From assembly GCA_028281005.1 (NCBI GenBank), contig JANQKS010000118.1, forward strand, positions 1 to 64,000: a DNA stretch of 64,000 bases, given 5' to 3'. Positions within the stretch are counted from its first letter, which is position 1. Each line of letters starts with the position of its first letter. Origin of the DNA: Pseudomonadales bacterium. GTDB lineage: Bacteria; Pseudomonadota; Gammaproteobacteria; Pseudomonadales; Azotimanducaceae. Positions 1 to 64,000 of this stretch are shown in pieces. Under the pieces are notes generated by a model. That model saw only the letters and a program-made list of their open reading frames with translations. It made no database searches and was not told the DNA's origin. A program made the position numbers and the translations under genes.

Positions 1-99
1 AACGAAAATCCACAGCCGTTTCGATGGCATAAAACTGCAGATGACATACTCAAATCCATTGAAAGATTTTGTATGCGAACTTCTAACTCAGGACACTAG
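1..99 (+). pseudogene. 3' end of an IS630-type transposase (cut by the window edge)
   Basis: Frame 1 is open from the first base to a TAG at 97-99 and gives 32 residues. They contain PQPFRWHKTADDIL followed by a short helix and end in NSGH. This matches the conserved C-terminus of IS630-family DDE transposases, which usually reads like NPxPFxWTKTADEIL...RFC.R...SGH. Only the tail is visible, so whether the element is intact to the left cannot be told. Just downstream, GGCCGCT (102-108) and AGCGGCC (131-137) form an inverted repeat that may belong to the element end. Recognition rests on the C-terminal motif alone. Confidence 0.72.
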
Positions 100-621
100 T
101 GGGCCGCTTGGTAAATAGGATTATCTAAGTAGCGGCCGATGAGCGGTTCGTGTCGGCCAAGACCGTACAAAGCGCGCAAACATGGACTACGGCCTCTAAT
201 CCGATATCTTGTGCGCTGCGTGGCGCGCCTTGTTCATACCGGGCGGCGTTGGCGCTTGGACTTTGCCAAGAACAACTTCCGCCTCGACCGGCTTATTCAC
301 GCCGCCTTCCAGTTGGAATAGCGTTCCAACATATAACCGATCCAGCATGCTGGATACAGCAGGGTTGCCCGACACAAGCAAACCGAAAACACATGAACAT
401 TGATCAGCAAACCGAAACAACGTGTCTGTCTTGGCGTATGCGTCCAACCAACCGCCACAAAATGACCAGCCAAGACAATCCAGCTACCAAACCTATACTT
501 CATTACCTTTAACCGGGGATCTGGAAAGACGTCACCCCAAGGCGGGCTACGGTTGATCAGCCAGCTAGGATCGGAGATGCTGCCGGTGATTCTGAACAAC
601 AAAAGTGAAGTGAACCATCGT
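100..621. other. Gene-poor stretch left of the SDR gene
   Basis: About 520 bases without a convincing gene. Overlapping open frames on both strands give low-complexity, unrecognisable translations with no ribosome binding site. The only structure seen is the GGCCGCT/AGCGGCC inverted repeat at 102-137 next to the transposase tail. It is probably IS-flanking or degenerated sequence carrying the upstream region of the SDR gene. Confidence 0.5.
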
Positions 622-1392
622 ATGGGTCGACTGCAGGATAAGGTGGCGCTGATAACCGGCGGCGCCTCGGGATTGGGACGCGGCATCGCACAGCGCTTTT
701 GTGAAGAAGGGGCCACGACCTTTATCAGTGACATCAACGACGAGTTAGGCGCCGCCACCGCAAATGCGCTGGGCGCCACTTACCTGCGGCAAAACGTTGC
801 CGACGAAGCGCAGTGGCAAGCGGTGATCCAAACGGTTGTCGAGCGAGGCGGTCGCCTGGATATCCTCGTCAACAACGCCGGTATCTTCAGCAATTGCCCA
901 GTGGATGAAACACCCCTGGAGCAGTGGCAGCAGGTATTGGATGTCAATCTCACCGGTGTCTTTCTCGGTTGCAAACACGGTGTACGCGCCATGAAAACCA
1001 ACCCCGGCGGACCAGCGGGTTCAATTATCAATTTGTCTTCAGTGGTTGGCCTACGCGGCCAGCTTGGCGGCGCCTCCTACTCCGCCAGCAAAGGCGGCGT
1101 ACGTCTATTAACCAAAACCGTGGCGGTGGAAAACGCCCCCCACGGCATTCGCTGCAACTCGATCCATCCCGGCGTCATCGACACACCGATCATGGACCCC
1201 ATGTTTGCGGCGGCACCTGACCCAACAGCTCTGCGGCAACAGATCGAACGCACGTTGCCGATTGGCTACATGGGAGATCCGGCGCGGGACATCGGCAATA
1301 TGGCAGTTTACCTGGGGGCGGACGAAAGCCTTTACATCACCGGCACCGAGATGGTGGTGGACGGCGGCATGACGGTGGGGTTGCCGCACTAA
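622..1392 (+). CDS. SDR family NAD-dependent oxidoreductase
   Basis: A classical short-chain dehydrogenase/reductase of 256 residues, the usual size for the family. The Rossmann motif TGGASGLG is at about residues 12-19, and an acidic residue (Asp37) at the end of beta-2 favours NAD(H) over NADP(H). NNAG is at 84-87. The catalytic set is Ser140, Tyr153 and Lys157 in YSASK. The C-terminus has the common GTEMVVDGG ending. I chose the ATG at 622 because the fold starts immediately there; in-frame starts at 553 (TTG) and 577 would add a tail unlike SDRs. The substrate is unknown; nearby genes suggest an alcohol/ketone step in catabolism. A terminator-like hairpin follows. Confidence 0.9.
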   Translation: MGRLQDKVALITGGASGLGRGIAQRFCEEGATTFISDINDELGAATANALGATYLRQNVADEAQWQAVIQTVVERGGRLDILVNNAGIFSNCPVDETPLEQWQQVLDVNLTGVFLGCKHGVRAMKTNPGGPAGSIINLSSVVGLRGQLGGASYSASKGGVRLLTKTVAVENAPHGIRCNSIHPGVIDTPIMDPMFAAAPDPTALRQQIERTLPIGYMGDPARDIGNMAVYLGADESLYITGTEMVVDGGMTVGLPH

Positions 1393-1444
1393 TTCCGACT
1401 TAATCCCTATTGAGGCAAGGCAAACGCCACCAGTTCGCCCGCCG

Positions 1445-1475
1445 GCCCCACACCGCTGTGTGGGGGCGGTTTGTT
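1445..1475 (+). terminator. Rho-independent terminator after the SDR gene
   Basis: A perfect 8-bp stem, CCCCACAC (1446-1453) with GTGTGGGG (1458-1465), closes a four-base loop. It is followed by a GC run and a short T-rich stretch (TTTGTT). It lies about 55 bases after the SDR stop codon and before the next gene's promoter region. Confidence 0.65.
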
Positions 1476-1613
1476 CTCACAACCTTCCTCCACAGTCGTC
1501 TCTCCTTTTCACATCTTATCAATGTCTGCCTTTGTGACTACACTGTGACGTTATGCAATTCAAAACGCTTTTTCCCGCCTGCCTATTAACAGACCCAACG
1601 ATGTTAGGACACT

Positions 1614-2849
1614 ATGCAAACATTCTCCAAATCCTCCCCCAGCGGTGAACTGCACGGCAGTTATGATCCGCGTTTCGCGGCCGTCGCCAAGGCGTTCGCC
1701 AACAACTTTGAACAGCACAACGAAGTTGGCGCCGCGGTATGTATTCACATCGATGGCGAGCCGGTGCTGGATTTATGGGGTGGCACAAAAAATACCAAGA
1801 CGACCGAAGCCTGGGATGAAGATACAATCTGTGTGGTCTACTCCACCACCAAGGGTATGGTGGCATTAGCGGCACACACTTTAATCAGCGCCGGTGAGCT
1901 AGACCTGGACGCCCCCGTCAAACGCTACTGGCCGGAGTTTGCCAACAAGGCCAAACAAGACGTCACCGTCAAAATGATGCTGGACCACTCCGCCGGGGTG
2001 CCGTGCTTTCGCGAGCAACTGGAAGACGGCGCCTGTTGTGATTGGGATTTTATGATCCAGAAGCTCGAGCAAGAGGAACCATTCTGGAAGCCGGGCACGC
2101 GCAATGGGTACCACATGATGAATTTCGGCTGGACAGTGGGGGAATTGATTCGACGCGTTTCCGGACAGTCGCTGGGCGCGTATTTCAACGCAGCCGTTGC
2201 ACAACCCACTCATGCTGATTGTTGGATCGGTTTACCCCCAGAATTGGAAGACAGGGTTGCCCCCATGATTCCGTTTAGACCAGAAAAAGGCGCGCCGATC
2301 GGCGCTTTTACCGCGGCGCTGATTAACGATCCAAATTCCATTCAGGCTTTGGCCTTGTTTAACAACGGCGGGTTTAACCCCAACAATGCCAAGTGCCACG
2401 CCGCTGAAATTGGCGGCGGCGGTGGCATTGCCAACGCGCGCGGATTAGCTCGCCTGTACGCGCCATTCGCCTGCGGCGGCGAGCTACACGGTCACAAATT
2501 TGTAGACGCCGACACCTTAGCCGCTATGGGTGAAGTAGCGGTGGCGACACATGAAGATGCCACCTTGCTGATCCCCACCCGTTTCAGTTTAGGGTTTATG
2601 AAGTCGATGGATAATCGCCGCGAGCAAGCAGTGACCAAAGACAGCGCCATTTTGGGCGGCAGCGCGTTTGGCCACGTCGGTGCCGGTGGCAGTATTGGCT
2701 TTGCCGACCCTGCCTTGGGTATGAGCTTTGGCTACACCATGAACCGCATGGGGCCCGGCATCCTGATGAACGAGCGGGGCCAATCACTCATCGACGCGGC
2801 TTATCAGTCTTTGGGCTACCACAGCAACCAATCCGGCGTGTGGCGCTAA
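1614..2849 (+). CDS. Serine hydrolase, beta-lactamase/EstB (class C-like) family
   Basis: A 411-residue protein of the beta-lactamase-related serine hydrolase family (PF00144), which includes class C beta-lactamases, EstB-type esterases and LovD-type acyltransferases. The nucleophile motif SxxK is STTK (Ser77, Lys80). A YxxxN-like second motif lies near residue 165 in NGYHMMNFG. The third motif is HVGAGGS near residue 350, with HxG replacing KTG as in esterases. No signal peptide is visible, so it probably acts in the cytoplasm on esters rather than on beta-lactams. It is followed one base later by the peptidase gene, suggesting co-transcription. Confidence 0.85.
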   Translation: MQTFSKSSPSGELHGSYDPRFAAVAKAFANNFEQHNEVGAAVCIHIDGEPVLDLWGGTKNTKTTEAWDEDTICVVYSTTKGMVALAAHTLISAGELDLDAPVKRYWPEFANKAKQDVTVKMMLDHSAGVPCFREQLEDGACCDWDFMIQKLEQEEPFWKPGTRNGYHMMNFGWTVGELIRRVSGQSLGAYFNAAVAQPTHADCWIGLPPELEDRVAPMIPFRPEKGAPIGAFTAALINDPNSIQALALFNNGGFNPNNAKCHAAEIGGGGGIANARGLARLYAPFACGGELHGHKFVDADTLAAMGEVAVATHEDATLLIPTRFSLGFMKSMDNRREQAVTKDSAILGGSAFGHVGAGGSIGFADPALGMSFGYTMNRMGPGILMNERGQSLIDAAYQSLGYHSNQSGVWR

Positions 2850-2850
2850 C

Positions 2851-4983
2851 ATGTCTATGCACGTCTCTATGCAAGTCATGATCTTGCTAGGCTGCTGCTC
2901 GCTGCTGTTCAGCGCGTCTTTCGCCACTGCGCAAAACGTTGTCTCCGGTGCTAAGCAAGAGGCCGAGGCTGCCGCAACGGTTGCCGCCACCTTCACGGAT
3001 CTGGACCTGTTCAACTTGGAGTGGGCCAGCGACCCAAGGGTGTCGCCAGACGGCAAAACCATCGCCTATACACGCAACAGCTACGACATCATGCGCGACC
3101 GCAGCACCGCCCGCATCTGGCTGATTGACCGCAATGGTGACAATCATCGGCCGCTGACAGATCGCGCCGGCCGAGCACCACGCTGGTCACCGGACGGCCA
3201 GCGCATCGTGTTTACCGCGGGCACCCCAGATGAAGGGACCGAAGTGTTTATGCACTGGCTGGCGGACAATCGCACCGCGCGGCTGACGCAATTGCCAGAA
3301 ACACCGGGTGCGTTGACCTGGTCGCCGGATGGCGAGCAGCTGGCGATGATCCTGTTTACGCCGACGGCCGCTGACGCCATGATTAAAATGCCATCGGCAC
3401 CCAAGGGTGCAAAGTGGGCGCCCAATGCAAAACTGATTGAATCGCTGCACTACCGCAGCGACGGCCGCGGTTTTCTGCGCGAGGGGACCAGCCACGTGTA
3501 TGTCATGCCCGCGGACGGCGGCACGCCGCGGCAGGTGACGTCGGGTATCTTCCGCTATGTGAGCGGTCTCTCCTGGAGCGACGATGGCAAAGCCCTGTTT
3601 GTCAGTGCCAACCGGCGCGAAGACTGGGAGAGACAGACCCGTGACACAGAAATTTACCGCGTTGAGTTAGACACCGGCACCTTCAGCCAACTCACTGAGC
3701 GCTACGGACCCGACACCTCCCCGGTGCTCTCCCCCGATGGTACGTACCTGGCCTACACCGGCTACGACGATCGCGCCATGGGTTACCACAACAGCCAAAT
3801 TCACGTGCTCAATTTGGCCAGCGGTGAAGACCGTGTTTTAACCGCCGGTTTAGATCGCGGCGCCAGCCGCCCTATCTGGAGCGATAACAGCCGCGGGGTG
3901 TACTACGCCTACACTGAAGAAGGCGCTGACCGCGTCGTGTATCAGTCCATCAAGGCAGATCAACCTAGCAGAGTGGTTGCCAACAACGTCGGCGGCCTCG
4001 CCATGACCCGGCCTTACAGCGGCGGGCAATTTCACAGCGCCGCCGGCACCACCGTTTTTACTTACTCCACGCCGCTGCGCCCGGCAGAGCTTGCCGTGGC
4101 CGAAGGTAAGGGGCACCGGCTGCTCACGGCGCTAAACGAAGATGCCTTGGCGCACAAACAGTTGGCCCAGATTGAAGCGATCCGCTTCCCATCCAGCCAC
4201 GATGATCGCTCCGTTCAAGCTTGGGTGGCGAAGCCGCCGGGGTTTGAGGCGGGTAAACGTTATCCTCTGATTTTAGAAATCCATGGTGGGCCTTATGCTG
4301 CTTATGGGCCCCACTGGGGCAGCGAGATTCAACTCATGGCGGCGGCCGGCTATTTGGTGTTGTACGTTAACCCCCGCGGCAGCACCAGCTACGGGGATGA
4401 GTTTGCCAATCTGATCCAACATGACTATCCGGGCGACGACTACTACGATCTCATCAGCGCGGTGGATTACGTCATCGAGCAAGGCTGGGCCGATGCCGAG
4501 CGGTTATTTGTCACCGGTGGCAGTGGCGGCGGCATTCTCTCCGCGTGGATCATCACCCGCACTGACCGATTTAGAGCAGCGGTGGCGCAAAAACCCGTGA
4601 TCAACTGGTATTCCATGACCTACACATCGGACATGTACACCTCGATGTTTCCTTATTGGTTCGCCAAACCGCCCTGGGAAGATCCGATGCCCTATCTCAA
4701 CCGCTCACCGATTCAATTTGTCGATCAGGTCAATACCCCCACGATGCTGCTGACCGGGGAACAAGACTGGCGCACCCCCATGTCTGAATCGGAACAGTTT
4801 TATCAGGCGCTACAGTTGAACGGTGTTAAATCTGCACTGGTGCGTATTCCGGAATCCTCCCACGCCATCTCCGCGCGGCCCAGCAATCTGCTGCGCAAAG
4901 TGAAATACATATTGGCTTGGTTTGCGCGCCACGACAGCAGCCCACAAACCGCAGGCGAAAGCGCAGAGGACATTAAGCCGTGA
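2851..4983 (+). CDS. Exported S9 family peptidase (acylaminoacyl-/prolyl-oligopeptidase type)
   Basis: A 710-residue protein with an N-terminal signal peptide (hydrophobic segment LLGCCSLLFSASFATAQ), then TolB/PD40-like beta-propeller repeats (WSPDG-type motifs at several points to about residue 440), then an alpha/beta-hydrolase domain. The catalytic triad is readable: Ser558 in GGSGGG, Asp639 in EQDWRTP and His671 in SSHAIS. HGGPYAAYG forms the oxyanion region. This is the classical S9C layout and length. It probably degrades peptides in the periplasm. It starts one base after the serine hydrolase stop, and its own stop overlaps the next start (GTGA). Confidence 0.9.
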   Translation: MSMHVSMQVMILLGCCSLLFSASFATAQNVVSGAKQEAEAAATVAATFTDLDLFNLEWASDPRVSPDGKTIAYTRNSYDIMRDRSTARIWLIDRNGDNHRPLTDRAGRAPRWSPDGQRIVFTAGTPDEGTEVFMHWLADNRTARLTQLPETPGALTWSPDGEQLAMILFTPTAADAMIKMPSAPKGAKWAPNAKLIESLHYRSDGRGFLREGTSHVYVMPADGGTPRQVTSGIFRYVSGLSWSDDGKALFVSANRREDWERQTRDTEIYRVELDTGTFSQLTERYGPDTSPVLSPDGTYLAYTGYDDRAMGYHNSQIHVLNLASGEDRVLTAGLDRGASRPIWSDNSRGVYYAYTEEGADRVVYQSIKADQPSRVVANNVGGLAMTRPYSGGQFHSAAGTTVFTYSTPLRPAELAVAEGKGHRLLTALNEDALAHKQLAQIEAIRFPSSHDDRSVQAWVAKPPGFEAGKRYPLILEIHGGPYAAYGPHWGSEIQLMAAAGYLVLYVNPRGSTSYGDEFANLIQHDYPGDDYYDLISAVDYVIEQGWADAERLFVTGGSGGGILSAWIITRTDRFRAAVAQKPVINWYSMTYTSDMYTSMFPYWFAKPPWEDPMPYLNRSPIQFVDQVNTPTMLLTGEQDWRTPMSESEQFYQALQLNGVKSALVRIPESSHAISARPSNLLRKVKYILAWFARHDSSPQTAGESAEDIKP

Positions 4984-5606
4984 ATCTAGCCAAACTGCGC
5001 GACGCCGAAGCCCTGTTCATGCAGAAGTACCCCGGCGGCTTTGAGCACGAAGAGATGCAAAGGATCGGCAAAAAACACAACGTGCCGAAGCTGGTGGAGT
5101 TTGCACAAAACGTGCTGGCGAAAAAGAACTTTGCCCAGCAAGGCCAGGTGCTCGACAACATCGTCAAGACCATCACCCGCTCCTCCATGGTGTCGATGTT
5201 CGAAAAACCCAAATTCCGTGATTACGTGAACGGGTTAAACCGCGAGGACCGCGCCTTTCTGGCGCAAGGCTTCAAACGTCTACTGCACGGCAAACAGGAG
5301 CAGGGCTTTAACGACGTCATCGATGTGCTGGTGGAAGGCAAATTGGCAAAATGGAGCTTAATCAGCGCCATACCCATGTACTACCGACCCCAGCGGGATG
5401 TGTTTGTTAAACCCACCACCACCAAAAACGTCATCCGCCAATTTGAATTAGACCATTTGGTGTATCGGCCGTTACCTTCCTGGGAGTTTTATCGGGACTA
5501 TCGCGCGGCGATCGAGGAGATGAAAGCCGCGGTAGACCCCTCCCTGTCACCCAGCAATGCGGCGTTTACGGGGTTTTTGATGATGTCCACCGCGGTCGAC
5601 GAGTAG
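4980..5606 (+). CDS. Conserved hypothetical protein, 208 aa
   Basis: I do not recognise the family. The GTG start overlaps the peptidase stop in GTGA (4980-4983), so the gene is translationally coupled to it. The protein is soluble, helical in character and rich in Lys/Arg/Glu, with no signal peptide, membrane segment or cysteine motif. A first part (about 1-120) has short charged helices, and a second part contains YYRPQRDVFVKPTTTK and aromatic-rich segments. Codon use matches the neighbours and the coupling is tight, so it is very likely a real gene. Function is unknown. Confidence 0.7.
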   Translation: MNLAKLRDAEALFMQKYPGGFEHEEMQRIGKKHNVPKLVEFAQNVLAKKNFAQQGQVLDNIVKTITRSSMVSMFEKPKFRDYVNGLNREDRAFLAQGFKRLLHGKQEQGFNDVIDVLVEGKLAKWSLISAIPMYYRPQRDVFVKPTTTKNVIRQFELDHLVYRPLPSWEFYRDYRAAIEEMKAAVDPSLSPSNAAFTGFLMMSTAVDE

Positions 5607-5697
5607 GCGCAAGCCGCTCGGTTTAGGGGCGGTAGAAATTTAGCCCGAAAAAATCTATAACATGTAGCAACTTCTTGAGGTTGATTTAGGAACAAAC

Positions 5698-7077
5698 ATG
5701 GCCGAAAGCACCAAACTGGCGCCAGGCGAGGCAAGAGCACCAGGGCCAACTTATCAGGAGGCCATCCAGCGGGACGCAACCCAGCCGCCCCCTGCGTTTC
5801 TCGAGTATTCCTATACATTCATGGGCGACGAAGACATCCCCTACAGCCACTACACCTCGCCTGCCTACGCCGAGCGCGAGTACGAAATGTTATGGCCGCG
5901 GGTGTGGCAAATGGCCTGCCGGGAAGAACACATCCCGGAAGGGGGTGACTACCATGTGTACGACATCGGTCACTTGTCCGCCATCGTGACCCGTACCGAC
6001 GCAGGGGAGATCAAGGCGTTCTACAATGCCTGCATGCACCGGGGTACACAGCTTAAAGAACCGGAAAGCTCCGGCTGGTGCGCCAGCTTCCGTTGTCCTT
6101 TTCATGGCTGGGTGTATTCCTTAGAAGGTGAGTTGATAGAGGTGCCGGAAGACTGGGACTTCCCCCACGTCTCCGCGCAAAGCCACCGCCTGCGCGAACT
6201 CAAGGTGGGTACCTGGGGTGGCTTTGTGTTTGTCAATTTTGATCCCGACGCCGAGCCCTTGGAGGACTTTCTGGGGGTGTTGCCGGAGCACTTCAAAGAC
6301 TTCCGGATCGAAGACCGCTTTATTGAAACCCACGTGTGCAAGCGGCTGCCGGTGAACTGGAAAGCCGCCGAAGAGGCTTTTATGGAGGCTTACCACGTCA
6401 AAGAAACCCACGCCGGCGGGCGCGAGTTCTCCGAACCCATCACCACTTACGACGTGTTTGGCGACAATGTGAATCGTTTTATCCATACCATTGGCGCGCC
6501 GAACCCGCGTATGCCCGAGCCACCCAGCGAACAAGAACTACTCGAACAGATGTGGGGGCGCCGCGGACCCACGGGTGAAGAGGAGGTGCCCAAACTCCCC
6601 GACGGTATGACCGCGCGAGACTACTACGCTAATGCGGTTAAGCAGCAGCTGGGTGAAGAATACGACCAGGACTTTACCGACTACTCCACGGCACAGACCC
6701 TGGATTCCATCGAGTACTTCCTATTCCCCAACTTTTTTATATTCCCCGGCCTGTCGCTGCCAATGGCTTACCGCTTCCGCCCCGACGTCAACGACCCGGA
6801 CTTTGCCTATTTTGATTTGTACTTCTTGCGGCCCAAACATCCGGACAAAGCGCCACCGCCACCGCCGGAACCCATTTACTTAGATGTCGATGACAGCTGG
6901 ACTAAGGCTGAAGGTTTAGGGTTTTTAGGCGCCGTGTACGATCAGGACACGGACAACCTGGCCGCGCAGACGCGGGGGTTCAAAGCTTGTAACAAAGGCG
7001 CGCAAACCCTCGGTAATTATCAGGAAATCCGCATCCGCCACGTGCATAAGCGGGTCAAAGACTACTTGGAAAGCTGA
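5698..7077 (+). CDS. Rieske non-haem iron oxygenase, alpha subunit (first copy)
   Basis: A 459-residue aromatic-ring-hydroxylating-oxygenase-type alpha subunit. The Rieske [2Fe-2S] ligands are Cys112/His114 (CMH) and Cys133/His136 (CPFH). The mononuclear iron site is His233 and His238 (YHVKETH); the acidic residue three before the first His, which bridges the Rieske and iron centres, is Glu230 where most family members have Asp. An AGGA-type ribosome binding site (taggaacaaac) precedes the ATG. No beta subunit or reductase gene is adjacent, so a homotrimeric alpha-only enzyme fed by the neighbouring ferredoxin is likely. Substrate unknown. It converges on the ferredoxin gene with a three-base gap. 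Confidence 0.9.
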   Translation: MAESTKLAPGEARAPGPTYQEAIQRDATQPPPAFLEYSYTFMGDEDIPYSHYTSPAYAEREYEMLWPRVWQMACREEHIPEGGDYHVYDIGHLSAIVTRTDAGEIKAFYNACMHRGTQLKEPESSGWCASFRCPFHGWVYSLEGELIEVPEDWDFPHVSAQSHRLRELKVGTWGGFVFVNFDPDAEPLEDFLGVLPEHFKDFRIEDRFIETHVCKRLPVNWKAAEEAFMEAYHVKETHAGGREFSEPITTYDVFGDNVNRFIHTIGAPNPRMPEPPSEQELLEQMWGRRGPTGEEEVPKLPDGMTARDYYANAVKQQLGEEYDQDFTDYSTAQTLDSIEYFLFPNFFIFPGLSLPMAYRFRPDVNDPDFAYFDLYFLRPKHPDKAPPPPPEPIYLDVDDSWTKAEGLGFLGAVYDQDTDNLAAQTRGFKACNKGAQTLGNYQEIRIRHVHKRVKDYLES

Positions 7078-7080
7078 CGC

Positions 7081-7440
7081 TTAAGCCAGCAGGCGCGCCT
7101 GTACAAACCCATCTTCCACCCGGGTGTCGAACACCTTTATCGGCACCCGGGTAAGCTGCCCAACCGCTTCACCGTCTACCAGCTTGTAACGCATACCGTG
7201 AATGGGGCAGAAGATATAACCGTTGCGGATGCGTCCGCCTTCGAGGGGCTGGTCCTGGTGGGAACAACGGTTTTCCACCACCACAAACTCGCCGCCCGAA
7301 TTACACACCAACAGATTGACACCCTCCATCTCGAGGGCGACGCTGCCATTGTCCGGGACGTCTACCGTATGGATCAATGTCTGATAGTCAGACACTACAT
7401 GCAAACCATTAAGGACGACGCCCCTCAATGTAGTCGTCAA
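7081..7440 (-). CDS. Rieske [2Fe-2S] ferredoxin
   Basis: A 119-residue Rieske ferredoxin of the bacterial oxygenase type. The ligands are Cys59/His61 (CSH) and Cys78/His81 (CPIH), separated by the usual spacing, in a small soluble protein with no membrane anchor. It probably passes electrons to one or both of the flanking Rieske oxygenases. The start is uncertain: the first start codon is TTG at 7440, inside the end of the upstream oxygenase gene (32-base overlap), with other TTG/GTG codons slightly later. No ferredoxin reductase is present in the window. Confidence 0.88.
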   Translation of the reverse strand: MTTTLRGVVLNGLHVVSDYQTLIHTVDVPDNGSVALEMEGVNLLVCNSGGEFVVVENRCSHQDQPLEGGRIRNGYIFCPIHGMRYKLVDGEAVGQLTRVPIKVFDTRVEDGFVQARLLA

Positions 7441-8743
7441 TCATTTCATGGTAGCGGCGGATGCGCTCTTCCTGTTTGGCCAGATAGACACCTTTGAAAC
7501 CACGTGAGCGAAACCCTCGCTGCTGGGTGACAAACACTTGCACGTCTTCTTCAATCGCTGGCCCGATGGAGTCTTTCTCGAAATCCAGCAGGGTGCGTTC
7601 AACTTCTTCACCCGCACCCATGCCACGCTCCACACCGGCTTCCATACCCGCGGGGCTGCAATACCACCAGTTGTCGAACAGGCATTGCTCCGGGTCGCTG
7701 CGATGTGGTCGCGCGCGCAAGAAATGAAAACCGTCTGACCACAGTGACACCGCAAAATTTGGGAACAAGGTGTAGTGGAAGGCATCGGTAAACTGCTGGT
7801 CCGGTACGTTTTTGTAGTGGCTGAATCCACGGTCGGGTCCAAGGCGGCGCTTGGCTTCCTGCAGCGCTCCGCGCGTATCTTGCGGACGCCCGTTGAAGTC
7901 GTCCGGGTCGATGTCCCAGTAGCGCAATTGGCTGGCCAGCGGCTCTAGGATGTTGCCTTCTTTATCGGTCGCGCCGACACCGTAGCCACCTTCCATAATC
8001 ATACGGTTGTGGCCTTCATTGGAGAGGTCGAAGCGCGTCTCCTTGAAATACGTGTTGATGTTGCCGCGGATCTCTTTGCGGTTGGTTTTGGTGGTGGCGC
8101 CCATGTGGACCGTGGGCACATGGTACGACTCATTAAAGTTGTCCAGCACCACCTTCCAGTTGCATGGCAGCCACATGGTGTTGGCCAAGGTGCGCTTCCA
8201 GGTGTGGATCTCGCGCGCTTCCCACTCTTCCCAGATGGGCCCCAAAAACTCCCGCAGCGTCATGCAGTGTGGGTCCATGTTGACCCAGACGAAGCCGGCA
8301 AACGTCTCGCAGCGCAATTCGGACAAACGCACGTGGTCACAGGGGTTACCCTGGGGGAAGTCATCCCGGTCCGGGGCAAAATTCAGCTCACCATTCGGCA
8401 TAAACGCCCAGCTGTGGTACTTGCAAACAAATCGTTTGACCGAGCCTTTGCTGTCTTCGACCAGGGGATTACCACGGTGCTGACAGACGTTATAGAAGGC
8501 TTTCACCCCGCCGTCATCTTGGCGCACCATGAGAATTTCCTCACGGCCCACTTCTTCCATCTGCCAATCGCCCGGGTTGGGCAGCTCAGATTCGCGCCCC
8601 AGCAACAACCACACCTTGGTCCACATGCCCTCCCATTCTTTTTCAAAGAATTCCTTGGAGGTATATCGATACCCTTCCAACAACGAACCGCGGGTGCGCT
8701 GCTCCGGATATTTCTCGATATCAACCACAGATTGTTCAGCCAT
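7409..8743 (-). CDS. Rieske non-haem iron oxygenase, alpha subunit (second copy)
   Basis: A 444-residue alpha subunit with Rieske ligands Cys87/His89 (CQH) and Cys107/His110 (CKYH). The catalytic iron ligands are His208 and His213 in ESYHVPTVH, and the bridging position is Glu205. The downstream motif EEDVQVFVTQQ carries the likely third carboxylate ligand. A strong ribosome binding site (AAGGAGG) precedes the ATG. It is divergent from the phosphatase gene and overlaps the ferredoxin gene downstream, forming an oxygenase-ferredoxin unit. It differs clearly from the first alpha subunit, so the two are old paralogues rather than a recent duplication. A monooxygenase or demethylase role is as likely as ring dihydroxylation. 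Confidence 0.9.
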   Translation of the reverse strand: MAEQSVVDIEKYPEQRTRGSLLEGYRYTSKEFFEKEWEGMWTKVWLLLGRESELPNPGDWQMEEVGREEILMVRQDDGGVKAFYNVCQHRGNPLVEDSKGSVKRFVCKYHSWAFMPNGELNFAPDRDDFPQGNPCDHVRLSELRCETFAGFVWVNMDPHCMTLREFLGPIWEEWEAREIHTWKRTLANTMWLPCNWKVVLDNFNESYHVPTVHMGATTKTNRKEIRGNINTYFKETRFDLSNEGHNRMIMEGGYGVGATDKEGNILEPLASQLRYWDIDPDDFNGRPQDTRGALQEAKRRLGPDRGFSHYKNVPDQQFTDAFHYTLFPNFAVSLWSDGFHFLRARPHRSDPEQCLFDNWWYCSPAGMEAGVERGMGAGEEVERTLLDFEKDSIGPAIEEDVQVFVTQQRGFRSRGFKGVYLAKQEERIRRYHEMIDDYIEGRRP

Positions 8744-8838
8744 CTCGGCCTCCTTGTGTCAAAATCAGCCTTGAAATCGTGCATTTTGGCACCACTCATA
8801 AGAAAATAAAACGTGTAACAAAAAGACAGCGGATCAAC

Positions 8839-9591
8839 ATGATCGAGGATTTTTCCGACCGCCATCATCCGTTTGAAGGATGCTTTAACTTTCGCGATAT
8901 CGGCGGTTACCAAACCGCGGAAGGCCGCACCGTGCGCTGGGGTCGCTACTATCGCGCCGGGCGTCAGGACCGCATGACCGAAGCGGATTTACAGAAGCTG
9001 GCAGAGCTCGACGTATCGTCACAGATTGATTTGCGCAAAGCCGACGAAATTGCCGACCAGGGGCGCGGGCCATTGGAAAACATGGGTGCCGCTTACCATC
9101 ACATTCCGGTCATCCCCGAAGGTGGTACGGATCAATTGGCGCGTCTGGTTGGCGACACGGGGATTTCCGGCAAACGTTATCTAGGCTACCTAAGTTTTGG
9201 TCCGGATGCCTGGCTGCGTATGTTTGAAATATTCGCCGAAGCGGACCGGCACCCCATTCTCATCCACTGCACCGCCGGCAAAGACCGCACCGGTGTATCC
9301 ACTGCATTCCTGCTTTCAGTGTTGGGCGTGGATCGCGCCTTGATCGAAGCGGACTACATCCTCACCAACCGTGATGTGGAACGCCAAGCCAATTTCATCG
9401 AACAACACGTGGGATTACCCGAAGGCATGGACCGCGAGACCATGATGTTTCACGCGGGGGTGCCGGAGACCGCCATGCGTGATTTTCTTGACGGCTTAGA
9501 CGCACGCTGGGGTGGCCCGCTTAACTTCCTGCGCGAAATTGGCGTTGAAGAGGATACGTTTGACGCGGTACGACACGCGTTCTTGGACTGA
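8839..9591 (+). CDS. Tyrosine-protein phosphatase family protein (Y_phosphatase3-like)
   Basis: A 250-residue protein with the cysteine phosphatase signature HCTAGKDRTG (Cys144, Arg150) and an N-terminal NFRDIGGY motif typical of the bacterial tyrosine/serine phosphatase family PF13350. I chose the ATG at 8839, directly before the conserved region; a GTG at 8779 would add 20 basic residues and lie in the divergent promoter region. It is likely cytoplasmic. Its role here is unclear; in other genomes such phosphatases accompany catabolic genes without a proven link. A long palindrome follows it. Confidence 0.82.
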   Translation: MIEDFSDRHHPFEGCFNFRDIGGYQTAEGRTVRWGRYYRAGRQDRMTEADLQKLAELDVSSQIDLRKADEIADQGRGPLENMGAAYHHIPVIPEGGTDQLARLVGDTGISGKRYLGYLSFGPDAWLRMFEIFAEADRHPILIHCTAGKDRTGVSTAFLLSVLGVDRALIEADYILTNRDVERQANFIEQHVGLPEGMDRETMMFHAGVPETAMRDFLDGLDARWGGPLNFLREIGVEEDTFDAVRHAFLD

Positions 9592-9609
9592 TCTTCAGCG
9601 ATACCGCCC

Positions 9610-9804
9610 GCAGCACCATCCCATCTTTCGCGAGTAGTCGCAACTCAAGCACGGCCATACGCTTGGCTGCGGAACTCGACCTCTTTTTTGCGCTATCGCG
9701 CAAAAAAACCGGGACTCGGGCCAGTCCTCGCCACCCCTGCGGGGACGCTATGGCCGCACTCGAGTTAAACGCTCCAATACTCGCGAAAGATGGGATGGTG
9801 CTGC
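9610..9804. repeat. Long palindromic element (27-bp perfect terminal inverted repeats)
   Basis: A perfect 27-bp inverted repeat (9610-9636 against 9778-9804) flanks an imperfect palindrome. Next inside, AACTC-rich and GGCCAT segments also pair imperfectly. At the centre TTTTTTGCGC and GCGCAAAAAA form a perfect 10-bp stem around a four-base loop near 9688-9711. The whole 195 bases could fold as one cruciform or long hairpin. It holds no credible gene. It could be a small non-autonomous mobile element (MITE-like) or a strong bidirectional terminator between the convergent phosphatase and MoaD-like genes. Confidence 0.8.
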
Positions 9805-9840
9805 GAGCTAGATGGCACCAAGATTCAGTGATTAGTCGGG

Positions 9841-10086
9841 TCAACCACCAGCTAATCGCGGCATCAAAAACACCTCAGCATCAGCGGGAATAGGCTCGCT
9901 CCATTTGTCGCGGAAGATATTGCCGTTAATCGACACCGCGACTCCCTCATCTATGCGATATTGCATCGCCGGGTAGCGATCCACCAGGATATTCATCAGC
10001 TCGCGGATGGTCGCGGCTTCAACCTGAATTGAAGCCGCGCCTCCGACAGCGTCGCGTAAGGTCCCTGATACTTGAACTTCCAGCAT
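9841..10086 (-). CDS. MoaD/ThiS-family ubiquitin-like sulfur carrier
   Basis: An 81-residue beta-grasp protein ending in RLAGG, the exposed Gly-Gly tail that MoaD and ThiS use for adenylation and thiocarboxylate formation. It lies 12 bases after the large molybdenum hydroxylase subunit gene and on the same strand, suggesting a dedicated MoaD-like protein serving molybdopterin synthesis or sulfuration for that enzyme. No MoaE is adjacent. ThiS-type or other sulfur-carrier roles are possible, but the context favours molybdopterin. Confidence 0.78.
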   Translation of the reverse strand: MLEVQVSGTLRDAVGGAASIQVEAATIRELMNILVDRYPAMQYRIDEGVAVSINGNIFRDKWSEPIPADAEVFLMPRLAGG

Positions 10087-10098
10087 CAGGCCTGCGAC

Positions 10099-12354
10099 TT
10101 ACTTCGCCTCGTTTATGGCTTTCAGAATCCGCGGTGGTGACATGGGCGTATGGGTCATACGCACGCCGACCGCGTTGGAAACCGCCGAGGCGATGGCCGC
10201 CAGGGGCGGCACGATGGATGTTTCACCCACGCCACGGATACCGTACGGGTGATTGGGATTGGGGATCTCAAGGATCTTCGTATCAATCATCGGCAGATCC
10301 GAGCACACCGGAATGCGGTAATCGAGGAAACCCGCATTCTGCAGGGTGCCGTCGTCACCGTAGATGTACTCTTCGTTCAACGCCCAACCAATGCCTTGCG
10401 CCGCGGCACCCTGCATCTGGCCTTCCACATAATCCGGGTGAATGGCTTTACCGGCATCCTGTACCACGGTGTAGCGTAAGATTTTGGTGGCGCCGGTTTC
10501 CGGATCCACTTCCACGTCACATATGTGGCTGGCAAATGAAACGCCTGCGCCGTCAGCGACCACTTCGTTGTGACCCGCTATCGGTCCGCCGGTACGCGGG
10601 GAGGCTTTGGCCAATTCCTTGAGGCTCAACGGCGGCAGGTTACTGCCTTTCACGCCTTTGGCGATGGCTTGCCCGTCCTCCCAGGCGACATCGCCAATAT
10701 CAATGTCCCAGGTTTGGGCGGCGCGTGCTTTCAGCTCTTCAACTGCATTACGCGCGGCAAAGATGGTGGCCATGCCGGATGAGAAGGTGCCGCGGCTGCC
10801 TTCGGTGGTGTCGTTATGACCCAGCGAAGTGGTGTCGCCAACGGTGACTTTTACATCTTCGTACGGAATACCCAGCTCTTCCGCGGCGATCATACCCATG
10901 GAGGCACGGGCGCCACCCACATCCACCGTACCCACAGTCAGGTTAACGGTGCCGTCAGTGCCGATGTTCATGTCCACACAGGTTTGCCCGCCGAAGTTGA
11001 ACCAGAAACCGCAGGCCATGCCACGACCTTGGTTTTTGCCCAGGCGTGCGCGCATGTGCGGATGGTTTTTCACCGCGCGTAGGGTAGCGCCGATGCCAAT
11101 GGGGCCGTAAGTAGGGCCATAAGAGGCACGGGTACCTTCTTGTGCGGCGTTTTTCAGGCGGAAGTCCACCGGCGACATGCCCACTTTCTCCGCCATCAGG
11201 TCCATGCAGCTTTCCACACCAAAGGCCGCCATGGGCGCGGACGGGGCGCGGTAAGCGGCCACCTTGGGCCGGTTGACCAAAACGTCGTAGCCGACCGACT
11301 GGCAGTTCTCCAAGTCGTAGCAGGCAAACGCGGTCATCGCCCCCAACATCCCCCAGATACCGGGGAACGCCCCATCTTGATAGCGGATGTGGGCGGTGGC
11401 CGCGGTGATGCGGCCATCCTTGGTAGCGCCAACTTTGATGTCCATGGAAGTGGAAGCGGTGGGCCCGGTTGCGCGGAACACTTCATCACGCGTCATAGTC
11501 ATTTTCACCGGGCGATTACATTTGCGGGATAACGCCAACGCCACCGGTTCAATCCAGACGTGGGTTTTACCGCCAAAACCGCCGCCAATCTCCGAAGAGG
11601 TGACTTTCAGCTTGGCAATGTCCATACCCAACAGATCAGAACAGACGGAGCGGAATGTGAAATGGCCTTGGGTGGTCACCCATAGCTCACCCTGTCCGTC
11701 CGGACCGACGCTGGCCAGGCAAGCGTGGGGCTCGATATAACCCTGGTGGGTTTGTTCGGTTTTGAAACTCTCTTCGACGATGTAATCAGCCGCCGCAAAA
11801 CCGGCCTCTACATCTCCGTGCCCAAAAGTAGACACGTTGGCGATGTTGGTCGACTGCGTTTGATCGTCAGCCTTTTTAATGTGCGGCTGCACGATAGGCG
11901 CGCTGTCTTGCATGGCTGCGTCCACATCGGTGACGTGGGGCAGCTTCTTGTAGCTCACCTTGATCAGTTTCAGCGCCTGCTTCGCGGTTTCCATGTCTGT
12001 CGCCGCTACAGCCGCCACCGCGTGGCCATCGTACAAGGCGCGATCCCGCGCCATACAATTTTCTAAGATGTCGTAGTTACCGCGATTACCGTTGGTGAGG
12101 TCCGGCAGGTCCGCGCTGGTCAACACCGCTTTCACACCCGGCAGTTTTTCCGCCTTGGATGTGTCGATTTTTTTGATTTTTGCGTGGGCGTGAGGTGAAC
12201 GCAGAATCAGCCCCACCAATTGGCCCGGGGCGGTGGCGTCAGCACCATAACGCGCGCGGCCGGTGACTTTGTCGACGCCGTCCGGACGAAGGGTCCGGTT
12301 GCCGATCACCGTAAATTCTTGATCCGTATAACTGGTATCGAAAGCTTCTGCCAC
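10099..12354 (-). CDS. Molybdopterin-binding large subunit of a xanthine dehydrogenase/CO dehydrogenase-family hydroxylase
   Basis: A 751-residue catalytic subunit. Features seen: an N-terminal a/b hammerhead domain (DKVTGRARYGAD), IGGGFGGK near residue 255, the AYRAPSAP active-site loop, and GVGETSIVPP near the C-terminus with the family's catalytic glutamate. The loop lacks the AYxCSFR of form I CO dehydrogenase, so this is a form II/aromatic- or heterocycle-hydroxylase-like enzyme. The start is GTG at 12354 with an AGGAG site eight bases upstream. It forms an operon with the small and medium subunits upstream and the MoaD-like gene downstream. Substrate unknown. Confidence 0.9.
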   Translation of the reverse strand: MAEAFDTSYTDQEFTVIGNRTLRPDGVDKVTGRARYGADATAPGQLVGLILRSPHAHAKIKKIDTSKAEKLPGVKAVLTSADLPDLTNGNRGNYDILENCMARDRALYDGHAVAAVAATDMETAKQALKLIKVSYKKLPHVTDVDAAMQDSAPIVQPHIKKADDQTQSTNIANVSTFGHGDVEAGFAAADYIVEESFKTEQTHQGYIEPHACLASVGPDGQGELWVTTQGHFTFRSVCSDLLGMDIAKLKVTSSEIGGGFGGKTHVWIEPVALALSRKCNRPVKMTMTRDEVFRATGPTASTSMDIKVGATKDGRITAATAHIRYQDGAFPGIWGMLGAMTAFACYDLENCQSVGYDVLVNRPKVAAYRAPSAPMAAFGVESCMDLMAEKVGMSPVDFRLKNAAQEGTRASYGPTYGPIGIGATLRAVKNHPHMRARLGKNQGRGMACGFWFNFGGQTCVDMNIGTDGTVNLTVGTVDVGGARASMGMIAAEELGIPYEDVKVTVGDTTSLGHNDTTEGSRGTFSSGMATIFAARNAVEELKARAAQTWDIDIGDVAWEDGQAIAKGVKGSNLPPLSLKELAKASPRTGGPIAGHNEVVADGAGVSFASHICDVEVDPETGATKILRYTVVQDAGKAIHPDYVEGQMQGAAAQGIGWALNEEYIYGDDGTLQNAGFLDYRIPVCSDLPMIDTKILEIPNPNHPYGIRGVGETSIVPPLAAIASAVSNAVGVRMTHTPMSPPRILKAINEAK

Positions 12355-12409
12355 TTCGATGTCTCCTATAAGTTGTTTGCTACGAGTCTGTTTACTTAAT
12401 TACTGACGT

Positions 12410-12922
12410 CTACTTGCGTTTCTTGGTTTTGGCTTTTGTTTTTTTCGCTTCGCGAGCCAAGTCTTTGGCTGCGGCGCCAACCGCGCGTACGATCTTGTCG
12501 TAGCCGGTGCAGCGACACAAATTACCCGCCAAGGCATAACGAATTTCTTCTTCGCTGGGATTTGGGTTGTTGTCTAACAAAGCTTTCGACGCAACCAGAA
12601 ATCCAGGTGTGCAAATGCCGCACTGCAGCGCAGCGTGGCTGATAAACTGCTCTTGCAAGGGGTGTAACTCACCATCGCGCGCCAATCCTTCGACGGTACC
12701 AATCTCACGCCCTTGCGCTTCGGCCCCGAGGACCAGACAAGAACACACCAGCTGCCCGTCGATGGTGACGCTGCAGGCACCGCAATCACCGGTGCCGCAG
12801 CCTTCTTTGGCGCCGGTCAGACCGAGTCGATCACGCAGCACATCTAGCAACGTCTCACCCGCCGGGCAGACAAACTCGACGGCGTCGCCGTTTACAGTGG
12901 TTGATACGTGTACACCAGACAT
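12410..12922 (-). CDS. [2Fe-2S] small subunit of the molybdenum hydroxylase
   Basis: A 170-residue iron-sulfur subunit with two clusters. The plant-ferredoxin-type site is C42xxxxC47xxC50...C62, and the second, four-helix site is CGIC...CRCTGY. This is the standard CoxS/XdhC-type small subunit. It has a strongly basic Lys-rich C-terminal tail, which is less usual. The ATG overlaps the stop of the FAD-subunit gene by one base (12922), so translation is coupled. It passes electrons from the Mo site to FAD. Confidence 0.92.
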   Translation of the reverse strand: MSGVHVSTTVNGDAVEFVCPAGETLLDVLRDRLGLTGAKEGCGTGDCGACSVTIDGQLVCSCLVLGAEAQGREIGTVEGLARDGELHPLQEQFISHAALQCGICTPGFLVASKALLDNNPNPSEEEIRYALAGNLCRCTGYDKIVRAVGAAAKDLAREAKKTKAKTKKRK

Positions 12923-13782
12923 TATTTACCTCCCGCACGTTGGTATGCGATTTTTGCTGCTCGTTTAGCCAACACACCGGCTACCTGGGTACGGAATTCG
13001 ACCGTGCCGCGCTTGTCGTCAATGGGGTTGCAGGCCGCCTCGCAGGTTTTGGCCAGTTTTTCTAAGGCGGCATCGTCGAGCTTTGTCCCAACAATGGCGC
13101 GCGCCGCCGCGGGTACCAAGACCACGGTCGGTGCAACCGCGCCTAGGGCAACTCGAGCTTTTTTCACCACTCCCCCCGCGCCGAGGGTGAGATTGACACC
13201 GGCACTACATACCGCAATGTCCATCTCCGTGCGCGGAATGAAACGCAAATAAGCATCACCGGAACGTGCTTCGGGTTTGGGCAGCTTGATGGCTTCAACC
13301 AGCTCACCCTTTTTCAGGGAAGTAGCACCCGGTCCGGTAACAATTTTTTCAACCGGTACAGTACGCTTACCTTTCGGGCCCACCACCACAGCTTTGGCGC
13401 GAGCGGCGACCATGGCCGGCACACTGTCCGCGGCAGGAGATGCATTACACAAGTTACCTGCCATGGTGCAACGGCCTTGGATTTGATCCGAGCCAATCAA
13501 CATGGCTGCCTCCACAACCCCCGGCCAGGCTTTACCCAGGCCTTTGTCCCTACCCACGCTGGCACACGAGACCCCAGCGCCGATGGTAAAACCGGAGGCG
13601 GTTTTTTGAATGCTTTGGGTGGCAGGGATACGCTTGATATCCACCACCAAGTCAGGCTCGATAAACCCACCTTTCATACGCACAAGTAAATCTGTGCCGC
13701 CGGCCAGCAAATGTGCTGCGCCTTTTTCTTTGGCCAATAACTTGGCCGCTTCTTTAGTTGTTGTTGGTGCTTCGTATCTCAA
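12922..13782 (-). CDS. FAD-binding medium subunit of the molybdenum hydroxylase
   Basis: A 286-residue CoxM-type subunit. LLAGGTDLLVRMK (about residues 24-36) and TIGAGVSCASV are the FAD pyrophosphate-binding motifs, and GSDQIQGRCTMAGNLCNASPAAD matches the family's second FAD/cluster-facing loop. The start is a TTG at 13782, supported by a strong ribosome binding site (AAGGGGGAG) six bases upstream. It is the first gene of the four-gene unit with the small and large subunits and the MoaD-like protein. Confidence 0.9.
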   Translation of the reverse strand: MRYEAPTTTKEAAKLLAKEKGAAHLLAGGTDLLVRMKGGFIEPDLVVDIKRIPATQSIQKTASGFTIGAGVSCASVGRDKGLGKAWPGVVEAAMLIGSDQIQGRCTMAGNLCNASPAADSVPAMVAARAKAVVVGPKGKRTVPVEKIVTGPGATSLKKGELVEAIKLPKPEARSGDAYLRFIPRTEMDIAVCSAGVNLTLGAGGVVKKARVALGAVAPTVVLVPAAARAIVGTKLDDAALEKLAKTCEAACNPIDDKRGTVEFRTQVAGVLAKRAAKIAYQRAGGK

Positions 13783-13906
13783 GCCACTCCCCCCTTGCAG
13801 TTATTCTTGATGCATAAACACTAAGCGATGGTACATGAAAAGTAGACGGCGGAAACAGGGGTAACGCAACGACAGCTCCCCCTGGTCCGACAGCGCCTGT
13901 TATCAC

Positions 13907-15739
13907 TCAGGTCAGCGTCATCCCCTCCAGGTCGCCACCGTCGCGCCATGTCTTTAACAAGGCATTAAACGCATTGATGCCGGGCGCATACGGTGAGTTT
14001 TGCATGTTGGCGCTGCCCTGGCCCTCGCGGTTGTAATAACCGGGCGTACACTCTTCTAAAAAGGCCGTCGCCCCTGTACCGGCCATGGCAACAATTTGCT
14101 GTACCCACGCGTCCTCCGCCTCGGCGGTGGGTTCGATGGTGCGTTTACCGCGTTGTTGCACCTCCTGGATGATGTAGGCCACATGCTGGGCTTGATCATC
14201 AAACATGGCGGTCATGTTGGGCGACAAACCATTTTGATTGATGCCAATGGTGAACCAATTGGGAAAACCGTGACTGCTTAAGCCGTGCAAGGTCCGAAAG
14301 CCATCCCCCCAGTGGTCGTAGAGCGATTCGCCGTTACGCCCCACGGTATCAAAATCCACACGCCGGTGGGCTGAGGTGGTGATCTCAAAGCCGGTGGCGT
14401 AGATGATGCAGTCCACCTCGTACTCCTGGCCGTTGGCGACCACACCTTTCTCGGTAATACGCTCAACCCCCTTGGCTGCCGAGACATCCACCAGTTCCAC
14501 GTTGGGACGGTTAAACGTATCCAGGTACCCATCGTTGAAGGTGGGGCGTTTACAGAACTGTCGGTACCAGGGTTTCAGCTTATCCGCGGTATCGTCTTGC
14601 GCAACGGTGTCATCCACCCGACCGCGGATCTCGTTCATTTTCTGAAAATCCGCAATTTCGGAACGCAACATGATCTCTTCCATGTCCAGCGCACCGTCGT
14701 CGGGTTTGCGGTTCATCAGAGAGATGCCGATGCGCCGGGCGATGTCCGTCCAACCATCCGCCACCAGATCTTCGGTAAGATTTTCGCCTGCCAACACCGC
14801 GGCAAAGTTTTCTCGCCGTGCACGCTGCCAACCGGAATCCTGACTGTTATACCAATCTTCGTCGGTGGGCTTGTTACCGCGCAGGTCCACCGAAGACGGC
14901 GTGCGTTGGAACACATAAAGCTGCTCAGCATGCTCCCCTAAAAAAGGCACACACTGAATGGCCGTCGCCCCCGTCCCGATAATGGCGACGCGCTTGTCGC
15001 TGAGCTTGGTTAAGCCACCGTTGTGATCGCCGCCGGTGTAGGCGTAATCCCAACGCGAGGTGTGGAAGGTATGACCTTTAAAATCCTGGATGCCGGGGAT
15101 ACCGGGTAGCTTGGGCCGGTTGGCAGGGCCGGTGGCTTGAATGACAAACTGCGCGCGGATGTTGTCATTGCGATGGGTCGAGACCTGCCAGTACTGACCG
15201 TCTTCGTCCCATTCCACCCCGGTAACCCGGGTTTGAAACAAGGCGCTGTCGTAGAGGTCAAAGTAATCACCAATACGCTGGGTATGTTCATAAATCTCCG
15301 GCGCAAAAGAGTATTTCTCCTTCGGCATGTAACCGGTTTCTTCCAACAACGGTAGGTAACAATAGGACTCGATGTCACACTGCGCACCGGGGTAGCGGTT
15401 CCAATACCAGGTGCCGCCAAAGTCACCGCCGGATTCGATGATGCGAAAGTTGGTGATGCCACGTTCTTTCAAACGCGCTGCGGTCATGAGGCCGCTAAAA
15501 CCCGCACCTATCACCACCACGTCAAGGTCAACGTCTAACGGCGCGCGCTCAAAGTCCGGGTCAGCGTAGGGGTCATCATCCGCGTAGCGGGCAAATTCTT
15601 CAGCCGCCTCGACATACTGGCTTTCACCATCGTCACGCAGGCGCTTATCGCGCTCCGCCTTGTATTTGGCGCGTAACACTTCCGGATCAAAGTCCAGGTC
15701 CGGAAATAGATTGTGTAACCGTTCGCGTTCACTACTCAT
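13907..15739 (-). CDS. Type I Baeyer-Villiger monooxygenase (FAD/NADPH)
   Basis: A 610-residue flavoprotein. GAGFSGLM near residue 78 binds FAD, and GTGATAIQ near 255 binds NADPH. Between them is the complete Baeyer-Villiger fingerprint FxGxxxHxxxWD (Phe220, Gly222, His226, Trp230, Asp231). GTWYWNRYPGAQCD is also typical. The enzyme inserts oxygen beside a ketone, giving an ester or lactone. An N-terminal extension of about 70 residues precedes the first Rossmann fold, as in the longer steroid- or acetophenone-type enzymes. It overlaps the upstream GST gene by four bases (15736-15739), so the two are co-translated. Confidence 0.92.
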   Translation of the reverse strand: MSSERERLHNLFPDLDFDPEVLRAKYKAERDKRLRDDGESQYVEAAEEFARYADDDPYADPDFERAPLDVDLDVVVIGAGFSGLMTAARLKERGITNFRIIESGGDFGGTWYWNRYPGAQCDIESYCYLPLLEETGYMPKEKYSFAPEIYEHTQRIGDYFDLYDSALFQTRVTGVEWDEDGQYWQVSTHRNDNIRAQFVIQATGPANRPKLPGIPGIQDFKGHTFHTSRWDYAYTGGDHNGGLTKLSDKRVAIIGTGATAIQCVPFLGEHAEQLYVFQRTPSSVDLRGNKPTDEDWYNSQDSGWQRARRENFAAVLAGENLTEDLVADGWTDIARRIGISLMNRKPDDGALDMEEIMLRSEIADFQKMNEIRGRVDDTVAQDDTADKLKPWYRQFCKRPTFNDGYLDTFNRPNVELVDVSAAKGVERITEKGVVANGQEYEVDCIIYATGFEITTSAHRRVDFDTVGRNGESLYDHWGDGFRTLHGLSSHGFPNWFTIGINQNGLSPNMTAMFDDQAQHVAYIIQEVQQRGKRTIEPTAEAEDAWVQQIVAMAGTGATAFLEECTPGYYNREGQGSANMQNSPYAPGINAFNALLKTWRDGGDLEGMTLT

Positions 15740-16416
15740 GATGCATCTCCTGTGAGGCCGGGTGGCATGGCGGCCTGTTCCGTTTGTAATCGTTTGCTCA
15801 GCAGTTCACTGCTGTAAGCTCCCTCCAAGTATCCGGCTAATTTTGGATGCTCAGCCGGGTCCACGTCAAAATCACCGTAACGCGCCTGGACAAAACAGGT
15901 GACCACGGCAATGTCAGCAATCGACAAGCTGTCCCCCACCAGGTAACCCGCGGCCGGCACCACCGTTTCCAGATAATTTAGGCATTCGGGCATCAGGTTA
16001 TCCAGGATGTTCTGCACCGCGGCGGCATCGGTGGGTTCGTTTAACATGTTAGGTTTGAGGAGACGTTCCCGAAACAAGCCGGCACAAGCTTCCACCAGCT
16101 TAGAATCCGCAAACTCTTCCAACCAGCAGGCTTGGGCTTCCAACTTGGCGTCCGCCGGGTACAGCGGGTTGTCCGGCGCGATGCGCTCCAGATAGCGGCA
16201 AATCACGCTGGTATCGGGTATGGTGAAGCCATCGTGTTCGAGCACAGGTATTTTGCCTAACGGGCTAATGGCGCGGAACTCCGCAGATGGATCACCCGGG
16301 AAGGTCGGGACGTTCTCATATTCCAGCCCTTTGTAATCTAACGCCAGCAGTGCTTTGCGCGCGAAAGGCGACAGCGGTACGCCGTATAGCTTTAACATGG
16401 TCTCTGCTCCGCTCAT
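15736..16416 (-). CDS. Glutathione S-transferase family protein (first)
   Basis: A 226-residue GST. The thioredoxin-like N-domain starts at MLKLYGVPLSPFARKALLAL, with a Ser/Pro active-site region, the cis-Pro motif KIPVLEHDG and the glutathione-binding DTSVICRYL (SNAIL-type) segment; an all-helical C-domain follows. The start could be the ATG at 16416 or the one at 16398 nearest the fold. It overlaps the monooxygenase gene by four bases and is divergent from the permease gene with only 33 bases between them. It may detoxify or isomerise a product of the oxygenase. Confidence 0.86.
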   Translation of the reverse strand: MSGAETMLKLYGVPLSPFARKALLALDYKGLEYENVPTFPGDPSAEFRAISPLGKIPVLEHDGFTIPDTSVICRYLERIAPDNPLYPADAKLEAQACWLEEFADSKLVEACAGLFRERLLKPNMLNEPTDAAAVQNILDNLMPECLNYLETVVPAAGYLVGDSLSIADIAVVTCFVQARYGDFDVDPAEHPKLAGYLEGAYSSELLSKRLQTEQAAMPPGLTGDAS

Positions 16417-16449
16417 TGCAGGTTTCGAATAGGGGGTACAATCCTACAC

Positions 16450-17685
16450 ATGCCAGCATCTACTTACACTCGCCTGTCGATCATGATGTTCCTGCAGTTT
16501 TTTGTGTGGGGCGCGTGGTTTGTGACCCTGGGCACATACCTCAGCAACATCGGCTTTTCCGGCACCGACATTGCTTCAGCCTTTTTAACCAATAACATCG
16601 GCGCCATCATTGCGCCTTTTTTCGCCGGTATGATTGCCGACCGTTTTTTCGCTTCGCAGAAAGTATCCGGAGTGATGCATCTATTTGGCGCAGTGGTGTT
16701 GTACTACGTCACCACGTTGCAGGGTACCGGTGAGATCATCTTCTGGCTGCTGATCTACAACGCGGCTTATATGTCGACCTTGGCGCTAGCCAACAGCATC
16801 AGCTTTGCGCAGATGAGCGATCCGGATCTGCAGTTTCCCAAGGTTAGGGTGTGGGGCACGATCGGCTGGATTGTCGCCGGTTTGACGATCAGCTTAATCC
16901 TGGCGACCCAAGTCGCAAATGTAGAAGCTACCAATGTACCCATGACCATGGCCGCGGTGTTTTCCGCGGTGTTGGGGCTGTACTGTTTTACCTTGCCGAA
17001 CACCCCACCGCCCGGCAAAGGCAAACAAGTCAGCATAAAAGATGTGTTAGGGGTTGAAGCGCTGGCGTTGTTTAAGGAGCGGGCGTTCACCATCTTCGCC
17101 GCCAGCTCCATGCTCATCTGTGTGCCTTTGGCGTTCTACTACAGCTTCGCCAATTTGTACCTCAACGAAATTGGCATGCAAGGCGCTGCCGGTAAGATGA
17201 CCATGGGGCAAATGTCCGAAGCCCTGTTTTTGTTGGCGATGCCGTTCTTCTTTCGTCGCCTCGGGGTGAAATGGATGCTGATGGTTGGCATGCTGGCCTG
17301 GGTGGTGCGCTACGTATTTTTCGCCTACGGCTCCATGGACCTGGTCGGGTTGCTTTATCTCGGCATCCTGTTGCACGGGATCTGCTACGACTTCTTCTTC
17401 GTTACCGGCCAGATATACGTTGACCGCAAAGCCACTGAAGCCACCCGCGCCAGTGCACAGGGTTTGATCACCCTGCTCACTTACGGTCTGGGTATGGCCA
17501 TCGGTACCTACATCGCCGGGGTAATTGTCGACGCTTACGCTACCCCTGAGGGTTACAACTGGCAAAACATCTGGCTCATACCGGCGGTATTCGCCGCTGT
17601 GGTCGCGGGCTTGTTTGCCGTCACTTTTAAAGACGCATCCGCGGATGACACCGCGGCAGCAGCCAAACGGGAGGCCTACTCATGA
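16450..17685 (+). CDS. MFS transporter, nucleoside:H+ symporter (NupG-like) family
   Basis: A 411-residue permease with about 12 hydrophobic segments. The N-terminus (FLQFFVWGAWFVTLGTYL) and GMIADRFFASQKV are characteristic of the NupG/XapB-type family. In gene clusters like this one (TIM-barrel epimerase, DUF1080), such permeases often import glycosides or sugars rather than nucleosides; here that is inference from context. It overlaps the next gene by four bases (17682-17685), so it heads a three-gene unit. Confidence 0.85.
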   Translation: MPASTYTRLSIMMFLQFFVWGAWFVTLGTYLSNIGFSGTDIASAFLTNNIGAIIAPFFAGMIADRFFASQKVSGVMHLFGAVVLYYVTTLQGTGEIIFWLLIYNAAYMSTLALANSISFAQMSDPDLQFPKVRVWGTIGWIVAGLTISLILATQVANVEATNVPMTMAAVFSAVLGLYCFTLPNTPPPGKGKQVSIKDVLGVEALALFKERAFTIFAASSMLICVPLAFYYSFANLYLNEIGMQGAAGKMTMGQMSEALFLLAMPFFFRRLGVKWMLMVGMLAWVVRYVFFAYGSMDLVGLLYLGILLHGICYDFFFVTGQIYVDRKATEATRASAQGLITLLTYGLGMAIGTYIAGVIVDAYATPEGYNWQNIWLIPAVFAAVVAGLFAVTFKDASADDTAAAAKREAYS

Positions 17686-18500
17686 AACGCAGAACCTGTC
17701 TGCAGACCTTAGGTCTAGCCAGCGGCGCGCTCATGGCCCCACCGATGTGGGGGGCGCATCATCGCCGCGTGGAAAAAGCGGGTGTGCAGCTGTTCACCGT
17801 GCGTGAGGAGATGGCTAAAGACACGGTGGCTACTCTGGCGGCGGTGGCGGAGATCGGCTACAAAGAAGTTGAAACCGCCGGCACCGGCACCCTTACTCCG
17901 CAACAGTTTGCCGAAGCCCTGAAAAAGGAAAGTTTGATCGCACCCGCCGCGCACGTACCCCTTAATTTCATCCAAGAACAGCCCGATGAGATCCTTAACA
18001 CCGCACAACTTATGGGCTCCCGCTATGTGGTGGTGCCCTGGCTACCGCCGCAAATGCGCACCAAAGAAGGGTATGCCCTCACCATCGAAACCCTAAATAC
18101 CTTTGGTGAGCAAAGTGCTGCGGAAGGCATCCAGACCTGTTACCACAACCATGACTTTGAGTTTAAACCCCTGGACGGCAGTATCCCGTTCGATGTGATG
18201 CTGGCGAACTGCGATGCCAACCTGGTGCATTTTGAACTCGATCTGTACTGGACCGAACGCGCCGGCGTCGACACCAAAGCCTATTTGGCGTCCAACCCGC
18301 GCCGTTTTCCCCTTTGCCATGTCAAAGACCGCACCGCGTCCGGCGACATGACCGAAGTGGGCGCAGGGGTCATCAACTTTACGGAGTTGTTTGCCGCGGG
18401 TACCGGCATACGCCACTTTTTTGTGGAACACGACCGCCCCGCTAACGCCTTGGCTTCCATAACCAGCAGCTTCCAAGCACTGCGGGAGATGTCTTGGTGA
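17682..18500 (+). CDS. TAT-exported sugar phosphate isomerase/epimerase-like TIM barrel protein
   Basis: A 272-residue protein of the xylose isomerase-like/AP endonuclease 2 TIM-barrel family. It begins with a twin-arginine signal (MKRRTCLQTLGLASGALMA), so it is exported folded. The barrel contains YHNHDFEF and metal-ligand-type motifs HFELDLYW, CHVKDR and FVEHD near the C-terminus, consistent with a divalent-metal site. In related clusters (the lac-type 3-keto-glycoside pathway) such proteins act on 3-keto-sugars. Its start overlaps the permease stop, and its stop overlaps the next start. Confidence 0.85.
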   Translation: MKRRTCLQTLGLASGALMAPPMWGAHHRRVEKAGVQLFTVREEMAKDTVATLAAVAEIGYKEVETAGTGTLTPQQFAEALKKESLIAPAAHVPLNFIQEQPDEILNTAQLMGSRYVVVPWLPPQMRTKEGYALTIETLNTFGEQSAAEGIQTCYHNHDFEFKPLDGSIPFDVMLANCDANLVHFELDLYWTERAGVDTKAYLASNPRRFPLCHVKDRTASGDMTEVGAGVINFTELFAAGTGIRHFFVEHDRPANALASITSSFQALREMSW

Positions 18501-19327
18501 AGCCACATGGGTATTCGGCTTGGCTGTCGATGCTGTTATTAAGCCCAGTACTGGCAGCGCAAGAAAACGCGGGAACCTGGCAAGCTCTGTTCAACGGCAC
18601 CGATCTCACCGGTTGGACACCAAAAATTCGAGGGTTTGAAGCCGGTGCAGATCCGCTGCACACCTTCCGCGTGGAAGACGGTTTACTCACCGTTTCCTAC
18701 GACAACTACGAGCAATTCGACAATCGCTTCGGCCATCTGTTCTACGCACACTCATATAGCCATTACCGTCTACGTTTGCAGTACCGCTTTGTCGGTAAGC
18801 AAGCCCCCGGCGGCGAACCTTGGGCTTATAAAAACAGTGGCGTCATGGTGCACAGCCAAGCACCACAAAGCATGCTTGCCGCCCAGGATTTCCCCATTTC
18901 CGTAGAAGTGCAGTTTCTTGGCGGCCACCCGGAGCACGCCGCAGACGGCACACCGCGACCCACGGCCAACATGTGCTCACCTGGTACCCACATCGTCTTT
19001 CAGGGGGAGTTTACGGATACCCATTGTATCCCTTCGGCCGCGCCCACTTTTTACGGCGATGAGTGGGTCAGCATGGAGGTGTTGGTACGTGGCAGCGAAC
19101 AGGTGGTGCACTACGTCAATGGAGAGCAGGTGATGGCATATGGTGGCCTGACCACCGGCGGCGGTGTGGTGTCCGGGCACCGGCCGGAACTGAAACCCGA
19201 AGGTAAGCCACTGACCGAGGGATACATTGCGCTGCAGAGCGAAAGCCATCCGATCCAATTTAGGCAGATTGAAATCCTAGATCTGGCGAATGGCGAGGCA
19301 ACCGCTCAATCGCAGCGGTTGCCTTAG
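18497..19327 (+). CDS. DUF1080 (3-keto-disaccharide hydrolase-like) exported protein, first copy
   Basis: A protein of about 276 residues with an N-terminal signal peptide (WLSMLLLSPVLAAQ), then the concanavalin-like fold of PF06439. Typical motifs are LFNGTDLTGWTP, NSGVMVHSQ and EVQFLGG. The GTG at 18497 overlaps the previous stop as GTGA, which decides the start. Members of this family cleave 3-keto-glycosides after the sugar has been oxidised. It forms an operon with the permease and TIM-barrel protein, and is convergent with the dehydrogenase cluster. Confidence 0.83.
   Translation: MKPHGYSAWLSMLLLSPVLAAQENAGTWQALFNGTDLTGWTPKIRGFEAGADPLHTFRVEDGLLTVSYDNYEQFDNRFGHLFYAHSYSHYRLRLQYRFVGKQAPGGEPWAYKNSGVMVHSQAPQSMLAAQDFPISVEVQFLGGHPEHAADGTPRPTANMCSPGTHIVFQGEFTDTHCIPSAAPTFYGDEWVSMEVLVRGSEQVVHYVNGEQVMAYGGLTTGGGVVSGHRPELKPEGKPLTEGYIALQSESHPIQFRQIEILDLANGEATAQSQRLP
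19297..19323. terminator. Hairpin between convergent units (probable terminator)
   Basis: A perfect 10-bp stem: GGCAACCGCT (19297-19306) pairs with AGCGGTTGCC (19314-19323) around seven bases, at the very end of the first DUF1080 gene. The following T-tract is weak (TTAGGCGTTTAGG), so efficiency is uncertain. Its position between convergent genes fits a terminator. Confidence 0.5.
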
Positions 19328-19331
19328 GCGT

Positions 19332-19979
19332 TTAGGCGTGGCGCGCCCATAGCGGACCACCGTCGTATTCCACGCAGGGGTCGAAGCGGCCGGGCGTTTC
19401 ACGATAGCGCAGCGCCTGGTGATAACCGATCTCAGACGTGAAATAGCCCAGCACGGTGTATTCTTTGATGGTGTGAAAATAGTGCGGTCCAGCGGGATTG
19501 GCGACCTGATATCGTTCTCGGTCTAAACGTTCCAGTAATTGCAGCCGCTGTTGTGGCGTGGCGGCCATAAAACCGGCGCCATAGTTGCTTTCACATTCGG
19601 CTTCCAACGTTTGCATCCCCTGTCTGAAGCGGCTTTGTTCCTCGGGGCTCATGCAGTCCGTTACCATCAGTGCAATAAACGCTCCCACTTCGGCCACCTT
19701 GGCGCCGGGAGTGTCGGTCTGCGGCAGAATGGTCTCCGCCACCTCATCCAACCAAGCAATGTCCGCCGCCGTAAATGCGCCCGTGGATTGCGCCGCCTGG
19801 GCGCGGCCTGCCGGGACCGCGCAAGCCGCGTTAAACAGCGTGGTGGAACCCAATACCGTGGTGGCGCCGGTCACCACCAGGGCACGGCGTATCACTTCCC
19901 GGCGTGCCAACAATTCGCGGTCCGTGTCGGCGGGTTCGGCAGCCAAGTCTTGTTGCGGATGGTTGTTTGACATAGTCAT
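19332..19979 (-). CDS. Gluconate 2-dehydrogenase subunit 3-like protein with TAT signal (pair B)
   Basis: A 215-residue small subunit of the PF13618 family. The N-terminus carries a twin-arginine-like signal (RREVIRRALVVTGATTVLG), and the body has the family motifs AETILPQTDTPGAK and MTDCM. Such subunits partner a GMC flavoprotein and carry it through the TAT system. It lies 54 bases downstream of the second GMC gene. It probably forms a periplasmic glycoside or sugar dehydrogenase with it. No cytochrome c subunit is seen nearby. Confidence 0.85.
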   Translation of the reverse strand: MTMSNNHPQQDLAAEPADTDRELLARREVIRRALVVTGATTVLGSTTLFNAACAVPAGRAQAAQSTGAFTAADIAWLDEVAETILPQTDTPGAKVAEVGAFIALMVTDCMSPEEQSRFRQGMQTLEAECESNYGAGFMAATPQQRLQLLERLDRERYQVANPAGPHYFHTIKEYTVLGYFTSEIGYHQALRYRETPGRFDPCVEYDGGPLWARHA

Positions 19980-20033
19980 TCCTGATCTGGCATTTGCTTC
20001 TGGCGTTTGTGGCTGGGCTCAGACCGTGTGGGC

Positions 20034-21719
20034 CTAAAGATTCATGCGTTTGAGTTCTTTCACCGCATGGTCGGCGGCACGCGCGGTCAACGCCATATAA
20101 GTGAGAGACGGGTTTTGGTTGGCGGCGGACGTCATACAGGAACCATCCGTGACGAAGACATTGGGTGCATCCCATACCTGGTTGTAGCTGTTCAACACCG
20201 AAGAGTTTGGATCCCGGCCCATTCGCGCCGTGCCCATCTCGTGGATACCCTGGCCCGGCGCATAACCCACATCGTAGGTGCTGACGTTTTTAACCCCAGC
20301 CGCCTCCAGCGTCTCCGCCATATCAGTGGCCATGTCTTTGCGCATGTTGAGTTCGTTTTCACGCATGGCGCAATCAATCGCCAACACCGGCATACCCCAT
20401 TTATCGACGCGGTTTTCATCGATGCTGATCTGATTGTCGTGGTAGGGCAACATCTCGCCAAACGCCGTGGCGCCGATGCTCCACTGGCCCGGCTGTGCCA
20501 TGGCATCTTTAAACGCACCGCCCACACCCAACTCACGCACCGCGCGCGACCAGTCTTCACGCGACGCGCTGCCTTGGTAACCGAAACCGCGCACATAGTC
20601 GCGCTGTTCACCATCGAGATTGCGGTAACGTGGAATGTAGAAACCGGTAGGACGCGCGCCGTAGTAGTACTTATCCTGCAGGCCTTCGATGACCCCGCGC
20701 GCGCCTAAGCGGAAATGGTGGTCCATGAGATTATGCCCCAACTCGCCGGAGCTGCTGCCTAAACCACCCGGCCAAATGTCCGTGGCGGAACGCATCAATA
20801 GCCAGGTGGAGTTCAGTGTGGATGCGCACAAAAATACAATCTTCGATTGATACTCAGTGGTGTTGTTGGTGACCGCGTCTTTGACCCGCACCCCGACCAC
20901 ACGCCGGCTGTCGGCGTCGTAGCTCAGCTCCGAGACGATGGCAAAAGGCCGCAACGTTAATCTGCCCGTGGCCATCGCAGCCGGCAACGTCGAAGACTGG
21001 GTGCTGAAGTAAGCGCCGTAGGGGCACCCCAACCAGCAGGCAGAACGATGCTGGCATACCGAGCGGCCCGGCAACGGCTGGGTCAGATTGGCCACGCGGC
21101 CGGGGATCATTTTGCGCCGTCCCGAAAATTTGCTGTGCAGGCGCTCAGCCACCTGCTGCTCACCGCAGTTGAGCGGCATGGCCGGTTGAAATTCACCATC
21201 CGGTAATTGCGGTAAGTTCTCCTTGGAGCCGGAGATACCGGCAAAGCGCTCAACATGGTCGTACCAAGGTTTAAGTTCGGCGTAGCGGATAGGCCAATCC
21301 ACCGCAATGCCTTCGCGGGCGTTGGCTTCAAAATCGATGTCGCCGAGGCGATAACTCTGACGCCCCCAGGTCAGCGAACGGCCGCCGACCTGATAACCGC
21401 GGTACCAGTCGAAGCGTTTAATTTCCGTATAGGGAGAATCCTGATCGGACGCCCACCAATCGAGATTCCGCTCGTTCAGCGGATAGTCGCGGCGCAATAC
21501 CGGATAAGCCTCTTCCATTGCGTAGGTGCGTCGGCCCCGATGGGGATATTCCCACGGCCCCTTGGTGGCGTTTACATAGTCTTTGATGTGCTCGACGTTT
21601 TTGCCGCGCTCCAGCAAAAGCACGTTGAGACCCCGCTCAGTGAGCTCCTTGGCAGCCCATCCCCCGGAAATACCGGACCCCACCACAATGGCGTCAAACT
21701 TAAGCTCAGTTTTTGACAT
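20034..21719 (-). CDS. GMC family oxidoreductase (pair B)
   Basis: A 561-residue FAD-dependent GMC oxidoreductase. The dinucleotide-binding motif GSGISGGW is near residue 12, and the C-terminal region has HEMGTARMG and NPSLTYMALTARAAD with the usual active-site His/Asn region. Its closest functional analogues by context are the flavoprotein subunits of glucoside 3-dehydrogenase and gluconate/2-keto-acid dehydrogenases. It has no signal peptide of its own and is presumably exported with the TAT-tagged small subunit downstream. Confidence 0.88.
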   Translation of the reverse strand: MSKTELKFDAIVVGSGISGGWAAKELTERGLNVLLLERGKNVEHIKDYVNATKGPWEYPHRGRRTYAMEEAYPVLRRDYPLNERNLDWWASDQDSPYTEIKRFDWYRGYQVGGRSLTWGRQSYRLGDIDFEANAREGIAVDWPIRYAELKPWYDHVERFAGISGSKENLPQLPDGEFQPAMPLNCGEQQVAERLHSKFSGRRKMIPGRVANLTQPLPGRSVCQHRSACWLGCPYGAYFSTQSSTLPAAMATGRLTLRPFAIVSELSYDADSRRVVGVRVKDAVTNNTTEYQSKIVFLCASTLNSTWLLMRSATDIWPGGLGSSSGELGHNLMDHHFRLGARGVIEGLQDKYYYGARPTGFYIPRYRNLDGEQRDYVRGFGYQGSASREDWSRAVRELGVGGAFKDAMAQPGQWSIGATAFGEMLPYHDNQISIDENRVDKWGMPVLAIDCAMRENELNMRKDMATDMAETLEAAGVKNVSTYDVGYAPGQGIHEMGTARMGRDPNSSVLNSYNQVWDAPNVFVTDGSCMTSAANQNPSLTYMALTARAADHAVKELKRMNL

Positions 21720-21740
21720 AAGACTTATTCTCTCTTGGCA

Positions 21741-22445
21741 TCACAGATGCAGACCCAAGCGGTCTAACTGTTTATTGAGGTGTTGCATGGCGGCTTGCGT
21801 CGGGCCCGGATAGTCCCCCGCTATGGGGACGTTGCCTTGGTAACCCAGTTCTTTTAACCCCTGAGGGCTGGAGTAATAGGCGCCGGTGACCAGACGGCGC
21901 AACAAGGCAAAAAACTGTGCCGGTTGATGGAAAGGTGTGCCTGCAGGCGGCAATTCAAATGCAATATCGTCAATGATCCCCAGCTGTTGCGGCGCGGTTG
22001 CCTGAACAAAGGCTACGTTGAAACGGCGCTCAGCCTCGCGCTGCAGCCAATCAAACCCCGCAAGCACCACGCTGCGGTGTTGCTGCTGCAGGGGATAGGG
22101 TGCGCTGACCCAGTGATCCACCACCGTGGACACTCCCACTTGGCTCGCGGCAGGGGTTTCACCGTCCGCGGGCAACAGGATGTCCGCCAGCACATCCAGT
22201 AGTTTAAGCTGGGCGTCGTTTAAGGTACGCGGCCAAGGTTCCGCAACAGGTTGCACCAAGTTCGGGTCGGTACCGTATCCCACCGCCTGGATCGGTTTAG
22301 GATCTAGTGTGCTCCAAGCAACAGGAGCAGATGCGGCAATAGCTTGCTCCGCCTGTGTTGACCACGGCAAACCGCTGGCGGCCGCCAGCAACGATAAACG
22401 CTGGATGATCTGGCGGCGTGTGGCGGCAGAAAGAGGTGTCTCCAT
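21741..22445 (-). CDS. Gluconate 2-dehydrogenase subunit 3-like protein (pair A)
   Basis: About 234 residues of the PF13618 family. The N-terminus TRRQIIQRLSLLAAASGLPW is a TAT-like signal, and the body contains LLDVLADILLPAD, the family hallmark. I prefer the ATG at 22445, with a GGGG-type site upstream, over a TTG at 22451. It sits between the two GMC genes and directly follows the first of them, so it is taken as that protein's partner. Only low similarity to the second small subunit is visible, suggesting an old duplication with different substrates. Confidence 0.83.
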   Translation of the reverse strand: METPLSAATRRQIIQRLSLLAAASGLPWSTQAEQAIAASAPVAWSTLDPKPIQAVGYGTDPNLVQPVAEPWPRTLNDAQLKLLDVLADILLPADGETPAASQVGVSTVVDHWVSAPYPLQQQHRSVVLAGFDWLQREAERRFNVAFVQATAPQQLGIIDDIAFELPPAGTPFHQPAQFFALLRRLVTGAYYSSPQGLKELGYQGNVPIAGDYPGPTQAAMQHLNKQLDRLGLHL

Positions 22446-22454
22446 AATCAACCC

Positions 22455-24146
22455 CTACACTTGGCCTTGGCGCATGGCGCGTGCCAGCCAATCGGCGTTG
22501 CGCATCGCCAATGTCATCAACGTTAATGTGCAGTTTTTGTGCGGGTTCGAAGCAAACACCCCGCCGTCCATGATAAACAAGTTCGGCACATCCCAACTTT
22601 GCCCCCATTGGTTGGTGACCGAAGTTTTTGCGTCGGACCCCATGCGCGTGGTGCCCACTTCGTGGATGATTTCACCGCCTTTTTTGATCGCCTCTTCCGG
22701 GGTTTGTTGTGGATTGCGCACCACACCGCCCATCGTTTCGATAATCTGCGCGCCGATACGCAAGCCGTGCGCCACCTGCTTCAATTCATGTTCAGACCAG
22801 CGCCAGTGAAACTTCACCACCGGGATACCCCACTGATCACATACCTGCTCGTCGATCTCAATAAAACACTGATCATTGGGCAACATCTCGCCGCGCAGCG
22901 CCAACCGCACCCCCGCCCCATAGTGACGATAAATGCGCTGGCGTAATGCCCGCCCATAACCGAGCTCAGCACCCCGCACACCCATGCTGGGCGGCGCAAA
23001 CCCTGTGCCTAATTCAAAATGGTAGCCGCGCGGAAAGTCCAACTCACCCTTGGCTTGCGCCTCATACCCCCACCAGGGTATGAAGATGTGATTCGAGGTG
23101 TGGCCGTCTTCGTTGTAACGCGGGCGCCCTTCCAGCGCCGGTACATGGCCGGTGACATCGGCACCGGTGCTGTCCATGAGATTGCGCCCGACTTGCCCGC
23201 TGCTGTTGGCCACACCGTTGGGGAATTGTTCTGTTCTTGAGTTCAATAAGATACGCGCGCTTTCACACGCGCTGGCGGCCAACACCACCACAGGCGCGTC
23301 GAGGGTCAAAGGTTGGCGCGTTTGGCGCTCTACCAAACCCACCCCGGTAGCACGTCCATTGCTGTCCACGTGCACCTCGCGCACCATGGCGTCGGTGACA
23401 ATTTTCATGCGCCCGGTGGCCAGCGCCATGGGTAACAACGAGGTGGTGGTCTGAAAAGCCGCGCCGATGGAACAACCGCGGCCACAGGGCGTGGCGTAGA
23501 AACATGCCTGGCGATCATCCAGTGGACGGGTTAACACCGCGCGGCGCATGGGGGCGGTGGGTATCCCCAACTTGTTAGCAGCTGCCGCAATTAACAACTC
23601 CGGTACCCGCGGAGGTGGCGGCGGCTGCAATACGCCCGGTCCCGAATCTGGGATGTCCTCCAATCCCGGGTTGTTGCCACAGACCCCAATCAACGCCTCG
23701 GCTTTGTCGTACCAGGGCGCCACGTCTTCATATTCCATGGGCCAGTCGGCGCCGTGGCCGTCGCGGCTGTACGCTTTAAAATCGTGAGGGCTGAAACGCA
23801 GGGAATATCTGCCCCAATGGTTGGTGCGGCCGCCTAACATGCGCGCGCGCCACCATAAAAATTCGGTGTTCCCAGCCGTCGTATACGGTTCACCCGGAAC
23901 CTGCCAGCCGCCATCAACCGTAGCATCGTAAAAGCCAAAGTTTTTGTCGAAGGTACTCGCGCCGCGCAACGGCGCTTCATAGTTGGTGTTAAACATAGGG
24001 GTTTCCGCAACCGGGTCGTAGTTGCGCCCTGCTTCCAACATCAAGACACGCTGGCCGGCCGCGGTCAGGGTATACGCAGCCATGCCGCCACCAGCACCAG
24101 AGCCAACCACGATAACGTCGTAGTCAAATCCCTGGTAGGTGGGCAT
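22455..24146 (-). CDS. GMC family oxidoreductase (pair A)
   Basis: A 563-residue GMC flavoprotein with GSGAGGGM near residue 16, LLEAGRNYDP after beta-2, and C-terminal HEVGTTRMG and NPHKNCTLTLM. It belongs to the same broad group as pair B but is clearly divergent. It overlaps the upstream DUF1080 gene (24124-24146) and precedes its small subunit, so hydrolase, dehydrogenase and subunit are one transcription unit. The likely reaction is oxidation of a sugar hydroxyl to the 3-keto form; that is inferred from the DUF1080 partner. Confidence 0.88.
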   Translation of the reverse strand: MPTYQGFDYDVIVVGSGAGGGMAAYTLTAAGQRVLMLEAGRNYDPVAETPMFNTNYEAPLRGASTFDKNFGFYDATVDGGWQVPGEPYTTAGNTEFLWWRARMLGGRTNHWGRYSLRFSPHDFKAYSRDGHGADWPMEYEDVAPWYDKAEALIGVCGNNPGLEDIPDSGPGVLQPPPPPRVPELLIAAAANKLGIPTAPMRRAVLTRPLDDRQACFYATPCGRGCSIGAAFQTTTSLLPMALATGRMKIVTDAMVREVHVDSNGRATGVGLVERQTRQPLTLDAPVVVLAASACESARILLNSRTEQFPNGVANSSGQVGRNLMDSTGADVTGHVPALEGRPRYNEDGHTSNHIFIPWWGYEAQAKGELDFPRGYHFELGTGFAPPSMGVRGAELGYGRALRQRIYRHYGAGVRLALRGEMLPNDQCFIEIDEQVCDQWGIPVVKFHWRWSEHELKQVAHGLRIGAQIIETMGGVVRNPQQTPEEAIKKGGEIIHEVGTTRMGSDAKTSVTNQWGQSWDVPNLFIMDGGVFASNPHKNCTLTLMTLAMRNADWLARAMRQGQV

Positions 24147-24873
24147 GCAGCCGTCGGATTTTCAGATTGCGAAAGGCCACGCGATTGCCGTGATCCTGCA
24201 AGCCGATGAAGCCAGATGGATTTGCGCCGAACCCCGCCCAGTCCGCAAATTTACTGTCGGCGACCAGTTGCTTCCATGTGTCGCTGCCAATCACCACGTC
24301 GGCGGTTTTAACATCATTCTGCCAGACCTGCAGGTGGCCGTTGTCGTGGCGTATACGCACGCTATTCCAGTGCTCGGTCGGTTTCTGGGCAGCAGCCGGG
24401 GCTGCAATGAGGTCATATAGAGAACCGGAACGTTTGTCGGCGAAGTTGCCGTCGCGATGCGCCGCGTCGTCCAGTATCTGCACCTCCGGCGCGCGGACAT
24501 AAATGGGTAACTGGCTTTCATCGGCCAGCACAAAGATGCCGCTGTTGCCGCCGGCCGCCACCCACCACTCCAGGTACAACTCAAAGTTCTGGTAGGTTGC
24601 ACGGGTGATAAGGTCACCGCCATCGGCTTGGGTCAGGACCAAGGCGCCGTCTTCAATCTGCCAGTGGGGGTGGACTTCAGCTTGGCCATAACTGCGCCAC
24701 TTAGCCAGGGACTGGCCATCAAACAGAACTTCCCACTGGGCGTTGTCTGTCTCTTCACTGGAGGTTGCCTGCTGTTCCGCAGCGGACGGTTCACCGGCGG
24801 ATGATAGAACGCCGGCAGATAGAGCGATGATTGCCATCAGCCCAAGCCGGGCTGCGGCACGCAGGGGCCTCAT
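24124..24873 (-). CDS. DUF1080 (3-keto-disaccharide hydrolase-like) exported protein, second copy
   Basis: A 249-residue protein with a signal peptide (GLMAIIALSAGVLSSAG), then the PF06439 fold: LFDGQSLAKWRSYG, FELYLEWWVAAGGNSGIFV and GFIGLQDHGNRVAFRNLKI are all standard family motifs. It overlaps the pair A GMC gene by 23 bases and follows the second GST by five. It is probably a periplasmic lyase or hydrolase acting on the keto-glycoside made by the neighbouring dehydrogenase. Confidence 0.87.
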   Translation of the reverse strand: MRPLRAAARLGLMAIIALSAGVLSSAGEPSAAEQQATSSEETDNAQWEVLFDGQSLAKWRSYGQAEVHPHWQIEDGALVLTQADGGDLITRATYQNFELYLEWWVAAGGNSGIFVLADESQLPIYVRAPEVQILDDAAHRDGNFADKRSGSLYDLIAAPAAAQKPTEHWNSVRIRHDNGHLQVWQNDVKTADVVIGSDTWKQLVADSKFADWAGFGANPSGFIGLQDHGNRVAFRNLKIRRLHAHLPGI

Positions 24874-24878
24874 GATGG

Positions 24879-25643
24879 CTAGCCCACCATCGCCGCCAAG
24901 CGTTCTTTCAGCGCGCGCAAAGCGTTTTTGTTGGCGTTTTTGATGGTGTCAATGTCCGGGGCTTCGGTGCTGATGTCACCTAGGTTTCTTAACACCACAT
25001 GCACATCGTCGTGTCCGTCGATCTGTTGCATGTCTTGCAACCATTGCTGCACCTTGGGGAACGGACCAAAGTCATACACGTTGGTAAACCCAGGTTGCAG
25101 CTGGCCAATTTCCACATAAGCGGCAAAGTCAGCCAGCGTAACGCTGTCACCGGTCAAGTATTTGGCATCCGCCAGCCAACCGCTTTCCAACCCCTGCAAC
25201 GCGTTGGTTAAAGTTGCGCGCGCGGCTTGTTGCATGGCTTCAGGAATGTTGAGGTCTTTGCGGATTTTGGGTGCCACCAATCCCACCGACGCTTCACGCA
25301 CGTTGCGGTGATGGAAATGTAAGTACCAGTCCACCGCGGCGCGTTGGCGGAAATCGGTAGGGTAAACATCGTCCCAGCCGTTTTTGTTGCTGAGATAACA
25401 CATAATGGCGTGGGCCTCTCCCAGCACAAAACCCGTGTCCGGCTCTTGTAGCGTGGGGATAGTGCCTGCCGGGTTCATGGCCAGAAAGGCGGGGTTGCGG
25501 CTGCCGTTGTCCCCCTTGGAGCCTGGGTTGGTCAACACCAGCTCAAACGGCGCGCCTTTATACAGCATCAGCCACATTACGGCGCGCACCGGTTGGGAAA
25601 AGGGTACGCCATATAGCTTCACGGGCGGCTCGCCTGCACTCAT
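24879..25643 (-). CDS. Glutathione S-transferase family protein (second)
   Basis: A 254-residue GST. The N-domain begins VKLYGVPFSQPVRAVMWLML, with TIPTLQEPD as the cis-Pro segment and LGEAHAIMCYL as the glutathione-binding helix. The C-domain is helical, and its theta-class-like layout includes DWYLHFHHRNVR. It lies in the same minus-strand run as the DUF1080/GMC genes. Its role in a glycoside pathway is not obvious; it may handle an aromatic aglycone released by cleavage. Confidence 0.85.
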   Translation of the reverse strand: MSAGEPPVKLYGVPFSQPVRAVMWLMLYKGAPFELVLTNPGSKGDNGSRNPAFLAMNPAGTIPTLQEPDTGFVLGEAHAIMCYLSNKNGWDDVYPTDFRQRAAVDWYLHFHHRNVREASVGLVAPKIRKDLNIPEAMQQAARATLTNALQGLESGWLADAKYLTGDSVTLADFAAYVEIGQLQPGFTNVYDFGPFPKVQQWLQDMQQIDGHDDVHVVLRNLGDISTEAPDIDTIKNANKNALRALKERLAAMVG

Positions 25644-25693
25644 CGTCTCTTCCTTATTACTTGTTGTTCTTTTTTTGCGGGTTACGACAGTGT

Positions 25694-26788
25694 TTATTCA
25701 GAGCCGCTGCTGGCCTGGGCTTCCACTTCCAGCAAACGTGCGCCGCGCAAAATACCCCCCATGGAATAATTGCCTTCATGGCACGCGTATTCGTACACCT
25801 TGGCATCCGGCTCCGAACGCCATACGTACTCGCCGGTCCAGGGCGCTGTCCAGGTCTCCGGGTCTGTGACAGTGAATCGATACAGCAAGTCACCGTTGCC
25901 TTTCGGCGTAAAACGCTCCACCACGTGCAAGCTTTCACCGCTGCCCCGACCTTGACCGCTGTCGGCTAGGAAATTTTTTGTCTCGACCACCAACGTGTCG
26001 CCCTCCCAACGGCCGATTGAATCACCCAAGTGGGTGCGCAATGCGCTGGGGCGGTGTTCTGCGTTCATGCGCACGATGCGAGCGTCGTGCACCATCTCGA
26101 TCAATATCATGATGTGATCTTCGCTCTGCACGATGCGCTTGTAGTTGTTGTAGAGCGTGGGAAAAGTCGGCGTGGCGCCTGAGAAGCCGATGATGCAGCG
26201 TTCCGAAATACCCAAACTTTCCGGCCCGTCGTAAGGGCCAGGGCCGTCCACGTCCAGCCACCAAGCGGTGCCGTCGTTCGGCCGGAACAGTTTCCTACGT
26301 TCCGCAAACCTCGCCATCGCCTGGGGTGTCGGCGCCGGCATGCGACCGTTTGGCGGGTCTACTAAAATCGACGTACGGAATTTACCGTTGACCAGAGACA
26401 CTTCCGTGCCGCGATCCACCCAGAAAAAGTTATAGCCACCGACATTACCCGCGCCCAGCGCCTCCCGCTGGGACTCATCGGAACCCACCGGCGCCGCTCC
26501 GCCTTCCGGAGGCGCTTCTGTTGCCGGCCCGCGGTTTCGATTGGCTTCGGCCATGGCTGCTTCTTCCGCATCCATGATCTTCTGCGCCTCTTCCGGGGTC
26601 AGCTCCAAATTGTCGCCAAACTCCCGTGGCCGCTGCAGCGGGGTTAACGTCGCCACGTCGTAGGTGCCCGTGAGGTCCGGTTTACCGTCAGTGGTGCGGG
26701 GTATGTCCGCCCAAGACCCCATGGACAAAAGACATCCACCCAGTGCCGCTGCACTCAGATACAAAAATTTAAAGTGTGGTGTTTGCAC
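25694..26788 (-). CDS. Exported conserved protein of unknown function
   Basis: 364 residues. A signal peptide (FLYLSAAALGGCLLSMGSWA) is followed by PRTTDGKPDLTGTYD, a signature seen in many exported proteins of marine proteobacteria and Acidobacteria that lack a known function. An Ala/Glu/Pro-rich linker spans about residues 65-110, and the rest is beta-rich with several Trp/Tyr and two Cys. The start is GTG at 26788, supported by a very strong site (GGGGAGGG) five bases upstream. It stands between the GST and the sulfatase in the same orientation. Confidence 0.75.
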   Translation of the reverse strand: MQTPHFKFLYLSAAALGGCLLSMGSWADIPRTTDGKPDLTGTYDVATLTPLQRPREFGDNLELTPEEAQKIMDAEEAAMAEANRNRGPATEAPPEGGAAPVGSDESQREALGAGNVGGYNFFWVDRGTEVSLVNGKFRTSILVDPPNGRMPAPTPQAMARFAERRKLFRPNDGTAWWLDVDGPGPYDGPESLGISERCIIGFSGATPTFPTLYNNYKRIVQSEDHIMILIEMVHDARIVRMNAEHRPSALRTHLGDSIGRWEGDTLVVETKNFLADSGQGRGSGESLHVVERFTPKGNGDLLYRFTVTDPETWTAPWTGEYVWRSEPDAKVYEYACHEGNYSMGGILRGARLLEVEAQASSGSE

Positions 26789-26817
26789 AGTTCCCTCCCC
26801 TGTGTTGACTCCTGTGG

Positions 26818-28548
26818 CTAAGGATAGGCCGTTGCCGGGTAAGCCACAACCGGGCTGTCCCGCCAGCCATAACGAACCGATTTAAATTCCGCGCTTTGCT
26901 CCGCCAGCGGCGCCACATACAGGCGCCAGCGCTGACCGCTGCCAACGCGATAACCAATGGATGCGCCAATGGGGCTGCGTGCATGCAGCAACCCGCCCTC
27001 TCGGCGCACCTCAGGCGCTGGCGTGACCGGCACGTTGCCATCCACCAGATAGTTAGCACGCAGATGAGCCTCAGGCAGTTCGCCAAGATCTCCCACACGG
27101 CGTAGATGTACGGTTAACGCCGCGTCCAAACGATGTAATACCTCGGCGTAGGCGGGTTTACCCGCCAGGTTGGTCAGCTCATGAGGGTCAGCTTGCGTGT
27201 CGTACAGTTGGTATTCACCGGCAGGCTCAAACCAGCGCCTTTGCACAACTGTTAGGCGCTGTTGTTCATGCGCCAACCGCCACGCGCGGACCATGTCGAG
27301 GTTGTCTCGATAAGCCAGCTGATGCCCGCCGGGGACTTCAGGGTGCCAACTGCGAATGAGCTTAAAACGTTCATCACGCACCGCGCGTTGCCGGTCCTGC
27401 ACTTCATCGATGCGGTCACGGCTGGCATAGATGTAGCTGCGTAGCGTTGCACTTTGCAGCGCTCGCCCGTGCAACCATGAGGGCGGAGTTATGCCAGCCC
27501 AGGTGAGGATAGTCGGCGCCAGATCCACAAAGCTCACCAGCCGCTCGTCAACGGTGCCGGCCAATGCACCCTGCTCTGTGGCCCCTACAGCGGCAACACC
27601 ATCCGGCTGCACCAACACCATGGGTACATGGATACCACTGTCGTAGAGGTCACGTTTGGCGCGGGGTAAGCCGTCACCGTGATCTGTTGTCCATATCACG
27701 ATGGTGTCGGGGTCCAATCCGTCCGCGCGCAGGGCCGCCATGATGTGACCGACCCGTTCATCCATGATGCGAATGTTGTCGTAGTGGCGCGCAATGTCCG
27801 CACGCACCTCCGGCAGGTCCGGATAGTAAGGCTCTAGCGACACAGCGCCCGGATCAGTGCGTGTGGTAACTCGCGCGGTGAAGGCGGCACGCATTTGCTG
27901 CGTCACACCATGGGTCGGGCTATGCGGTTCACCACTTTGCCGCATCACGCCGCTTTCGTGGGTTTCAATAAAGTTGATCATGCCGAAAAACGGCTGACCG
28001 GGGTCGCGCAAACGCCAGGCATCATCCGCCGCCCCATCAACGTCCCAGATGGTAAATGGGCCGGTACCCGAACGAATGCCGCTGAATTGATAGTCGAGTT
28101 TGGTGTCGGTAAAGGTGAAATAGCCGTGTTGGCGCAACAGCTCCGGAAAGGCCCTTACCTCGGTATCCGGTTGCGCAAAGTACTCACCCAACGGCCCCGT
28201 GCTCGAGCGCATGTGGTGAGCGCCAAAACTGATCTGGTGCTGTCCGGTAATGAGCGCAGCACGGCTGGGCGCGCAGACGCCCGCGGTGGTAAACACCCGG
28301 GTAAAGCGTTGTCCTTGAGCTGCCAGCGTGTCGATGTTGGGGGTATGTGCCAGTTTGTCCCCAAAAGCACCAACGCGGAGGCTTAGATCTTCCGCAACCA
28401 GCAACAGGATGTTAGGCGGCTTTTCAGCAAAAGCGGCGGGGGCATGGAGAAAGAGAGGGAGCAAGAAAGGGCTAAAGAGCAGTGCCAAAGCGACACCAAT
28501 TGTGTGAACCAGATCACGGTTCATGTCACGGTTCTTGTCACGGTTCAT
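26818..28548 (-). CDS. Exported sulfatase (type I, formylglycine-dependent)
   Basis: About 576 residues, with a signal peptide (hydrophobic LVHTIGVALALLFSPFLLPLF), then a sulfatase domain: PNILLLVAEDLS (metal-binding Asp/Glu region), the CAPSRAALITG modification motif in which Cys becomes formylglycine, and WTTDHGDGLPR (metal-binding Asp/His). Likely substrates are sulfated glycans or sulfate esters in the periplasm. No anaerobic-type maturase is nearby. The start lies in a 12-bp tandem repeat, leaving ATGs at 28548 and 28524 (and a TTG at 28572) as candidates; 28548 is chosen. Confidence 0.88.
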   Translation of the reverse strand: MNRDKNRDMNRDLVHTIGVALALLFSPFLLPLFLHAPAAFAEKPPNILLLVAEDLSLRVGAFGDKLAHTPNIDTLAAQGQRFTRVFTTAGVCAPSRAALITGQHQISFGAHHMRSSTGPLGEYFAQPDTEVRAFPELLRQHGYFTFTDTKLDYQFSGIRSGTGPFTIWDVDGAADDAWRLRDPGQPFFGMINFIETHESGVMRQSGEPHSPTHGVTQQMRAAFTARVTTRTDPGAVSLEPYYPDLPEVRADIARHYDNIRIMDERVGHIMAALRADGLDPDTIVIWTTDHGDGLPRAKRDLYDSGIHVPMVLVQPDGVAAVGATEQGALAGTVDERLVSFVDLAPTILTWAGITPPSWLHGRALQSATLRSYIYASRDRIDEVQDRQRAVRDERFKLIRSWHPEVPGGHQLAYRDNLDMVRAWRLAHEQQRLTVVQRRWFEPAGEYQLYDTQADPHELTNLAGKPAYAEVLHRLDAALTVHLRRVGDLGELPEAHLRANYLVDGNVPVTPAPEVRREGGLLHARSPIGASIGYRVGSGQRWRLYVAPLAEQSAEFKSVRYGWRDSPVVAYPATAYP

Positions 28549-28549
28549 G
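28514..28549. repeat. Three 12-bp tandem repeats spanning the sulfatase start
   Basis: The units TCACGGTTCATG, TCACGGTTCTTG and TCACGGTTCATG run from 28514 to 28549. On the minus strand they encode repeated (M/K)NRD tetrapeptides just before the signal peptide. Two of the units contain an ATG in the sulfatase frame. Because the unit is 12 bases, copy-number change would not shift the frame but would change the number and spacing of start codons. Confidence 0.85.
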
Positions 28550-28655
28550 GGAACTGAATGGGAGCGGGACAAAAACGCATACCAGCAGTGTTACACAGCT
28601 TGTAGGGCGGCGTCACACCGCTGAGCAAACCTACGGTTGGGAGAGTCGAAAAAAA

Positions 28656-28961
28656 CTACTGTTGAGTAACTTGCGGACCTTCTTGCGCGAGCCCTTCTTC
28701 TGGCGCTTGCACAATGCCAGTGTCGTTCACCAAGTAGTAACCACGCTGGTGCATACACTGGAAAAACGGGCCTTGCAGGTCGGTACCGAGATTTAAACCC
28801 TGTTCCTGCACTGCTGTGGTGCATTGATCCCGGTCATAGGCAAACAAATACTCACCACCCTGGGGGTGGTACCAGGAGAACGTGGGTGATTGCGCCGCAC
28901 ATCCGCCTAAAACTAGGGCAACTAACACTGCGGCCAAAGGTTTGCTGAGTAGTACTTTCAT
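28656..28961 (-). CDS. Small lipoprotein of unknown function
   Basis: 101 residues with a lipoprotein signal: MKVLLSKPLAAVLVALVLGGC, lipobox LGGC. The mature part contains SWYHPQGGEYLFAYDRDQC and a second Cys in FQCMHQRGYYLV, so a disulfide is possible. Similar small lipoproteins with a CxxxRGY motif are common and uncharacterised. I chose the ATG at 28961 over 28973 because the lysine-led signal starts there. A Pho-box-like direct repeat lies 25-42 bases upstream, so it may be phosphate-regulated. Confidence 0.78.
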   Translation of the reverse strand: MKVLLSKPLAAVLVALVLGGCAAQSPTFSWYHPQGGEYLFAYDRDQCTTAVQEQGLNLGTDLQGPFFQCMHQRGYYLVNDTGIVQAPEEGLAQEGPQVTQQ

Positions 28962-28985
28962 TGCGGTGCACAATACGCACCGAAT

Positions 28986-29003
28986 ATGACAGATTCATGA
29001 CGA
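28986..29003 (-). promoter_or_regulatory. Pho-box-like site upstream of the small lipoprotein
   Basis: Read on the minus strand, two seven-base half-sites, TCGTCAT and CTGTCAT, are separated by GAAT. This gives the 11-base periodicity of PhoB sites (consensus CTGTCAT, four bases, CTGTCAT); the second half-site is perfect. A palindrome (28985-28995 with 29004-29014) overlaps it, so a different dimeric regulator is also possible. Confidence 0.5.
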
Positions 29004-29067
29004 AATCTGTCATAGTTTTATAACAATTCGAGGGCCCTATCCAAGCGCAAAAACGGGGCAAAAAGGC

Positions 29068-29095
29068 GTAAAAAGGGGCCGAAGAACAACCCCTT
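29068..29095 (-). terminator. Terminator after the TonB receptor gene
   Basis: On the minus strand AAGGGG (29095-29090) pairs with CCCCTT (29078-29073) around 11 bases and runs into a T-tract at 29074-29070. It lies about 40 bases past the receptor stop codon. Confidence 0.6.
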
Positions 29096-29131
29096 CCGCC
29101 TTGGTTCAGGCTAAACCGGGTGGCGCTTGCC

Positions 29132-31771
29132 CTACAGGCTCATCTTCAGCCCGAGGCTGTAACTGACACCCGGCCGGTAGGTTTCATAGTTGCGCCCACC
29201 TTGGGTCCACTCAACCTCTTCATCCGTGATGTTCTGCAGCTTAAATTCCAATTCAAGCTCGGTATCCCACATGATGAACATGTATTTGAGCAACAGATCC
29301 AGCTTGCCGCGTGCTTCTTCAATCACGTCTGGTGCGTTCACCGCACCCACCACCGCGATACGCTCGCCGGTGTAGTTGTAAGCCAGGGAACCTTCGATAC
29401 CCAGGTCATAGTTGCTGTAGCTGAGGATGAGGTTGCCAAGAATGTCGGATTGACCGGTCAACTCACGTTCATTTTGAAACACCGAGTCCAAACCGCGGTT
29501 ACCGGTGATGGGTACATCCCCTGCGGTTTCACCCGGGCCAAACAAGACGACTTCGGAGTCAATTAACGACAGGTTGGCGGACAACGTAAAGTAATCCCAG
29601 TCTTGACCCCATCCGAACCAGCGGTCGAAAAATAAATCTTTACGCAACTCAATTTCTATACCGTCCAGATCTGCCTCTTCGGCGTTGAACCAGGTAAAAA
29701 TTTCGTTTTCCGCTTCGATCTTGCCCAACTCAATCGGGTCTTCAAATTCCTTTTTAAACGCGCCGATGGAGATGCTATCCGCTTCGCCGAAGTACCATTC
29801 CCAACGCACATCGTAGTTGGTCAACTCGGCGGGTTGTAAAAACACATTGCCGCGATAGAGCTGCGCATTTTCCGGATTACGAATGGTGGAGCCGGTGATT
29901 TCTAAAAGACTGGGCCGGTTCACCGTTTCCGAGTAAGCAAAGCGCAACTGCATGTCGTTCACAAACTCAAACGTCACGGAACCGGACGGTAAGCTGTCGT
30001 CGTAACTTTCGGATACTTCATTGACGGTGCCCGCTTCGGTGTTGCCGCCGAAGGCGTCCGCTTGCAGATCGGTGTCTTCCTGGCGCAAACCCGCTTGAAT
30101 ACGAATGCGTGGGGTCACCTGAGCATCCAACGCCACATAGTAGCCGGTGGTTTCTTCACTGGATTCAGCGAAGGGGAAAATGTCCGAAGCGTCCGCGGCA
30201 CGGCCGGAAAAGTCGTCGACATCCAGATATCCCGCACCCCAGTTGTCCAGGCTGAACAGCTGTCGCGGCGTCTGCAAACCGACAAAATCCGGCGCTGAAT
30301 TGTCTAAGTCAAAACGAAACAAACGATCTTCGGATTCGCGGGAACGCTCATAGTCGGAAAAGCCGGCTTTGATGACCACATCCGCATCCCCAATAATAAA
30401 CGGCAGCTCAATATCAAACCCGTATTCTTCGATTTCGTCATTGAGCTTCTGATACTGGCGTTCGGGTGCGATGAAGATGTTTTTTGCATCCAACTGCGTA
30501 AATGAATCCGACACCCGCTCTTCACCGTTCTCAACAAAGTAGGTGTAGGTACGGGTATCCGGCGATTCGCGCAAACCGGAGCCGTCTACATACCGCCACT
30601 GCAACAGCGCGCCGTTCACCGTGTCGCCGATATTGAAGAAGTGTTCACCTTTTAAAGCGGTGGAGCGGATTTCGTTTTCCGTCCACTGCAGGCGGATGTT
30701 CTCCACCGGCACAAAGGAGAAACCAAATTCACTGGATTGACCGCGCTGCTGTTCAATTTCGTCATCCGATTGGCGCAGTAACACGTGCGTCAACGTCAGC
30801 GAGTTGTCGTTGTTGATTTCCAGACCGAGGTTCACGAAGCCGCTCATGGTCACCGTCTGGCGGGTGGTCTCTTCTTCATAGTCCACCAGCTGGTTTACTG
30901 CTGAACCGGTGAAGTTGTAGCGGGCAAATTGCGTGTCGATCTGGCGATAACTGTTGTCGTATTTGCCTGCAGCCAGCACACCCAAAGACATGCCATTGTC
31001 CAAATCGATGCGTAAACCAGCTTCCGCGTCACCCGCAAAATCAGGCTTAATTTCGAATTCGCGGACGTCCCAGTTGTTGAAGAAACTTGCGCCTAGGGCT
31101 CGATCATCGGGGAAACCGATGTCTTCGAAGTTTTCGCTGCTGAGCTTAGCGATGTTTTCCGGTATATGCCGGGTGCCGTCATCAAAACCCCAGTTGTCAT
31201 CGTCGCCGCCGGAATACTTCAAGCCATCACCGCCGGTGGTTTCGGAATTGCCGCCGATGCTGAAGGACAGGTCCAGGTAGTTCTGTTCCGGCGTGGTGCG
31301 GGTGCGGATATCCACCACACCGCCACTGAAGTCACCTGGGTATTGTCCTGAGAACGTCTTCTGCACCAGCAAGTTGCGCACAATACTTTTCGGCACAATA
31401 TCCAGCGGCACCGTTTTTTGGAACGGCACCGGTGAGGAGATGCGGGAACCGTCCAGCAGGGTTGAAGAGTAGCGTTCCCCTAAGCCGCGCACGTAGACGT
31501 ATTTACCACCTACCAGGCTCAAGCCGGTGACTCTGGAGAGCGCATCCCCCACGCTGGAATCAGCGAGCAAGCCCAACGCTTCTTCATCGAGGACGTTGGA
31601 GATCTCCGAGGTGGTGCGCTTTTCATCCGGGATGAATTTACCCAGCACCACCACTTCTTCGATGGGGCCTGGCGGTGCAATCGCCACCGATTCTTCGGCT
31701 TGGGCATACACCGTGGCTAACAAGGTCGCCGTTGCCAAGGCTAGTTTTGTTCGAATCATCTTTTTATCCAT
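29132..31771 (-). CDS. TonB-dependent outer-membrane receptor
   Basis: 879 residues from the ATG at 31771 (an upstream TTG/ATG extension is unlikely because the signal peptide starts at MDKKMIRTKLALATATLLATVYAQA). An EEVVVLGKF TonB-box-like segment is followed by a plug domain (GDALSRVTGLSLVGGKYVYVRG, GDFSGGVVDIRT) and a beta-barrel ending in an aromatic/hydrophobic strand (SLGLKMSL). It lies directly downstream of the repeat lipoprotein gene and the strong Pho-box-like site, so uptake of a phosphorus-containing compound is a reasonable but unproven guess. Confidence 0.9.
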   Translation of the reverse strand: MDKKMIRTKLALATATLLATVYAQAEESVAIAPPGPIEEVVVLGKFIPDEKRTTSEISNVLDEEALGLLADSSVGDALSRVTGLSLVGGKYVYVRGLGERYSSTLLDGSRISSPVPFQKTVPLDIVPKSIVRNLLVQKTFSGQYPGDFSGGVVDIRTRTTPEQNYLDLSFSIGGNSETTGGDGLKYSGGDDDNWGFDDGTRHIPENIAKLSSENFEDIGFPDDRALGASFFNNWDVREFEIKPDFAGDAEAGLRIDLDNGMSLGVLAAGKYDNSYRQIDTQFARYNFTGSAVNQLVDYEEETTRQTVTMSGFVNLGLEINNDNSLTLTHVLLRQSDDEIEQQRGQSSEFGFSFVPVENIRLQWTENEIRSTALKGEHFFNIGDTVNGALLQWRYVDGSGLRESPDTRTYTYFVENGEERVSDSFTQLDAKNIFIAPERQYQKLNDEIEEYGFDIELPFIIGDADVVIKAGFSDYERSRESEDRLFRFDLDNSAPDFVGLQTPRQLFSLDNWGAGYLDVDDFSGRAADASDIFPFAESSEETTGYYVALDAQVTPRIRIQAGLRQEDTDLQADAFGGNTEAGTVNEVSESYDDSLPSGSVTFEFVNDMQLRFAYSETVNRPSLLEITGSTIRNPENAQLYRGNVFLQPAELTNYDVRWEWYFGEADSISIGAFKKEFEDPIELGKIEAENEIFTWFNAEEADLDGIEIELRKDLFFDRWFGWGQDWDYFTLSANLSLIDSEVVLFGPGETAGDVPITGNRGLDSVFQNERELTGQSDILGNLILSYSNYDLGIEGSLAYNYTGERIAVVGAVNAPDVIEEARGKLDLLLKYMFIMWDTELELEFKLQNITDEEVEWTQGGRNYETYRPGVSYSLGLKMSL

Positions 31772-31867
31772 GTCTGACACCCAATGTCTGACCGTTATTG
31801 CGGACGTGATAAGTGCCAAAAGCGCCAGGCGGTTCTCGCCGCCTGACGCCTTTGTCCACTATCTCAG

Positions 31868-34800
31868 TTAGCTGCCGCTCAGAGCGGATACGCCTACCGT
31901 CCAGTCCTGACCCCATTCGTTGATGTCAGAGCCGATGACGGAATTTCCAGCCGGATCCAGATCACCCGGAAGCGTGACCGGTGTGGGCGCAGAGCCGTCC
32001 TGAGTGCCGTTGGTATCAGCGTCTAAGAAGTCCTGCACGGTTTGCACCTCACCCGCATCGGTGTTGCCGATGATAGTTGTACAGCCCAGTCCAACCGCGT
32101 TGAACGTGGTGGTGCCGTCGCCGAGGAACGCCAGGGATTCCGGCGTGTTCACCTCAAGGCAGGTACCTGAGCCGGAGACTTCAGAGTTGTAAATGTCTAC
32201 AGCCGTACCCGCACGCAGGCGTATGGCCCGGTCTTCCGCGCGTCCCACGATTGTCATGTTGGCGATGGTCGGATCGGATATCGGCGCGACCCCTGGGTCA
32301 TCGCTGCGGTTATCCGCTTCGATGCCGTTGTCACCACTGTCGGGCAATTGCTCGATGTGCAAGTATTGAATGCTGCCGGTCCAGCCGTCGGTCCAGTCGA
32401 GGGAGTCGTCCGCGTTACCCACCAGCACCACATATTTGGCGCTTACGGTGCCACCGAAGAACTCAACACCGTCGTCTAAGTTGTTAAACACCTGGATGTA
32501 CTCAACTTCGGTACCACTGCCGACACCTTGGAAAGCAATACCGTTCAGCTGGTTTTGCGGGTCCACGTTGGAGCCGGCATACTTGACCACGACGTAGTTG
32601 AGCAAACCGCTGCTGTCATCAGCTGTTGCACCGCCGAAGGTACCCGAGTTGGCTTCACCTTCCTTGGTGCACCCTACGGTGCCGCCGGTTTCACCTTCCG
32701 GGCAATCGTTGATCGGTGCGTTACCGTTGATGACCACACCACCCCACAGACCTTGTTCGGTAGTTGGGTTGGCGATGGTACCGAGAATGTCGGCTTCCGC
32801 GGTAAAGGTCACCGGTGCGTTGCGAGAGCCACGCGCCCAGATCTGCGATCCGCGGGAGATAATCAGGAAATCTTCCGGATCATCACCAACGACCACCGTA
32901 CCGGATTGAATATCCAATACCGCCGAATCTGTATTGTCGCCGCCAATGGCAACCGGTCCTTCCAATACATAGACGTTGTCGCGCGTCAACGCCAGATCCG
33001 CTGTATAGGTGCCCTGCAGCTCACACGCCGCGGAGCCGTCTGTCAGCGTGGTAGCGGTGGTACCCGCGGGGCAGCCAAACGAAGCGCTGGCATCCGGCAT
33101 GCCGAAAGCCCAACCGGTGGTCCAATCTTCGTCTTCGTTTTCAATCGCGCCAATATAGTTGGTTGGATCGAAGAACTCATCGTCCGATAAGTCAACTGCG
33201 GCTACCGCAGTACCGTTGGTGGTGACGTTTTCGCTAACGTCGAGTTCCGCTTGCACCTGGGCATCCAGCGCGTCGACACAGTCAAAACTGACCCCGCCAA
33301 ATTGGATACCGGTACCTAGCTGTCCTAAAGACTCAGCGCCTTCAACCACAAGGCAACGGTCGTTGCCCTGTACCACACTGTTGTATAGCTCAAGACCGGT
33401 ACCGGCACGCAGACGGATGGCACGGGAGCCCGCGTTGCCGTTGATGCTCATGTTGGCGATCTTCGGTAGAGAGCGCGGCAGCACCGCTTCGTCATCGGAA
33501 CGATTGTCGGCTTCGATGCCACTGTCGCCGGCACCCGGGGTTTGGTCGATGATCAGATATTGGATCTGACCTACCCAACCGTCTGTCCAGTCGAGGCTAT
33601 CGTCACCGTTGCCGGTGAGAACGATGTGTCTGGCGTTCACGGTGCCACCAAAGAACTCAATACCGTCGTCTAAGTTGTTATGTACTTGGACAAAGTCGAC
33701 TTCGGTGGCATCACCCACACCTTGGAAAGCAATACCGTTCAACTGATTTTGCGGGTCAACGTTAGACCCGGCGTACTTCACCACCACGTAGTTGAGCTTA
33801 CCGCTGTCATCGTTGGGTTGATCACCGCCGAACAGACCGGAATTGGCTTCGCCTTCCTTGGTGCATCCAGCGGTACCGCCGGTAGCGCCTTCGGGGCAGT
33901 CATTGATTGGTGCGTTACCGTTAATCACCACACCACCCCATAGCCCACGCGGATCTTCCTCTACATTGATGGTGCCGTCGACATCAGAAATGTGGGTGAA
34001 CGTAATCGGAGCGGTACGCGAACCATTGGCAACGATGCGTGAACCGCGGGAGATGACTAGGAAATCCACATCCGTACCGCCGAAAACGGTGGTGCCGGCT
34101 TGGATCACCAGATCTGCGGAGTTTTCATTGTCTCCGCCGATGGTCACTTTGCCGACCAACTCGTAGACGTTGTTGGAGGTCAACAGCAAATCTTGCGTGA
34201 CGGTTCCGCTCAGCTGACACACGCGTTGGTCATTAATCACACGTGATGAAGTGGTGGTGCCGTCCGGGCAGCCAAAGTCAGGCTGCGTAGGCTGGCTGAC
34301 AGAACCTGCCAAGGTCCAACCGTCCGCCCAGTTTTCAGGACCAAACGCCCCCAGATACTCGGTGTCTTCGAAGAAATCGTCGCCACCTACTTCAGGTACC
34401 TCTACCGGATCTACGCGTTCACCGTTTGATGAGACGTTGGTTGCGCCAGCCAGGTAGTTCGCGATGGCGCCGTCATCATCGTCGCGGTGAGTGCTGGCAC
34501 AAGCGAAGCTCACGCCGGCGATGGTGCTGATCGGATCGGTTGCTGCGCCAAAGAAATCGCGCGAAACGCCATTGACACGGATACAACTGGCTGAGCCGTC
34601 AACAAAGCTGTTGTAGACGGATACCGCCGTACCCGCACGAAAACGCAGGGCGTTTTCGTCAGATTTACCGATCACTGTCATGTTAGCAATGGTGGGATTG
34701 GAACGCGGCTCGACATTTTCATCGTCACTGCGGTTATCCGCTTCAATGGCGTTGTCACCACCGTCGGTTTGTTCGATATACAGGTATTGGATACGACCGG

Positions 34801-35827
34801 TCCAGCCATCAGTCCAGTCGAGGCTGTCGTCATCGTTGCCGGTGAGCACCACATATTTGGCATCCACAGTGCCGCCAAAAAATTCAATACCGTCGTCTAG
34901 GTTGTTGTGCACCTGTACGTATTCAACGATGGTGTCGCTGCCCACGGCTTGAAAAGCAATACCGTTTAGCTGGTTTTGCGGGTCTACGTTAGAGCCGGCG
35001 TAACGGACACTCACGTAACGCACAATACCGGAGTTGTCTTCCGGATCAGCCCCGCCAAACAAACCTGAGTTGGCTTCACCTTCCTTGGTACATTCTGCCG
35101 TACCGCCGACAGCACCTTCCGGGCAATCGTTGATGGGGGCCAAGCCATTAATAACCACACCACCCCACAAACCACGATCACCATCTTCTACAGTGCCTTC
35201 AACTTCGGCTTTGGCGGTAAAAATGATGGGTTGGTCTTCGGTGCCGTCAGCCACCAAGGCACAGCCCTGTTCGATGACCAGAAACTCAGTTTCCGTTTCA
35301 CCCACAACAATGGCGCCCGGTTCCAATACCAACTGGCACTCGGGTAGAGGGCCATTCGCACTCGCCGTGCCGGAGCCATCCTCCAAGGTCACGTTTTTAC
35401 CATTAGATACCGTGCCTGCGGGCGGGGTGACGCGCAGCGCGCCGCCACTGATCTGGTAGATAGCGTCGTTACCGATCACCAATCCGGCCGGATCCAGCTG
35501 GCCATTGGTCAGCTGCGTCACGTCGATGGTGAAGATAGGCAGGTCGTTGAACGCCGCGGTCCCGGTGTCCCCGGAATCCGTGATGACCGTGTTCAAAGAT
35601 GCCGGAATGGTACTTGGGTTGGTTGGGCCGCCACCGCCAGTGCCGCCTCCACCACCGCCGCCACCGCCACCGGTGCCTCCGCCGCCGCCGCCATCGACGG
35701 GCACTTCGACCACAACAGAGCCAGGCGAGGCATTGCTTGATGAGCCGCCGCAGCCGGTTAACCAACCGATCATGGCAACCACGACCAGCACGTTTGCTAA
35801 GGTTTTCACGAATAGACCCCCAGTCAT
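31868..35827 (-). CDS. Large lipoprotein with three ~410-residue repeats
   Basis: 1319 residues. The signal ends in a lipobox (WLTGC); a Gly-rich linker (about residues 45-70) follows, then three tandem modules of about 400-420 residues. Each module has GLWGGVVINGxAPINDCPEG, CTKEGEANSG, YAGSNVDPQNQLNGIAFQ, HNNLDDGIEFFGGT and SLDWTDGW, in the same order, followed by EADNRSDD. The pattern looks like right-handed beta-helix turns. Modules 2 and 3 open with CPxGTT. Two Cys per module may form disulfides. It is a surface or periplasmic partner of the adjacent TonB receptor by operon position. A Pho-box-like site lies about 55-72 bases before the ATG. Ligand unknown. Confidence 0.88.
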   Translation of the reverse strand: MTGGLFVKTLANVLVVVAMIGWLTGCGGSSSNASPGSVVVEVPVDGGGGGGTGGGGGGGGGGTGGGGPTNPSTIPASLNTVITDSGDTGTAAFNDLPIFTIDVTQLTNGQLDPAGLVIGNDAIYQISGGALRVTPPAGTVSNGKNVTLEDGSGTASANGPLPECQLVLEPGAIVVGETETEFLVIEQGCALVADGTEDQPIIFTAKAEVEGTVEDGDRGLWGGVVINGLAPINDCPEGAVGGTAECTKEGEANSGLFGGADPEDNSGIVRYVSVRYAGSNVDPQNQLNGIAFQAVGSDTIVEYVQVHNNLDDGIEFFGGTVDAKYVVLTGNDDDSLDWTDGWTGRIQYLYIEQTDGGDNAIEADNRSDDENVEPRSNPTIANMTVIGKSDENALRFRAGTAVSVYNSFVDGSASCIRVNGVSRDFFGAATDPISTIAGVSFACASTHRDDDDGAIANYLAGATNVSSNGERVDPVEVPEVGGDDFFEDTEYLGAFGPENWADGWTLAGSVSQPTQPDFGCPDGTTTSSRVINDQRVCQLSGTVTQDLLLTSNNVYELVGKVTIGGDNENSADLVIQAGTTVFGGTDVDFLVISRGSRIVANGSRTAPITFTHISDVDGTINVEEDPRGLWGGVVINGNAPINDCPEGATGGTAGCTKEGEANSGLFGGDQPNDDSGKLNYVVVKYAGSNVDPQNQLNGIAFQGVGDATEVDFVQVHNNLDDGIEFFGGTVNARHIVLTGNGDDSLDWTDGWVGQIQYLIIDQTPGAGDSGIEADNRSDDEAVLPRSLPKIANMSINGNAGSRAIRLRAGTGLELYNSVVQGNDRCLVVEGAESLGQLGTGIQFGGVSFDCVDALDAQVQAELDVSENVTTNGTAVAAVDLSDDEFFDPTNYIGAIENEDEDWTTGWAFGMPDASASFGCPAGTTATTLTDGSAACELQGTYTADLALTRDNVYVLEGPVAIGGDNTDSAVLDIQSGTVVVGDDPEDFLIISRGSQIWARGSRNAPVTFTAEADILGTIANPTTEQGLWGGVVINGNAPINDCPEGETGGTVGCTKEGEANSGTFGGATADDSSGLLNYVVVKYAGSNVDPQNQLNGIAFQGVGSGTEVEYIQVFNNLDDGVEFFGGTVSAKYVVLVGNADDSLDWTDGWTGSIQYLHIEQLPDSGDNGIEADNRSDDPGVAPISDPTIANMTIVGRAEDRAIRLRAGTAVDIYNSEVSGSGTCLEVNTPESLAFLGDGTTTFNAVGLGCTTIIGNTDAGEVQTVQDFLDADTNGTQDGSAPTPVTLPGDLDPAGNSVIGSDINEWGQDWTVGVSALSGS

Positions 35828-35881
35828 TTTGATTAGCGGGCGAACCTTAGTGGGGGGAGATGAACGAAATGTTTCGAAGAT

Positions 35882-35899
35882 ATGACATTTTTATGACAA
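35882..35899 (-). promoter_or_regulatory. Strong Pho-box-like site for the lipoprotein/TonB receptor unit
   Basis: On the minus strand TTGTCAT-AAAA-ATGTCAT, matching the PhoB consensus CTGTCAT-N4-CTGTCAT at six of seven positions in each half, with the correct A/T-rich spacer. It lies 55 bases upstream of the lipoprotein start. Regulation by phosphate starvation is inferred. Confidence 0.72.
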
Positions 35900-35962
35900 C
35901 GCTTAGTTTTTACGCATTGCCCGATAAATTGCAGGGCGGATTGGCGCAGCACTACACGGACA

Positions 35963-35980
35963 GTGTCACAAAAATGTCAA
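35963..35980 (+). promoter_or_regulatory. Second Pho-box-like site, facing the small downstream gene
   Basis: On the plus strand GTGTCAC-AAAA-ATGTCAA: both half-sites keep the TGTCA core with the four-base A-rich spacer. It lies 59 bases before the ATG at 36039, so the divergent intergenic region carries one Pho-box-like site in each direction. Confidence 0.6.
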
Positions 35981-36038
35981 TAAGTGCGTATAGCTTCGTC
36001 CATCTGTAGAGGAGCTCAACAAGAACAACGACACCGTT

Positions 36039-36389
36039 ATGGGTTATCGAAAACTGCTAAAGGACTACATGCGCCACATCGAAGCGGCCATCGGTACCGA
36101 TCTGGTGGAGCTGGCGACCCTGACCAATGCCATGGGTAAACGCGATATCGGCGAACTGCGCGCCATCGCCGCGGAGTTGAAACGCGAATCGTTTAACGGC
36201 AACCCCGCTCACAGTTACAATCACATGGTGCAGTCGCTGTTGCTGCAAGGGCGCATCACTGTCGATCAGCTGGGAAATATCGAAGGCATCGACCCAGGTG
36301 ATGGCGATGAGGCCCTACCTGAAGAAACGTTTCAGAGAATTTTACTGACCTTGATCGATTACTCCGCTGCCGCTAAAGAAGTAGAGTAG
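36039..36389 (+). CDS. Small hypothetical protein
   Basis: 116 residues, not recognised. It is an acidic, all-helical soluble protein without a signal or membrane segment: MGYRKLLKDYMRHIEA, then ELRAIAAELKRESF, HSYNHMVQSLLLQGRITVDQL and a C-terminal helix. A GAGGAG-type site is upstream (aggagctcaacaag). It is divergent from the lipoprotein gene and carries its own Pho-box-like site, so it may be a cytoplasmic member of the phosphate response, upstream of the lipid-remodelling pair. Confidence 0.68.
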   Translation: MGYRKLLKDYMRHIEAAIGTDLVELATLTNAMGKRDIGELRAIAAELKRESFNGNPAHSYNHMVQSLLLQGRITVDQLGNIEGIDPGDGDEALPEETFQRILLTLIDYSAAAKEVE

Positions 36390-36490
36390 ATCCCGCTCTA
36401 TCGCCCGGCACATCATCGCACTGCCGCGCATCGCAGCGTTTGTGAAGTGGTTCCTAAAAGCACCTCCAATAGCCGCGTTTGTAACAATGT

Positions 36491-36519
36491 GTTCATCACA
36501 AATTCATAAACGATTCATC
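36491..36519 (+). promoter_or_regulatory. Weak triple direct repeat upstream of the phosphoesterase
   Basis: GTTCATC, ATTCATA and ATTCATC recur with exact 11-base spacing, ending 41 bases before the phosphoesterase ATG. The period is that of Pho boxes, but each half-site keeps only TCAT of the core, so this is a tentative regulatory site. Confidence 0.3.
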
Positions 36520-36560
36520 TAAGGGACCTAGAGTGAGTTAAACGGACTACCGAGAACCCT

Positions 36561-37388
36561 ATGTCTCGAGATACCGAGTTTGATTCCTCCAAGACACACT
36601 ACCGTTCCATCTTCCTCTCCGACATCCACCTAGGTACCAAGGGCTGCCAGGCGGATCGTTTGTTGCGGTTTTTAAAGCAACACACGTGCGACGAATTGTT
36701 TCTAGTTGGCGACATCATCGACGGCTGGCGCATGACCTCTTCGGTGACGTATTGGACACAAGAGCACAACAACGTGTTGCGCCAATTTCTAACACATATG
36801 AAAAGGGGTACCAAGGTCACATACGTGACCGGCAACCACGATGAGTTTATGCGCGATCACTCGCCCATGGCCATCGGCAACCTGCGTGTAGTTGACGAAT
36901 ACATTCACCAGACCGCGGACGGCAAACAACTTCTGGTAGTACACGGCGATCAGTTCGACGTCATCACCCGCTACCACCGCTGGGTGGCCTGGCTGGGGGA
37001 CATCGGCTACACCCTGCTGCTTGAGCTGAACAGGCACCTGAACCGCTTGCGCAGCAAATTCGGCTACGGCTACTGGTCGCTTTCGGCGTGGATAAAGTAC
37101 CGGGTGAAACAAGCCGTCAGTTACATCGGTGATTTCGAGGAGGCGGTTGCTCATCAATGCCGGCGTAAGAAATACGACGGCGTTATCTGCGGCCACATTC
37201 ACCATGCTGAAATTCGCAGCATCAAAGATGTGGTGTACATGAACTGCGGGGACTGGGTAGAAAGCTGCACTGCCCTGGTTGAAGACAAACATGGTAATTT
37301 CAAGATCATCGATTGGTTGCAGGAACCCCAAGTGAACGTCGAAAATGTCTACGAATTGCCCTTGGAGGGCGAACGTCTCAGCGCATGA
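36561..37388 (+). CDS. plcP: PlcP-type metallophosphoesterase (phospholipid remodelling)
   Basis: 275 residues of the calcineurin-like phosphoesterase superfamily, UDP-diacylglucosamine pyrophosphatase-like branch. All metal motifs are present: DIHLG (DxH), GDIIDGW (GDxxD), GNHDEF (GNH), VVHGDQFD and CGHIHHAEI (GHxH). Followed directly by a GT4 glycosyltransferase, this is the arrangement known for PlcP and Agt, which in marine bacteria and rhizobia cleave phospholipids to diacylglycerol under phosphate starvation so that glycolipids can replace them. An LpxH-like role is the alternative, but the neighbour and the Pho-box context favour PlcP. Confidence 0.75.
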   Translation: MSRDTEFDSSKTHYRSIFLSDIHLGTKGCQADRLLRFLKQHTCDELFLVGDIIDGWRMTSSVTYWTQEHNNVLRQFLTHMKRGTKVTYVTGNHDEFMRDHSPMAIGNLRVVDEYIHQTADGKQLLVVHGDQFDVITRYHRWVAWLGDIGYTLLLELNRHLNRLRSKFGYGYWSLSAWIKYRVKQAVSYIGDFEEAVAHQCRRKKYDGVICGHIHHAEIRSIKDVVYMNCGDWVESCTALVEDKHGNFKIIDWLQEPQVNVENVYELPLEGERLSA

Positions 37389-37401
37389 ACAAAAGTTCCC
37401 G

Positions 37402-38478
37402 GTGAACACTAAAAAGCGCAGATTGCTGCTCGTTACCGACGCATGGACACCACAGACCAATGGTGTGGTGACGACACTGTCCACCGTCATCAGCCACCTG
37501 CCTGAGCTTGGTGTCGACGTGAGTGTCGTACACCCGGGTTTGTTCAAAACCTGGCCTTTGCCCAGCTATCCGGAAATTCGCATTGCCCGCAACCCGGGCA
37601 TCTTGCAAGACCTGATTTCAGGATTTAATCCGCACGCGGTACACATAGCCACGGAAGGTCCGCTGGGTATGGCCGCTCGACGATACTGTGTACGCAAGGG
37701 TTTTAGGTTTACCACTTCGCTGCACACCAAGTTTCCAGAATACGTCAACGTTCGCTTTGGCCTGCCGTTAAAGTTCGGCTACAAGTTCATGCGTTGGTTT
37801 CATCGCCCTGCGAGCTGCACCCTGGTCACCACAGAGACGCACCGTCAAGAATTGACCGCGTGGGGTTTGGAAGATTTAGTGGTGTGGAGCCGTGGTGTCG
37901 ACACCGCCATGTTCCAGCCAGATCCGAATTTTCAACCCAACACACCACCGCGCTTGGTCTACGTCGGCCGGGTGGCGGTGGAAAAAAATATAGAAGCCTT
38001 TCTTGAGCTCGACGTTGAGGGTGACAAAGTCATCATCGGTGATGGTCCGGCGCGGCAAGAGCTACAAACCAAGTACGCCGACGCACATTGGCTCGGCTAT
38101 CGCAAAGGCCAAGCTTTGGTGGATGAATACGCAAAGGCGGACGTTTTTGTTTTCCCCTCACTCACAGATACATTTGGCCTGGTCATGCTGGAAGCCATGG
38201 CTTGCGGCACACCGGTGGCCGCCTACCCGGTGACCGGTCCCATCGACGTGGTCCGCAACGGTGTCAACGGTTGCCTCGACGACAACTTAGGCGCCGCTAT
38301 CGCCGCGGCGCTACAGGTGGATCGCCAATCCTGCTGCGAGTATGCCAGCCACAACGATTGGCGCGTGATCGCCGCGCGCATGGCCGGCCAATTGGTGCAT
38401 CTGGACGGCGGTCAACTGTTACTCGAACAGCAGGTCGAACCGCCAACAGCAAGCCTACACTGCATAAGCGCTGCCTAG
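37402..38478 (+). CDS. agt: GT4 glycosyltransferase, Agt-like diacylglycerol glycosyltransferase
   Basis: 358 residues from the GTG at 37402, just after the phosphoesterase stop (37388); an in-frame start at 37345 would overlap that gene. GT-B fold: DAWTPQTNGVV near the N-terminus, GDGPARQEL, and the EX7E-type nucleotide-sugar site TDTFGLVMLEAMACGTPVA. This is typical of GT4 enzymes that glycosylate diacylglycerol. With PlcP it would convert phospholipid-derived diacylglycerol to mono- or glucuronosyl-diacylglycerol when phosphate is scarce. The exact sugar cannot be read from the sequence. Confidence 0.75.
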   Translation: MNTKKRRLLLVTDAWTPQTNGVVTTLSTVISHLPELGVDVSVVHPGLFKTWPLPSYPEIRIARNPGILQDLISGFNPHAVHIATEGPLGMAARRYCVRKGFRFTTSLHTKFPEYVNVRFGLPLKFGYKFMRWFHRPASCTLVTTETHRQELTAWGLEDLVVWSRGVDTAMFQPDPNFQPNTPPRLVYVGRVAVEKNIEAFLELDVEGDKVIIGDGPARQELQTKYADAHWLGYRKGQALVDEYAKADVFVFPSLTDTFGLVMLEAMACGTPVAAYPVTGPIDVVRNGVNGCLDDNLGAAIAAALQVDRQSCCEYASHNDWRVIAARMAGQLVHLDGGQLLLEQQVEPPTASLHCISAA

Positions 38479-38498
38479 TACCAGCGCCTTAAGGGTGG

Positions 38499-40202
38499 GT
38501 GCCCGGCCTGACCGAAACCCTCAAACACCACTCATCTAAAGGTAACAAATTGGAACTGTTGAGCTATGTGATTATTGGATTGGCCGCTTTAGTCATGCTG
38601 CGCAAAGCGCAAGTGCGCCTACGGCTGTCGCGCGCCAAACACCCTTCCATCAACGGCCATGCGAAAATCTCGCGGCGTTTGGCTAAATGGGTACCTCACT
38701 ACGAATACGATGCGCAATCTGCATTCGCAGCTGACGGCGCTCCCCCGGACATTGCGGACCAACGCCGCCGTGGGTTTGATGAACTTGCACAACAAAGCCG
38801 CGAACGTGCCCCCGAATCTCTAAAGTTCAGCTCATGCCTAGAACACCAGGTGTCCGATATGCAGTTTACCAACGCCTACCGGGTACCTTTCCAATTTCGT
38901 TCCTTGGTGCAACACAGCCTGCATGTCCCCAGCGTGGCCATAGCCAGCGAGGGTGTGAAGATACAAAACTTAGACGGCCATTGGGCATATGACCTGGGCG
39001 GTTCTTACGGGGTAAACCTGCTCGGCTACGATTTCTACAAAGACTGTATCGCCAAAGGCGCGGCGCGGGCCGAACAACTGGGTCCGGTACTGGGGCCATA
39101 CCACCCGATCATCGCCGAAAACGTCAGCAAACTGTGCGACATATCCGGACAGGATCAGGTGTCGTTTCATATGTCAGGGACAGAAGCGGTCATGCAAGCG
39201 GTGGGGCTGGCGCGTTATCACACACGCCGCTCCAACGTAGTGGTGTTTTGCGGTGCCTATCACGGCTGGTGGGACGGCGTACAGCCTGGGGTCGGGGGGC
39301 AGCGCAAGTCCAACGATATTTATATGCTGAAGGAAGATAGCAACGACACGCTAAAGGTACTGGAGACACGCAAGGACATCGCCTGTGTGCTGGTGAATCC
39401 GCTGCAGGCTCTACACCTCAATCGCGGCGCCAGCAGTGACGCCATGCTCATCAACAGTGAACGCGGCGCGGGTTTTGACCGTGAGGCTTATAGTCAATGG
39501 CTCGCTAAGTTACGCGACGTGTGTAGCCGCCGAGGTATCGTGCTGATCATGGACGAAGTATTCCTCGGCTTCCGTTTAGGATTAGGCGGCGCCCAGGAAT
39601 TTTTTGGCGTCAAGGCGGACATGGTGACGTACGGCAAGACGCTCGGTGGCGGTTTGCCCGTGGGTGTGTTGTGCGGCAAAGCGGAGTTGATGAAACGCTA
39701 CCGAGACGACGCGCCAACGGATATTTGTTTTGCCCGCGGCACATTTAATTCTCACCCTTACGTCATGGCCAGCATGAACGAGTTTTTGCGCTACGCCACC
39801 TCACCCGCTTTCAGCAAAGAGATTGCAACCGCCTGCGCCCAATGGGATGCACGTGCCATGACTTTCAACCAACGCCTGCAGCAAGCCAACCTGCCGCTTA
39901 AGGTGCACAACTTATCGTCCGTATGGATACTGACCTACACCCAGCCCAGCTGTTTCAATTGGATGCTGCAATACTATTTACGCGCCGAGGGGCTGGCTTT
40001 GAGTTGGGTGGGGACTGCGCGTTTTATCTTCAGCCACAACTATACCGACGCGGATTTCGAGGAAGTCACCCGTCGCTTCCTCGCTGCAGCCAATCGCATG
40101 AGTGATGACGGTTGGTGGCATGTGCCTGCACAAGTCACCAACCAGTCCATTAAACAGCGGGTGTTCCGGGAAATGTTGAGCCGCCGCTTCAGTCCCGGCT
40201 AG
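38499..40202 (+). CDS. Class III PLP-dependent aminotransferase with N-terminal membrane segment
   Basis: 567 residues. A hydrophobic N-terminal segment (LLSYVIIGLAALVML) precedes about 110 linker residues and then a class III aminotransferase domain close to glutamate-1-semialdehyde aminomutase: SGTEAVMQAVGLAR, GAYHGWWDG, MDEVFLGFRLG and the PLP lysine Lys380 in YGKTLGGG. About 100 residues longer than usual at the N-terminus. The GTG start at 38499 has AAGG just upstream; a TTG after it is possible. It sits 20 bases after the glycosyltransferase, so it is probably in the same operon, perhaps making an amino headgroup for a lipid; that is speculation. Confidence 0.78.
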   Translation: MPGLTETLKHHSSKGNKLELLSYVIIGLAALVMLRKAQVRLRLSRAKHPSINGHAKISRRLAKWVPHYEYDAQSAFAADGAPPDIADQRRRGFDELAQQSRERAPESLKFSSCLEHQVSDMQFTNAYRVPFQFRSLVQHSLHVPSVAIASEGVKIQNLDGHWAYDLGGSYGVNLLGYDFYKDCIAKGAARAEQLGPVLGPYHPIIAENVSKLCDISGQDQVSFHMSGTEAVMQAVGLARYHTRRSNVVVFCGAYHGWWDGVQPGVGGQRKSNDIYMLKEDSNDTLKVLETRKDIACVLVNPLQALHLNRGASSDAMLINSERGAGFDREAYSQWLAKLRDVCSRRGIVLIMDEVFLGFRLGLGGAQEFFGVKADMVTYGKTLGGGLPVGVLCGKAELMKRYRDDAPTDICFARGTFNSHPYVMASMNEFLRYATSPAFSKEIATACAQWDARAMTFNQRLQQANLPLKVHNLSSVWILTYTQPSCFNWMLQYYLRAEGLALSWVGTARFIFSHNYTDADFEEVTRRFLAAANRMSDDGWWHVPAQVTNQSIKQRVFREMLSRRFSPG

Positions 40203-40854
40203 CTAAAGATTGGGGTGAATTCACACACGGCATGGGATCCATCAATTCACCTTTGAGCAGATAAAGCGGCGACTTTAGGTAAGTTTTAAAGTCATTAAAC
40301 GGATCCGTGAGGATCTTTGTTGCCCACACCAAACCCGTTTGGGCGCCTTCAGCGAAGATTAAGTAGACAGTGCGTGCCGCTAGCGCCGTTAACGCCAGCC
40401 AGAACCAGAGAATGGCGAGGTTGTGGAAAAATCCGTCAAGACCCTTGCCCGGCGTCAAAACGCCGAAGAAGGACGGATTAAAAAACAACACGACGGGAAT
40501 GATTGCCCAAACACCGTGCAAAATACGCTTGCGCTGCAAGTTATACCCTACCTTTATATCTTCTTTGTGCGCGTGGCTTGCTGCATTGATGTGGTCGTAG
40601 TCGCGCGGCTCAAAGAAAAAGTGGCCTGACTGGCGGGTGACCATGGCCACCAGCCAACCCATCATCACCGCAGCCGTGAGGTTAGTGAACAGGAGCACGT
40701 AGGCTGCCATAAAGCTCATGGCACTGACCAGATGCAGAGATTGGTTGATGCGGTTTTGGTGGTAGTAGCGATGATCATCGAACCGCTGAATGCGCAGCTC
40801 ATCACGAAAGCTCAAATCTTCATTAACAATGTAGGGATATCCTTGATCACTCAT
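40189..40854 (-). CDS. Integral membrane protein of unknown function
   Basis: 221 residues with three to four hydrophobic segments (about 40-70, 108-130, 140-165). A conserved-looking His-rich stretch, QSGHFFFEPRDYDHINAASHAH, sits between segments one and two and resembles the GH..FE region of the DUF962/Mpo1 fatty-acid oxygenase-like family, but the match is too short to call. It converges on the aminotransferase gene and overlaps its end by 14 bases. A lipid-modifying role would fit the neighbourhood. Confidence 0.62.
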   Translation of the reverse strand: MSDQGYPYIVNEDLSFRDELRIQRFDDHRYYHQNRINQSLHLVSAMSFMAAYVLLFTNLTAAVMMGWLVAMVTRQSGHFFFEPRDYDHINAASHAHKEDIKVGYNLQRKRILHGVWAIIPVVLFFNPSFFGVLTPGKGLDGFFHNLAILWFWLALTALAARTVYLIFAEGAQTGLVWATKILTDPFNDFKTYLKSPLYLLKGELMDPMPCVNSPQSLASRD

Positions 40855-40940
40855 GAAGCTAATTCCTGATTGGTTCTAACAATGTTATTGCAGTGACGTG
40901 ATAGTTTTGTTGCAGATTGGTTGCATTGTCGTGACGCTTT

Positions 40941-41849
40941 TCATAAGGGAGGCAGCCAATGTATAGACGCTTTGTTATCCGACTTGAACATCAAAGGCGT
41001 ACCCATACGAATGGTTTGGCCGGCTTCGACACCGTCGCAAAAACTAAACTGGGGCGGCGTTAGTAGGATAACGGTGGAGCCATGCTCAAAATAGCCGATA
41101 CCTTCGCCTTTAACGTATCGTTTGCGCAGTTGAATCATGTTGGGGCCGTCGTATTGCAAGTTAAGTGCGCCCGCAAGACCATGAAAACGCATGCTGGCCA
41201 CCAATACCGCCGCCACAGGAACCAGCGTAATCATATCGTTTGCATCAGGAGGCTGTAACTGCAGCACAGCTCGCTCATTGCGGCAGAATAGTTTTTCCAC
41301 TTTTTTGAGCGCAATCGGATTTACGTTCCAGGTGTCGCCTGAGATATACGACACTTGATTGATCTCGCCATCCAACGGCGCGTGAAAATGGTGGTACATG
41401 CTGGATTTAAGACGTAACGTGACGTAGCGGCCATTGCGGTAGTGTTCCGCCAAGGCGTCATCTTGCAACAATTCCGGCAAGGTATATGGGAAACCCTTGG
41501 CCTGCAGGACTTCAACCCCGCTGACGTCACCAAACTCGCCGACCACCGCATCACACGGGCTGGCTAACACTGCCGGATCACGACATACAGGGCGCGCACC
41601 CGGCACTAAGGTGCGGGTGAAACACGCATGTAAACTCTCAAACTCTTTCTGGGCAGACTCAAACAAACGTAGGTCGTCGGCAAACTGTCGCCACACCCAG
41701 ATGGAAAGCCGGGTTAGTGGTTTGATACGCAGTTGACTGTACCAACCCATAAAACGCGTCAACGCACGGCGCGGAATGCGGTTGGTGATGAGAAAATTGA
41801 GTTGTTCCCCGACGCTCAGCTTACCTAGCGGCTTGTCTGCGGCGCTCAT
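40941..41849 (-). CDS. psd: Phosphatidylserine decarboxylase family protein
   Basis: 302 residues of the PSD proenzyme family. The self-cleavage motif is present as HGST, with Ser258 as the predicted pyruvoyl-forming residue, leaving an alpha chain of about 45 residues. The upstream YHHFHAPLDGEI motif carries the conserved His of the maturation triad, and NRIPRRALTRFMGW is typical of the N-terminus. It makes phosphatidylethanolamine from phosphatidylserine at the inner membrane. Its position beside PlcP/Agt genes fits a lipid-metabolism locus; it may be a second, specialised copy. Confidence 0.85.
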   Translation of the reverse strand: MSAADKPLGKLSVGEQLNFLITNRIPRRALTRFMGWYSQLRIKPLTRLSIWVWRQFADDLRLFESAQKEFESLHACFTRTLVPGARPVCRDPAVLASPCDAVVGEFGDVSGVEVLQAKGFPYTLPELLQDDALAEHYRNGRYVTLRLKSSMYHHFHAPLDGEINQVSYISGDTWNVNPIALKKVEKLFCRNERAVLQLQPPDANDMITLVPVAAVLVASMRFHGLAGALNLQYDGPNMIQLRKRYVKGEGIGYFEHGSTVILLTPPQFSFCDGVEAGQTIRMGTPLMFKSDNKASIHWLPPL

Positions 41850-42018
41850 CAGTTAAGTGCTAGTGTCCTGTTTGGTTAATTCGTTGAATTATGGCGCGTT
41901 CCATAAGTGCTGTGGCTAGGCGCTGGAAGACGGTAGCAGGGCCGCGGCTCATGCCCATTGGCCATTCATGAGTCATGGGCAATAAGCCGCGTGTGAAAGC
42001 GAAGCGTCAACAGGCGCT

Positions 42019-44535
42019 TTACAGAATGTCGCCTAGGTTCAGCAACTGGGATTCACCACTATTGTCGTCCACCCCATCGTTATCATTGATGATGTAGACA
42101 TCGCCATTTAAGGTCACCGCAGATCCTTCTACCTTCTCAGCGATTAAGCCGCCGCTGGCTTGCAGATCAGGCACCAGGTCGCGCACCAGGGTTTTAGTCA
42201 CGGTATCGCCGTCCGACAAGCCGGTAACGTCAAACGTGTACAGGCGTTTAATCGCGGCGTCCGGCCCACCTTGATTGTCCCGTTCTACCACCAGGAATTC
42301 GCCGCCACCCAAGGCGGTGATGTCTGACAAACCGACCCAACCGCCGTTCTGCGACGTTGGCGTTTCTAAGGGGTAAAACAAGAACGTCCATGCATCGTCC
42401 GCTACGCTGTAGATGCCTATGCGGACATTGGTATCCCCCAGACCACTCCACACCCGCTGGAACGCCACGTATGCTGAACCATCGAACTCCGCGATACCTT
42501 CAAAACCAAAACGCAACTGCTGGGCGTTGATTGCATCGGGCAGAGTGACGACATCTTCGATGACACCATTTACGTCAGTTTTGAAAACGAAGTTCAGGCT
42601 GTTAACCGGGCGTCCCGCATCACCGACGGTTCCGGCACCTTCAGAGGCAACCCAGAATCCGCCGTCGCTGGCCTGAGCGATCCCTTCCGGATCAATGTTG
42701 ACCGTCTTGTCTGCGTTAATAAGCGCCGCGAGGTCTTCGCTATCAAACACGTCCAGGCGCGCCGGATCATCAGCCGCGGTGCCCGCCGCTACCGCTACCG
42801 TGTCTATACCCGCAAAGACGTCATTGCTATCCACCAGGGTGATTTCATCGATGATCACCGCGGGTTGTTGACTGATGTCCATCACAAAGATACGGTTACT
42901 GCCGTAGAAGCTGTCCTCCACCGCGTACATCAGGTAGTCCACAGAGGTGTCTGCGGCCAAGCCTGACATAGCGCTCCACGGATTTGGCGTACCGTCGGTA
43001 CGATCAACAGAAACCAAGGTCGGATAGCTCGGCAGGGTTTGGTCGTATTGATAGATGTTGAGTACCGAACGTATTTTGTCACCGCGATTGTCTTCTTCGC
43101 TGGCCACCACCAGCAAATTGCGGCTTTCGATGGCCAAACCACCCTCAGGACCGACCCCCGCGGGCAAGATTTGCTTCAGCTCAGGATTGGCTGGATCGGC
43201 AACGTTGTATACAAAAATGAGGCTAGAGCGTTCTGAGTTGATAAACAGCAGTAGCTCATTGCCGAACATGCCCACTTCGGCGTTTTCAGGTTCGTTGCCT
43301 TTGTTTCCGGAACGACCATCCGGATAGTGGCCCAAACGCGCCGTTAGATGGTCGTTACTATTGCCGGATGTAAACACAACGTCTCCGGCAATGTTAAAAA
43401 CCGTAAACCCGCGACTGCCGCCGTCCAGGTCACCTTCGTCCGCAGTGGCGAATAGCTGGCTGTTGATCCAAGCCACACCGTCGGGTTCACGCAATATTGG
43501 CGTCGCCGGGGTTTCTGTCTGGGAAATAATGGCCGGGTCTTCTTCGGTCAAGTCGATTTGCGTCAATGACGCCGCACCCGCACTAAATTCGCTGACGATG
43601 CTGCCGTCGGTGATGTCCACCACCACGATGTGGTTGTTCTCCTGCAACGTTACTACAGCCAGGTTGTCAGCATTGATATCAACATACTCAGGCTCCGGAT
43701 CGGTGGGGTATAGATCCGCCAGGCCGGTCAAGTCGACGGTCCGCGTCCCCCAGGTGGCGGGATCACCCGCCGAGTCGACAATGATCAATTCACCGGCAGG
43801 CAATTGCGGCGGAGCGCCGTCACCTAAATCTTCATCGCGTTCGTTTTCAATGGCGATGACCACGTAACTGCCATCCGGGCTGGCGGCAACGGAGTCCGGC
43901 TGACCACCGAGATCGATGCTGGTCACCAGGGCTCGCGTGGCAATGTCGAACACCGCCAGTTCGCCATCTACATTGATGAAGTCGCTGGAGGTGTTGACCC
44001 CCACCACGGCGAAGCCGTTGGTAACTGCTACTGACGTGGGCTCACCGCTTAAAGCCACCGTGGCAATGCCAACTGGATTGGTGGGATCGGTGATATCGAC
44101 AAAGCCAATTTCTTCGCGAGGGCTGTCTGAGTAGATTAGCGTCAATCCATCCGCGCTGGCAGCAACAATTTCTGCCGCAGTTTCTTCGTCCGTATCGCAG
44201 GTGGCGTCAATCTGTGAGCACACGAGAAAAGATGCAACACGATTAAAGTTGAACTCAGAATTGGCCGCGCACAAGGTCGACGATTCTGTTACTTCGCTGT
44301 CTTCCAATGTGCCGCTGGCATCAACATCCAAGCCAGACTCAATCAGCACACCGCCCGTCGGGCACGCTGCACTACCCACGGCTAGATCCGTTTGCCGGGT
44401 CAGGCTGTTAAGACCGGCAGCGCCATCCGCACCGGCATCACCTTGCGGCCCGCGGTCACCGTCATCTCCGTCATCGCAGGCGGCCAACACGGCCACCAAC
44501 GCCACCAACGTAAACACCTTACTCAGGTAGTTCAT
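42019..44535 (-). CDS. Lipoprotein with beta-propeller and esterase-like phytase domain
   Basis: 838 residues. A lipoprotein signal (VALVAVLAAC) is followed by a short collagen-like Gly-x-y stretch (about residues 25-42) and a Cys-containing domain with DVDASGTLEDSEVTE. A YVTN/choice-of-anchor-type beta-propeller (about 100-500) is followed by a C-terminal region with PEGIAQASDGGFWVASEG, the hallmark of the phytase-like esterase domain PF13449. A GAGGG site lies before the ATG. Its place in the phosphate-response block suggests hydrolysis of a phosphorylated or ester substrate outside the cell. No Pho-box was seen directly upstream. Confidence 0.78.
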   Translation of the reverse strand: MNYLSKVFTLVALVAVLAACDDGDDGDRGPQGDAGADGAAGLNSLTRQTDLAVGSAACPTGGVLIESGLDVDASGTLEDSEVTESSTLCAANSEFNFNRVASFLVCSQIDATCDTDEETAAEIVAASADGLTLIYSDSPREEIGFVDITDPTNPVGIATVALSGEPTSVAVTNGFAVVGVNTSSDFINVDGELAVFDIATRALVTSIDLGGQPDSVAASPDGSYVVIAIENERDEDLGDGAPPQLPAGELIIVDSAGDPATWGTRTVDLTGLADLYPTDPEPEYVDINADNLAVVTLQENNHIVVVDITDGSIVSEFSAGAASLTQIDLTEEDPAIISQTETPATPILREPDGVAWINSQLFATADEGDLDGGSRGFTVFNIAGDVVFTSGNSNDHLTARLGHYPDGRSGNKGNEPENAEVGMFGNELLLFINSERSSLIFVYNVADPANPELKQILPAGVGPEGGLAIESRNLLVVASEEDNRGDKIRSVLNIYQYDQTLPSYPTLVSVDRTDGTPNPWSAMSGLAADTSVDYLMYAVEDSFYGSNRIFVMDISQQPAVIIDEITLVDSNDVFAGIDTVAVAAGTAADDPARLDVFDSEDLAALINADKTVNIDPEGIAQASDGGFWVASEGAGTVGDAGRPVNSLNFVFKTDVNGVIEDVVTLPDAINAQQLRFGFEGIAEFDGSAYVAFQRVWSGLGDTNVRIGIYSVADDAWTFLFYPLETPTSQNGGWVGLSDITALGGGEFLVVERDNQGGPDAAIKRLYTFDVTGLSDGDTVTKTLVRDLVPDLQASGGLIAEKVEGSAVTLNGDVYIINDNDGVDDNSGESQLLNLGDIL

Positions 44536-44671
44536 TAAAACCCTCTTGTTGTTTCTTGTAAGAGAGTAGGTATAGCCAGGCTGTGTTAACGATTGATGTA
44601 TTTATTGCTACAAATCCATGAATATGGAATTGTGCGGATTCACAAAGGGGAGCACGGAGCGGGACGAGGCG

Positions 44672-45034
44672 ATGAAAACCTATTTTAGCGTCATCTTAAT
44701 TCTAAATTTGTTGTTCGAAGGGGTGGCGGCCGCGGCGTTAATTTTCGCGCCGGAAGCCGCGCTGGCGCCCGGCGACAGTCTGACCTGGGCACGCAACTAC
44801 GGTTTTGCCGCGCTGGCCATGGCCGGCGCCAGCGTATGGTTGTGGCCTTATCGCAGCCAGCTTCAAGTGGTCACCGCGATGAGCGGTTTACTGATTGTCT
44901 TCCACACCGGCTTAACCGTATCACTCAGCATCGCCGGGGGTGACAACATCGGCGCTGCCGGGACGCACGGTCTGTTGGCGGTGCTTTTTCTAGTGGCCTT
45001 TATACAACGTCGCAAATGGTGCAACTCAGCTTAA
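44672..45034 (+). CDS. Small membrane protein, unknown
   Basis: 120 residues with about four hydrophobic segments (VILILNLLFEGVAAAALIFAP and others), a compact integral membrane protein similar in layout to DoxX- or DUF4345-like small proteins but not confidently assignable. I prefer the ATG at 44672, preceded by GGACGAGG, over the ATG at 44618. It stands alone on the plus strand between two minus-strand genes. Confidence 0.6.
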   Translation: MKTYFSVILILNLLFEGVAAAALIFAPEAALAPGDSLTWARNYGFAALAMAGASVWLWPYRSQLQVVTAMSGLLIVFHTGLTVSLSIAGGDNIGAAGTHGLLAVLFLVAFIQRRKWCNSA

Positions 45035-45053
45035 CTTGCTGATTTTGGGTGGG

Positions 45054-45995
45054 TTAAAGCGCTACACCCAAACCCCGCGCCAGCGCTGCCATGTGGGAGG
45101 CGACGTAACGCGCGCCTAGCTCGGTGCCTGGAATCATCTGAAAACCGTGACAAGCCCCGGAAAACACTTCCAAATCCACATCCACACCGGCCTGCATGAG
45201 GCGGTGGGCGTACTCGATGTTCTCATCACGGAATAAATCCAGGCTGACGGTGAACATCCAGGTGTGCGGCAGCGCGCTATAGTCGCTGACCCGGCTCGGT
45301 ACCTGAGGCGCTACCGCCGGAGCATCCCCCAAGTAACTGCGCCAGCCATATTGGTTGCGCGCTCGCGTCCACACAAATTCGCCTACCAACGGGTCAGCCG
45401 GATGCGCCTCGTCGCCGGTTTCATTATCCAACATCGGGTAAGTAAGGTGCTGATGGCAGATGGCATACTCACCGGCATCGCGCGCTCGTAACGCCAACGC
45501 GGCGGCCAGACCGCCACCGGCGCTTTCACCGCCGATACCGATGCGGCCGCGGTCCACACCGAGCTGCTCGGCATTTTCATGTAACCAGCGCAGGCCGGCA
45601 TAACAATCATCCAACGGTGCGGGGATGGGATGTTCCGGCGCAAGCCGGTAATCGACGGATACCACCACCGCACCCAGCTTGGCGCAGATGGCGACGTTAC
45701 CGATGTCGGACCCTTCCGGCGAGCCCATGATGTAGCCACCGCCGTGGATGTGCAGATAGCCGGGTTTTGCCGCGCGATCCGTAACCGGCCGGTACACGAG
45801 ACAACGCACATCTTGATCCTCTCCCGGCACCACCACCTCTTCGCGCACCACACCGGCGGCATCCGCATCCGCCATGACTAGATTTTCCGCGCCAAACTCA
45901 CGAAAGCGCGCCAAATTTTCATCGTTAATGTCGGTAGATGGCACCAGCTCGATGATCGGATGCAGCTCTTCAGCCAATAGATGTTTGGTCAACAA
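45054..45995 (-). CDS. Alpha/beta hydrolase, hormone-sensitive-lipase-type esterase
   Basis: 313 residues with the family IV esterase motifs: HGGGYIMG (oxyanion), GESAGGGLA (nucleophile Ser) and a late CHGF His motif. No signal peptide, so cytoplasmic. The start is TTG at 45995, supported by a strong site (AAGGGAGGG) five bases upstream and no better ATG. Acts on short acyl esters; physiological substrate unknown. Confidence 0.86.
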   Translation of the reverse strand: MLTKHLLAEELHPIIELVPSTDINDENLARFREFGAENLVMADADAAGVVREEVVVPGEDQDVRCLVYRPVTDRAAKPGYLHIHGGGYIMGSPEGSDIGNVAICAKLGAVVVSVDYRLAPEHPIPAPLDDCYAGLRWLHENAEQLGVDRGRIGIGGESAGGGLAAALALRARDAGEYAICHQHLTYPMLDNETGDEAHPADPLVGEFVWTRARNQYGWRSYLGDAPAVAPQVPSRVSDYSALPHTWMFTVSLDLFRDENIEYAHRLMQAGVDVDLEVFSGACHGFQMIPGTELGARYVASHMAALARGLGVAL

Positions 45996-46188
45996 TTGTT
46001 CCCTCCCTTGTTTTACGCGTCGCCGCGTACTTTTTCCGCGCCTCGCCCTTCAGCGCCAAGCGTTGCAGCTTAGCTCCGGCTAAGCTTAACAAACCTGATG
46101 GCCACACACCCTTGATTCGCTGCCTATTCATTGGCGCCTATTTAACGCGAGGGCTTGTATTGTGATCGGGCGTTTCTGCGTGCTTGAG

Positions 46189-47118
46189 TTATGGCGCTTC
46201 GTTAGGCTGCCAGTCGTTCAGCACACCCACCATGCGGCCAATGTCGCTGTCTACAATAACCGTGGCGCCGGGACGCCGTTTCCCTTCTATCGGCACGCTG
46301 ACTTCGCGCAGTACCTGGGCGCGGCCGCGCACTTGTTCACCGTTTTCCAATGTGGCGGTAAACCGTCGTTCTTGCCCGCCGTAAGGATCGATCTGCATCG
46401 TGGTGACCGCCAATGTCGCGCTCTTTTGAAACACGTAGCCCCAGGCACCGGCGGTATGACTTGTGGCCATCAATCCAAGCCCCTCGCCTTGCACAAACAG
46501 ATAAGTAAACGCCGGCGCAAAGTTGGCGCGTGGACCGGTTTGTTCATGCCACTTACCCGGCAAGACAAAATCATGGCTGACCCCGTCGATGGTGACTTGG
46601 CCGCGGATTTCTCCCATCACTTCTATGCGTCCCGCGCGCACGCTGATGGGCGCATGTTGCGCGCTGAAGGTGGCGTTGAGCTCTACCGGTATAGTCCCTA
46701 CACCCACTGTAGGATGAGCGACGGCATGCAGCCTGCCGCTGGCATCCAGTTCCCCACGCATGTTGGGTTGATAACGCGCCTGCCCGGACAGCCGCGCTGA
46801 CGAAGAACCCGTGACCGTAAAGGTGGCATCAGGCTCAAGCACCGCGATCGGATTGGGGTCCGCTAGCTGCACCAATTCATCTACCAAGCTGTAGTGTTGT
46901 CCGTTGATATACACGTAAAACCACAGCGTGCCTCGAGCCTGCGCTGGAAAACGGGCGATACGAACATCAAACGTTGTTGCACCGTCCGCGGCGTGGCCTG
47001 ACATGGCCACGGACTCGGCGTAGTTCAGTTCAGCAGCATTCACAGTGGATCCCATTAGCACACTCCCCGCCAAGAGTAAGACGGCATTAACCTGCGCCTT
47101 CCATCTTTGCCTAGTCAT
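46189..47118 (-). CDS. Exported beta-rich protein of unknown function
   Basis: 309 residues. A signal peptide (AVLLLAGSVLMGSTVNA) is followed by a wholly beta-type mature part with two similar-looking lobes, reminiscent of lipocalin-like AttH/CrtC proteins (LWFYVYINGQHYSLVDE; GTWGYVFQ-type segments), but the resemblance is too weak to name. The ATG lies in a 14-bp tandem repeat, and the upstream copies form a five-codon mini-ORF (MTRQR) whose stop overlaps this ATG. Not obviously linked to neighbours. Confidence 0.68.
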   Translation of the reverse strand: MTRQRWKAQVNAVLLLAGSVLMGSTVNAAELNYAESVAMSGHAADGATTFDVRIARFPAQARGTLWFYVYINGQHYSLVDELVQLADPNPIAVLEPDATFTVTGSSSARLSGQARYQPNMRGELDASGRLHAVAHPTVGVGTIPVELNATFSAQHAPISVRAGRIEVMGEIRGQVTIDGVSHDFVLPGKWHEQTGPRANFAPAFTYLFVQGEGLGLMATSHTAGAWGYVFQKSATLAVTTMQIDPYGGQERRFTATLENGEQVRGRAQVLREVSVPIEGKRRPGATVIVDSDIGRMVGVLNDWQPNEAP

Positions 47119-47143
47119 CTTTGCCTAGTCATCTTTGCCCGTT
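47102..47143. repeat. Three 14-bp tandem repeats over the start of the exported protein gene
   Basis: CATCTTTGCCTAGT is repeated at 47102-47115 and 47116-47129, with an imperfect third copy at 47130-47143. Read on the minus strand each unit begins a new ATGACTAGG..., so the copies create a ladder of start codons 14 bases apart in different frames. A related two-copy 14-bp repeat (GATGCCGACTCAAA/GATGCCGATTCAAA) lies at 47260-47287. Confidence 0.85.
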
Positions 47144-47259
47144 CATCTACCGCGTGTACCTGAAATACGTTCTTTGCCTAGTCCAGCCGGATCACGCTAA
47201 CCTTATTCATGGATGCCGTCCTCGCTAGTTGATGTTGAACATCTCAACTATGGCACATC

Positions 47260-47287
47260 GATGCCGACTCAAAGATGCCGATTCAAA
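47260..47287. repeat. Two-copy 14-bp tandem repeat
   Basis: GATGCCGACTCAAA (47260-47273) is followed directly by GATGCCGATTCAAA (47274-47287), one mismatch. It lies in the 215-base gap between two minus-strand genes. No other signal was seen in that gap. Confidence 0.75.
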
Positions 47288-47333
47288 GAAGGCGGTGTCC
47301 ATTCCATCTGAGTAAGTCTCACGTGTCAGCGCG

Positions 47334-48074
47334 TCAATCCTCGGCGATCGGATGGTTGGTAATCATGAGTACACCTAACTCGATTGGGCTGGGGTTTGAT
47401 AGTGCAGCCGTCACCCGACCCGGCTTCGGCGGACGATGGCGGCAAATCAGAGAGCCGTGCCGACTCACATCGGTACACACGACGGTATCGGCCATATCGG
47501 ACAACGTTAACCCGACGCCGCGCCCGAAAGGCGCTTCGACATAGACGATGACCCCAATATCGTCTGCGACGTTGAGACGAACAAGACGCTCACTCTCGCG
47601 GGCAATGTCGTAGGACCGGACGCGTTTACGTTTGAGCGCATCGGATGTGTTACCAAACAGCTGGCCAAACGCCCCAAACGTTTGCTCGTGCTCTAAATCG
47701 ACGTCCGCAAGCAGTGCGTCCAGTTGGGCACGCACCTCTTGGTTACCGGCTGCCACCATCTTCGCGCGTTGAATCATCGAGACAGTGTTTTCGATAAACA
47801 AAGGCGCGTCTTGCTCTGCCAACCGACCGTCGACAACCTGCAGTCGCTGCAGCGCTGATGCTGCCATCGCAATCGCGTCACTCTCTCGCTGTGCGCGCTC
47901 GTAGGCCGCGTTTAACGTCTGTAGCCTTGCTATGGTCACCTCAATCGCGGCCGACGCCCGTGAGGACTTGGCTTCGGTTCGTTCCGGGTCCTGACTGACG
48001 CACCCGGAGGTCAGGATCATCAGCACACACCACGTAGACCGAGTTATCAATCTTTGAGTCTTCATCATCTTCAT
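47334..48074 (-). CDS. Lipoprotein of unknown function, divergent from the two-component genes
   Basis: 246 residues. The lipobox LTSGC follows MKMMKTQRLITRSTWCVLMI. The mature part starts with a long charged helical stretch (about 35-140, coiled-coil-like), then a C-terminal beta domain containing VCTDVSRHGSLICRH with two Cys. Unrecognised. It lies 92 bases from the response regulator start on the opposite strand, so it may be a target or periplasmic accessory of that system. Confidence 0.68.
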   Translation of the reverse strand: MKMMKTQRLITRSTWCVLMILTSGCVSQDPERTEAKSSRASAAIEVTIARLQTLNAAYERAQRESDAIAMAASALQRLQVVDGRLAEQDAPLFIENTVSMIQRAKMVAAGNQEVRAQLDALLADVDLEHEQTFGAFGQLFGNTSDALKRKRVRSYDIARESERLVRLNVADDIGVIVYVEAPFGRGVGLTLSDMADTVVCTDVSRHGSLICRHRPPKPGRVTAALSNPSPIELGVLMITNHPIAED

Positions 48075-48166
48075 AAGTGGAGACCCATGATAACCGCATC
48101 GGTTAGGGTATGGGGTCGTTGTTATCGAGTAGACTAAACCGGTCGTTCACGAAAAAAGGAACCGGG

Positions 48167-48904
48167 ATGTCAGAACACGATCCCGTTGAAACTGTCGACG
48201 CCACTTTCGAGGGCGTCACCGTCTTAGTGGTGGAAGACGAGGCCAAAGACGCAGAAGTGGTGCTCGATCGAGTGAATGCGTTGGGTGGACAATGCCTTCA
48301 CACCGACACCGTTCACGGCGCACAACGTCTGCTCATAGAGCACGAGGTCGATCTGATTGTTCTCGACCGCATGCTGGCCGGTGGTGAGCGCGGCCTGGAT
48401 TTGCTCGAATGGTTTCGGGACATTGAAACAACCGCACCGCAGGTGCTTATTACGAGCCGTCTCGCAACCAGCGATGACCACATACTGGGCCTTGATCTAG
48501 GCGCTGACGACTACATCGACAAACCGTTCGACCCGCGTGAATTGGTCGCAAGAATGAAAGCCCTCCTACGCCGGGCCGACTCCATTCGATCCCCAATGTC
48601 GGTTCTCATATGGGGGCCCCTAGAAGTACGGACCCTCAATGAGGTGGCGTTGTGGCATGGGGAGAAGATTTCGCTACGCCCACAGTCATTTGCCGTGTTG
48701 AGCATGCTCACTCGCTTGAAAGGTGAATACCTCAGCCGCGAGGCGTTATGGCGCGAGGTGTGGAAGAAGAATAAATATCTGCCGCCTCAGGATACCGTGA
48801 TCAACACGGAGATTTCCCGTTTGCGTTCAAGCCTTAAAGTACTCCCCAATGGGCCTCGTGTAGTGGCCGAGGACCTAGGGTTGCGGCTCGAGATCAACGC
48901 TTAG
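48167..48904 (+). CDS. OmpR-family response regulator
   Basis: 245 residues from the ATG at 48167 (an AAGGAA site eight bases upstream; an in-frame ATG at 48110 lacks one). The receiver domain has the acidic pocket VEDE, phosphorylation site Asp67 in LIVLDRML, and GADDYIDKPF. A winged-helix DNA-binding domain follows (SFAVLSMLTRLKGEYLSREALW...). It is followed 29 bases later by its histidine kinase. Confidence 0.9.
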   Translation: MSEHDPVETVDATFEGVTVLVVEDEAKDAEVVLDRVNALGGQCLHTDTVHGAQRLLIEHEVDLIVLDRMLAGGERGLDLLEWFRDIETTAPQVLITSRLATSDDHILGLDLGADDYIDKPFDPRELVARMKALLRRADSIRSPMSVLIWGPLEVRTLNEVALWHGEKISLRPQSFAVLSMLTRLKGEYLSREALWREVWKKNKYLPPQDTVINTEISRLRSSLKVLPNGPRVVAEDLGLRLEINA

Positions 48905-48933
48905 CCCCATCTCCCGTCAACCTGCATCCAACC

Positions 48934-50316
48934 ATGGCGACGCCACACAAAAGCCCTGTTAATAGGCCCCTATTCCGGACTGTACTCGTACTAAATCTAG
49001 CGTTGGCGACGCTCCTCACCGGTGCGGCAGTCGGAGCGGCGTACTTGGCCGTGGGGAAAGGCGTTGAGGCTTCCGCACGCGCCGACATCGAAGCAGAAAT
49101 TCGCGTACTGGATCAGCATGGTGAGTTACACGACGGTTTCGGCTACGCCAACGCGATAAATTTTCGAATACTGCCGTACGAGGATGCCAAGGCGGTTACC
49201 CTCTCGGTGCACGAAGAACCCGTCACGACACAGTCGCTGTCCGTCTATCTCGTCTTGCGACGAGACCGATCCGCGGTCGTGGGTAATCTCAAAAACCTAC
49301 CAGAACACGTATCGCTCACGACCGGCTGGTTTGAGTTCGACGGCGCGGACGCCGGTGTCGCCCCAGGTGCGATCATTGCGAAAGTAAAGGGGATCCACAG
49401 AAACCGCTACTTTCTCCTGGTCGGACGCCGTCTCGCGACGTATGACGCCCTTTATCAGAGCTTTATCCCGGCAATGGTACTGATCGCTCTGACCATGGCC
49501 GGACTTTCGGTACTCATCATCAGCCTGTTCGCGCGCCAATTCGGCGGCCGCATTGACACACTCAATAATGTGTTCCAGAACGTTCGAAGGGGCAACGTGA
49601 CGTCTCGCGTCCCCGCTGGCGAGATGGATCAACAAGACGAACTAAGCCTGCTTGGCAAAGAGATCAATACAGCGCTCGATGAGATCTCTCGCCTGATGGC
49701 AGGACTGGATGCCGTCAGTCAAACCGCGGCGCACGAGCTCAACAAAGAGGTCAGCCGGTTGCAGCAACTCGCCGTCGAGGCTGACGATAAGCACGTTAAG
49801 CAGGCGGCGGACGCGCTGTTGCAACTTCTAAGAGAGATCCTTGAGCTCGCCAAAATCGGCTCGGCCTCGGCGTACACCATGCATCCTGTGGCGCTCAATG
49901 ACTGTGTGACTGAAGCCGTCTCGCTTTACCAGGATGCTTTTGACGAAAAAGGCGTAGCGCTGCAGACATCACTCCCTTCAGCATCGGTCATCATCTTAGG
50001 ACGTGTACCGCTGTTGACGAACCTGGTCGCAAATCTGCTCGACAATTCGCTCAAGCACACCCCCGAAACAGGTACCGTGGCCGTCAAGGTCGAACGCACC
50101 GACCAAGGAACCACGCTCACGGTCACCGATACCGGGATTGGCACCGAGACGGAGGACATCTCCGAACTGATCGCAAGAGGTGCCACTGGTCCAGTTGCGG
50201 GATACGGCTTTGGTTTACGGTTTGTGCAAGCGGTCGCTATCCGTCACGGTGCACGCGTGACATTAGAAAACCAAAACCCGGGACTACGCGTCCACATTCT
50301 GTTTCCAGAGCACTAG
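48934..50316 (+). CDS. Sensor histidine kinase
   Basis: 460 residues. Two membrane segments (about 15-40 and 180-205) flank a periplasmic sensor of about 140 residues; a HAMP region follows. The H-box is AHELNKEV with His267, divergent from the usual AHELRTPL. Kinase motifs are NLLDNSLKHT (N-box), DTGIG (G1) and GYGFGLRFVQ (G2). It pairs with the response regulator upstream. No sensed signal can be read. An IS5-type remnant begins about 20 bases after its stop. Confidence 0.88.
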   Translation: MATPHKSPVNRPLFRTVLVLNLALATLLTGAAVGAAYLAVGKGVEASARADIEAEIRVLDQHGELHDGFGYANAINFRILPYEDAKAVTLSVHEEPVTTQSLSVYLVLRRDRSAVVGNLKNLPEHVSLTTGWFEFDGADAGVAPGAIIAKVKGIHRNRYFLLVGRRLATYDALYQSFIPAMVLIALTMAGLSVLIISLFARQFGGRIDTLNNVFQNVRRGNVTSRVPAGEMDQQDELSLLGKEINTALDEISRLMAGLDAVSQTAAHELNKEVSRLQQLAVEADDKHVKQAADALLQLLREILELAKIGSASAYTMHPVALNDCVTEAVSLYQDAFDEKGVALQTSLPSASVIILGRVPLLTNLVANLLDNSLKHTPETGTVAVKVERTDQGTTLTVTDTGIGTETEDISELIARGATGPVAGYGFGLRFVQAVAIRHGARVTLENQNPGLRVHILFPEH

Positions 50317-50394
50317 AAGCGATCTCAAAAATGTATTTTGAGTGATTGTAGTTGGTGGGATACTGTTTTTCCGAGTTCTCTCGGAAGACCGAAC

Positions 50395-50870
50395 ATGCCT
50401 CGACGTGAAGAACTTCAAGACGTTCAGTGGGACTTGATTGCACCGTTGCTCCCTCGGCAAGCCGGCCGCGGACGGCCTCGTTGCGGAGATAGAGAAGTCC
50501 TCAATGGCATGCTCTGGATTTTGCGCTCCGGGGCGCGCTGGAAAGATTTGCCGGATCGATTCCCTTCTGACCAGACCTGTCATCGACGTTTTCAGCAATG
50601 GCGCGAAAGTGGGGTGTTGGAGAAGATCTTGCGAACTCTGGCAAAGGATCTGCGTGATCGGGGAAAGATCGATGTCGGTGAGTGTTTCATAGACGGAGCG
50701 TTCGCAGGAGCGAAAAAGGGGGCGCTTGCGTTGGGAAAATCGTCTAATGGCGGATGAGAATGGTTTGGTGTTCCCCGTCATTTCATTCAGCGACCTTCGT
50801 GCGAATAAATCTGCACTTGGGCGCCATCAAGACCTAGCCGATCTCGATCAGTTGTATGAAGAATAGTAGT
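50395..50870 (+). pseudogene. Broken IS5-family transposase
   Basis: From the ATG at 50395 the frame reads [20 protein letters not shown], then [20 protein letters not shown] and [14 protein letters not shown], all classical IS5-group N-terminal motifs, and ends at 50757 after [11 protein letters not shown]. In another frame the next part is recognisable ([10 protein letters not shown]...), matching the family's following beta-strand, so a deletion of roughly ten codons has shifted the frame. It then stops at about 50868-50870. The rest of the DDE domain is absent. A CTCAAAA/TTTTGAG inverted repeat (50324-50342) lies at its left. Confidence 0.78.
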
Positions 50871-51142
50871 ACCCCTGAGGGGGTCCTCGACTTGGACTAC
50901 CTCCATGCCGCCCCTGGCGCGACACCTTCGGTTCGCTCTAACCCCAGACCTCGCGTCACCGCGAGCGGCCGATATGCTGCTCGGCCGGGCGGCGCATGCG
51001 CCGCGCCCCCTAGGCCATTCGTAGCTAACCCAAGAAATCAATGACTTAGATTACAGATGCCCATCTTTTTACCGAAAGCTTGTTCACGAACTGATTGTTG
51101 AGGGTGATCGTGACACCAATTTCTGCCGGTGGTTCAAGCCCT
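50871..51142. other. Gene-poor stretch between the IS remnant and the repeat
   Basis: No credible gene. ACCCC and GGGGT form a short hairpin around 50873-50888, and a GC-rich segment follows near 50970-51015. It is probably the degenerated remains of the insertion element and its target. Confidence 0.45.
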
Positions 51143-51190
51143 TCTCATCATCTCATCATCTCATCATCTCATCATCTCATCATCTCATCA
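51143..51190. repeat. Six perfect copies of an octanucleotide repeat
   Basis: TCTCATCA is repeated six times without a mismatch from 51143 to 51190. It lies 69 bases upstream of the preferred epimerase start and could be a length-variable (slippage-prone) element that changes promoter spacing. The unit is 8 bases, so any copy change alters spacing by a non-multiple of three. It is too short and lacks spacers to be a CRISPR. Confidence 0.95.
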
Positions 51191-51258
51191 TCGGCGCTTG
51201 CGTTGGACCGAATCGTTTGGCACCTTCTATGATCGCTTTTCGTTGGTTCGATTTGCTT

Positions 51259-52197
51259 ATGCGAATTCTGGTAACCGGCTCTTCAGGACTAGTAGGTAGC
51301 GCGCTATGCACAAGGCTCCGTCGAGACGGCCATGAAGTGGTGCAATACGACATCCGGATCCAGCCTGGATTAGCCGGACACGGAGATATCCTCGATACCT
51401 GGACATTCTCACAGGCGGCGAATGGTTGCGATGGCATTGTGCATCTCGCTGCCGTTTCGCGCGTCGTCTGGGGCGAAAGTAACCCTTACCTTTGCCACAA
51501 AATCAATGTCGACGGTACTCGCAATGCGCTCGCGGTAGCGCGTACCTCGATTCCTCAACCATGGGTCCTGTTTGCGAGCAGTCGCGAAGTTTATGGACAA
51601 CAGAGTGTATTTCCCGTAGTCGAGTCAGCAAGTACAGTGCCGGTAAACACCTACGGTCGCTCGAAATTAGCCGGCGAGCAACTGGTCACGGAAGCGGTCG
51701 AGTCCGGCTCCAATGCATCAACGATGAGGTTGTCCAACGTTTTTGGGTCTGTGGACGATCATGCAGACCGCGTTATCCCGGCTTTTGCACAGGCAGCTGC
51801 TGTGGGAGGTATTCTGCGTGTGGAAGGTCGACAGTCTTCCTTCGACTTCACCCCCCTCTCAGACACGATTGACGGCATCACAAGACTGATTTCGCTGATC
51901 AGTCGCGAAGGTCCCCAACCGCCGATACATCTTGTCACCGGGAGAGAAACGACGCTTGGTGAGCTCGCGGAGTTAGCCACGAGGTTGGGCCATTCGAATT
52001 CGCAGATCATCGAGAGACCCGAGCGAAAATACGACGTATCGCGCTTCGTCGGTGATCCGGGTCAGGCGCTGTCTCGACTAGGGTGGAAACCGAGTCTTTC
52101 TCTCGAGCAAGCGCTGCAGAACCTGATCGATGAATTTGGCCGGGCAAAACAGCAAATCACAAGTACATCCGAACAACTCGCCGCACACCCGGCTTGA
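51259..52197 (+). CDS. NAD-dependent epimerase/dehydratase (extended SDR)
   Basis: 312 residues from the ATG at 51259, where the fold begins (MRILVTGSSGLVGSAL); ATG 51229 and TTG 51217 are earlier alternatives. TGSSGLVGS binds NAD, Ser-Ser in FASSREVYG and Tyr/Lys in YGRSK form the catalytic set, as in UDP-glucose 4-epimerase and dTDP-sugar enzymes. It converges on the minus-strand glycosyltransferase/nucleotidyltransferase gene with a 43-base gap. It probably makes an activated sugar for that cluster. Confidence 0.87.
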   Translation: MRILVTGSSGLVGSALCTRLRRDGHEVVQYDIRIQPGLAGHGDILDTWTFSQAANGCDGIVHLAAVSRVVWGESNPYLCHKINVDGTRNALAVARTSIPQPWVLFASSREVYGQQSVFPVVESASTVPVNTYGRSKLAGEQLVTEAVESGSNASTMRLSNVFGSVDDHADRVIPAFAQAAAVGGILRVEGRQSSFDFTPLSDTIDGITRLISLISREGPQPPIHLVTGRETTLGELAELATRLGHSNSQIIERPERKYDVSRFVGDPGQALSRLGWKPSLSLEQALQNLIDEFGRAKQQITSTSEQLAAHPA

Positions 52198-52240
52198 TTT
52201 GCGCACATGCGCTCGCGGCCAGACAAGCCATGGGCTGAAC

Positions 52241-54754
52241 CTACCCGCTGTTTTCCCTAACCCAGTTGCTCCTGCGCTCCGCGTGAATCTGGCAGATCAT
52301 ATAGAGTAGGTTGGCGAAAACCGATGCGTACGGCTTGAAAGTACGGAACTGCCAGATGAGCGATTCGAACGATAACAACTCTGCAACGGGCCGCACATCC
52401 GGTTCAAAACTTTTGCGCATGACGTCGCGGGCAATAAGGTCGGTGAAGCCTGGCGTATTGATGCGCGCAACTGCGCCGCGGGCGAGCCTAATGGTCAGTC
52501 GTTCGCGTTCCGCAATTTTCAGAAACTTGACGTGTGAGGCGTCGTTAGCTGAAACAAGGCGACCGGCGACATCTTGCGTCGACGCGCAATGCCGGATCCA
52601 TAGACAGGCGAAGTACGGGAAGAAGGGAACACCATCGACCGCAAGGTATCCGCGAAAGCTCTGCAGTTCGAGATAGCGCCCGAGAACGGTTGTCTCGCAA
52701 AGCACTGGTCCAACAGTGACGTCATGGCCTGCCGCGCTGCTTCGAAACCGCTCGAACCAGTCTGAACTGACGGTGACACCGGCTTCCATCCAGACCGTGT
52801 AAATATTTTTTACCGGCTCACACTCAGCCAGCTCGCGCAGCAAACCAATCGAAGACAGAACCGCAATGTCCAGCGAGATGTCATTCGGACAGTGCTGGTT
52901 GAGGGATTCGACCGTGCGCTCTACTGCGGCGGAGTTAGTGGGTCGTCCCGATACACGGACATACAATTGCAACGCAGGCCGGGAGGCAACAACAGCCTCG
53001 ACTTCTTCCGAGGGTAACAATGCATCGAGGTACGCTGCGTACCGGTACTCGTCGTAAAAATCCACGTCGAACACCGAAAACGGATCCTCGAGATGCGTAA
53101 ATCGCACCCGTTCACCGACGGCAAAGCTCAGGAATTCTTCGATTGTCCCTTCCGCCGGGCGCGCGCTCGGCAGCAATTGTCCGAGAATGGCTTGTGCGGG
53201 AAGTAATGGTTTTATCCGACCGGCGAGGCGCAACTGGTCGCGACGATCATCCAGCAACCCAGCAATCTGCTGGGCTGAATCTCGGGCGACTCGCCGGGAC
53301 AGTAATCCGAAACTCGCCCCGGTATATAACCCCTCTCGCAGGGGGAAGTAGCGATAACGTCTGATCCAGATCCACTGCTGAAGTGCTTCTCGGCGGATGA
53401 GAGGATAAGCAACCTCGGTGCCGTGCGGGATCGAATCGACGAAATCGCGCAGGTGGCGGGCTTCGAGGAACGGAATGTCGGCCGCCATGACAACAGCCCG
53501 TTCGGCCTCGAACCGCTCGAAACCCGCGGCGAGGTTCTCATAGATACTACCGACGGCGGGAACCTTGACAATATCGGCGCCGACAGAAGCCAGCACCTCA
53601 GCACGACCGACGACGACGATGGTGGAGAAGATCTGCGCGGCGCAGGCCGCGTCCACAACTCGAGTGACGAGGCTCCGCGATCCAACGGACAACAAGCTCT
53701 TATCCGTGATGCCGGTGCCGCGCCACTTGTGTTCTTCTGCACCACCACCAGCAAGAATAATGCATGCTGTCGGTTCCGGCGGACACAAATCGCCGACCAA
53801 CGGTATCTGCGATTCAGACTCGTTCCGCCGCATCATCCGGAAATACCCGAACCGCAGTGCCGCCATCGTCATCCCGGCGAGCAGGCTGTACGGATAACGT
53901 CGCCAGCCAAGCTCAACTTTGCCACGCATCTGACCCATGGCACCACGTAAAAACCGACTCAGTGACTTCGCGCTGAATCGCGCCGGCTTGATCATCCCGT
54001 ATTGCCAGCGCTTGTATTCGCCTTTGCCGTACCGATAGTACATTTTGACCACACCTCGAACAGTAGTCGGGTGACGGTGCAGCACCAGTGCATCGGTCTC
54101 GAGCTTCAGGTAATAACCCCGCTGTGTCATTGCGAACGACAAGAGAGTGTCTTCGCCGCCGGCCCAGGTGATGTCTGTCTTGAATCCACCAACCTCCAGG
54201 AGCGTCGTCCGGCGATAGGCAGCGTTGGCTGTCACGGCGTAGTCGATGTTGCCAGCGGCATTCTTCGGTGGACGCAGCGCATGCTGCGCGTCGACGAAAC
54301 GCGGAATGAATCCCTCGGTCAAACGAACGGTCTTGCCGCCCACGCCCGCACACTTGGAATCATCGAGAAGGGCGCAGACGATCATCTTAAGCCAATCGGG
54401 ATCAGGCACACAATCGTCGTCGGTAAACGCAACGATTGCACCTTTCGCAAACCGGATACCGAGATTTCTCGCAGCGCCGGGACCGCGGTGCGGCTGCGAG
54501 CGATAAGACACTTCAGGTTCGGCTGTTGCGGCAAAATCTCTGATGAGCTCAGCAACCGCGAAGTCGCGCGGTCCATCCTCGACAACAATGATCTCAAAGC
54601 TATGAGCATCGAAGTTCTGCCGGTTGAGTGCAGCAAGGCATTCGCGCAACAGCTGAGGTCGACCCATGGTCGGGATGACCACGCTTACCTGAATCAAATC
54701 CGGTGTACCGACAGGTTCGATTTCTTCGTCGCGGTTCCGCTCCGGCCGGTTCAA
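52241..54754 (-). CDS. Three-part fusion: GT2 glycosyltransferase, MobA-like nucleotidyltransferase and a C-terminal domain
   Basis: 837 residues. Residues about 20-310 are a family 2 glycosyltransferase: VSVVIPTMGRP, the DDD motif at 112-114, AGGEDTLL. Residues about 329-530 are a MobA/GlmU-like nucleotidyltransferase: IILAGGG, a following Lys (KSLLSVGSRSLVTRV) and AADIPFL. Residues about 540-837 are a further domain with a glycosyltransferase-A-like look (VWMEAGVTVSSDWFERF) that I cannot assign. Thus one chain may make a nucleotide-activated unit and transfer it. The start is TTG at 54754 in a TTGA overlap with the carbamoyltransferase stop; no nearer ATG exists. Last gene of the minus-strand operon. 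Confidence 0.8.
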   Translation of the reverse strand: MNRPERNRDEEIEPVGTPDLIQVSVVIPTMGRPQLLRECLAALNRQNFDAHSFEIIVVEDGPRDFAVAELIRDFAATAEPEVSYRSQPHRGPGAARNLGIRFAKGAIVAFTDDDCVPDPDWLKMIVCALLDDSKCAGVGGKTVRLTEGFIPRFVDAQHALRPPKNAAGNIDYAVTANAAYRRTTLLEVGGFKTDITWAGGEDTLLSFAMTQRGYYLKLETDALVLHRHPTTVRGVVKMYYRYGKGEYKRWQYGMIKPARFSAKSLSRFLRGAMGQMRGKVELGWRRYPYSLLAGMTMAALRFGYFRMMRRNESESQIPLVGDLCPPEPTACIILAGGGAEEHKWRGTGITDKSLLSVGSRSLVTRVVDAACAAQIFSTIVVVGRAEVLASVGADIVKVPAVGSIYENLAAGFERFEAERAVVMAADIPFLEARHLRDFVDSIPHGTEVAYPLIRREALQQWIWIRRYRYFPLREGLYTGASFGLLSRRVARDSAQQIAGLLDDRRDQLRLAGRIKPLLPAQAILGQLLPSARPAEGTIEEFLSFAVGERVRFTHLEDPFSVFDVDFYDEYRYAAYLDALLPSEEVEAVVASRPALQLYVRVSGRPTNSAAVERTVESLNQHCPNDISLDIAVLSSIGLLRELAECEPVKNIYTVWMEAGVTVSSDWFERFRSSAAGHDVTVGPVLCETTVLGRYLELQSFRGYLAVDGVPFFPYFACLWIRHCASTQDVAGRLVSANDASHVKFLKIAERERLTIRLARGAVARINTPGFTDLIARDVMRKSFEPDVRPVAELLSFESLIWQFRTFKPYASVFANLLYMICQIHAERRSNWVRENSG

Positions 54755-56766
54755 TGGACTTTAACCAGATCTGCGCGGACGAGCCTCGCCAGGCCGCGAC
54801 GAAGGCGCAACTCAGTCCACTCCCGGGGTGCGCTTGCGGCTCTCAAATCGTCGAGTAACTGCCTCCCGGACGATGCTTCCCCGCACATATTCATGATCGT
54901 CTCGGTATCGCGGTCGAGCCGCACGGGGCGCTTACCCCACGGCCTTTGCGGAGCCGAGTCATACACCCGCATGCCCCCTCCGCAGTCGCGGTAGCTCTCA
55001 TTGATATCGATGGCGGCAAGATACCGATAGTCGAGAATGCTGCCGAACGCCGGGTGTTTCGTCACAATGTGACGTTCGAATACGATTGCATCCAGATCTG
55101 AAAACAGGAGGCTCCACATCGCATCCTCCGGAGTCTCGACAATGGGTTCGCCGAGCACGTTAAAAGAAGTGTTCAACAACATCGGCACCCCTGTTTGCTC
55201 GCCGAAGACGGTAAGGCAGTCATGAAGCCGGGGGTGAGTTTCTCGCGTCACCGTCTGGACGCGCCCCGTCCCATCGATGTGAGTAACCGCGGGGACCTTT
55301 TGACAGACTGTTGGTTTGAAACGTACAACCCGCATCATGAACGGACTCTCGACGTCCGGTCCAATCACATCGAACCATTTTCCCAATTCTTCCAATAGGA
55401 TAACAGGAGCGAACGGGCGAAAAGATTCCCGATGTTTGACCTTGGCGTTCAGACGGTCTTTCGCGACGGCTGATCGGGGGTCGGCAAGAATGCTGCGTTG
55501 CCCCAGAGCGCGTGGCCCGAATTCCGATCCGCCTTCGAACCAGCCGATCGCGGCTCCGTCAATCAATGCTTCCACTGCTGGCGCCACGGTGTCGTGGTAC
55601 TCAGCAGAGATCTCAACGGCGCCAGCTGGCATGCCAGCCGCGGCAGCACGAATATCATTGGCGGAATAGCTGATCCCCGGAGAATCGCGCTTCAACCGGA
55701 CGGTTGCACGCGGTTTGACCATGGCGTGGAGCCCGTGGAACGCCGCTCCAATTGCGAGCCCGCTATCCTCTGCTGCAGGGACAAAATAGTGGTGTGAGAA
55801 AATACCACGACGGATCAGTTTTTCATTGGCTACGCTATTGAGGGCAACACCACCAGCGAACGCAAAATTCCGGGAAGAACTGAGTTTTCCGGCATGCTCG
55901 AGAAGATACAACAAGGCATATTCAAGCGCGCGCTGAACCGAGCAGGCGAGGTCCGCGTAGTCGGATTGATGCGACGGCCACGAATCACGCGGCTGTGCAA
56001 ACTGCCTGACCGCTTCGTTCCGGAAGTGGAACACACCCGCGTCGTCGATACTCAGGAAGTGTTCGATCGGATATCGCGGATTCCCGTATGGCGCGAGCCC
56101 CATGACCTTGCCGGCATCGAGCGCCTCATCGAACATCAACTTGGCCGCGGCTGAGAACATTCCGCCCAGACTGCCGAATTGGCGCATACCCGGCCCGGGA
56201 ATAAGCCAGCTTCCGATATGTTTCTCGATCAGTTCGATCCCGTTCCGGTCCGCCCGATAGATACCCACAGTTTCACCCTTGAGCGCGTTTGGGATCGGTG
56301 TTCTGGACGCGATCACGGCTTCTTTCGCGGCAGTCGCCTCAACGGGAAAGTAGCGATTGAGCGAATCCAGGGATTCTCCCAGGCCGTCTGCAACCAAGAT
56401 TGCGGCGTTGTCGTATCCTGACGTCGCCCATGCACTCCAGGCGTGGGCAAGATAGTGGGGGACGAAGTCGATTCGATCGGGCGGCACCGGAGAGTCCTTG
56501 AGATTTCTGGCACTCTCTTGTGCGGACAAACTCCCCTTGGTTGCGACGACAATGCGGTCAACGTGCGTAAGCCTTATGCCTGCAGCTTCGAGACAGTAGC
56601 GCACGGCAAGGGATTCGAGGAAGGCAGGGTTGAGTTCGGCGCGCTTGATCCGGGTCAGCCGCTCTTCCTGAATGGCGGCTACCAGCTTGCTGCCCTTGAG
56701 CAAGCACGCGCTACCGTGATGCGACGTGTTAACGCCTAGAACCCATGGCTCTGCTCGCGTCGCCAT
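54751..56766 (-). CDS. NodU/TobZ-type carbamoyltransferase with PqqD-like C-terminal extension
   Basis: 671 residues. The N-terminal Kae1-like half has VLGVNTSHHGSA and the metal motif HxxxH (His104, His108 in HYLAH); the YrdC-like half has FEGGSEFGPRALGQRS and NTSFNVLGEPIVETPEDA. These are the hallmarks of O-carbamoyltransferases that use carbamoyl phosphate and ATP. Past the usual end, about 610-671 form an extra helical/winged-helix-like module (DTETIMNMCGEASSGRQLLDDL...LARLVRADLVKV) resembling PqqD-type peptide-binding domains; this is a tentative reading. The start ATG at 56766 shares a base with the upstream stop (TGATG). Confidence 0.82.
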   Translation of the reverse strand: MATRAEPWVLGVNTSHHGSACLLKGSKLVAAIQEERLTRIKRAELNPAFLESLAVRYCLEAAGIRLTHVDRIVVATKGSLSAQESARNLKDSPVPPDRIDFVPHYLAHAWSAWATSGYDNAAILVADGLGESLDSLNRYFPVEATAAKEAVIASRTPIPNALKGETVGIYRADRNGIELIEKHIGSWLIPGPGMRQFGSLGGMFSAAAKLMFDEALDAGKVMGLAPYGNPRYPIEHFLSIDDAGVFHFRNEAVRQFAQPRDSWPSHQSDYADLACSVQRALEYALLYLLEHAGKLSSSRNFAFAGGVALNSVANEKLIRRGIFSHHYFVPAAEDSGLAIGAAFHGLHAMVKPRATVRLKRDSPGISYSANDIRAAAAGMPAGAVEISAEYHDTVAPAVEALIDGAAIGWFEGGSEFGPRALGQRSILADPRSAVAKDRLNAKVKHRESFRPFAPVILLEELGKWFDVIGPDVESPFMMRVVRFKPTVCQKVPAVTHIDGTGRVQTVTRETHPRLHDCLTVFGEQTGVPMLLNTSFNVLGEPIVETPEDAMWSLLFSDLDAIVFERHIVTKHPAFGSILDYRYLAAIDINESYRDCGGGMRVYDSAPQRPWGKRPVRLDRDTETIMNMCGEASSGRQLLDDLRAASAPREWTELRLRRGLARLVRADLVKVH

Positions 56767-57767
56767 CAACGTTCGGCAAAAAAATCTGCGACAGCCCTAA
56801 TGTCGACAAAAGCATTCGCGTCAGCCGCGCGTATGGCTGCAATATCATCGGATGTGTAGAGCACATGATTCTGGAAGTAGCTGCTGAGCTCGGCTGCGGT
56901 GAGCGTCGGATCGTTGACCAGGTCGACAAACAACGTCCGCAGCGGTCGAACCCGCCGTCCGAGACTGGTGAACTCCGGGAAATTCCGGAAATTACGATAC
57001 TTCCAGACAAAGTGCGGAAAGCTCAGGATGTTGTAGTGGAGCAAAGTTTCCGCATCGCGCTTCTCGCCGGGCGTATGGAATTTCGATGTCAACACTGTGA
57101 AGTAAGCTTCCGGATGAGTCCGCACAGCAAGCTTTCCTGAAGTGTGCCCCCAGAACCAGCCCGCCGGGACGCGCTCGTTCTTGTACGGGTCTGGCAGCGT
57201 GGACTTCGGTAGTGTTGCAAGCTCACGAGGTTCAACCCGATTCTTGAAAAGTGTGTCTTCGAACGGTTGGTGCTGCGTCATCGAAGTGGGTACGACTTCG
57301 ACGTTCAGAAACCGGATTGCGCCAACCTCATCAGGCGTGGCATCAAGGTACTTAAGAAGCCCGCGTTTCTCGGCTTTCAACGGATCGAGACAGATGAGCT
57401 CATCTGGATCAAGGCTGACCAGCCAATCGATGTCGTTTTCTCGACACAGCTCCAACGCCATATTTGCGTGCAGGACCTGGCGGATACCGTTGTGCTCCGC
57501 GAACTTCTTCACCAGAAGCGCAACGTCGAGTTCGTCTTTGCCTGAGTTGTAAGGTAACAGGTCGGTAAGCGTCAGATTCTCGAAAACGGTGACGTCGCTT
57601 CGATGCTCGACCGTCTCTTTGGACCTGTCCGTCGAGTGGTCGAGAAACACAAAAAAATGAGTAATACCCAAGTGATGATGGTAGCGGATGTTGTCGAGCA
57701 ACATGCCTTCTTCGTTCTTGACGGTAAGGACGCAGGCAATCTTCATGCGCATCGCACCGGCAGCCAT
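56766..57767 (-). CDS. Glycosyltransferase-like protein (PF13704 type)
   Basis: 333 residues of the Glyco_tranf_2_4 kind: IACVLTVKNEEGMLLDNI, FVFLDHSTD and the metal site DPDE (Asp120, Asp122, Glu123 in SLDPDELI). GT-A fold, soluble, no signal. Related enzymes work in glycan or surface polysaccharide synthesis. Starts at ATG 57767, 57752 or 57746 are possible. It lies 21 bases after the LRR gene and overlaps the carbamoyltransferase start. Confidence 0.8.
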   Translation of the reverse strand: MAAGAMRMKIACVLTVKNEEGMLLDNIRYHHHLGITHFFVFLDHSTDRSKETVEHRSDVTVFENLTLTDLLPYNSGKDELDVALLVKKFAEHNGIRQVLHANMALELCRENDIDWLVSLDPDELICLDPLKAEKRGLLKYLDATPDEVGAIRFLNVEVVPTSMTQHQPFEDTLFKNRVEPRELATLPKSTLPDPYKNERVPAGWFWGHTSGKLAVRTHPEAYFTVLTSKFHTPGEKRDAETLLHYNILSFPHFVWKYRNFRNFPEFTSLGRRVRPLRTLFVDLVNDPTLTAAELSSYFQNHVLYTSDDIAAIRAADANAFVDIRAVADFFAER

Positions 57768-57788
57768 GCGCCCGGGAGTAAATATCGA

Positions 57789-58913
57789 TCAATATGAAAC
57801 ATCGCAGCCCCTTGCTCGCAACGGTTTCGTGTGGCTTTGCATCCCCGCACGATCAAACCCATTTCGATCCAGCCAGACGGTTTCAAGCTCGTCGAGGCGA
57901 CAGAGCCCCGACGGGAAATAGCAGAGCGCGTTCAGCTGCAGATCGAGGTGACGCAGCCGCAGTCCCCAGAAGGTCTCCGGGAGATTAGCGAGCGCGTTCT
58001 CGCGCAGCCATAACTTGCGCAAAGACTTCAAGCCGCCAATCGATTCCGGCAACGCAGCCAGTTGACACCGATTGAGTTTCAGCGTTCTGAGCTTGGTCAA
58101 CGATCCGATTGACGCAGGCAGGCACCCCAACGCATTTCCGTCCAGGTAGAGTGCTTCGAGGTTCCGCAGGTTGCCGATACCGTAGTTAAGCTCGGTAAGC
58201 GCGTTGTCGCGAAGGTTCAGAACGCACAGGCTCTCAAGCTCCCAGAACGCGTCGGGCAGTGAAGCAATTGCATTGTCCCAAAGATTGAGCTCCACAAGTC
58301 TGGTCAAACCCGAGATCGTTTCCGGGATCTCAGTCAGAGCGTTACGCTTGAGATCCAGGCACACCAGATTGGAGAGGTTGCCGATTGTTCGAGGTAGCGA
58401 ACGGATTCGATTGGCGTAGAGGTAAAGTCGACGTAAGCGTGCAAGCCCGCCCAGGCCGTCGGGCAACGTCGTCAGAAGATTGTTATTCGCCCAAAGCGAG
58501 TCGAGATTCGATAGATTGACGATGGTGGACGGTAAGGCAGCCAACTCGTTCCCCTCGACGTCGAGTCTCTTCAGATGTTCCAACTGCCCGATCTGTATCG
58601 GCAGAGCACGAATCCTGTTGCCGGAAAGCTGCAGCTCGCGCAATTGAGACAAGCAAGCGACCGAATCGGGCACACCTCGAAGACAATTGTCTCGGGCCGA
58701 CAGCAGTCTGATGTCACGGAGCTCGAAAACCTCCTCAGGCAGAGCGTCGAGTCCACAGTTATCGAGCAGGAGCGACACAACGTTACCGGCGGTGTCGGTG
58801 CCCACTTCCGGCCGCACACCGGAAACGGTTTCGAGGCGGTCGAGGATCTTTGCGTCCCTGACGGTAACCGCAGGATTACTTTGCTCTTCTATATGACCGG
58901 ATGGCTCACGCAT
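57789..58913 (-). CDS. Leucine-rich-repeat protein, about 13 repeats
   Basis: 374 residues from the ATG at 58913, whose eight-base overlap with the upstream gene's stop decides the start; the longer open frame would run over that gene. After about 45 residues come 13-14 repeats of 23 residues with the pattern LxxLxLxxNxLxxLPxxIxxL. No signal peptide or membrane segment, so cytoplasmic. LRR arcs usually bind proteins or peptides; in this biosynthetic setting it may scaffold enzymes or hold a substrate. Such proteins are rare inside biosynthetic operons. Confidence 0.85.
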   Translation of the reverse strand: MREPSGHIEEQSNPAVTVRDAKILDRLETVSGVRPEVGTDTAGNVVSLLLDNCGLDALPEEVFELRDIRLLSARDNCLRGVPDSVACLSQLRELQLSGNRIRALPIQIGQLEHLKRLDVEGNELAALPSTIVNLSNLDSLWANNNLLTTLPDGLGGLARLRRLYLYANRIRSLPRTIGNLSNLVCLDLKRNALTEIPETISGLTRLVELNLWDNAIASLPDAFWELESLCVLNLRDNALTELNYGIGNLRNLEALYLDGNALGCLPASIGSLTKLRTLKLNRCQLAALPESIGGLKSLRKLWLRENALANLPETFWGLRLRHLDLQLNALCYFPSGLCRLDELETVWLDRNGFDRAGMQSHTKPLRARGCDVSY

Positions 58914-60099
58914 TTTGTACCGTCTCGAACCGCGGCAATTGCCATCGCAGGATTTCGGGATTGTTCGCGAAGATGCCGAAGAACGGTTCGACAATACGCA
59001 CATATCGAAACTCGAAAAGGTGACCGTAGAGCGACAGGTCGTGAAGACCGGCAAAGCAGAACACGGTCTCTGCTGGCAGCCGGGTGCTGAGTCGAACGGC
59101 GGCCTCATAGGAAGCGTCACAGAAAAGCACAAAGTCGAACTCTCTCTGCGGAGCCGCCAGTGGCTCAGAAGTCTCGAACACGTCAGCCGTGTGTGGCAGA
59201 TGCTGTCGATACTTCGAAACAGACGATGTCGCCCCGACAGCAAGCACCCTGCGCGGGTTTGCTGCAGCGATGATCGCTCGAAGATGTCGATCAATGGATG
59301 CGGACACGATGCGCGAGACCCGCCGGTCGAGATCGGGCTTGGTGTCGGTTAATCCCGAGTAGTCAAAGTGTTCGTTGGGGGATTCGGCGGGTTTGCTGTG
59401 GCAATAGCGGCTCACGAAACAATCCCATTGCTCCTTGAGCCACGGTATGTGGCGTACCATGGTGCGATGCACGACATTTGCATTCGGATTAATCCCAAAA
59501 TAGGACGCGATCCAGTTATAGCTTGTCGGGAACGGACGTGCTGATGCATGCAACCCGGTGCTGTAATAGGCCAGTCGATAGCTGATTTGATCGCGACGGA
59601 ATTCGCCGTCGTAGAGATCCAGAACGCGATGCCACCAGACGTCCCATTCGCGCGCGAGCTGAATAATGCGTTCCCTGTCCCCCGCGATCACACCGCTATT
59701 CCATTCGACGCCGCATAGGGCACCGCCGCGGTCAAAAACGTCGAGCCCATGGCTGCTGTAAAAATCGGAAACGCGCTCCTCGAACTTCGCGGGATCGCTC
59801 TTCTTGGGCACTTGCGCATCCAGGGGGATACGCCACGGAATCCGCCACGATCCATTCACGGCATCGAATCCGTCCGGCTCCAGCACCAGCGTGTCGGCAT
59901 CCAGATAAACAATGCGCTCGCACGTAGTAGGGGCGTCGAGCAAGCCTTCTATCTTCAAGTGTTTTGCTTCGTGCGCCGCAAGCTTTTTCTCGCGCAGGAC
60001 ACTCAGGCGGATACCTCGGCGCGCGAGCGACTGCTCAAGATGTGCCGCTTGCTCCTGGTAATCCTCTCCGGCCGCGACCGTGAACCAATACGTTTTCAT
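58906..60099 (-). CDS. GT8-like glycosyltransferase with C-terminal Rossmann-like region
   Basis: 397 residues. YLDADTLV (Asp67, Asp69) is the DxD nucleotide-sugar site of GT-A/GT8-type enzymes; CGVEWNSGVI and the WNxG-type segment match family patterns. After about residue 260 a second part begins (RRVLAVGATSSVSKYRQHLP...FDFVLFCDASYE) that looks like a methyltransferase/Rossmann fold but lacks clear motifs. The ATG overlaps the radical SAM stop (ATGA). Soluble. Confidence 0.72.
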   Translation of the reverse strand: MKTYWFTVAAGEDYQEQAAHLEQSLARRGIRLSVLREKKLAAHEAKHLKIEGLLDAPTTCERIVYLDADTLVLEPDGFDAVNGSWRIPWRIPLDAQVPKKSDPAKFEERVSDFYSSHGLDVFDRGGALCGVEWNSGVIAGDRERIIQLAREWDVWWHRVLDLYDGEFRRDQISYRLAYYSTGLHASARPFPTSYNWIASYFGINPNANVVHRTMVRHIPWLKEQWDCFVSRYCHSKPAESPNEHFDYSGLTDTKPDLDRRVSRIVSASIDRHLRAIIAAANPRRVLAVGATSSVSKYRQHLPHTADVFETSEPLAAPQREFDFVLFCDASYEAAVRLSTRLPAETVFCFAGLHDLSLYGHLFEFRYVRIVEPFFGIFANNPEILRWQLPRFETVQNA

Positions 60100-61475
60100 G
60101 GCTGCCGCGCATGGAACGCCCGGAGCGCTTCGTCTGTAGGGTTGTCAAGGAGCGCCAGGACATCCGCATTGTCCGTGGGATTTCGCCAGCCAAGCTCACC
60201 TTCGGCAACCAGCCGGTTTGCGAGCCAGACATTTAAGTGCAAGCGCCGGATCGAGTTGAGGAGGACAAGGTAAAGAAACTGTTGCACGGTCTGGGTATCG
60301 CGCTCGATCCGTTCGAGTACCTGCGGCGCAAATTGCGCCGTAAAGTCCACGAACGGCTGGAGACCATCTCGCTGCAACGTGAGGGCAATGGGATCCACTG
60401 CCAACCGCCTGGCAATCTCGGACCATGTTTCGGTGAGCAGATTGCCGACAACGCATGGCGCAGGAGGCGCAAAGAGCACATCGTAAAGACCGACACGGCC
60501 ATCCGCACCGATCGTGAACTCGTACCTCGGTCGCGGCCGGTCAGCTAGCGATCGAACGAGCGATCGAGGTGTCCGGGCAATCGCTGCAGCGGGCGGATTG
60601 AGAAGCGCCCTGCTGACGAGAGACACCGGGAAAGAATCCACCGCTAGCGACTTGGTTGGCCCATCACCCGCCCGGTATTCATACGTTGCCGTTACAACAT
60701 TGCCGTTCGGGTCGCGACAAGACGTATCTGTTAGCTCGAAACCGGACGCCGCAAGCGCCTGGAGAACGTCCTGATAAGTCCTGTCCTCCGGGTTAGCCTC
60801 TGCATGTGAAATGCGGATACGGATCTCCGGTGCATTGTGGTAGAGCGCCGCGATGATCTGCGCCTGGGCTTCGCCCAGGTGTTGTCCCTGTGCAGCGCCA
60901 TCCACATGATGCTGATCGTAGGAAAGAATCAGGGTGACGTTCTCGCGCTCGACGCAGGGGTTTTCATCAATCGAGGTAACGAACGTATCGACATATTCCC
61001 GGCGCCGCTCGTCCGCTATCCCCCAGAAACCGTTACTGTAAATGCAATCGACCGGCAACTGCGCAAGGATTTCCCCGAAGTGCGGGAGGATAAACAACTC
61101 TCCGCCCGAGATCGTCCAGCGCAGGTCTGAAAGTTGCGAGCAATTGTGCTGGATCTTCCGCAAATCGCTGAGCTGCAAACCCGCTTTCGCTTCAGGACCC
61201 GAGAACACCCAACAATGCGGACATACAAAATTACACGCCTGTGTCGCGCTGATCAGCAATCGTCGTGGAGGTTCGAGCGTGACCGCGCTTGCCAGCCTCG
61301 CCTGATTGAATATGTGACGAGCCTGCTCCACCTCGGCTTGTCGCAAGCTGTCAAGATCCGCCGGATCGCTCAAAATCGAGCGCCCAAACCGCCCGTATAG
61401 CGCCGCAAGATAGGGCCCTCGTTCTGACGGAACGATTTCAACGAGCGCTACAGAATGTTGCTGCGTGGATGACAT
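60096..61475 (-). CDS. Radical SAM protein (second in the cluster)
   Basis: 459 residues from the ATG at 61475 (a longer frame would run over the NUDIX gene). The [4Fe-4S]/SAM site is CxxxCxxC with Cys81, Cys85 and Cys88 (ACNFVCPHCW), followed by the GGE motif (SGGELFI). A C-terminal region DGRVGLYDVL...CVVGNLLTETW looks like a SPASM domain but has kept only one of its cysteines, so it is probably a degenerate auxiliary-cluster domain. It makes a radical-based change on an unknown substrate, possibly a peptide. Confidence 0.82.
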   Translation of the reverse strand: MSSTQQHSVALVEIVPSERGPYLAALYGRFGRSILSDPADLDSLRQAEVEQARHIFNQARLASAVTLEPPRRLLISATQACNFVCPHCWVFSGPEAKAGLQLSDLRKIQHNCSQLSDLRWTISGGELFILPHFGEILAQLPVDCIYSNGFWGIADERRREYVDTFVTSIDENPCVERENVTLILSYDQHHVDGAAQGQHLGEAQAQIIAALYHNAPEIRIRISHAEANPEDRTYQDVLQALAASGFELTDTSCRDPNGNVVTATYEYRAGDGPTKSLAVDSFPVSLVSRALLNPPAAAIARTPRSLVRSLADRPRPRYEFTIGADGRVGLYDVLFAPPAPCVVGNLLTETWSEIARRLAVDPIALTLQRDGLQPFVDFTAQFAPQVLERIERDTQTVQQFLYLVLLNSIRRLHLNVWLANRLVAEGELGWRNPTDNADVLALLDNPTDEALRAFHARQP

Positions 61476-61488
61476 CACATTCGAATGG

Positions 61489-61992
61489 TTACTTCCCTTG
61501 CCCACGTTTGACCTGCTCGACCTCCAAAGCATCAGCCAGCATCAACTCGGCCGTTTTCTTCGCATTCCAGCGCAGGACTTTGACGAATTCTCTGGTTTCG
61601 AAATCCATCCGTTGTGTCATCTCGAATTGTGGATCGAACACCCCGTTGTCAATGCGTACCCAGTAGCGTGCCTGGTAGAAAAGCGGGCGTCCCCCCGCGG
61701 CAACCGGAGTGCGCTCATACGTGCGAATGCTCCCGAGATACTCACAGTCGGCAACCGTTGCGCACGCTTCCTCAGCAACCTCCCGAACCAGGGCCTCTTG
61801 CAGTGTCTCTCCGTTTTCCGGCCAACCGCCCGGGCATACCCAACCGGTGCCGTTGCTGACCATCGTGATCCTGCCGCCCGGTGTGAAGCATATTCCGCTC
61901 GACTGAATCGTGAGATCCGGCGGCGGAACGAAGGGCGCGGGTAACCACTCGGAATCGAACACGCGCTCACCACGTTTGTAACGCTCGAGCAT
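61489..61992 (-). CDS. NUDIX hydrolase
   Basis: 167 residues. The Nudix box GX5EX7REVxEE is present in GGWPENGETL...REVAEEA (about residues 56-76), with a clean beta-strand context before it. Cleaves a nucleoside diphosphate linked to another group (for example an NDP-sugar or NADH-like molecule). It starts three bases after the PEP-synthase-like stop and ends 13 bases before the radical SAM start. Confidence 0.85.
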   Translation of the reverse strand: MLERYKRGERVFDSEWLPAPFVPPPDLTIQSSGICFTPGGRITMVSNGTGWVCPGGWPENGETLQEALVREVAEEACATVADCEYLGSIRTYERTPVAAGGRPLFYQARYWVRIDNGVFDPQFEMTQRMDFETREFVKVLRWNAKKTAELMLADALEVEQVKRGQGK

Positions 61993-61995
61993 TGC

Positions 61996-63165
61996 TCAAG
62001 CCTCCAACGGCACGCGCGGCGTCGGATACAGCGGTCGAAACTGCACAACTTGAAAGCAAAGCTGACGGTCGACCACAAATTCGACGTCAATGGGAATACC
62101 GATCGTCGTTTCCAGACGCTGAACGTCGCGAATGAATCGAACAAACGCACCCTGCAGTCGCGTTTGCGGATAGTTTTGCATCGCAGCACTCCAGTCCTCG
62201 GTCAGTCCTTCCAGCGCGGCAGGATTGTCCGCCTCGTGAAGCGAGAAGAAATTTGATGCAGGGGCGTTGCCGAACCGGACATCGAACACCCAGTCGGAAA
62301 CCACAGGGTTCCAGGGGTGCCCCGTGTATAACACACCGCGTAAGACCGACGGAACAAACTCCTGGGCGATGATCACGAGATCTTGCGGTCGTTCGCAGCT
62401 GTTGAGCTGACGCGCCAAGGCGGGCTCAAAATCGCTCGCACATTCTACCGTGAGTGACGGAATTGCAGAGCTACCAGGAGAGCCCTGCGATTGTGGCAAC
62501 GACGCACGCAGTATGAGTCGTTGGTCGCCATCCAGGTCAGGGAACGTTTGCCGGATCGCGTGCTTGATACGATCCACGTTACCTGGCTCGCGATACAGCC
62601 ATGGTTGTGTGATGAGGAGGCTTGACGGCGTCGGCACGCGCAGGCAGACGAGGGCGTTCACCGCCGTTGCCTTCTCTCCCCAGAGGCTAGGTGTCTCGTG
62701 GCTGCAGAGGTCCAGATGACCCAGCATGCTGGGCAATTTGGTGAGCGTACGACGATAGCTTGCACGCACCTTTGGGTAATCGCCCATCGGCAGGTGATCG
62801 CTTCCACAGTCAAGCCGACAAACCTCACCGCTTTGCGCTGCTTCCGCGGTTTTGCGATAGTGGTCACGGCCGATGCAAGCCGGGAGTCGATGTTCACGGA
62901 GAAAGCGGCCGAAATGGCTAAACGGGGTACCCGATGCGAAGACAAACCCCAGCGCAACTGGAACGAGCGGCGCCAACGCCATCGAAGGCCGCTCACAGGC
63001 AAAGATCTGCTTGTCGGCCAACCCGGACACTTCGCTTGCGTCGCTACCAGTAAGCACAACACGGCCTTCGCACGACCCGGGGCTCACCAGACCCGGATTC
63101 TCGACTGACCATGTCTCAACCACGATCTGGATCAAGCGTGCTGCTCCAGCTTCGCCAGGTTGCAT
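61996..63165 (-). CDS. PEP-synthase-like protein with swivel domain before the ATP-grasp domain
   Basis: 389 residues. At about 25-105 is a phosphohistidine swivel-like domain (PGSCEGRVVL...ASGTPFSHFGRFLREHRLPACIG) with candidate His84. At about 161-385 is the ATP-grasp part of PEP synthase/PPDK: LWGEKATAVNALVCLRVPTP, LILRASLPQSQGS, AQEFVPSVLRGVLYT and DVEFVVDRQLCFQVVQFRPL. In ordinary PEP synthases the ATP-grasp comes first and a PEP-binding domain last; here the order is reversed and that last domain is missing. Start is ATG 63165, or GTG 63123 just after the isochorismatase stop. Confidence 0.78.
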   Translation of the reverse strand: MQPGEAGAARLIQIVVETWSVENPGLVSPGSCEGRVVLTGSDASEVSGLADKQIFACERPSMALAPLVPVALGFVFASGTPFSHFGRFLREHRLPACIGRDHYRKTAEAAQSGEVCRLDCGSDHLPMGDYPKVRASYRRTLTKLPSMLGHLDLCSHETPSLWGEKATAVNALVCLRVPTPSSLLITQPWLYREPGNVDRIKHAIRQTFPDLDGDQRLILRASLPQSQGSPGSSAIPSLTVECASDFEPALARQLNSCERPQDLVIIAQEFVPSVLRGVLYTGHPWNPVVSDWVFDVRFGNAPASNFFSLHEADNPAALEGLTEDWSAAMQNYPQTRLQGAFVRFIRDVQRLETTIGIPIDVEFVVDRQLCFQVVQFRPLYPTPRVPLEA

Positions 63166-63710
63166 AGTTCCGCGTTGGTCATGAACTCAATGTTGAACAT
63201 GTTGCGCAGACGTTCAATAACAAAAATTGCAATATCCGTCCTGTGACTCGTGACGCAATCGCTTGCGACAATGACTTCGAAATCCAGACTCCACGCATCA
63301 ATCGCCGTGAGCGCAATGCAGCCATGGGTGTACACACCTGCAAGAACAATCCGTTCAATGCCCCTGTCGCGCAGCGTCTTTTCGAGCTCCGTGCGCACGA
63401 ACGCGCTGTGTCTGGTTTTGACAAAGACCGTGCAGGCCGCATCGAGCTCAAGACCGGCAACGCTTTCAGCTTCCTCCGTCCCCTCTATCAAACACCCGCC
63501 ATCGTGTTGCAGCATGTTGCGGGACCATGTGCTTCGATCGGCTTTGTGCACGCTCGATATATTGATGGTGCACCAGGCGGGATGATTCGTGGCATGCGCT
63601 GCTAGCTCGTTGACGGATTGCAGTAGCCCGGGGAATGCTTCTCGTTTCTGTGGCGTGTTGAAGAAATAGTTCTGCATGTCGAGAACCAGCAGCGCTGTTG
63701 TGGGGTTCAT
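63132..63710 (-). CDS. Isochorismatase-like cysteine hydrolase
   Basis: 192 residues. The catalytic triad of the family is complete: Asp11 (VLDMQNYF), Lys98 (VKTRHSAF) and Cys131 (THGCIALTA), and the cis-peptide region LAGVYTHGC is typical. This family cleaves isochorismate, amides such as nicotinamide or N-carbamoyl compounds, or other small substrates. The ATG overlaps the upstream stop (ATGA). In this cluster an amidase-type role is as likely as isochorismate cleavage. Confidence 0.85.
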   Translation of the reverse strand: MNPTTALLVLDMQNYFFNTPQKREAFPGLLQSVNELAAHATNHPAWCTINISSVHKADRSTWSRNMLQHDGGCLIEGTEEAESVAGLELDAACTVFVKTRHSAFVRTELEKTLRDRGIERIVLAGVYTHGCIALTAIDAWSLDFEVIVASDCVTSHRTDIAIFVIERLRNMFNIEFMTNAELCNLAKLEQHA

Positions 63711-64000
63711 CGTTCGAGCCCAAGTCTGCTTGCGATCTCAGGACGCTCGCTCAGCAACCGCTCCCACGTCGGCGAGATCATCAATTCCGCTTCGCGACGA
63801 AAACCCAGCGCTTCGAAATAGTGCCCACAATAGCGGCATGTTTCATGGAGAATGGACGCCATGTTTTCAAAATCGACTTCGCGCAAGGACTGCACCGCGA
63901 GCTTACCCCCCATCACAACGTCATCTAGAGCCGCCGATACCGCACACGGGTAGTAGCCGCGGTAACTCAATGCAATGCCGCATTGATAGGACTCCTGACA
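63707..64000 (-). CDS. C-terminal part of a radical SAM/SPASM-like protein (cut by the window edge)
   Basis: The frame is open to the edge (at least 97 residues, ending at 63707). It reads CQESYQCGIAL, GYYPCAVSAALDD and CRYCGHYFEAL, a cysteine spacing typical of C-terminal auxiliary-cluster (SPASM/twitch) regions of radical SAM enzymes; the SAM-binding part would lie further right. Its stop overlaps the isochorismatase start by four bases (ATGA), so it belongs to the same operon and is its first visible gene. Confidence 0.6.
   Translation of the reverse strand, partial: CQESYQCGIALSYRGYYPCAVSAALDDVVMGGKLAVQSLREVDFENMASILHETCRYCGHYFEALGFRREAELMISPTWERLLSERPEIASRLGLER

Follow-up and report, generated by a model that had tools for sequence, protein, structure and literature searches.

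Do the ten tightly packed genes on a Pseudomonadales contig, which combine radical SAM, carbamoyltransferase, dikinase-like, LRR, and glycosyltransferase functions, belong to one pathway, and what would such a pathway make? The window analyzed here comprises bases 1 to 64000 of a 79,018-base contig (C89), on which all positions are numbered; the genome assembly contains 5.135 Mb in 135 contigs and is 98.67% complete and 2.01% contaminated. The reading favored here, given a probability of roughly 0.4, is an orphan pathway encoded by one operon, in which LRR modules serve in docking or recognition and the product is glycosylated and O-carbamoylated.

Operon architecture and genomic setting

The initial annotation had described ten minus-strand genes ending at 52241, and all of these ORFs were present (g1 to g10, from 65908 to 52241). 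The right end of the run lies beyond the window edge, which cuts g1 as had been stated; the further expectation of one or more genes past the window held only as far as 65908, where the operon starts. The operon genes and one convergent gene at its end are as follows.

63707..65908 (63707..64000 within the window), minus strand: g1, phosphatase-LRR-radical SAM fusion, 733 amino acids (aa), from Pfam and motifs
63132..63710, minus strand: g2, isochorismatase-like cysteine hydrolase, 192 aa (PF00857, E = 5.3e-36; GVYTHGC motif)
61996..63165 (alternative start, TTG 63135), minus strand: g3, permuted dikinase-like protein, 389 aa (hhalign profile comparison)
61489..61992, minus strand: g4, NUDIX hydrolase (PF00293, E = 2.9e-9; Nudix box intact)
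60096..61475, minus strand: g5, radical SAM protein, 459 aa if read from ATG 61475 (the likelier start) or 478 aa from ATG 61532 (CNFVCPHC motif; YydG and PF04055 matches)
58906..60099, minus strand: g6, no family match (LDAD motif by eye)
57789..58913 (start, ATG 58913), minus strand: g7, LRR protein, 374 aa (LRR_8 matches)
56766..57767, minus strand: g8, GT2_4/GT92-type glycosyltransferase (PF13704, E = 1.4e-12; PF01697, E = 4.9e-6)
54751..56769, minus strand: g9, NodU/NolO-type O-carbamoyltransferase ending in a tail of 100 aa, residues 573 to 672 (PF16861, E = 5.5e-63; PF02543, E = 1.5e-32)
52241..54754, minus strand: g10, fusion of a GT2 glycosyltransferase and a MobA-like nucleotidyltransferase (PF00535, E = 4.1e-25; PF12804, E = 1.4e-16)
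51217..52197, plus strand: NAD-dependent sugar epimerase/dehydratase-like gene, convergent at the operon end (PF01370, E = 2.9e-36)

From g1 to g10, the junction gaps were -4, -34, +3, +13, -4, -8, +21, -4, and -4 bases, values that depend on the start codons judged likeliest; with the TTG at 63135 as the start of g3, the -34 junction becomes -4. Genes overlapped at six of the nine junctions with the chosen starts, including the overlaps previously claimed at 63707, 60096, 56766, and 54751, and this spacing suggests packing like that of one transcript. Promoter-like matches were rarer than in shuffled sequences (2 versus 4.6 and 3 versus 5.0), and terminator-like matches numbered 14 versus 9.5 in shuffles (standard deviation, 3.4) and 9 versus 13.4. 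The operon is a genuine gene chain with an unusual combination of functions. By Pfam, none of the ten operon proteins was recognized as a precursor, a transporter, a regulator, or a resistance protein. Pfam did back the isochorismatase-like, NUDIX, and nucleotidyltransferase fusion labels assigned earlier to g2, g4, and g10.

To the right of the window, the following genes were found.

66009-67154, plus strand: LRR gene (LRR_8)
67165-68343, plus strand: LRR gene (LRR_8)
68351-69271, minus strand: DUF1848 protein
69160-70347, minus strand: third radical SAM protein
70384-71442, minus strand: protein without a Pfam match, GT-B-like as read by eye
71442-72356, plus strand: protein without a Pfam match; its relatives on plasmids are hypothetical proteins

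The small precursor gene that had been sought right of 64000 was absent next to g1: 100 bases past the g1 start, the first divergent LRR gene begins. The island would consist of the operon and probably its divergent neighbors, and it is uncertain whether the epimerase/dehydratase-like gene at the operon end belongs to it. Third-position GC content was 0.61 to 0.70 across 15 island genes, with no single obvious foreign block. A piece of an IS4/5-type transposase was observed at 50338-50757. Of 39 further genomes in the genus, just 2 had a relative of the histidine kinase encoded in the left flank (41% and 26%), and the empty site was therefore not located.

Concentration of LRR proteins in the island

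Throughout the 5.135-Mb genome, LRR_8 matched 20 times (E ≤ 0.001), each time within 57924-68289 of this contig, a span of 10.4 kb that encodes four LRR-containing proteins; the census used this single model. These are g7, which had already been recognized as an LRR protein, the two genes right of the window, and g1, in which a further LRR region was found. No other observation ties the LRR genes to the island as strongly as this clustering. The best long mutual alignments among the four proteins were 31 to 38% identical and spanned an N-terminal cap, and no DNA similarity among the four genes was detected with blastn, so the duplications look old. Across the genus, LRR_8 matches occurred in 6 of 40 genomes, including this one, and the five other LRR-bearing regions (5.5 to 19.9 kb; three were truncated at a contig end) contained no relative of the island other than LRR. 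In NCBIfam, the LRR matches of g1 and g7 fell far under the cutoffs of the models concerned (type III effector, internalin, and fibronectin-binding) and are uninformative on function.

In one alternative, the substrates would be the free LRR proteins, namely, g7 and the two encoded right of the window, decorated by the radical SAM enzymes, glycosyltransferases, carbamoyltransferase, and kinase/phosphatase pair. The confinement of every LRR_8 match to the island, the fusion of LRR to one enzyme, and the lack of a precursor-sized gap in 52241-65908 or just upstream of the operon are consistent with this idea, but only a short stretch, with no core-like tail, follows the final repeat of the LRR proteins (as judged by eye), and an LRR fused to an enzyme suits recognition better than a substrate role. 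The substrate role is thus considered unlikely, and the LRR modules are tentatively read here as docking or recognition parts.

Radical SAM proteins g1 and g5

The two radical SAM-type proteins proposed for the operon were borne out: the CX3CX2C motif of the radical SAM superfamily was present in both g1 and g5, of which g5 matched weakly in Pfam and resembled YydG. In g1, a dual-specificity phosphatase domain (residues 13 to 127) with an intact HCX5R motif (HCSAGVSR) is followed by an LRR region (residues ~207 to 425) and a radical SAM domain (CSLECPNC at 501 and GGEP at 547), with more cysteines up to the C terminus. The radical SAM part of g1 matched in 2 of 369 genomes of the class (its own included), in one plasmid record, and at 34 confirmed loci out of 80 pattern-matching stretches in genome contigs from several phyla. 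It is closest to a small radical SAM family with a C terminus of the CGxGLTPxGYYPCAVAGGIDR type, being 32 to 39% identical to 33 of the 34 loci and 30% identical to one partial locus, and it differs from that family in its extra phosphatase and LRR domains. Relatives of the phosphatase domain were found at none of the 34 loci, and relatives of the LRR region occurred at one, approximately 8 kb away.

Matches of g5 fell under the model cutoffs for both PF04055 (E = 0.013) and the NCBIfam model of the peptide epimerase YydG (E = 1.1e-5), and YydG was also matched in the PDB (E = 1.4e-4). Similarity of g5 to the right-hand radical SAM protein was barely above that of shuffled sequences (score of 22.8 versus a best shuffle of 21.5). 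Among 369 genomes of the class, g5 was found in its own genome alone (E = 1e-8), and at an E value of 1e-5 it matched in 4 of 398 genomes of the phylum, its own included, with the other three matches 27 to 36% identical. Two of these three regions were examined, and in neither did another island gene accompany the distant g5 match; an ORF beside one of them resembles a GT2 transferase by eye. Relatives of g5 were detected neither in plasmids nor in a pattern scan of genome contigs that reaches close relatives only, and viral contigs searched with g3, g5, g6, and the right-hand radical SAM gene yielded none.

A permuted dikinase-like protein

The earlier description of a domain-swapped PEP-synthase-like protein agreed with profile comparison of g3. 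In Pfam, PEP-synthase-type matches to g3 reached E values of just 0.05 and 0.095. Against five PEP-synthase-like proteins of the same genus and family (827 to 927 aa), split into ATP-grasp and swivel parts, residues 8 to 129 of g3 aligned with the phosphohistidine swivel domain (hhalign score, 51.7; probability, 92.7%) and residues 120 to 389 aligned with the ATP-grasp domain (score, 34.4; E = 8.2e-4), the latter at a probability of just 24%. Both scores exceeded the maxima of 30 shuffles of g3 (18.3 for the swivel and 21.3 for the ATP-grasp part). The order of the two alignments indicates that g3 is permuted, and since they fill all 389 residues, the PEP/pyruvate-binding barrel is absent. The swivel part of this permutation is well supported by its profile match and the ATP-grasp part moderately so. 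The swivel histidine is kept within GTPFSH, and WGEK, ILRAS, DVEF, and QFRP align with the family positions of the ATP-grasp K, R, E, and R residues, so g3 has the residues predicted for a phosphohistidine dikinase. An AlphaFold2 single-sequence model of g3 (pLDDT, 32) was set aside in favor of the profile comparison.

The nearest published analogues met were small-molecule dikinases of the rifampin phosphotransferase/HpeHI type, which, according to PMC12167813, likewise combine ATP-grasp and phosphohistidine swivel domains without a PEP/pyruvate barrel. The order is reversed in g3, and no acceptor-binding domain was recognized in it. At an E value of 1e-3, g3 matched in 7 of 146 related genomes, its own included, the other six being partial matches to larger frames, and no relatives of g3 were found in plasmids or viral contigs.

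Glycosyltransferases

Of the three glycosyltransferase-like proteins initially counted, g8 and g10 were upheld by Pfam, whereas g6 had no database support: searches of Pfam, NCBIfam, and PHROGs gave no match to it, and the PDB gave no meaningful one. From an LDAD motif seen by eye, g6 may be a GT-A-type transferase. Neither a relationship of g6 to g8 or to the 71442-72356 gene nor a second GT2 domain in the C-terminal part of g10, which matched no family, rose above 40 shuffles.

Mycofactocin clusters contain the glycosyltransferase MftF, a radical SAM enzyme, and a PqqD-like protein. The operon shares with them an MftF-like first domain in g10, radical SAM proteins, and possibly a PqqD-like tail on g9, but the match of g10 to the MftF model (TIGR03965; E = 4.4e-39; 134.6 bits) was below the cutoff of 280 and thus short of equivalog level, the ten operon proteins showed no similarity to other mycofactocin families apart from weak radical SAM matches, and the carbamoyltransferase and LRR genes are extra.

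The carbamoyltransferase and its C-terminal tail

Annotation of g9 as a carbamoyltransferase was well founded, as its N-terminal (PF02543) and C-terminal (PF16861) carbamoyltransferase domains both passed the Pfam cutoff. The best PDB match was GdmN (E = 5.3e-77), novobiocin carbamoyltransferase and TobZ also matched, and g9 further resembles NolO. Relatives were 32 to 37% identical among the plasmid matches listed (10 of 309 records), and at an E value of 1e-60, carbamoyltransferases were found in 45 of 398 genomes, the genome itself included, with the others 35 to 46% identical in aligned stretches. Thus, g9 shares both domains with O-carbamoyltransferases of the NodU/NolO/GdmN type and differs from them in its operon partners, which include radical SAM proteins, an LRR protein, and the permuted dikinase, and in a tail that is just loosely NolO-like.

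Tail length was surveyed at 32 loci, which yielded 26 carbamoyltransferase ORFs. At least 150 residues followed the NTSFN-type motif in five of these (NolO itself, three proteins resembling it, and a larger fusion), while the remaining 21 had 39 to 74 and g9 has 140. The initial annotation had called the g9 tail PqqD-like. Against a 25-sequence PqqD profile, the tail scored 17.9, above all of 100 shuffles (best, 15.4), but the hhalign probability was 2.5%, and similarity to NolO tails was equal (score of 19.5 against four NolO-type tails, two of them nearly identical; best of 100 shuffles, 19.4; probability, 5.7%). Even at an E value of 10, the PqqD family matched just once in the genome, on contig C15 and not on C89. 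An AlphaFold2 model of the tail, made without an alignment, had the order strand-strand-helix-helix-helix (pLDDT, 50), and Foldseek returned one meaningless match to it (E = 7.8). It is possible, judging from these profile and model comparisons, that the tail holds a peptide.

GdmN, novobiocin carbamoyltransferase, TobZ, and NolO act on small molecules or Nod factor, and the substrate of NolO is not a peptide. The likeness of g9 to these four enzymes, the equally good scores of its tail against NolO tails and PqqD, and the coupling of nucleotidyltransferase and glycosyltransferase in g10 would all suit a small-molecule or oligosaccharide pathway, yielding a Nod-factor-like carbamoylated glycan or a nucleoside- or aminoglycoside-like compound, with the LRR genes not directly involved. 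That account leaves the concentration of LRR_8 matches, the position of g7 within the operon, and the LRR region of g1 unexplained and is held to be doubtful.

Alternatively, the operon could encode a RiPP pathway in which the g9 tail is a RiPP recognition element (RRE) and a gene at some other genomic location supplies the precursor peptide. PMC12710340 reports RREs fused to carbamoyltransferases (PF02543) and glycosyltransferases (PF00535), a precedent for peptide pathways whose carbamoyltransferase bears a tail of this kind, and gives three strands followed by three helices as the rule for an RRE. The modeled fold of the tail, its PqqD score above shuffles, and the match of g5 to a peptide epimerase point in the same direction. 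The low hhalign probability, the lack of a PqqD match on this contig even at an E value of 10, and the Foldseek result argue against it; moreover, no precursor gene beside the modifying enzymes, as expected of a RiPP cluster, was found at 52241-65908 or in the adjoining gene. Such a pathway is therefore regarded as improbable, and a glycosylated, O-carbamoylated product of the operon remains the favored reading.

Recurrence of island genes in other genomes

Neighborhoods were compared by tblastn with 21 island pieces against 95 loci (E = 1e-4) and again with the GT-B-like gene added (22 pieces; E = 1e-3), the E values of these locus-level comparisons referring to small local databases. At the 34 radical SAM loci, with flanks of up to 10 kb, some shortened by contig ends, no relative of g2 to g6, g8, g9, the DUF1848 gene, or the two unannotated right-hand genes was found (E = 1e-3); epimerase-like genes occurred at eight, a GT2-like gene at one, and an LRR gene at one, while the right-hand radical SAM gene was matched weakly at two. 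One of 20 carbamoyltransferase regions (10 to 20 kb) contained an LRR gene, and none contained any other island gene; a GT2-like gene was found at 1 of 29 short carbamoyltransferase loci (3.3 to 4.7 kb; L043). Two genomes (G689 and G705) carried a carbamoyltransferase and a distant g5 match at separate places. On these counts, the island is an orphan within this sample, and this want of another example is among the chief doubts about a single pathway. The initial annotation had named scattered homologues, never together, as an outcome contrary to its reading, and this was the pattern seen for the common parts in the sampled loci; the test is weak for g3 and g5 because the data searched held no close relatives of either. 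Its statement that the set is undescribed agreed with a literature search of titles and abstract openings, in which no matching pathway was found.

The 71442-72356 gene had relatives of 41 to 42% identity on four Burkholderia and Cupriavidus plasmid records, and in the two records examined, the surroundings were unrelated to the island. Together with the scatter of homologues and the transposase piece left of the operon, these plasmid relatives could indicate a mosaic, in which genes with no relation to one another accumulated in a variable region and came to share a transcript by chance. Six overlapping junctions out of nine (with chosen starts), an even codon composition, and the concentration of LRR are at odds with a chance assembly, which is judged distinctly unlikely next to a single orphan pathway.

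Other origins were also considered. LRR and radical SAM genes approximately 4.5 kb apart on a Vibrio parahaemolyticus plasmid were dismissed as a coincidence, with an IS3 transposase between them and no relative of the g1 or g5 radical SAM parts. A known anti-phage defense system was rejected, as the ten operon proteins gave only weak PADLOC matches (best, E = 1.4e-6 for g4 to PDC-S07; viperin-type pVip, 6.8e-5 for g5 and 9.1e-4 for g1). Matches to PHROGs included LRR, NUDIX, isochorismatase-like, glycosyltransferase, and Nol-like carbamoyltransferase families, the last strongly so for g9 (E = 1.2e-101). A phage origin was likewise rejected, the carbamoyltransferase being just 31 to 32% identical to phage relatives among the matches listed (6 of 134 records).

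Proposed pathway and implications

Carbamoyltransferase, nucleotidyltransferase, and glycosyltransferase activities fit a sugar-bearing, carbamoylated product. For a single orphan pathway, we infer the following reactions and order of steps. The radical SAM enzymes (g1, g5, and the one farther right) would modify a carbon skeleton or peptide. The swivel histidine of g3 would be charged from ATP, and g3 would then phosphorylate an intermediate; the NUDIX protein g4 and the phosphatase domain of g1 would remove phosphate. The MobA-like domain of g10 may make an NDP-activated sugar or polyol, its GT2 domain would transfer a sugar with the help of g8, and g9 would O-carbamoylate the product. The three free LRR proteins and the LRR region of g1 would hold enzymes and substrate together. 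The carbamoylated and glycosylated product proposed at the outset is thereby kept as a product type, but its placement on a peptide or carrier gained less, with no precursor nearby and a g9 tail that is equally NolO-like. That an LRR scaffold joins the g1 fusion, permuted dikinase, glycosyltransferases, and carbamoyltransferase on one substrate, perhaps a protein or peptide, is a tentative and rather doubtful extension.

If the genes are a mosaic, the locus would be a caution against taking the order of genes in one genome as evidence of a pathway. If they form one pathway, the island would include a permuted dikinase of the His-swivel/ATP-grasp type without a recognizable acceptor domain and would pair an LRR interaction module with radical SAM and sugar chemistry, a pairing apparently undescribed in the titles and abstract openings searched.

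Genes flanking the operon and plasmid-borne relatives

Right of the window, a second gene set was found on the minus strand of the contig (C89:68351-71442 in whole-contig coordinates; L002:8352-11443 in the stretch covering these genes), in which the radical SAM and DUF1848 genes, with ORFs as listed, share 112 bases.

Within C89:68351-71442, minus strand: GT-B-like gene (read by eye; no Pfam match)
Within C89:68351-71442, minus strand: radical SAM gene
Within C89:68351-71442, minus strand: DUF1848 gene

The protein encoded at C89:71442-72356 had no match in Pfam. Hypothetical proteins on plasmid records from Burkholderia contaminans (n = 2) and Cupriavidus (n = 2) matched it over its full length with 41 to 42% identity, and in both of the records examined (two of the four) their surroundings were unrelated.

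Near the left end of the island, a transposase piece is flanked by the sugar epimerase-like gene on one side and a pair of two-component regulator genes on the other; the left portion of the window also encodes a protein with a phytase-type domain.

50338-50757: short fragment of an IS4/5-type transposase (DUF4096, E = 9.9e-28)
42019-44535: protein of 838 aa in which DUF7151 is combined with an esterase-like phytase domain (PF13449)

A relative of the radical SAM domain of g1, the first operon gene, was found on a Salinivibrio kushneri plasmid (L013:14830-20303), followed by a hypothetical gene and two opposite-strand glycosyltransferases (1,020 and then 273 aa). On a Piscinibacter gummiphilus plasmid (L015), a gene whose 1,112-aa product is annotated as a C-terminal-type carbamoyltransferase is adjoined by TfuA-like, DUF692, and ABC-transporter genes, and this group looks like an unstudied carbamoyltransferase-containing cluster for peptide modification.
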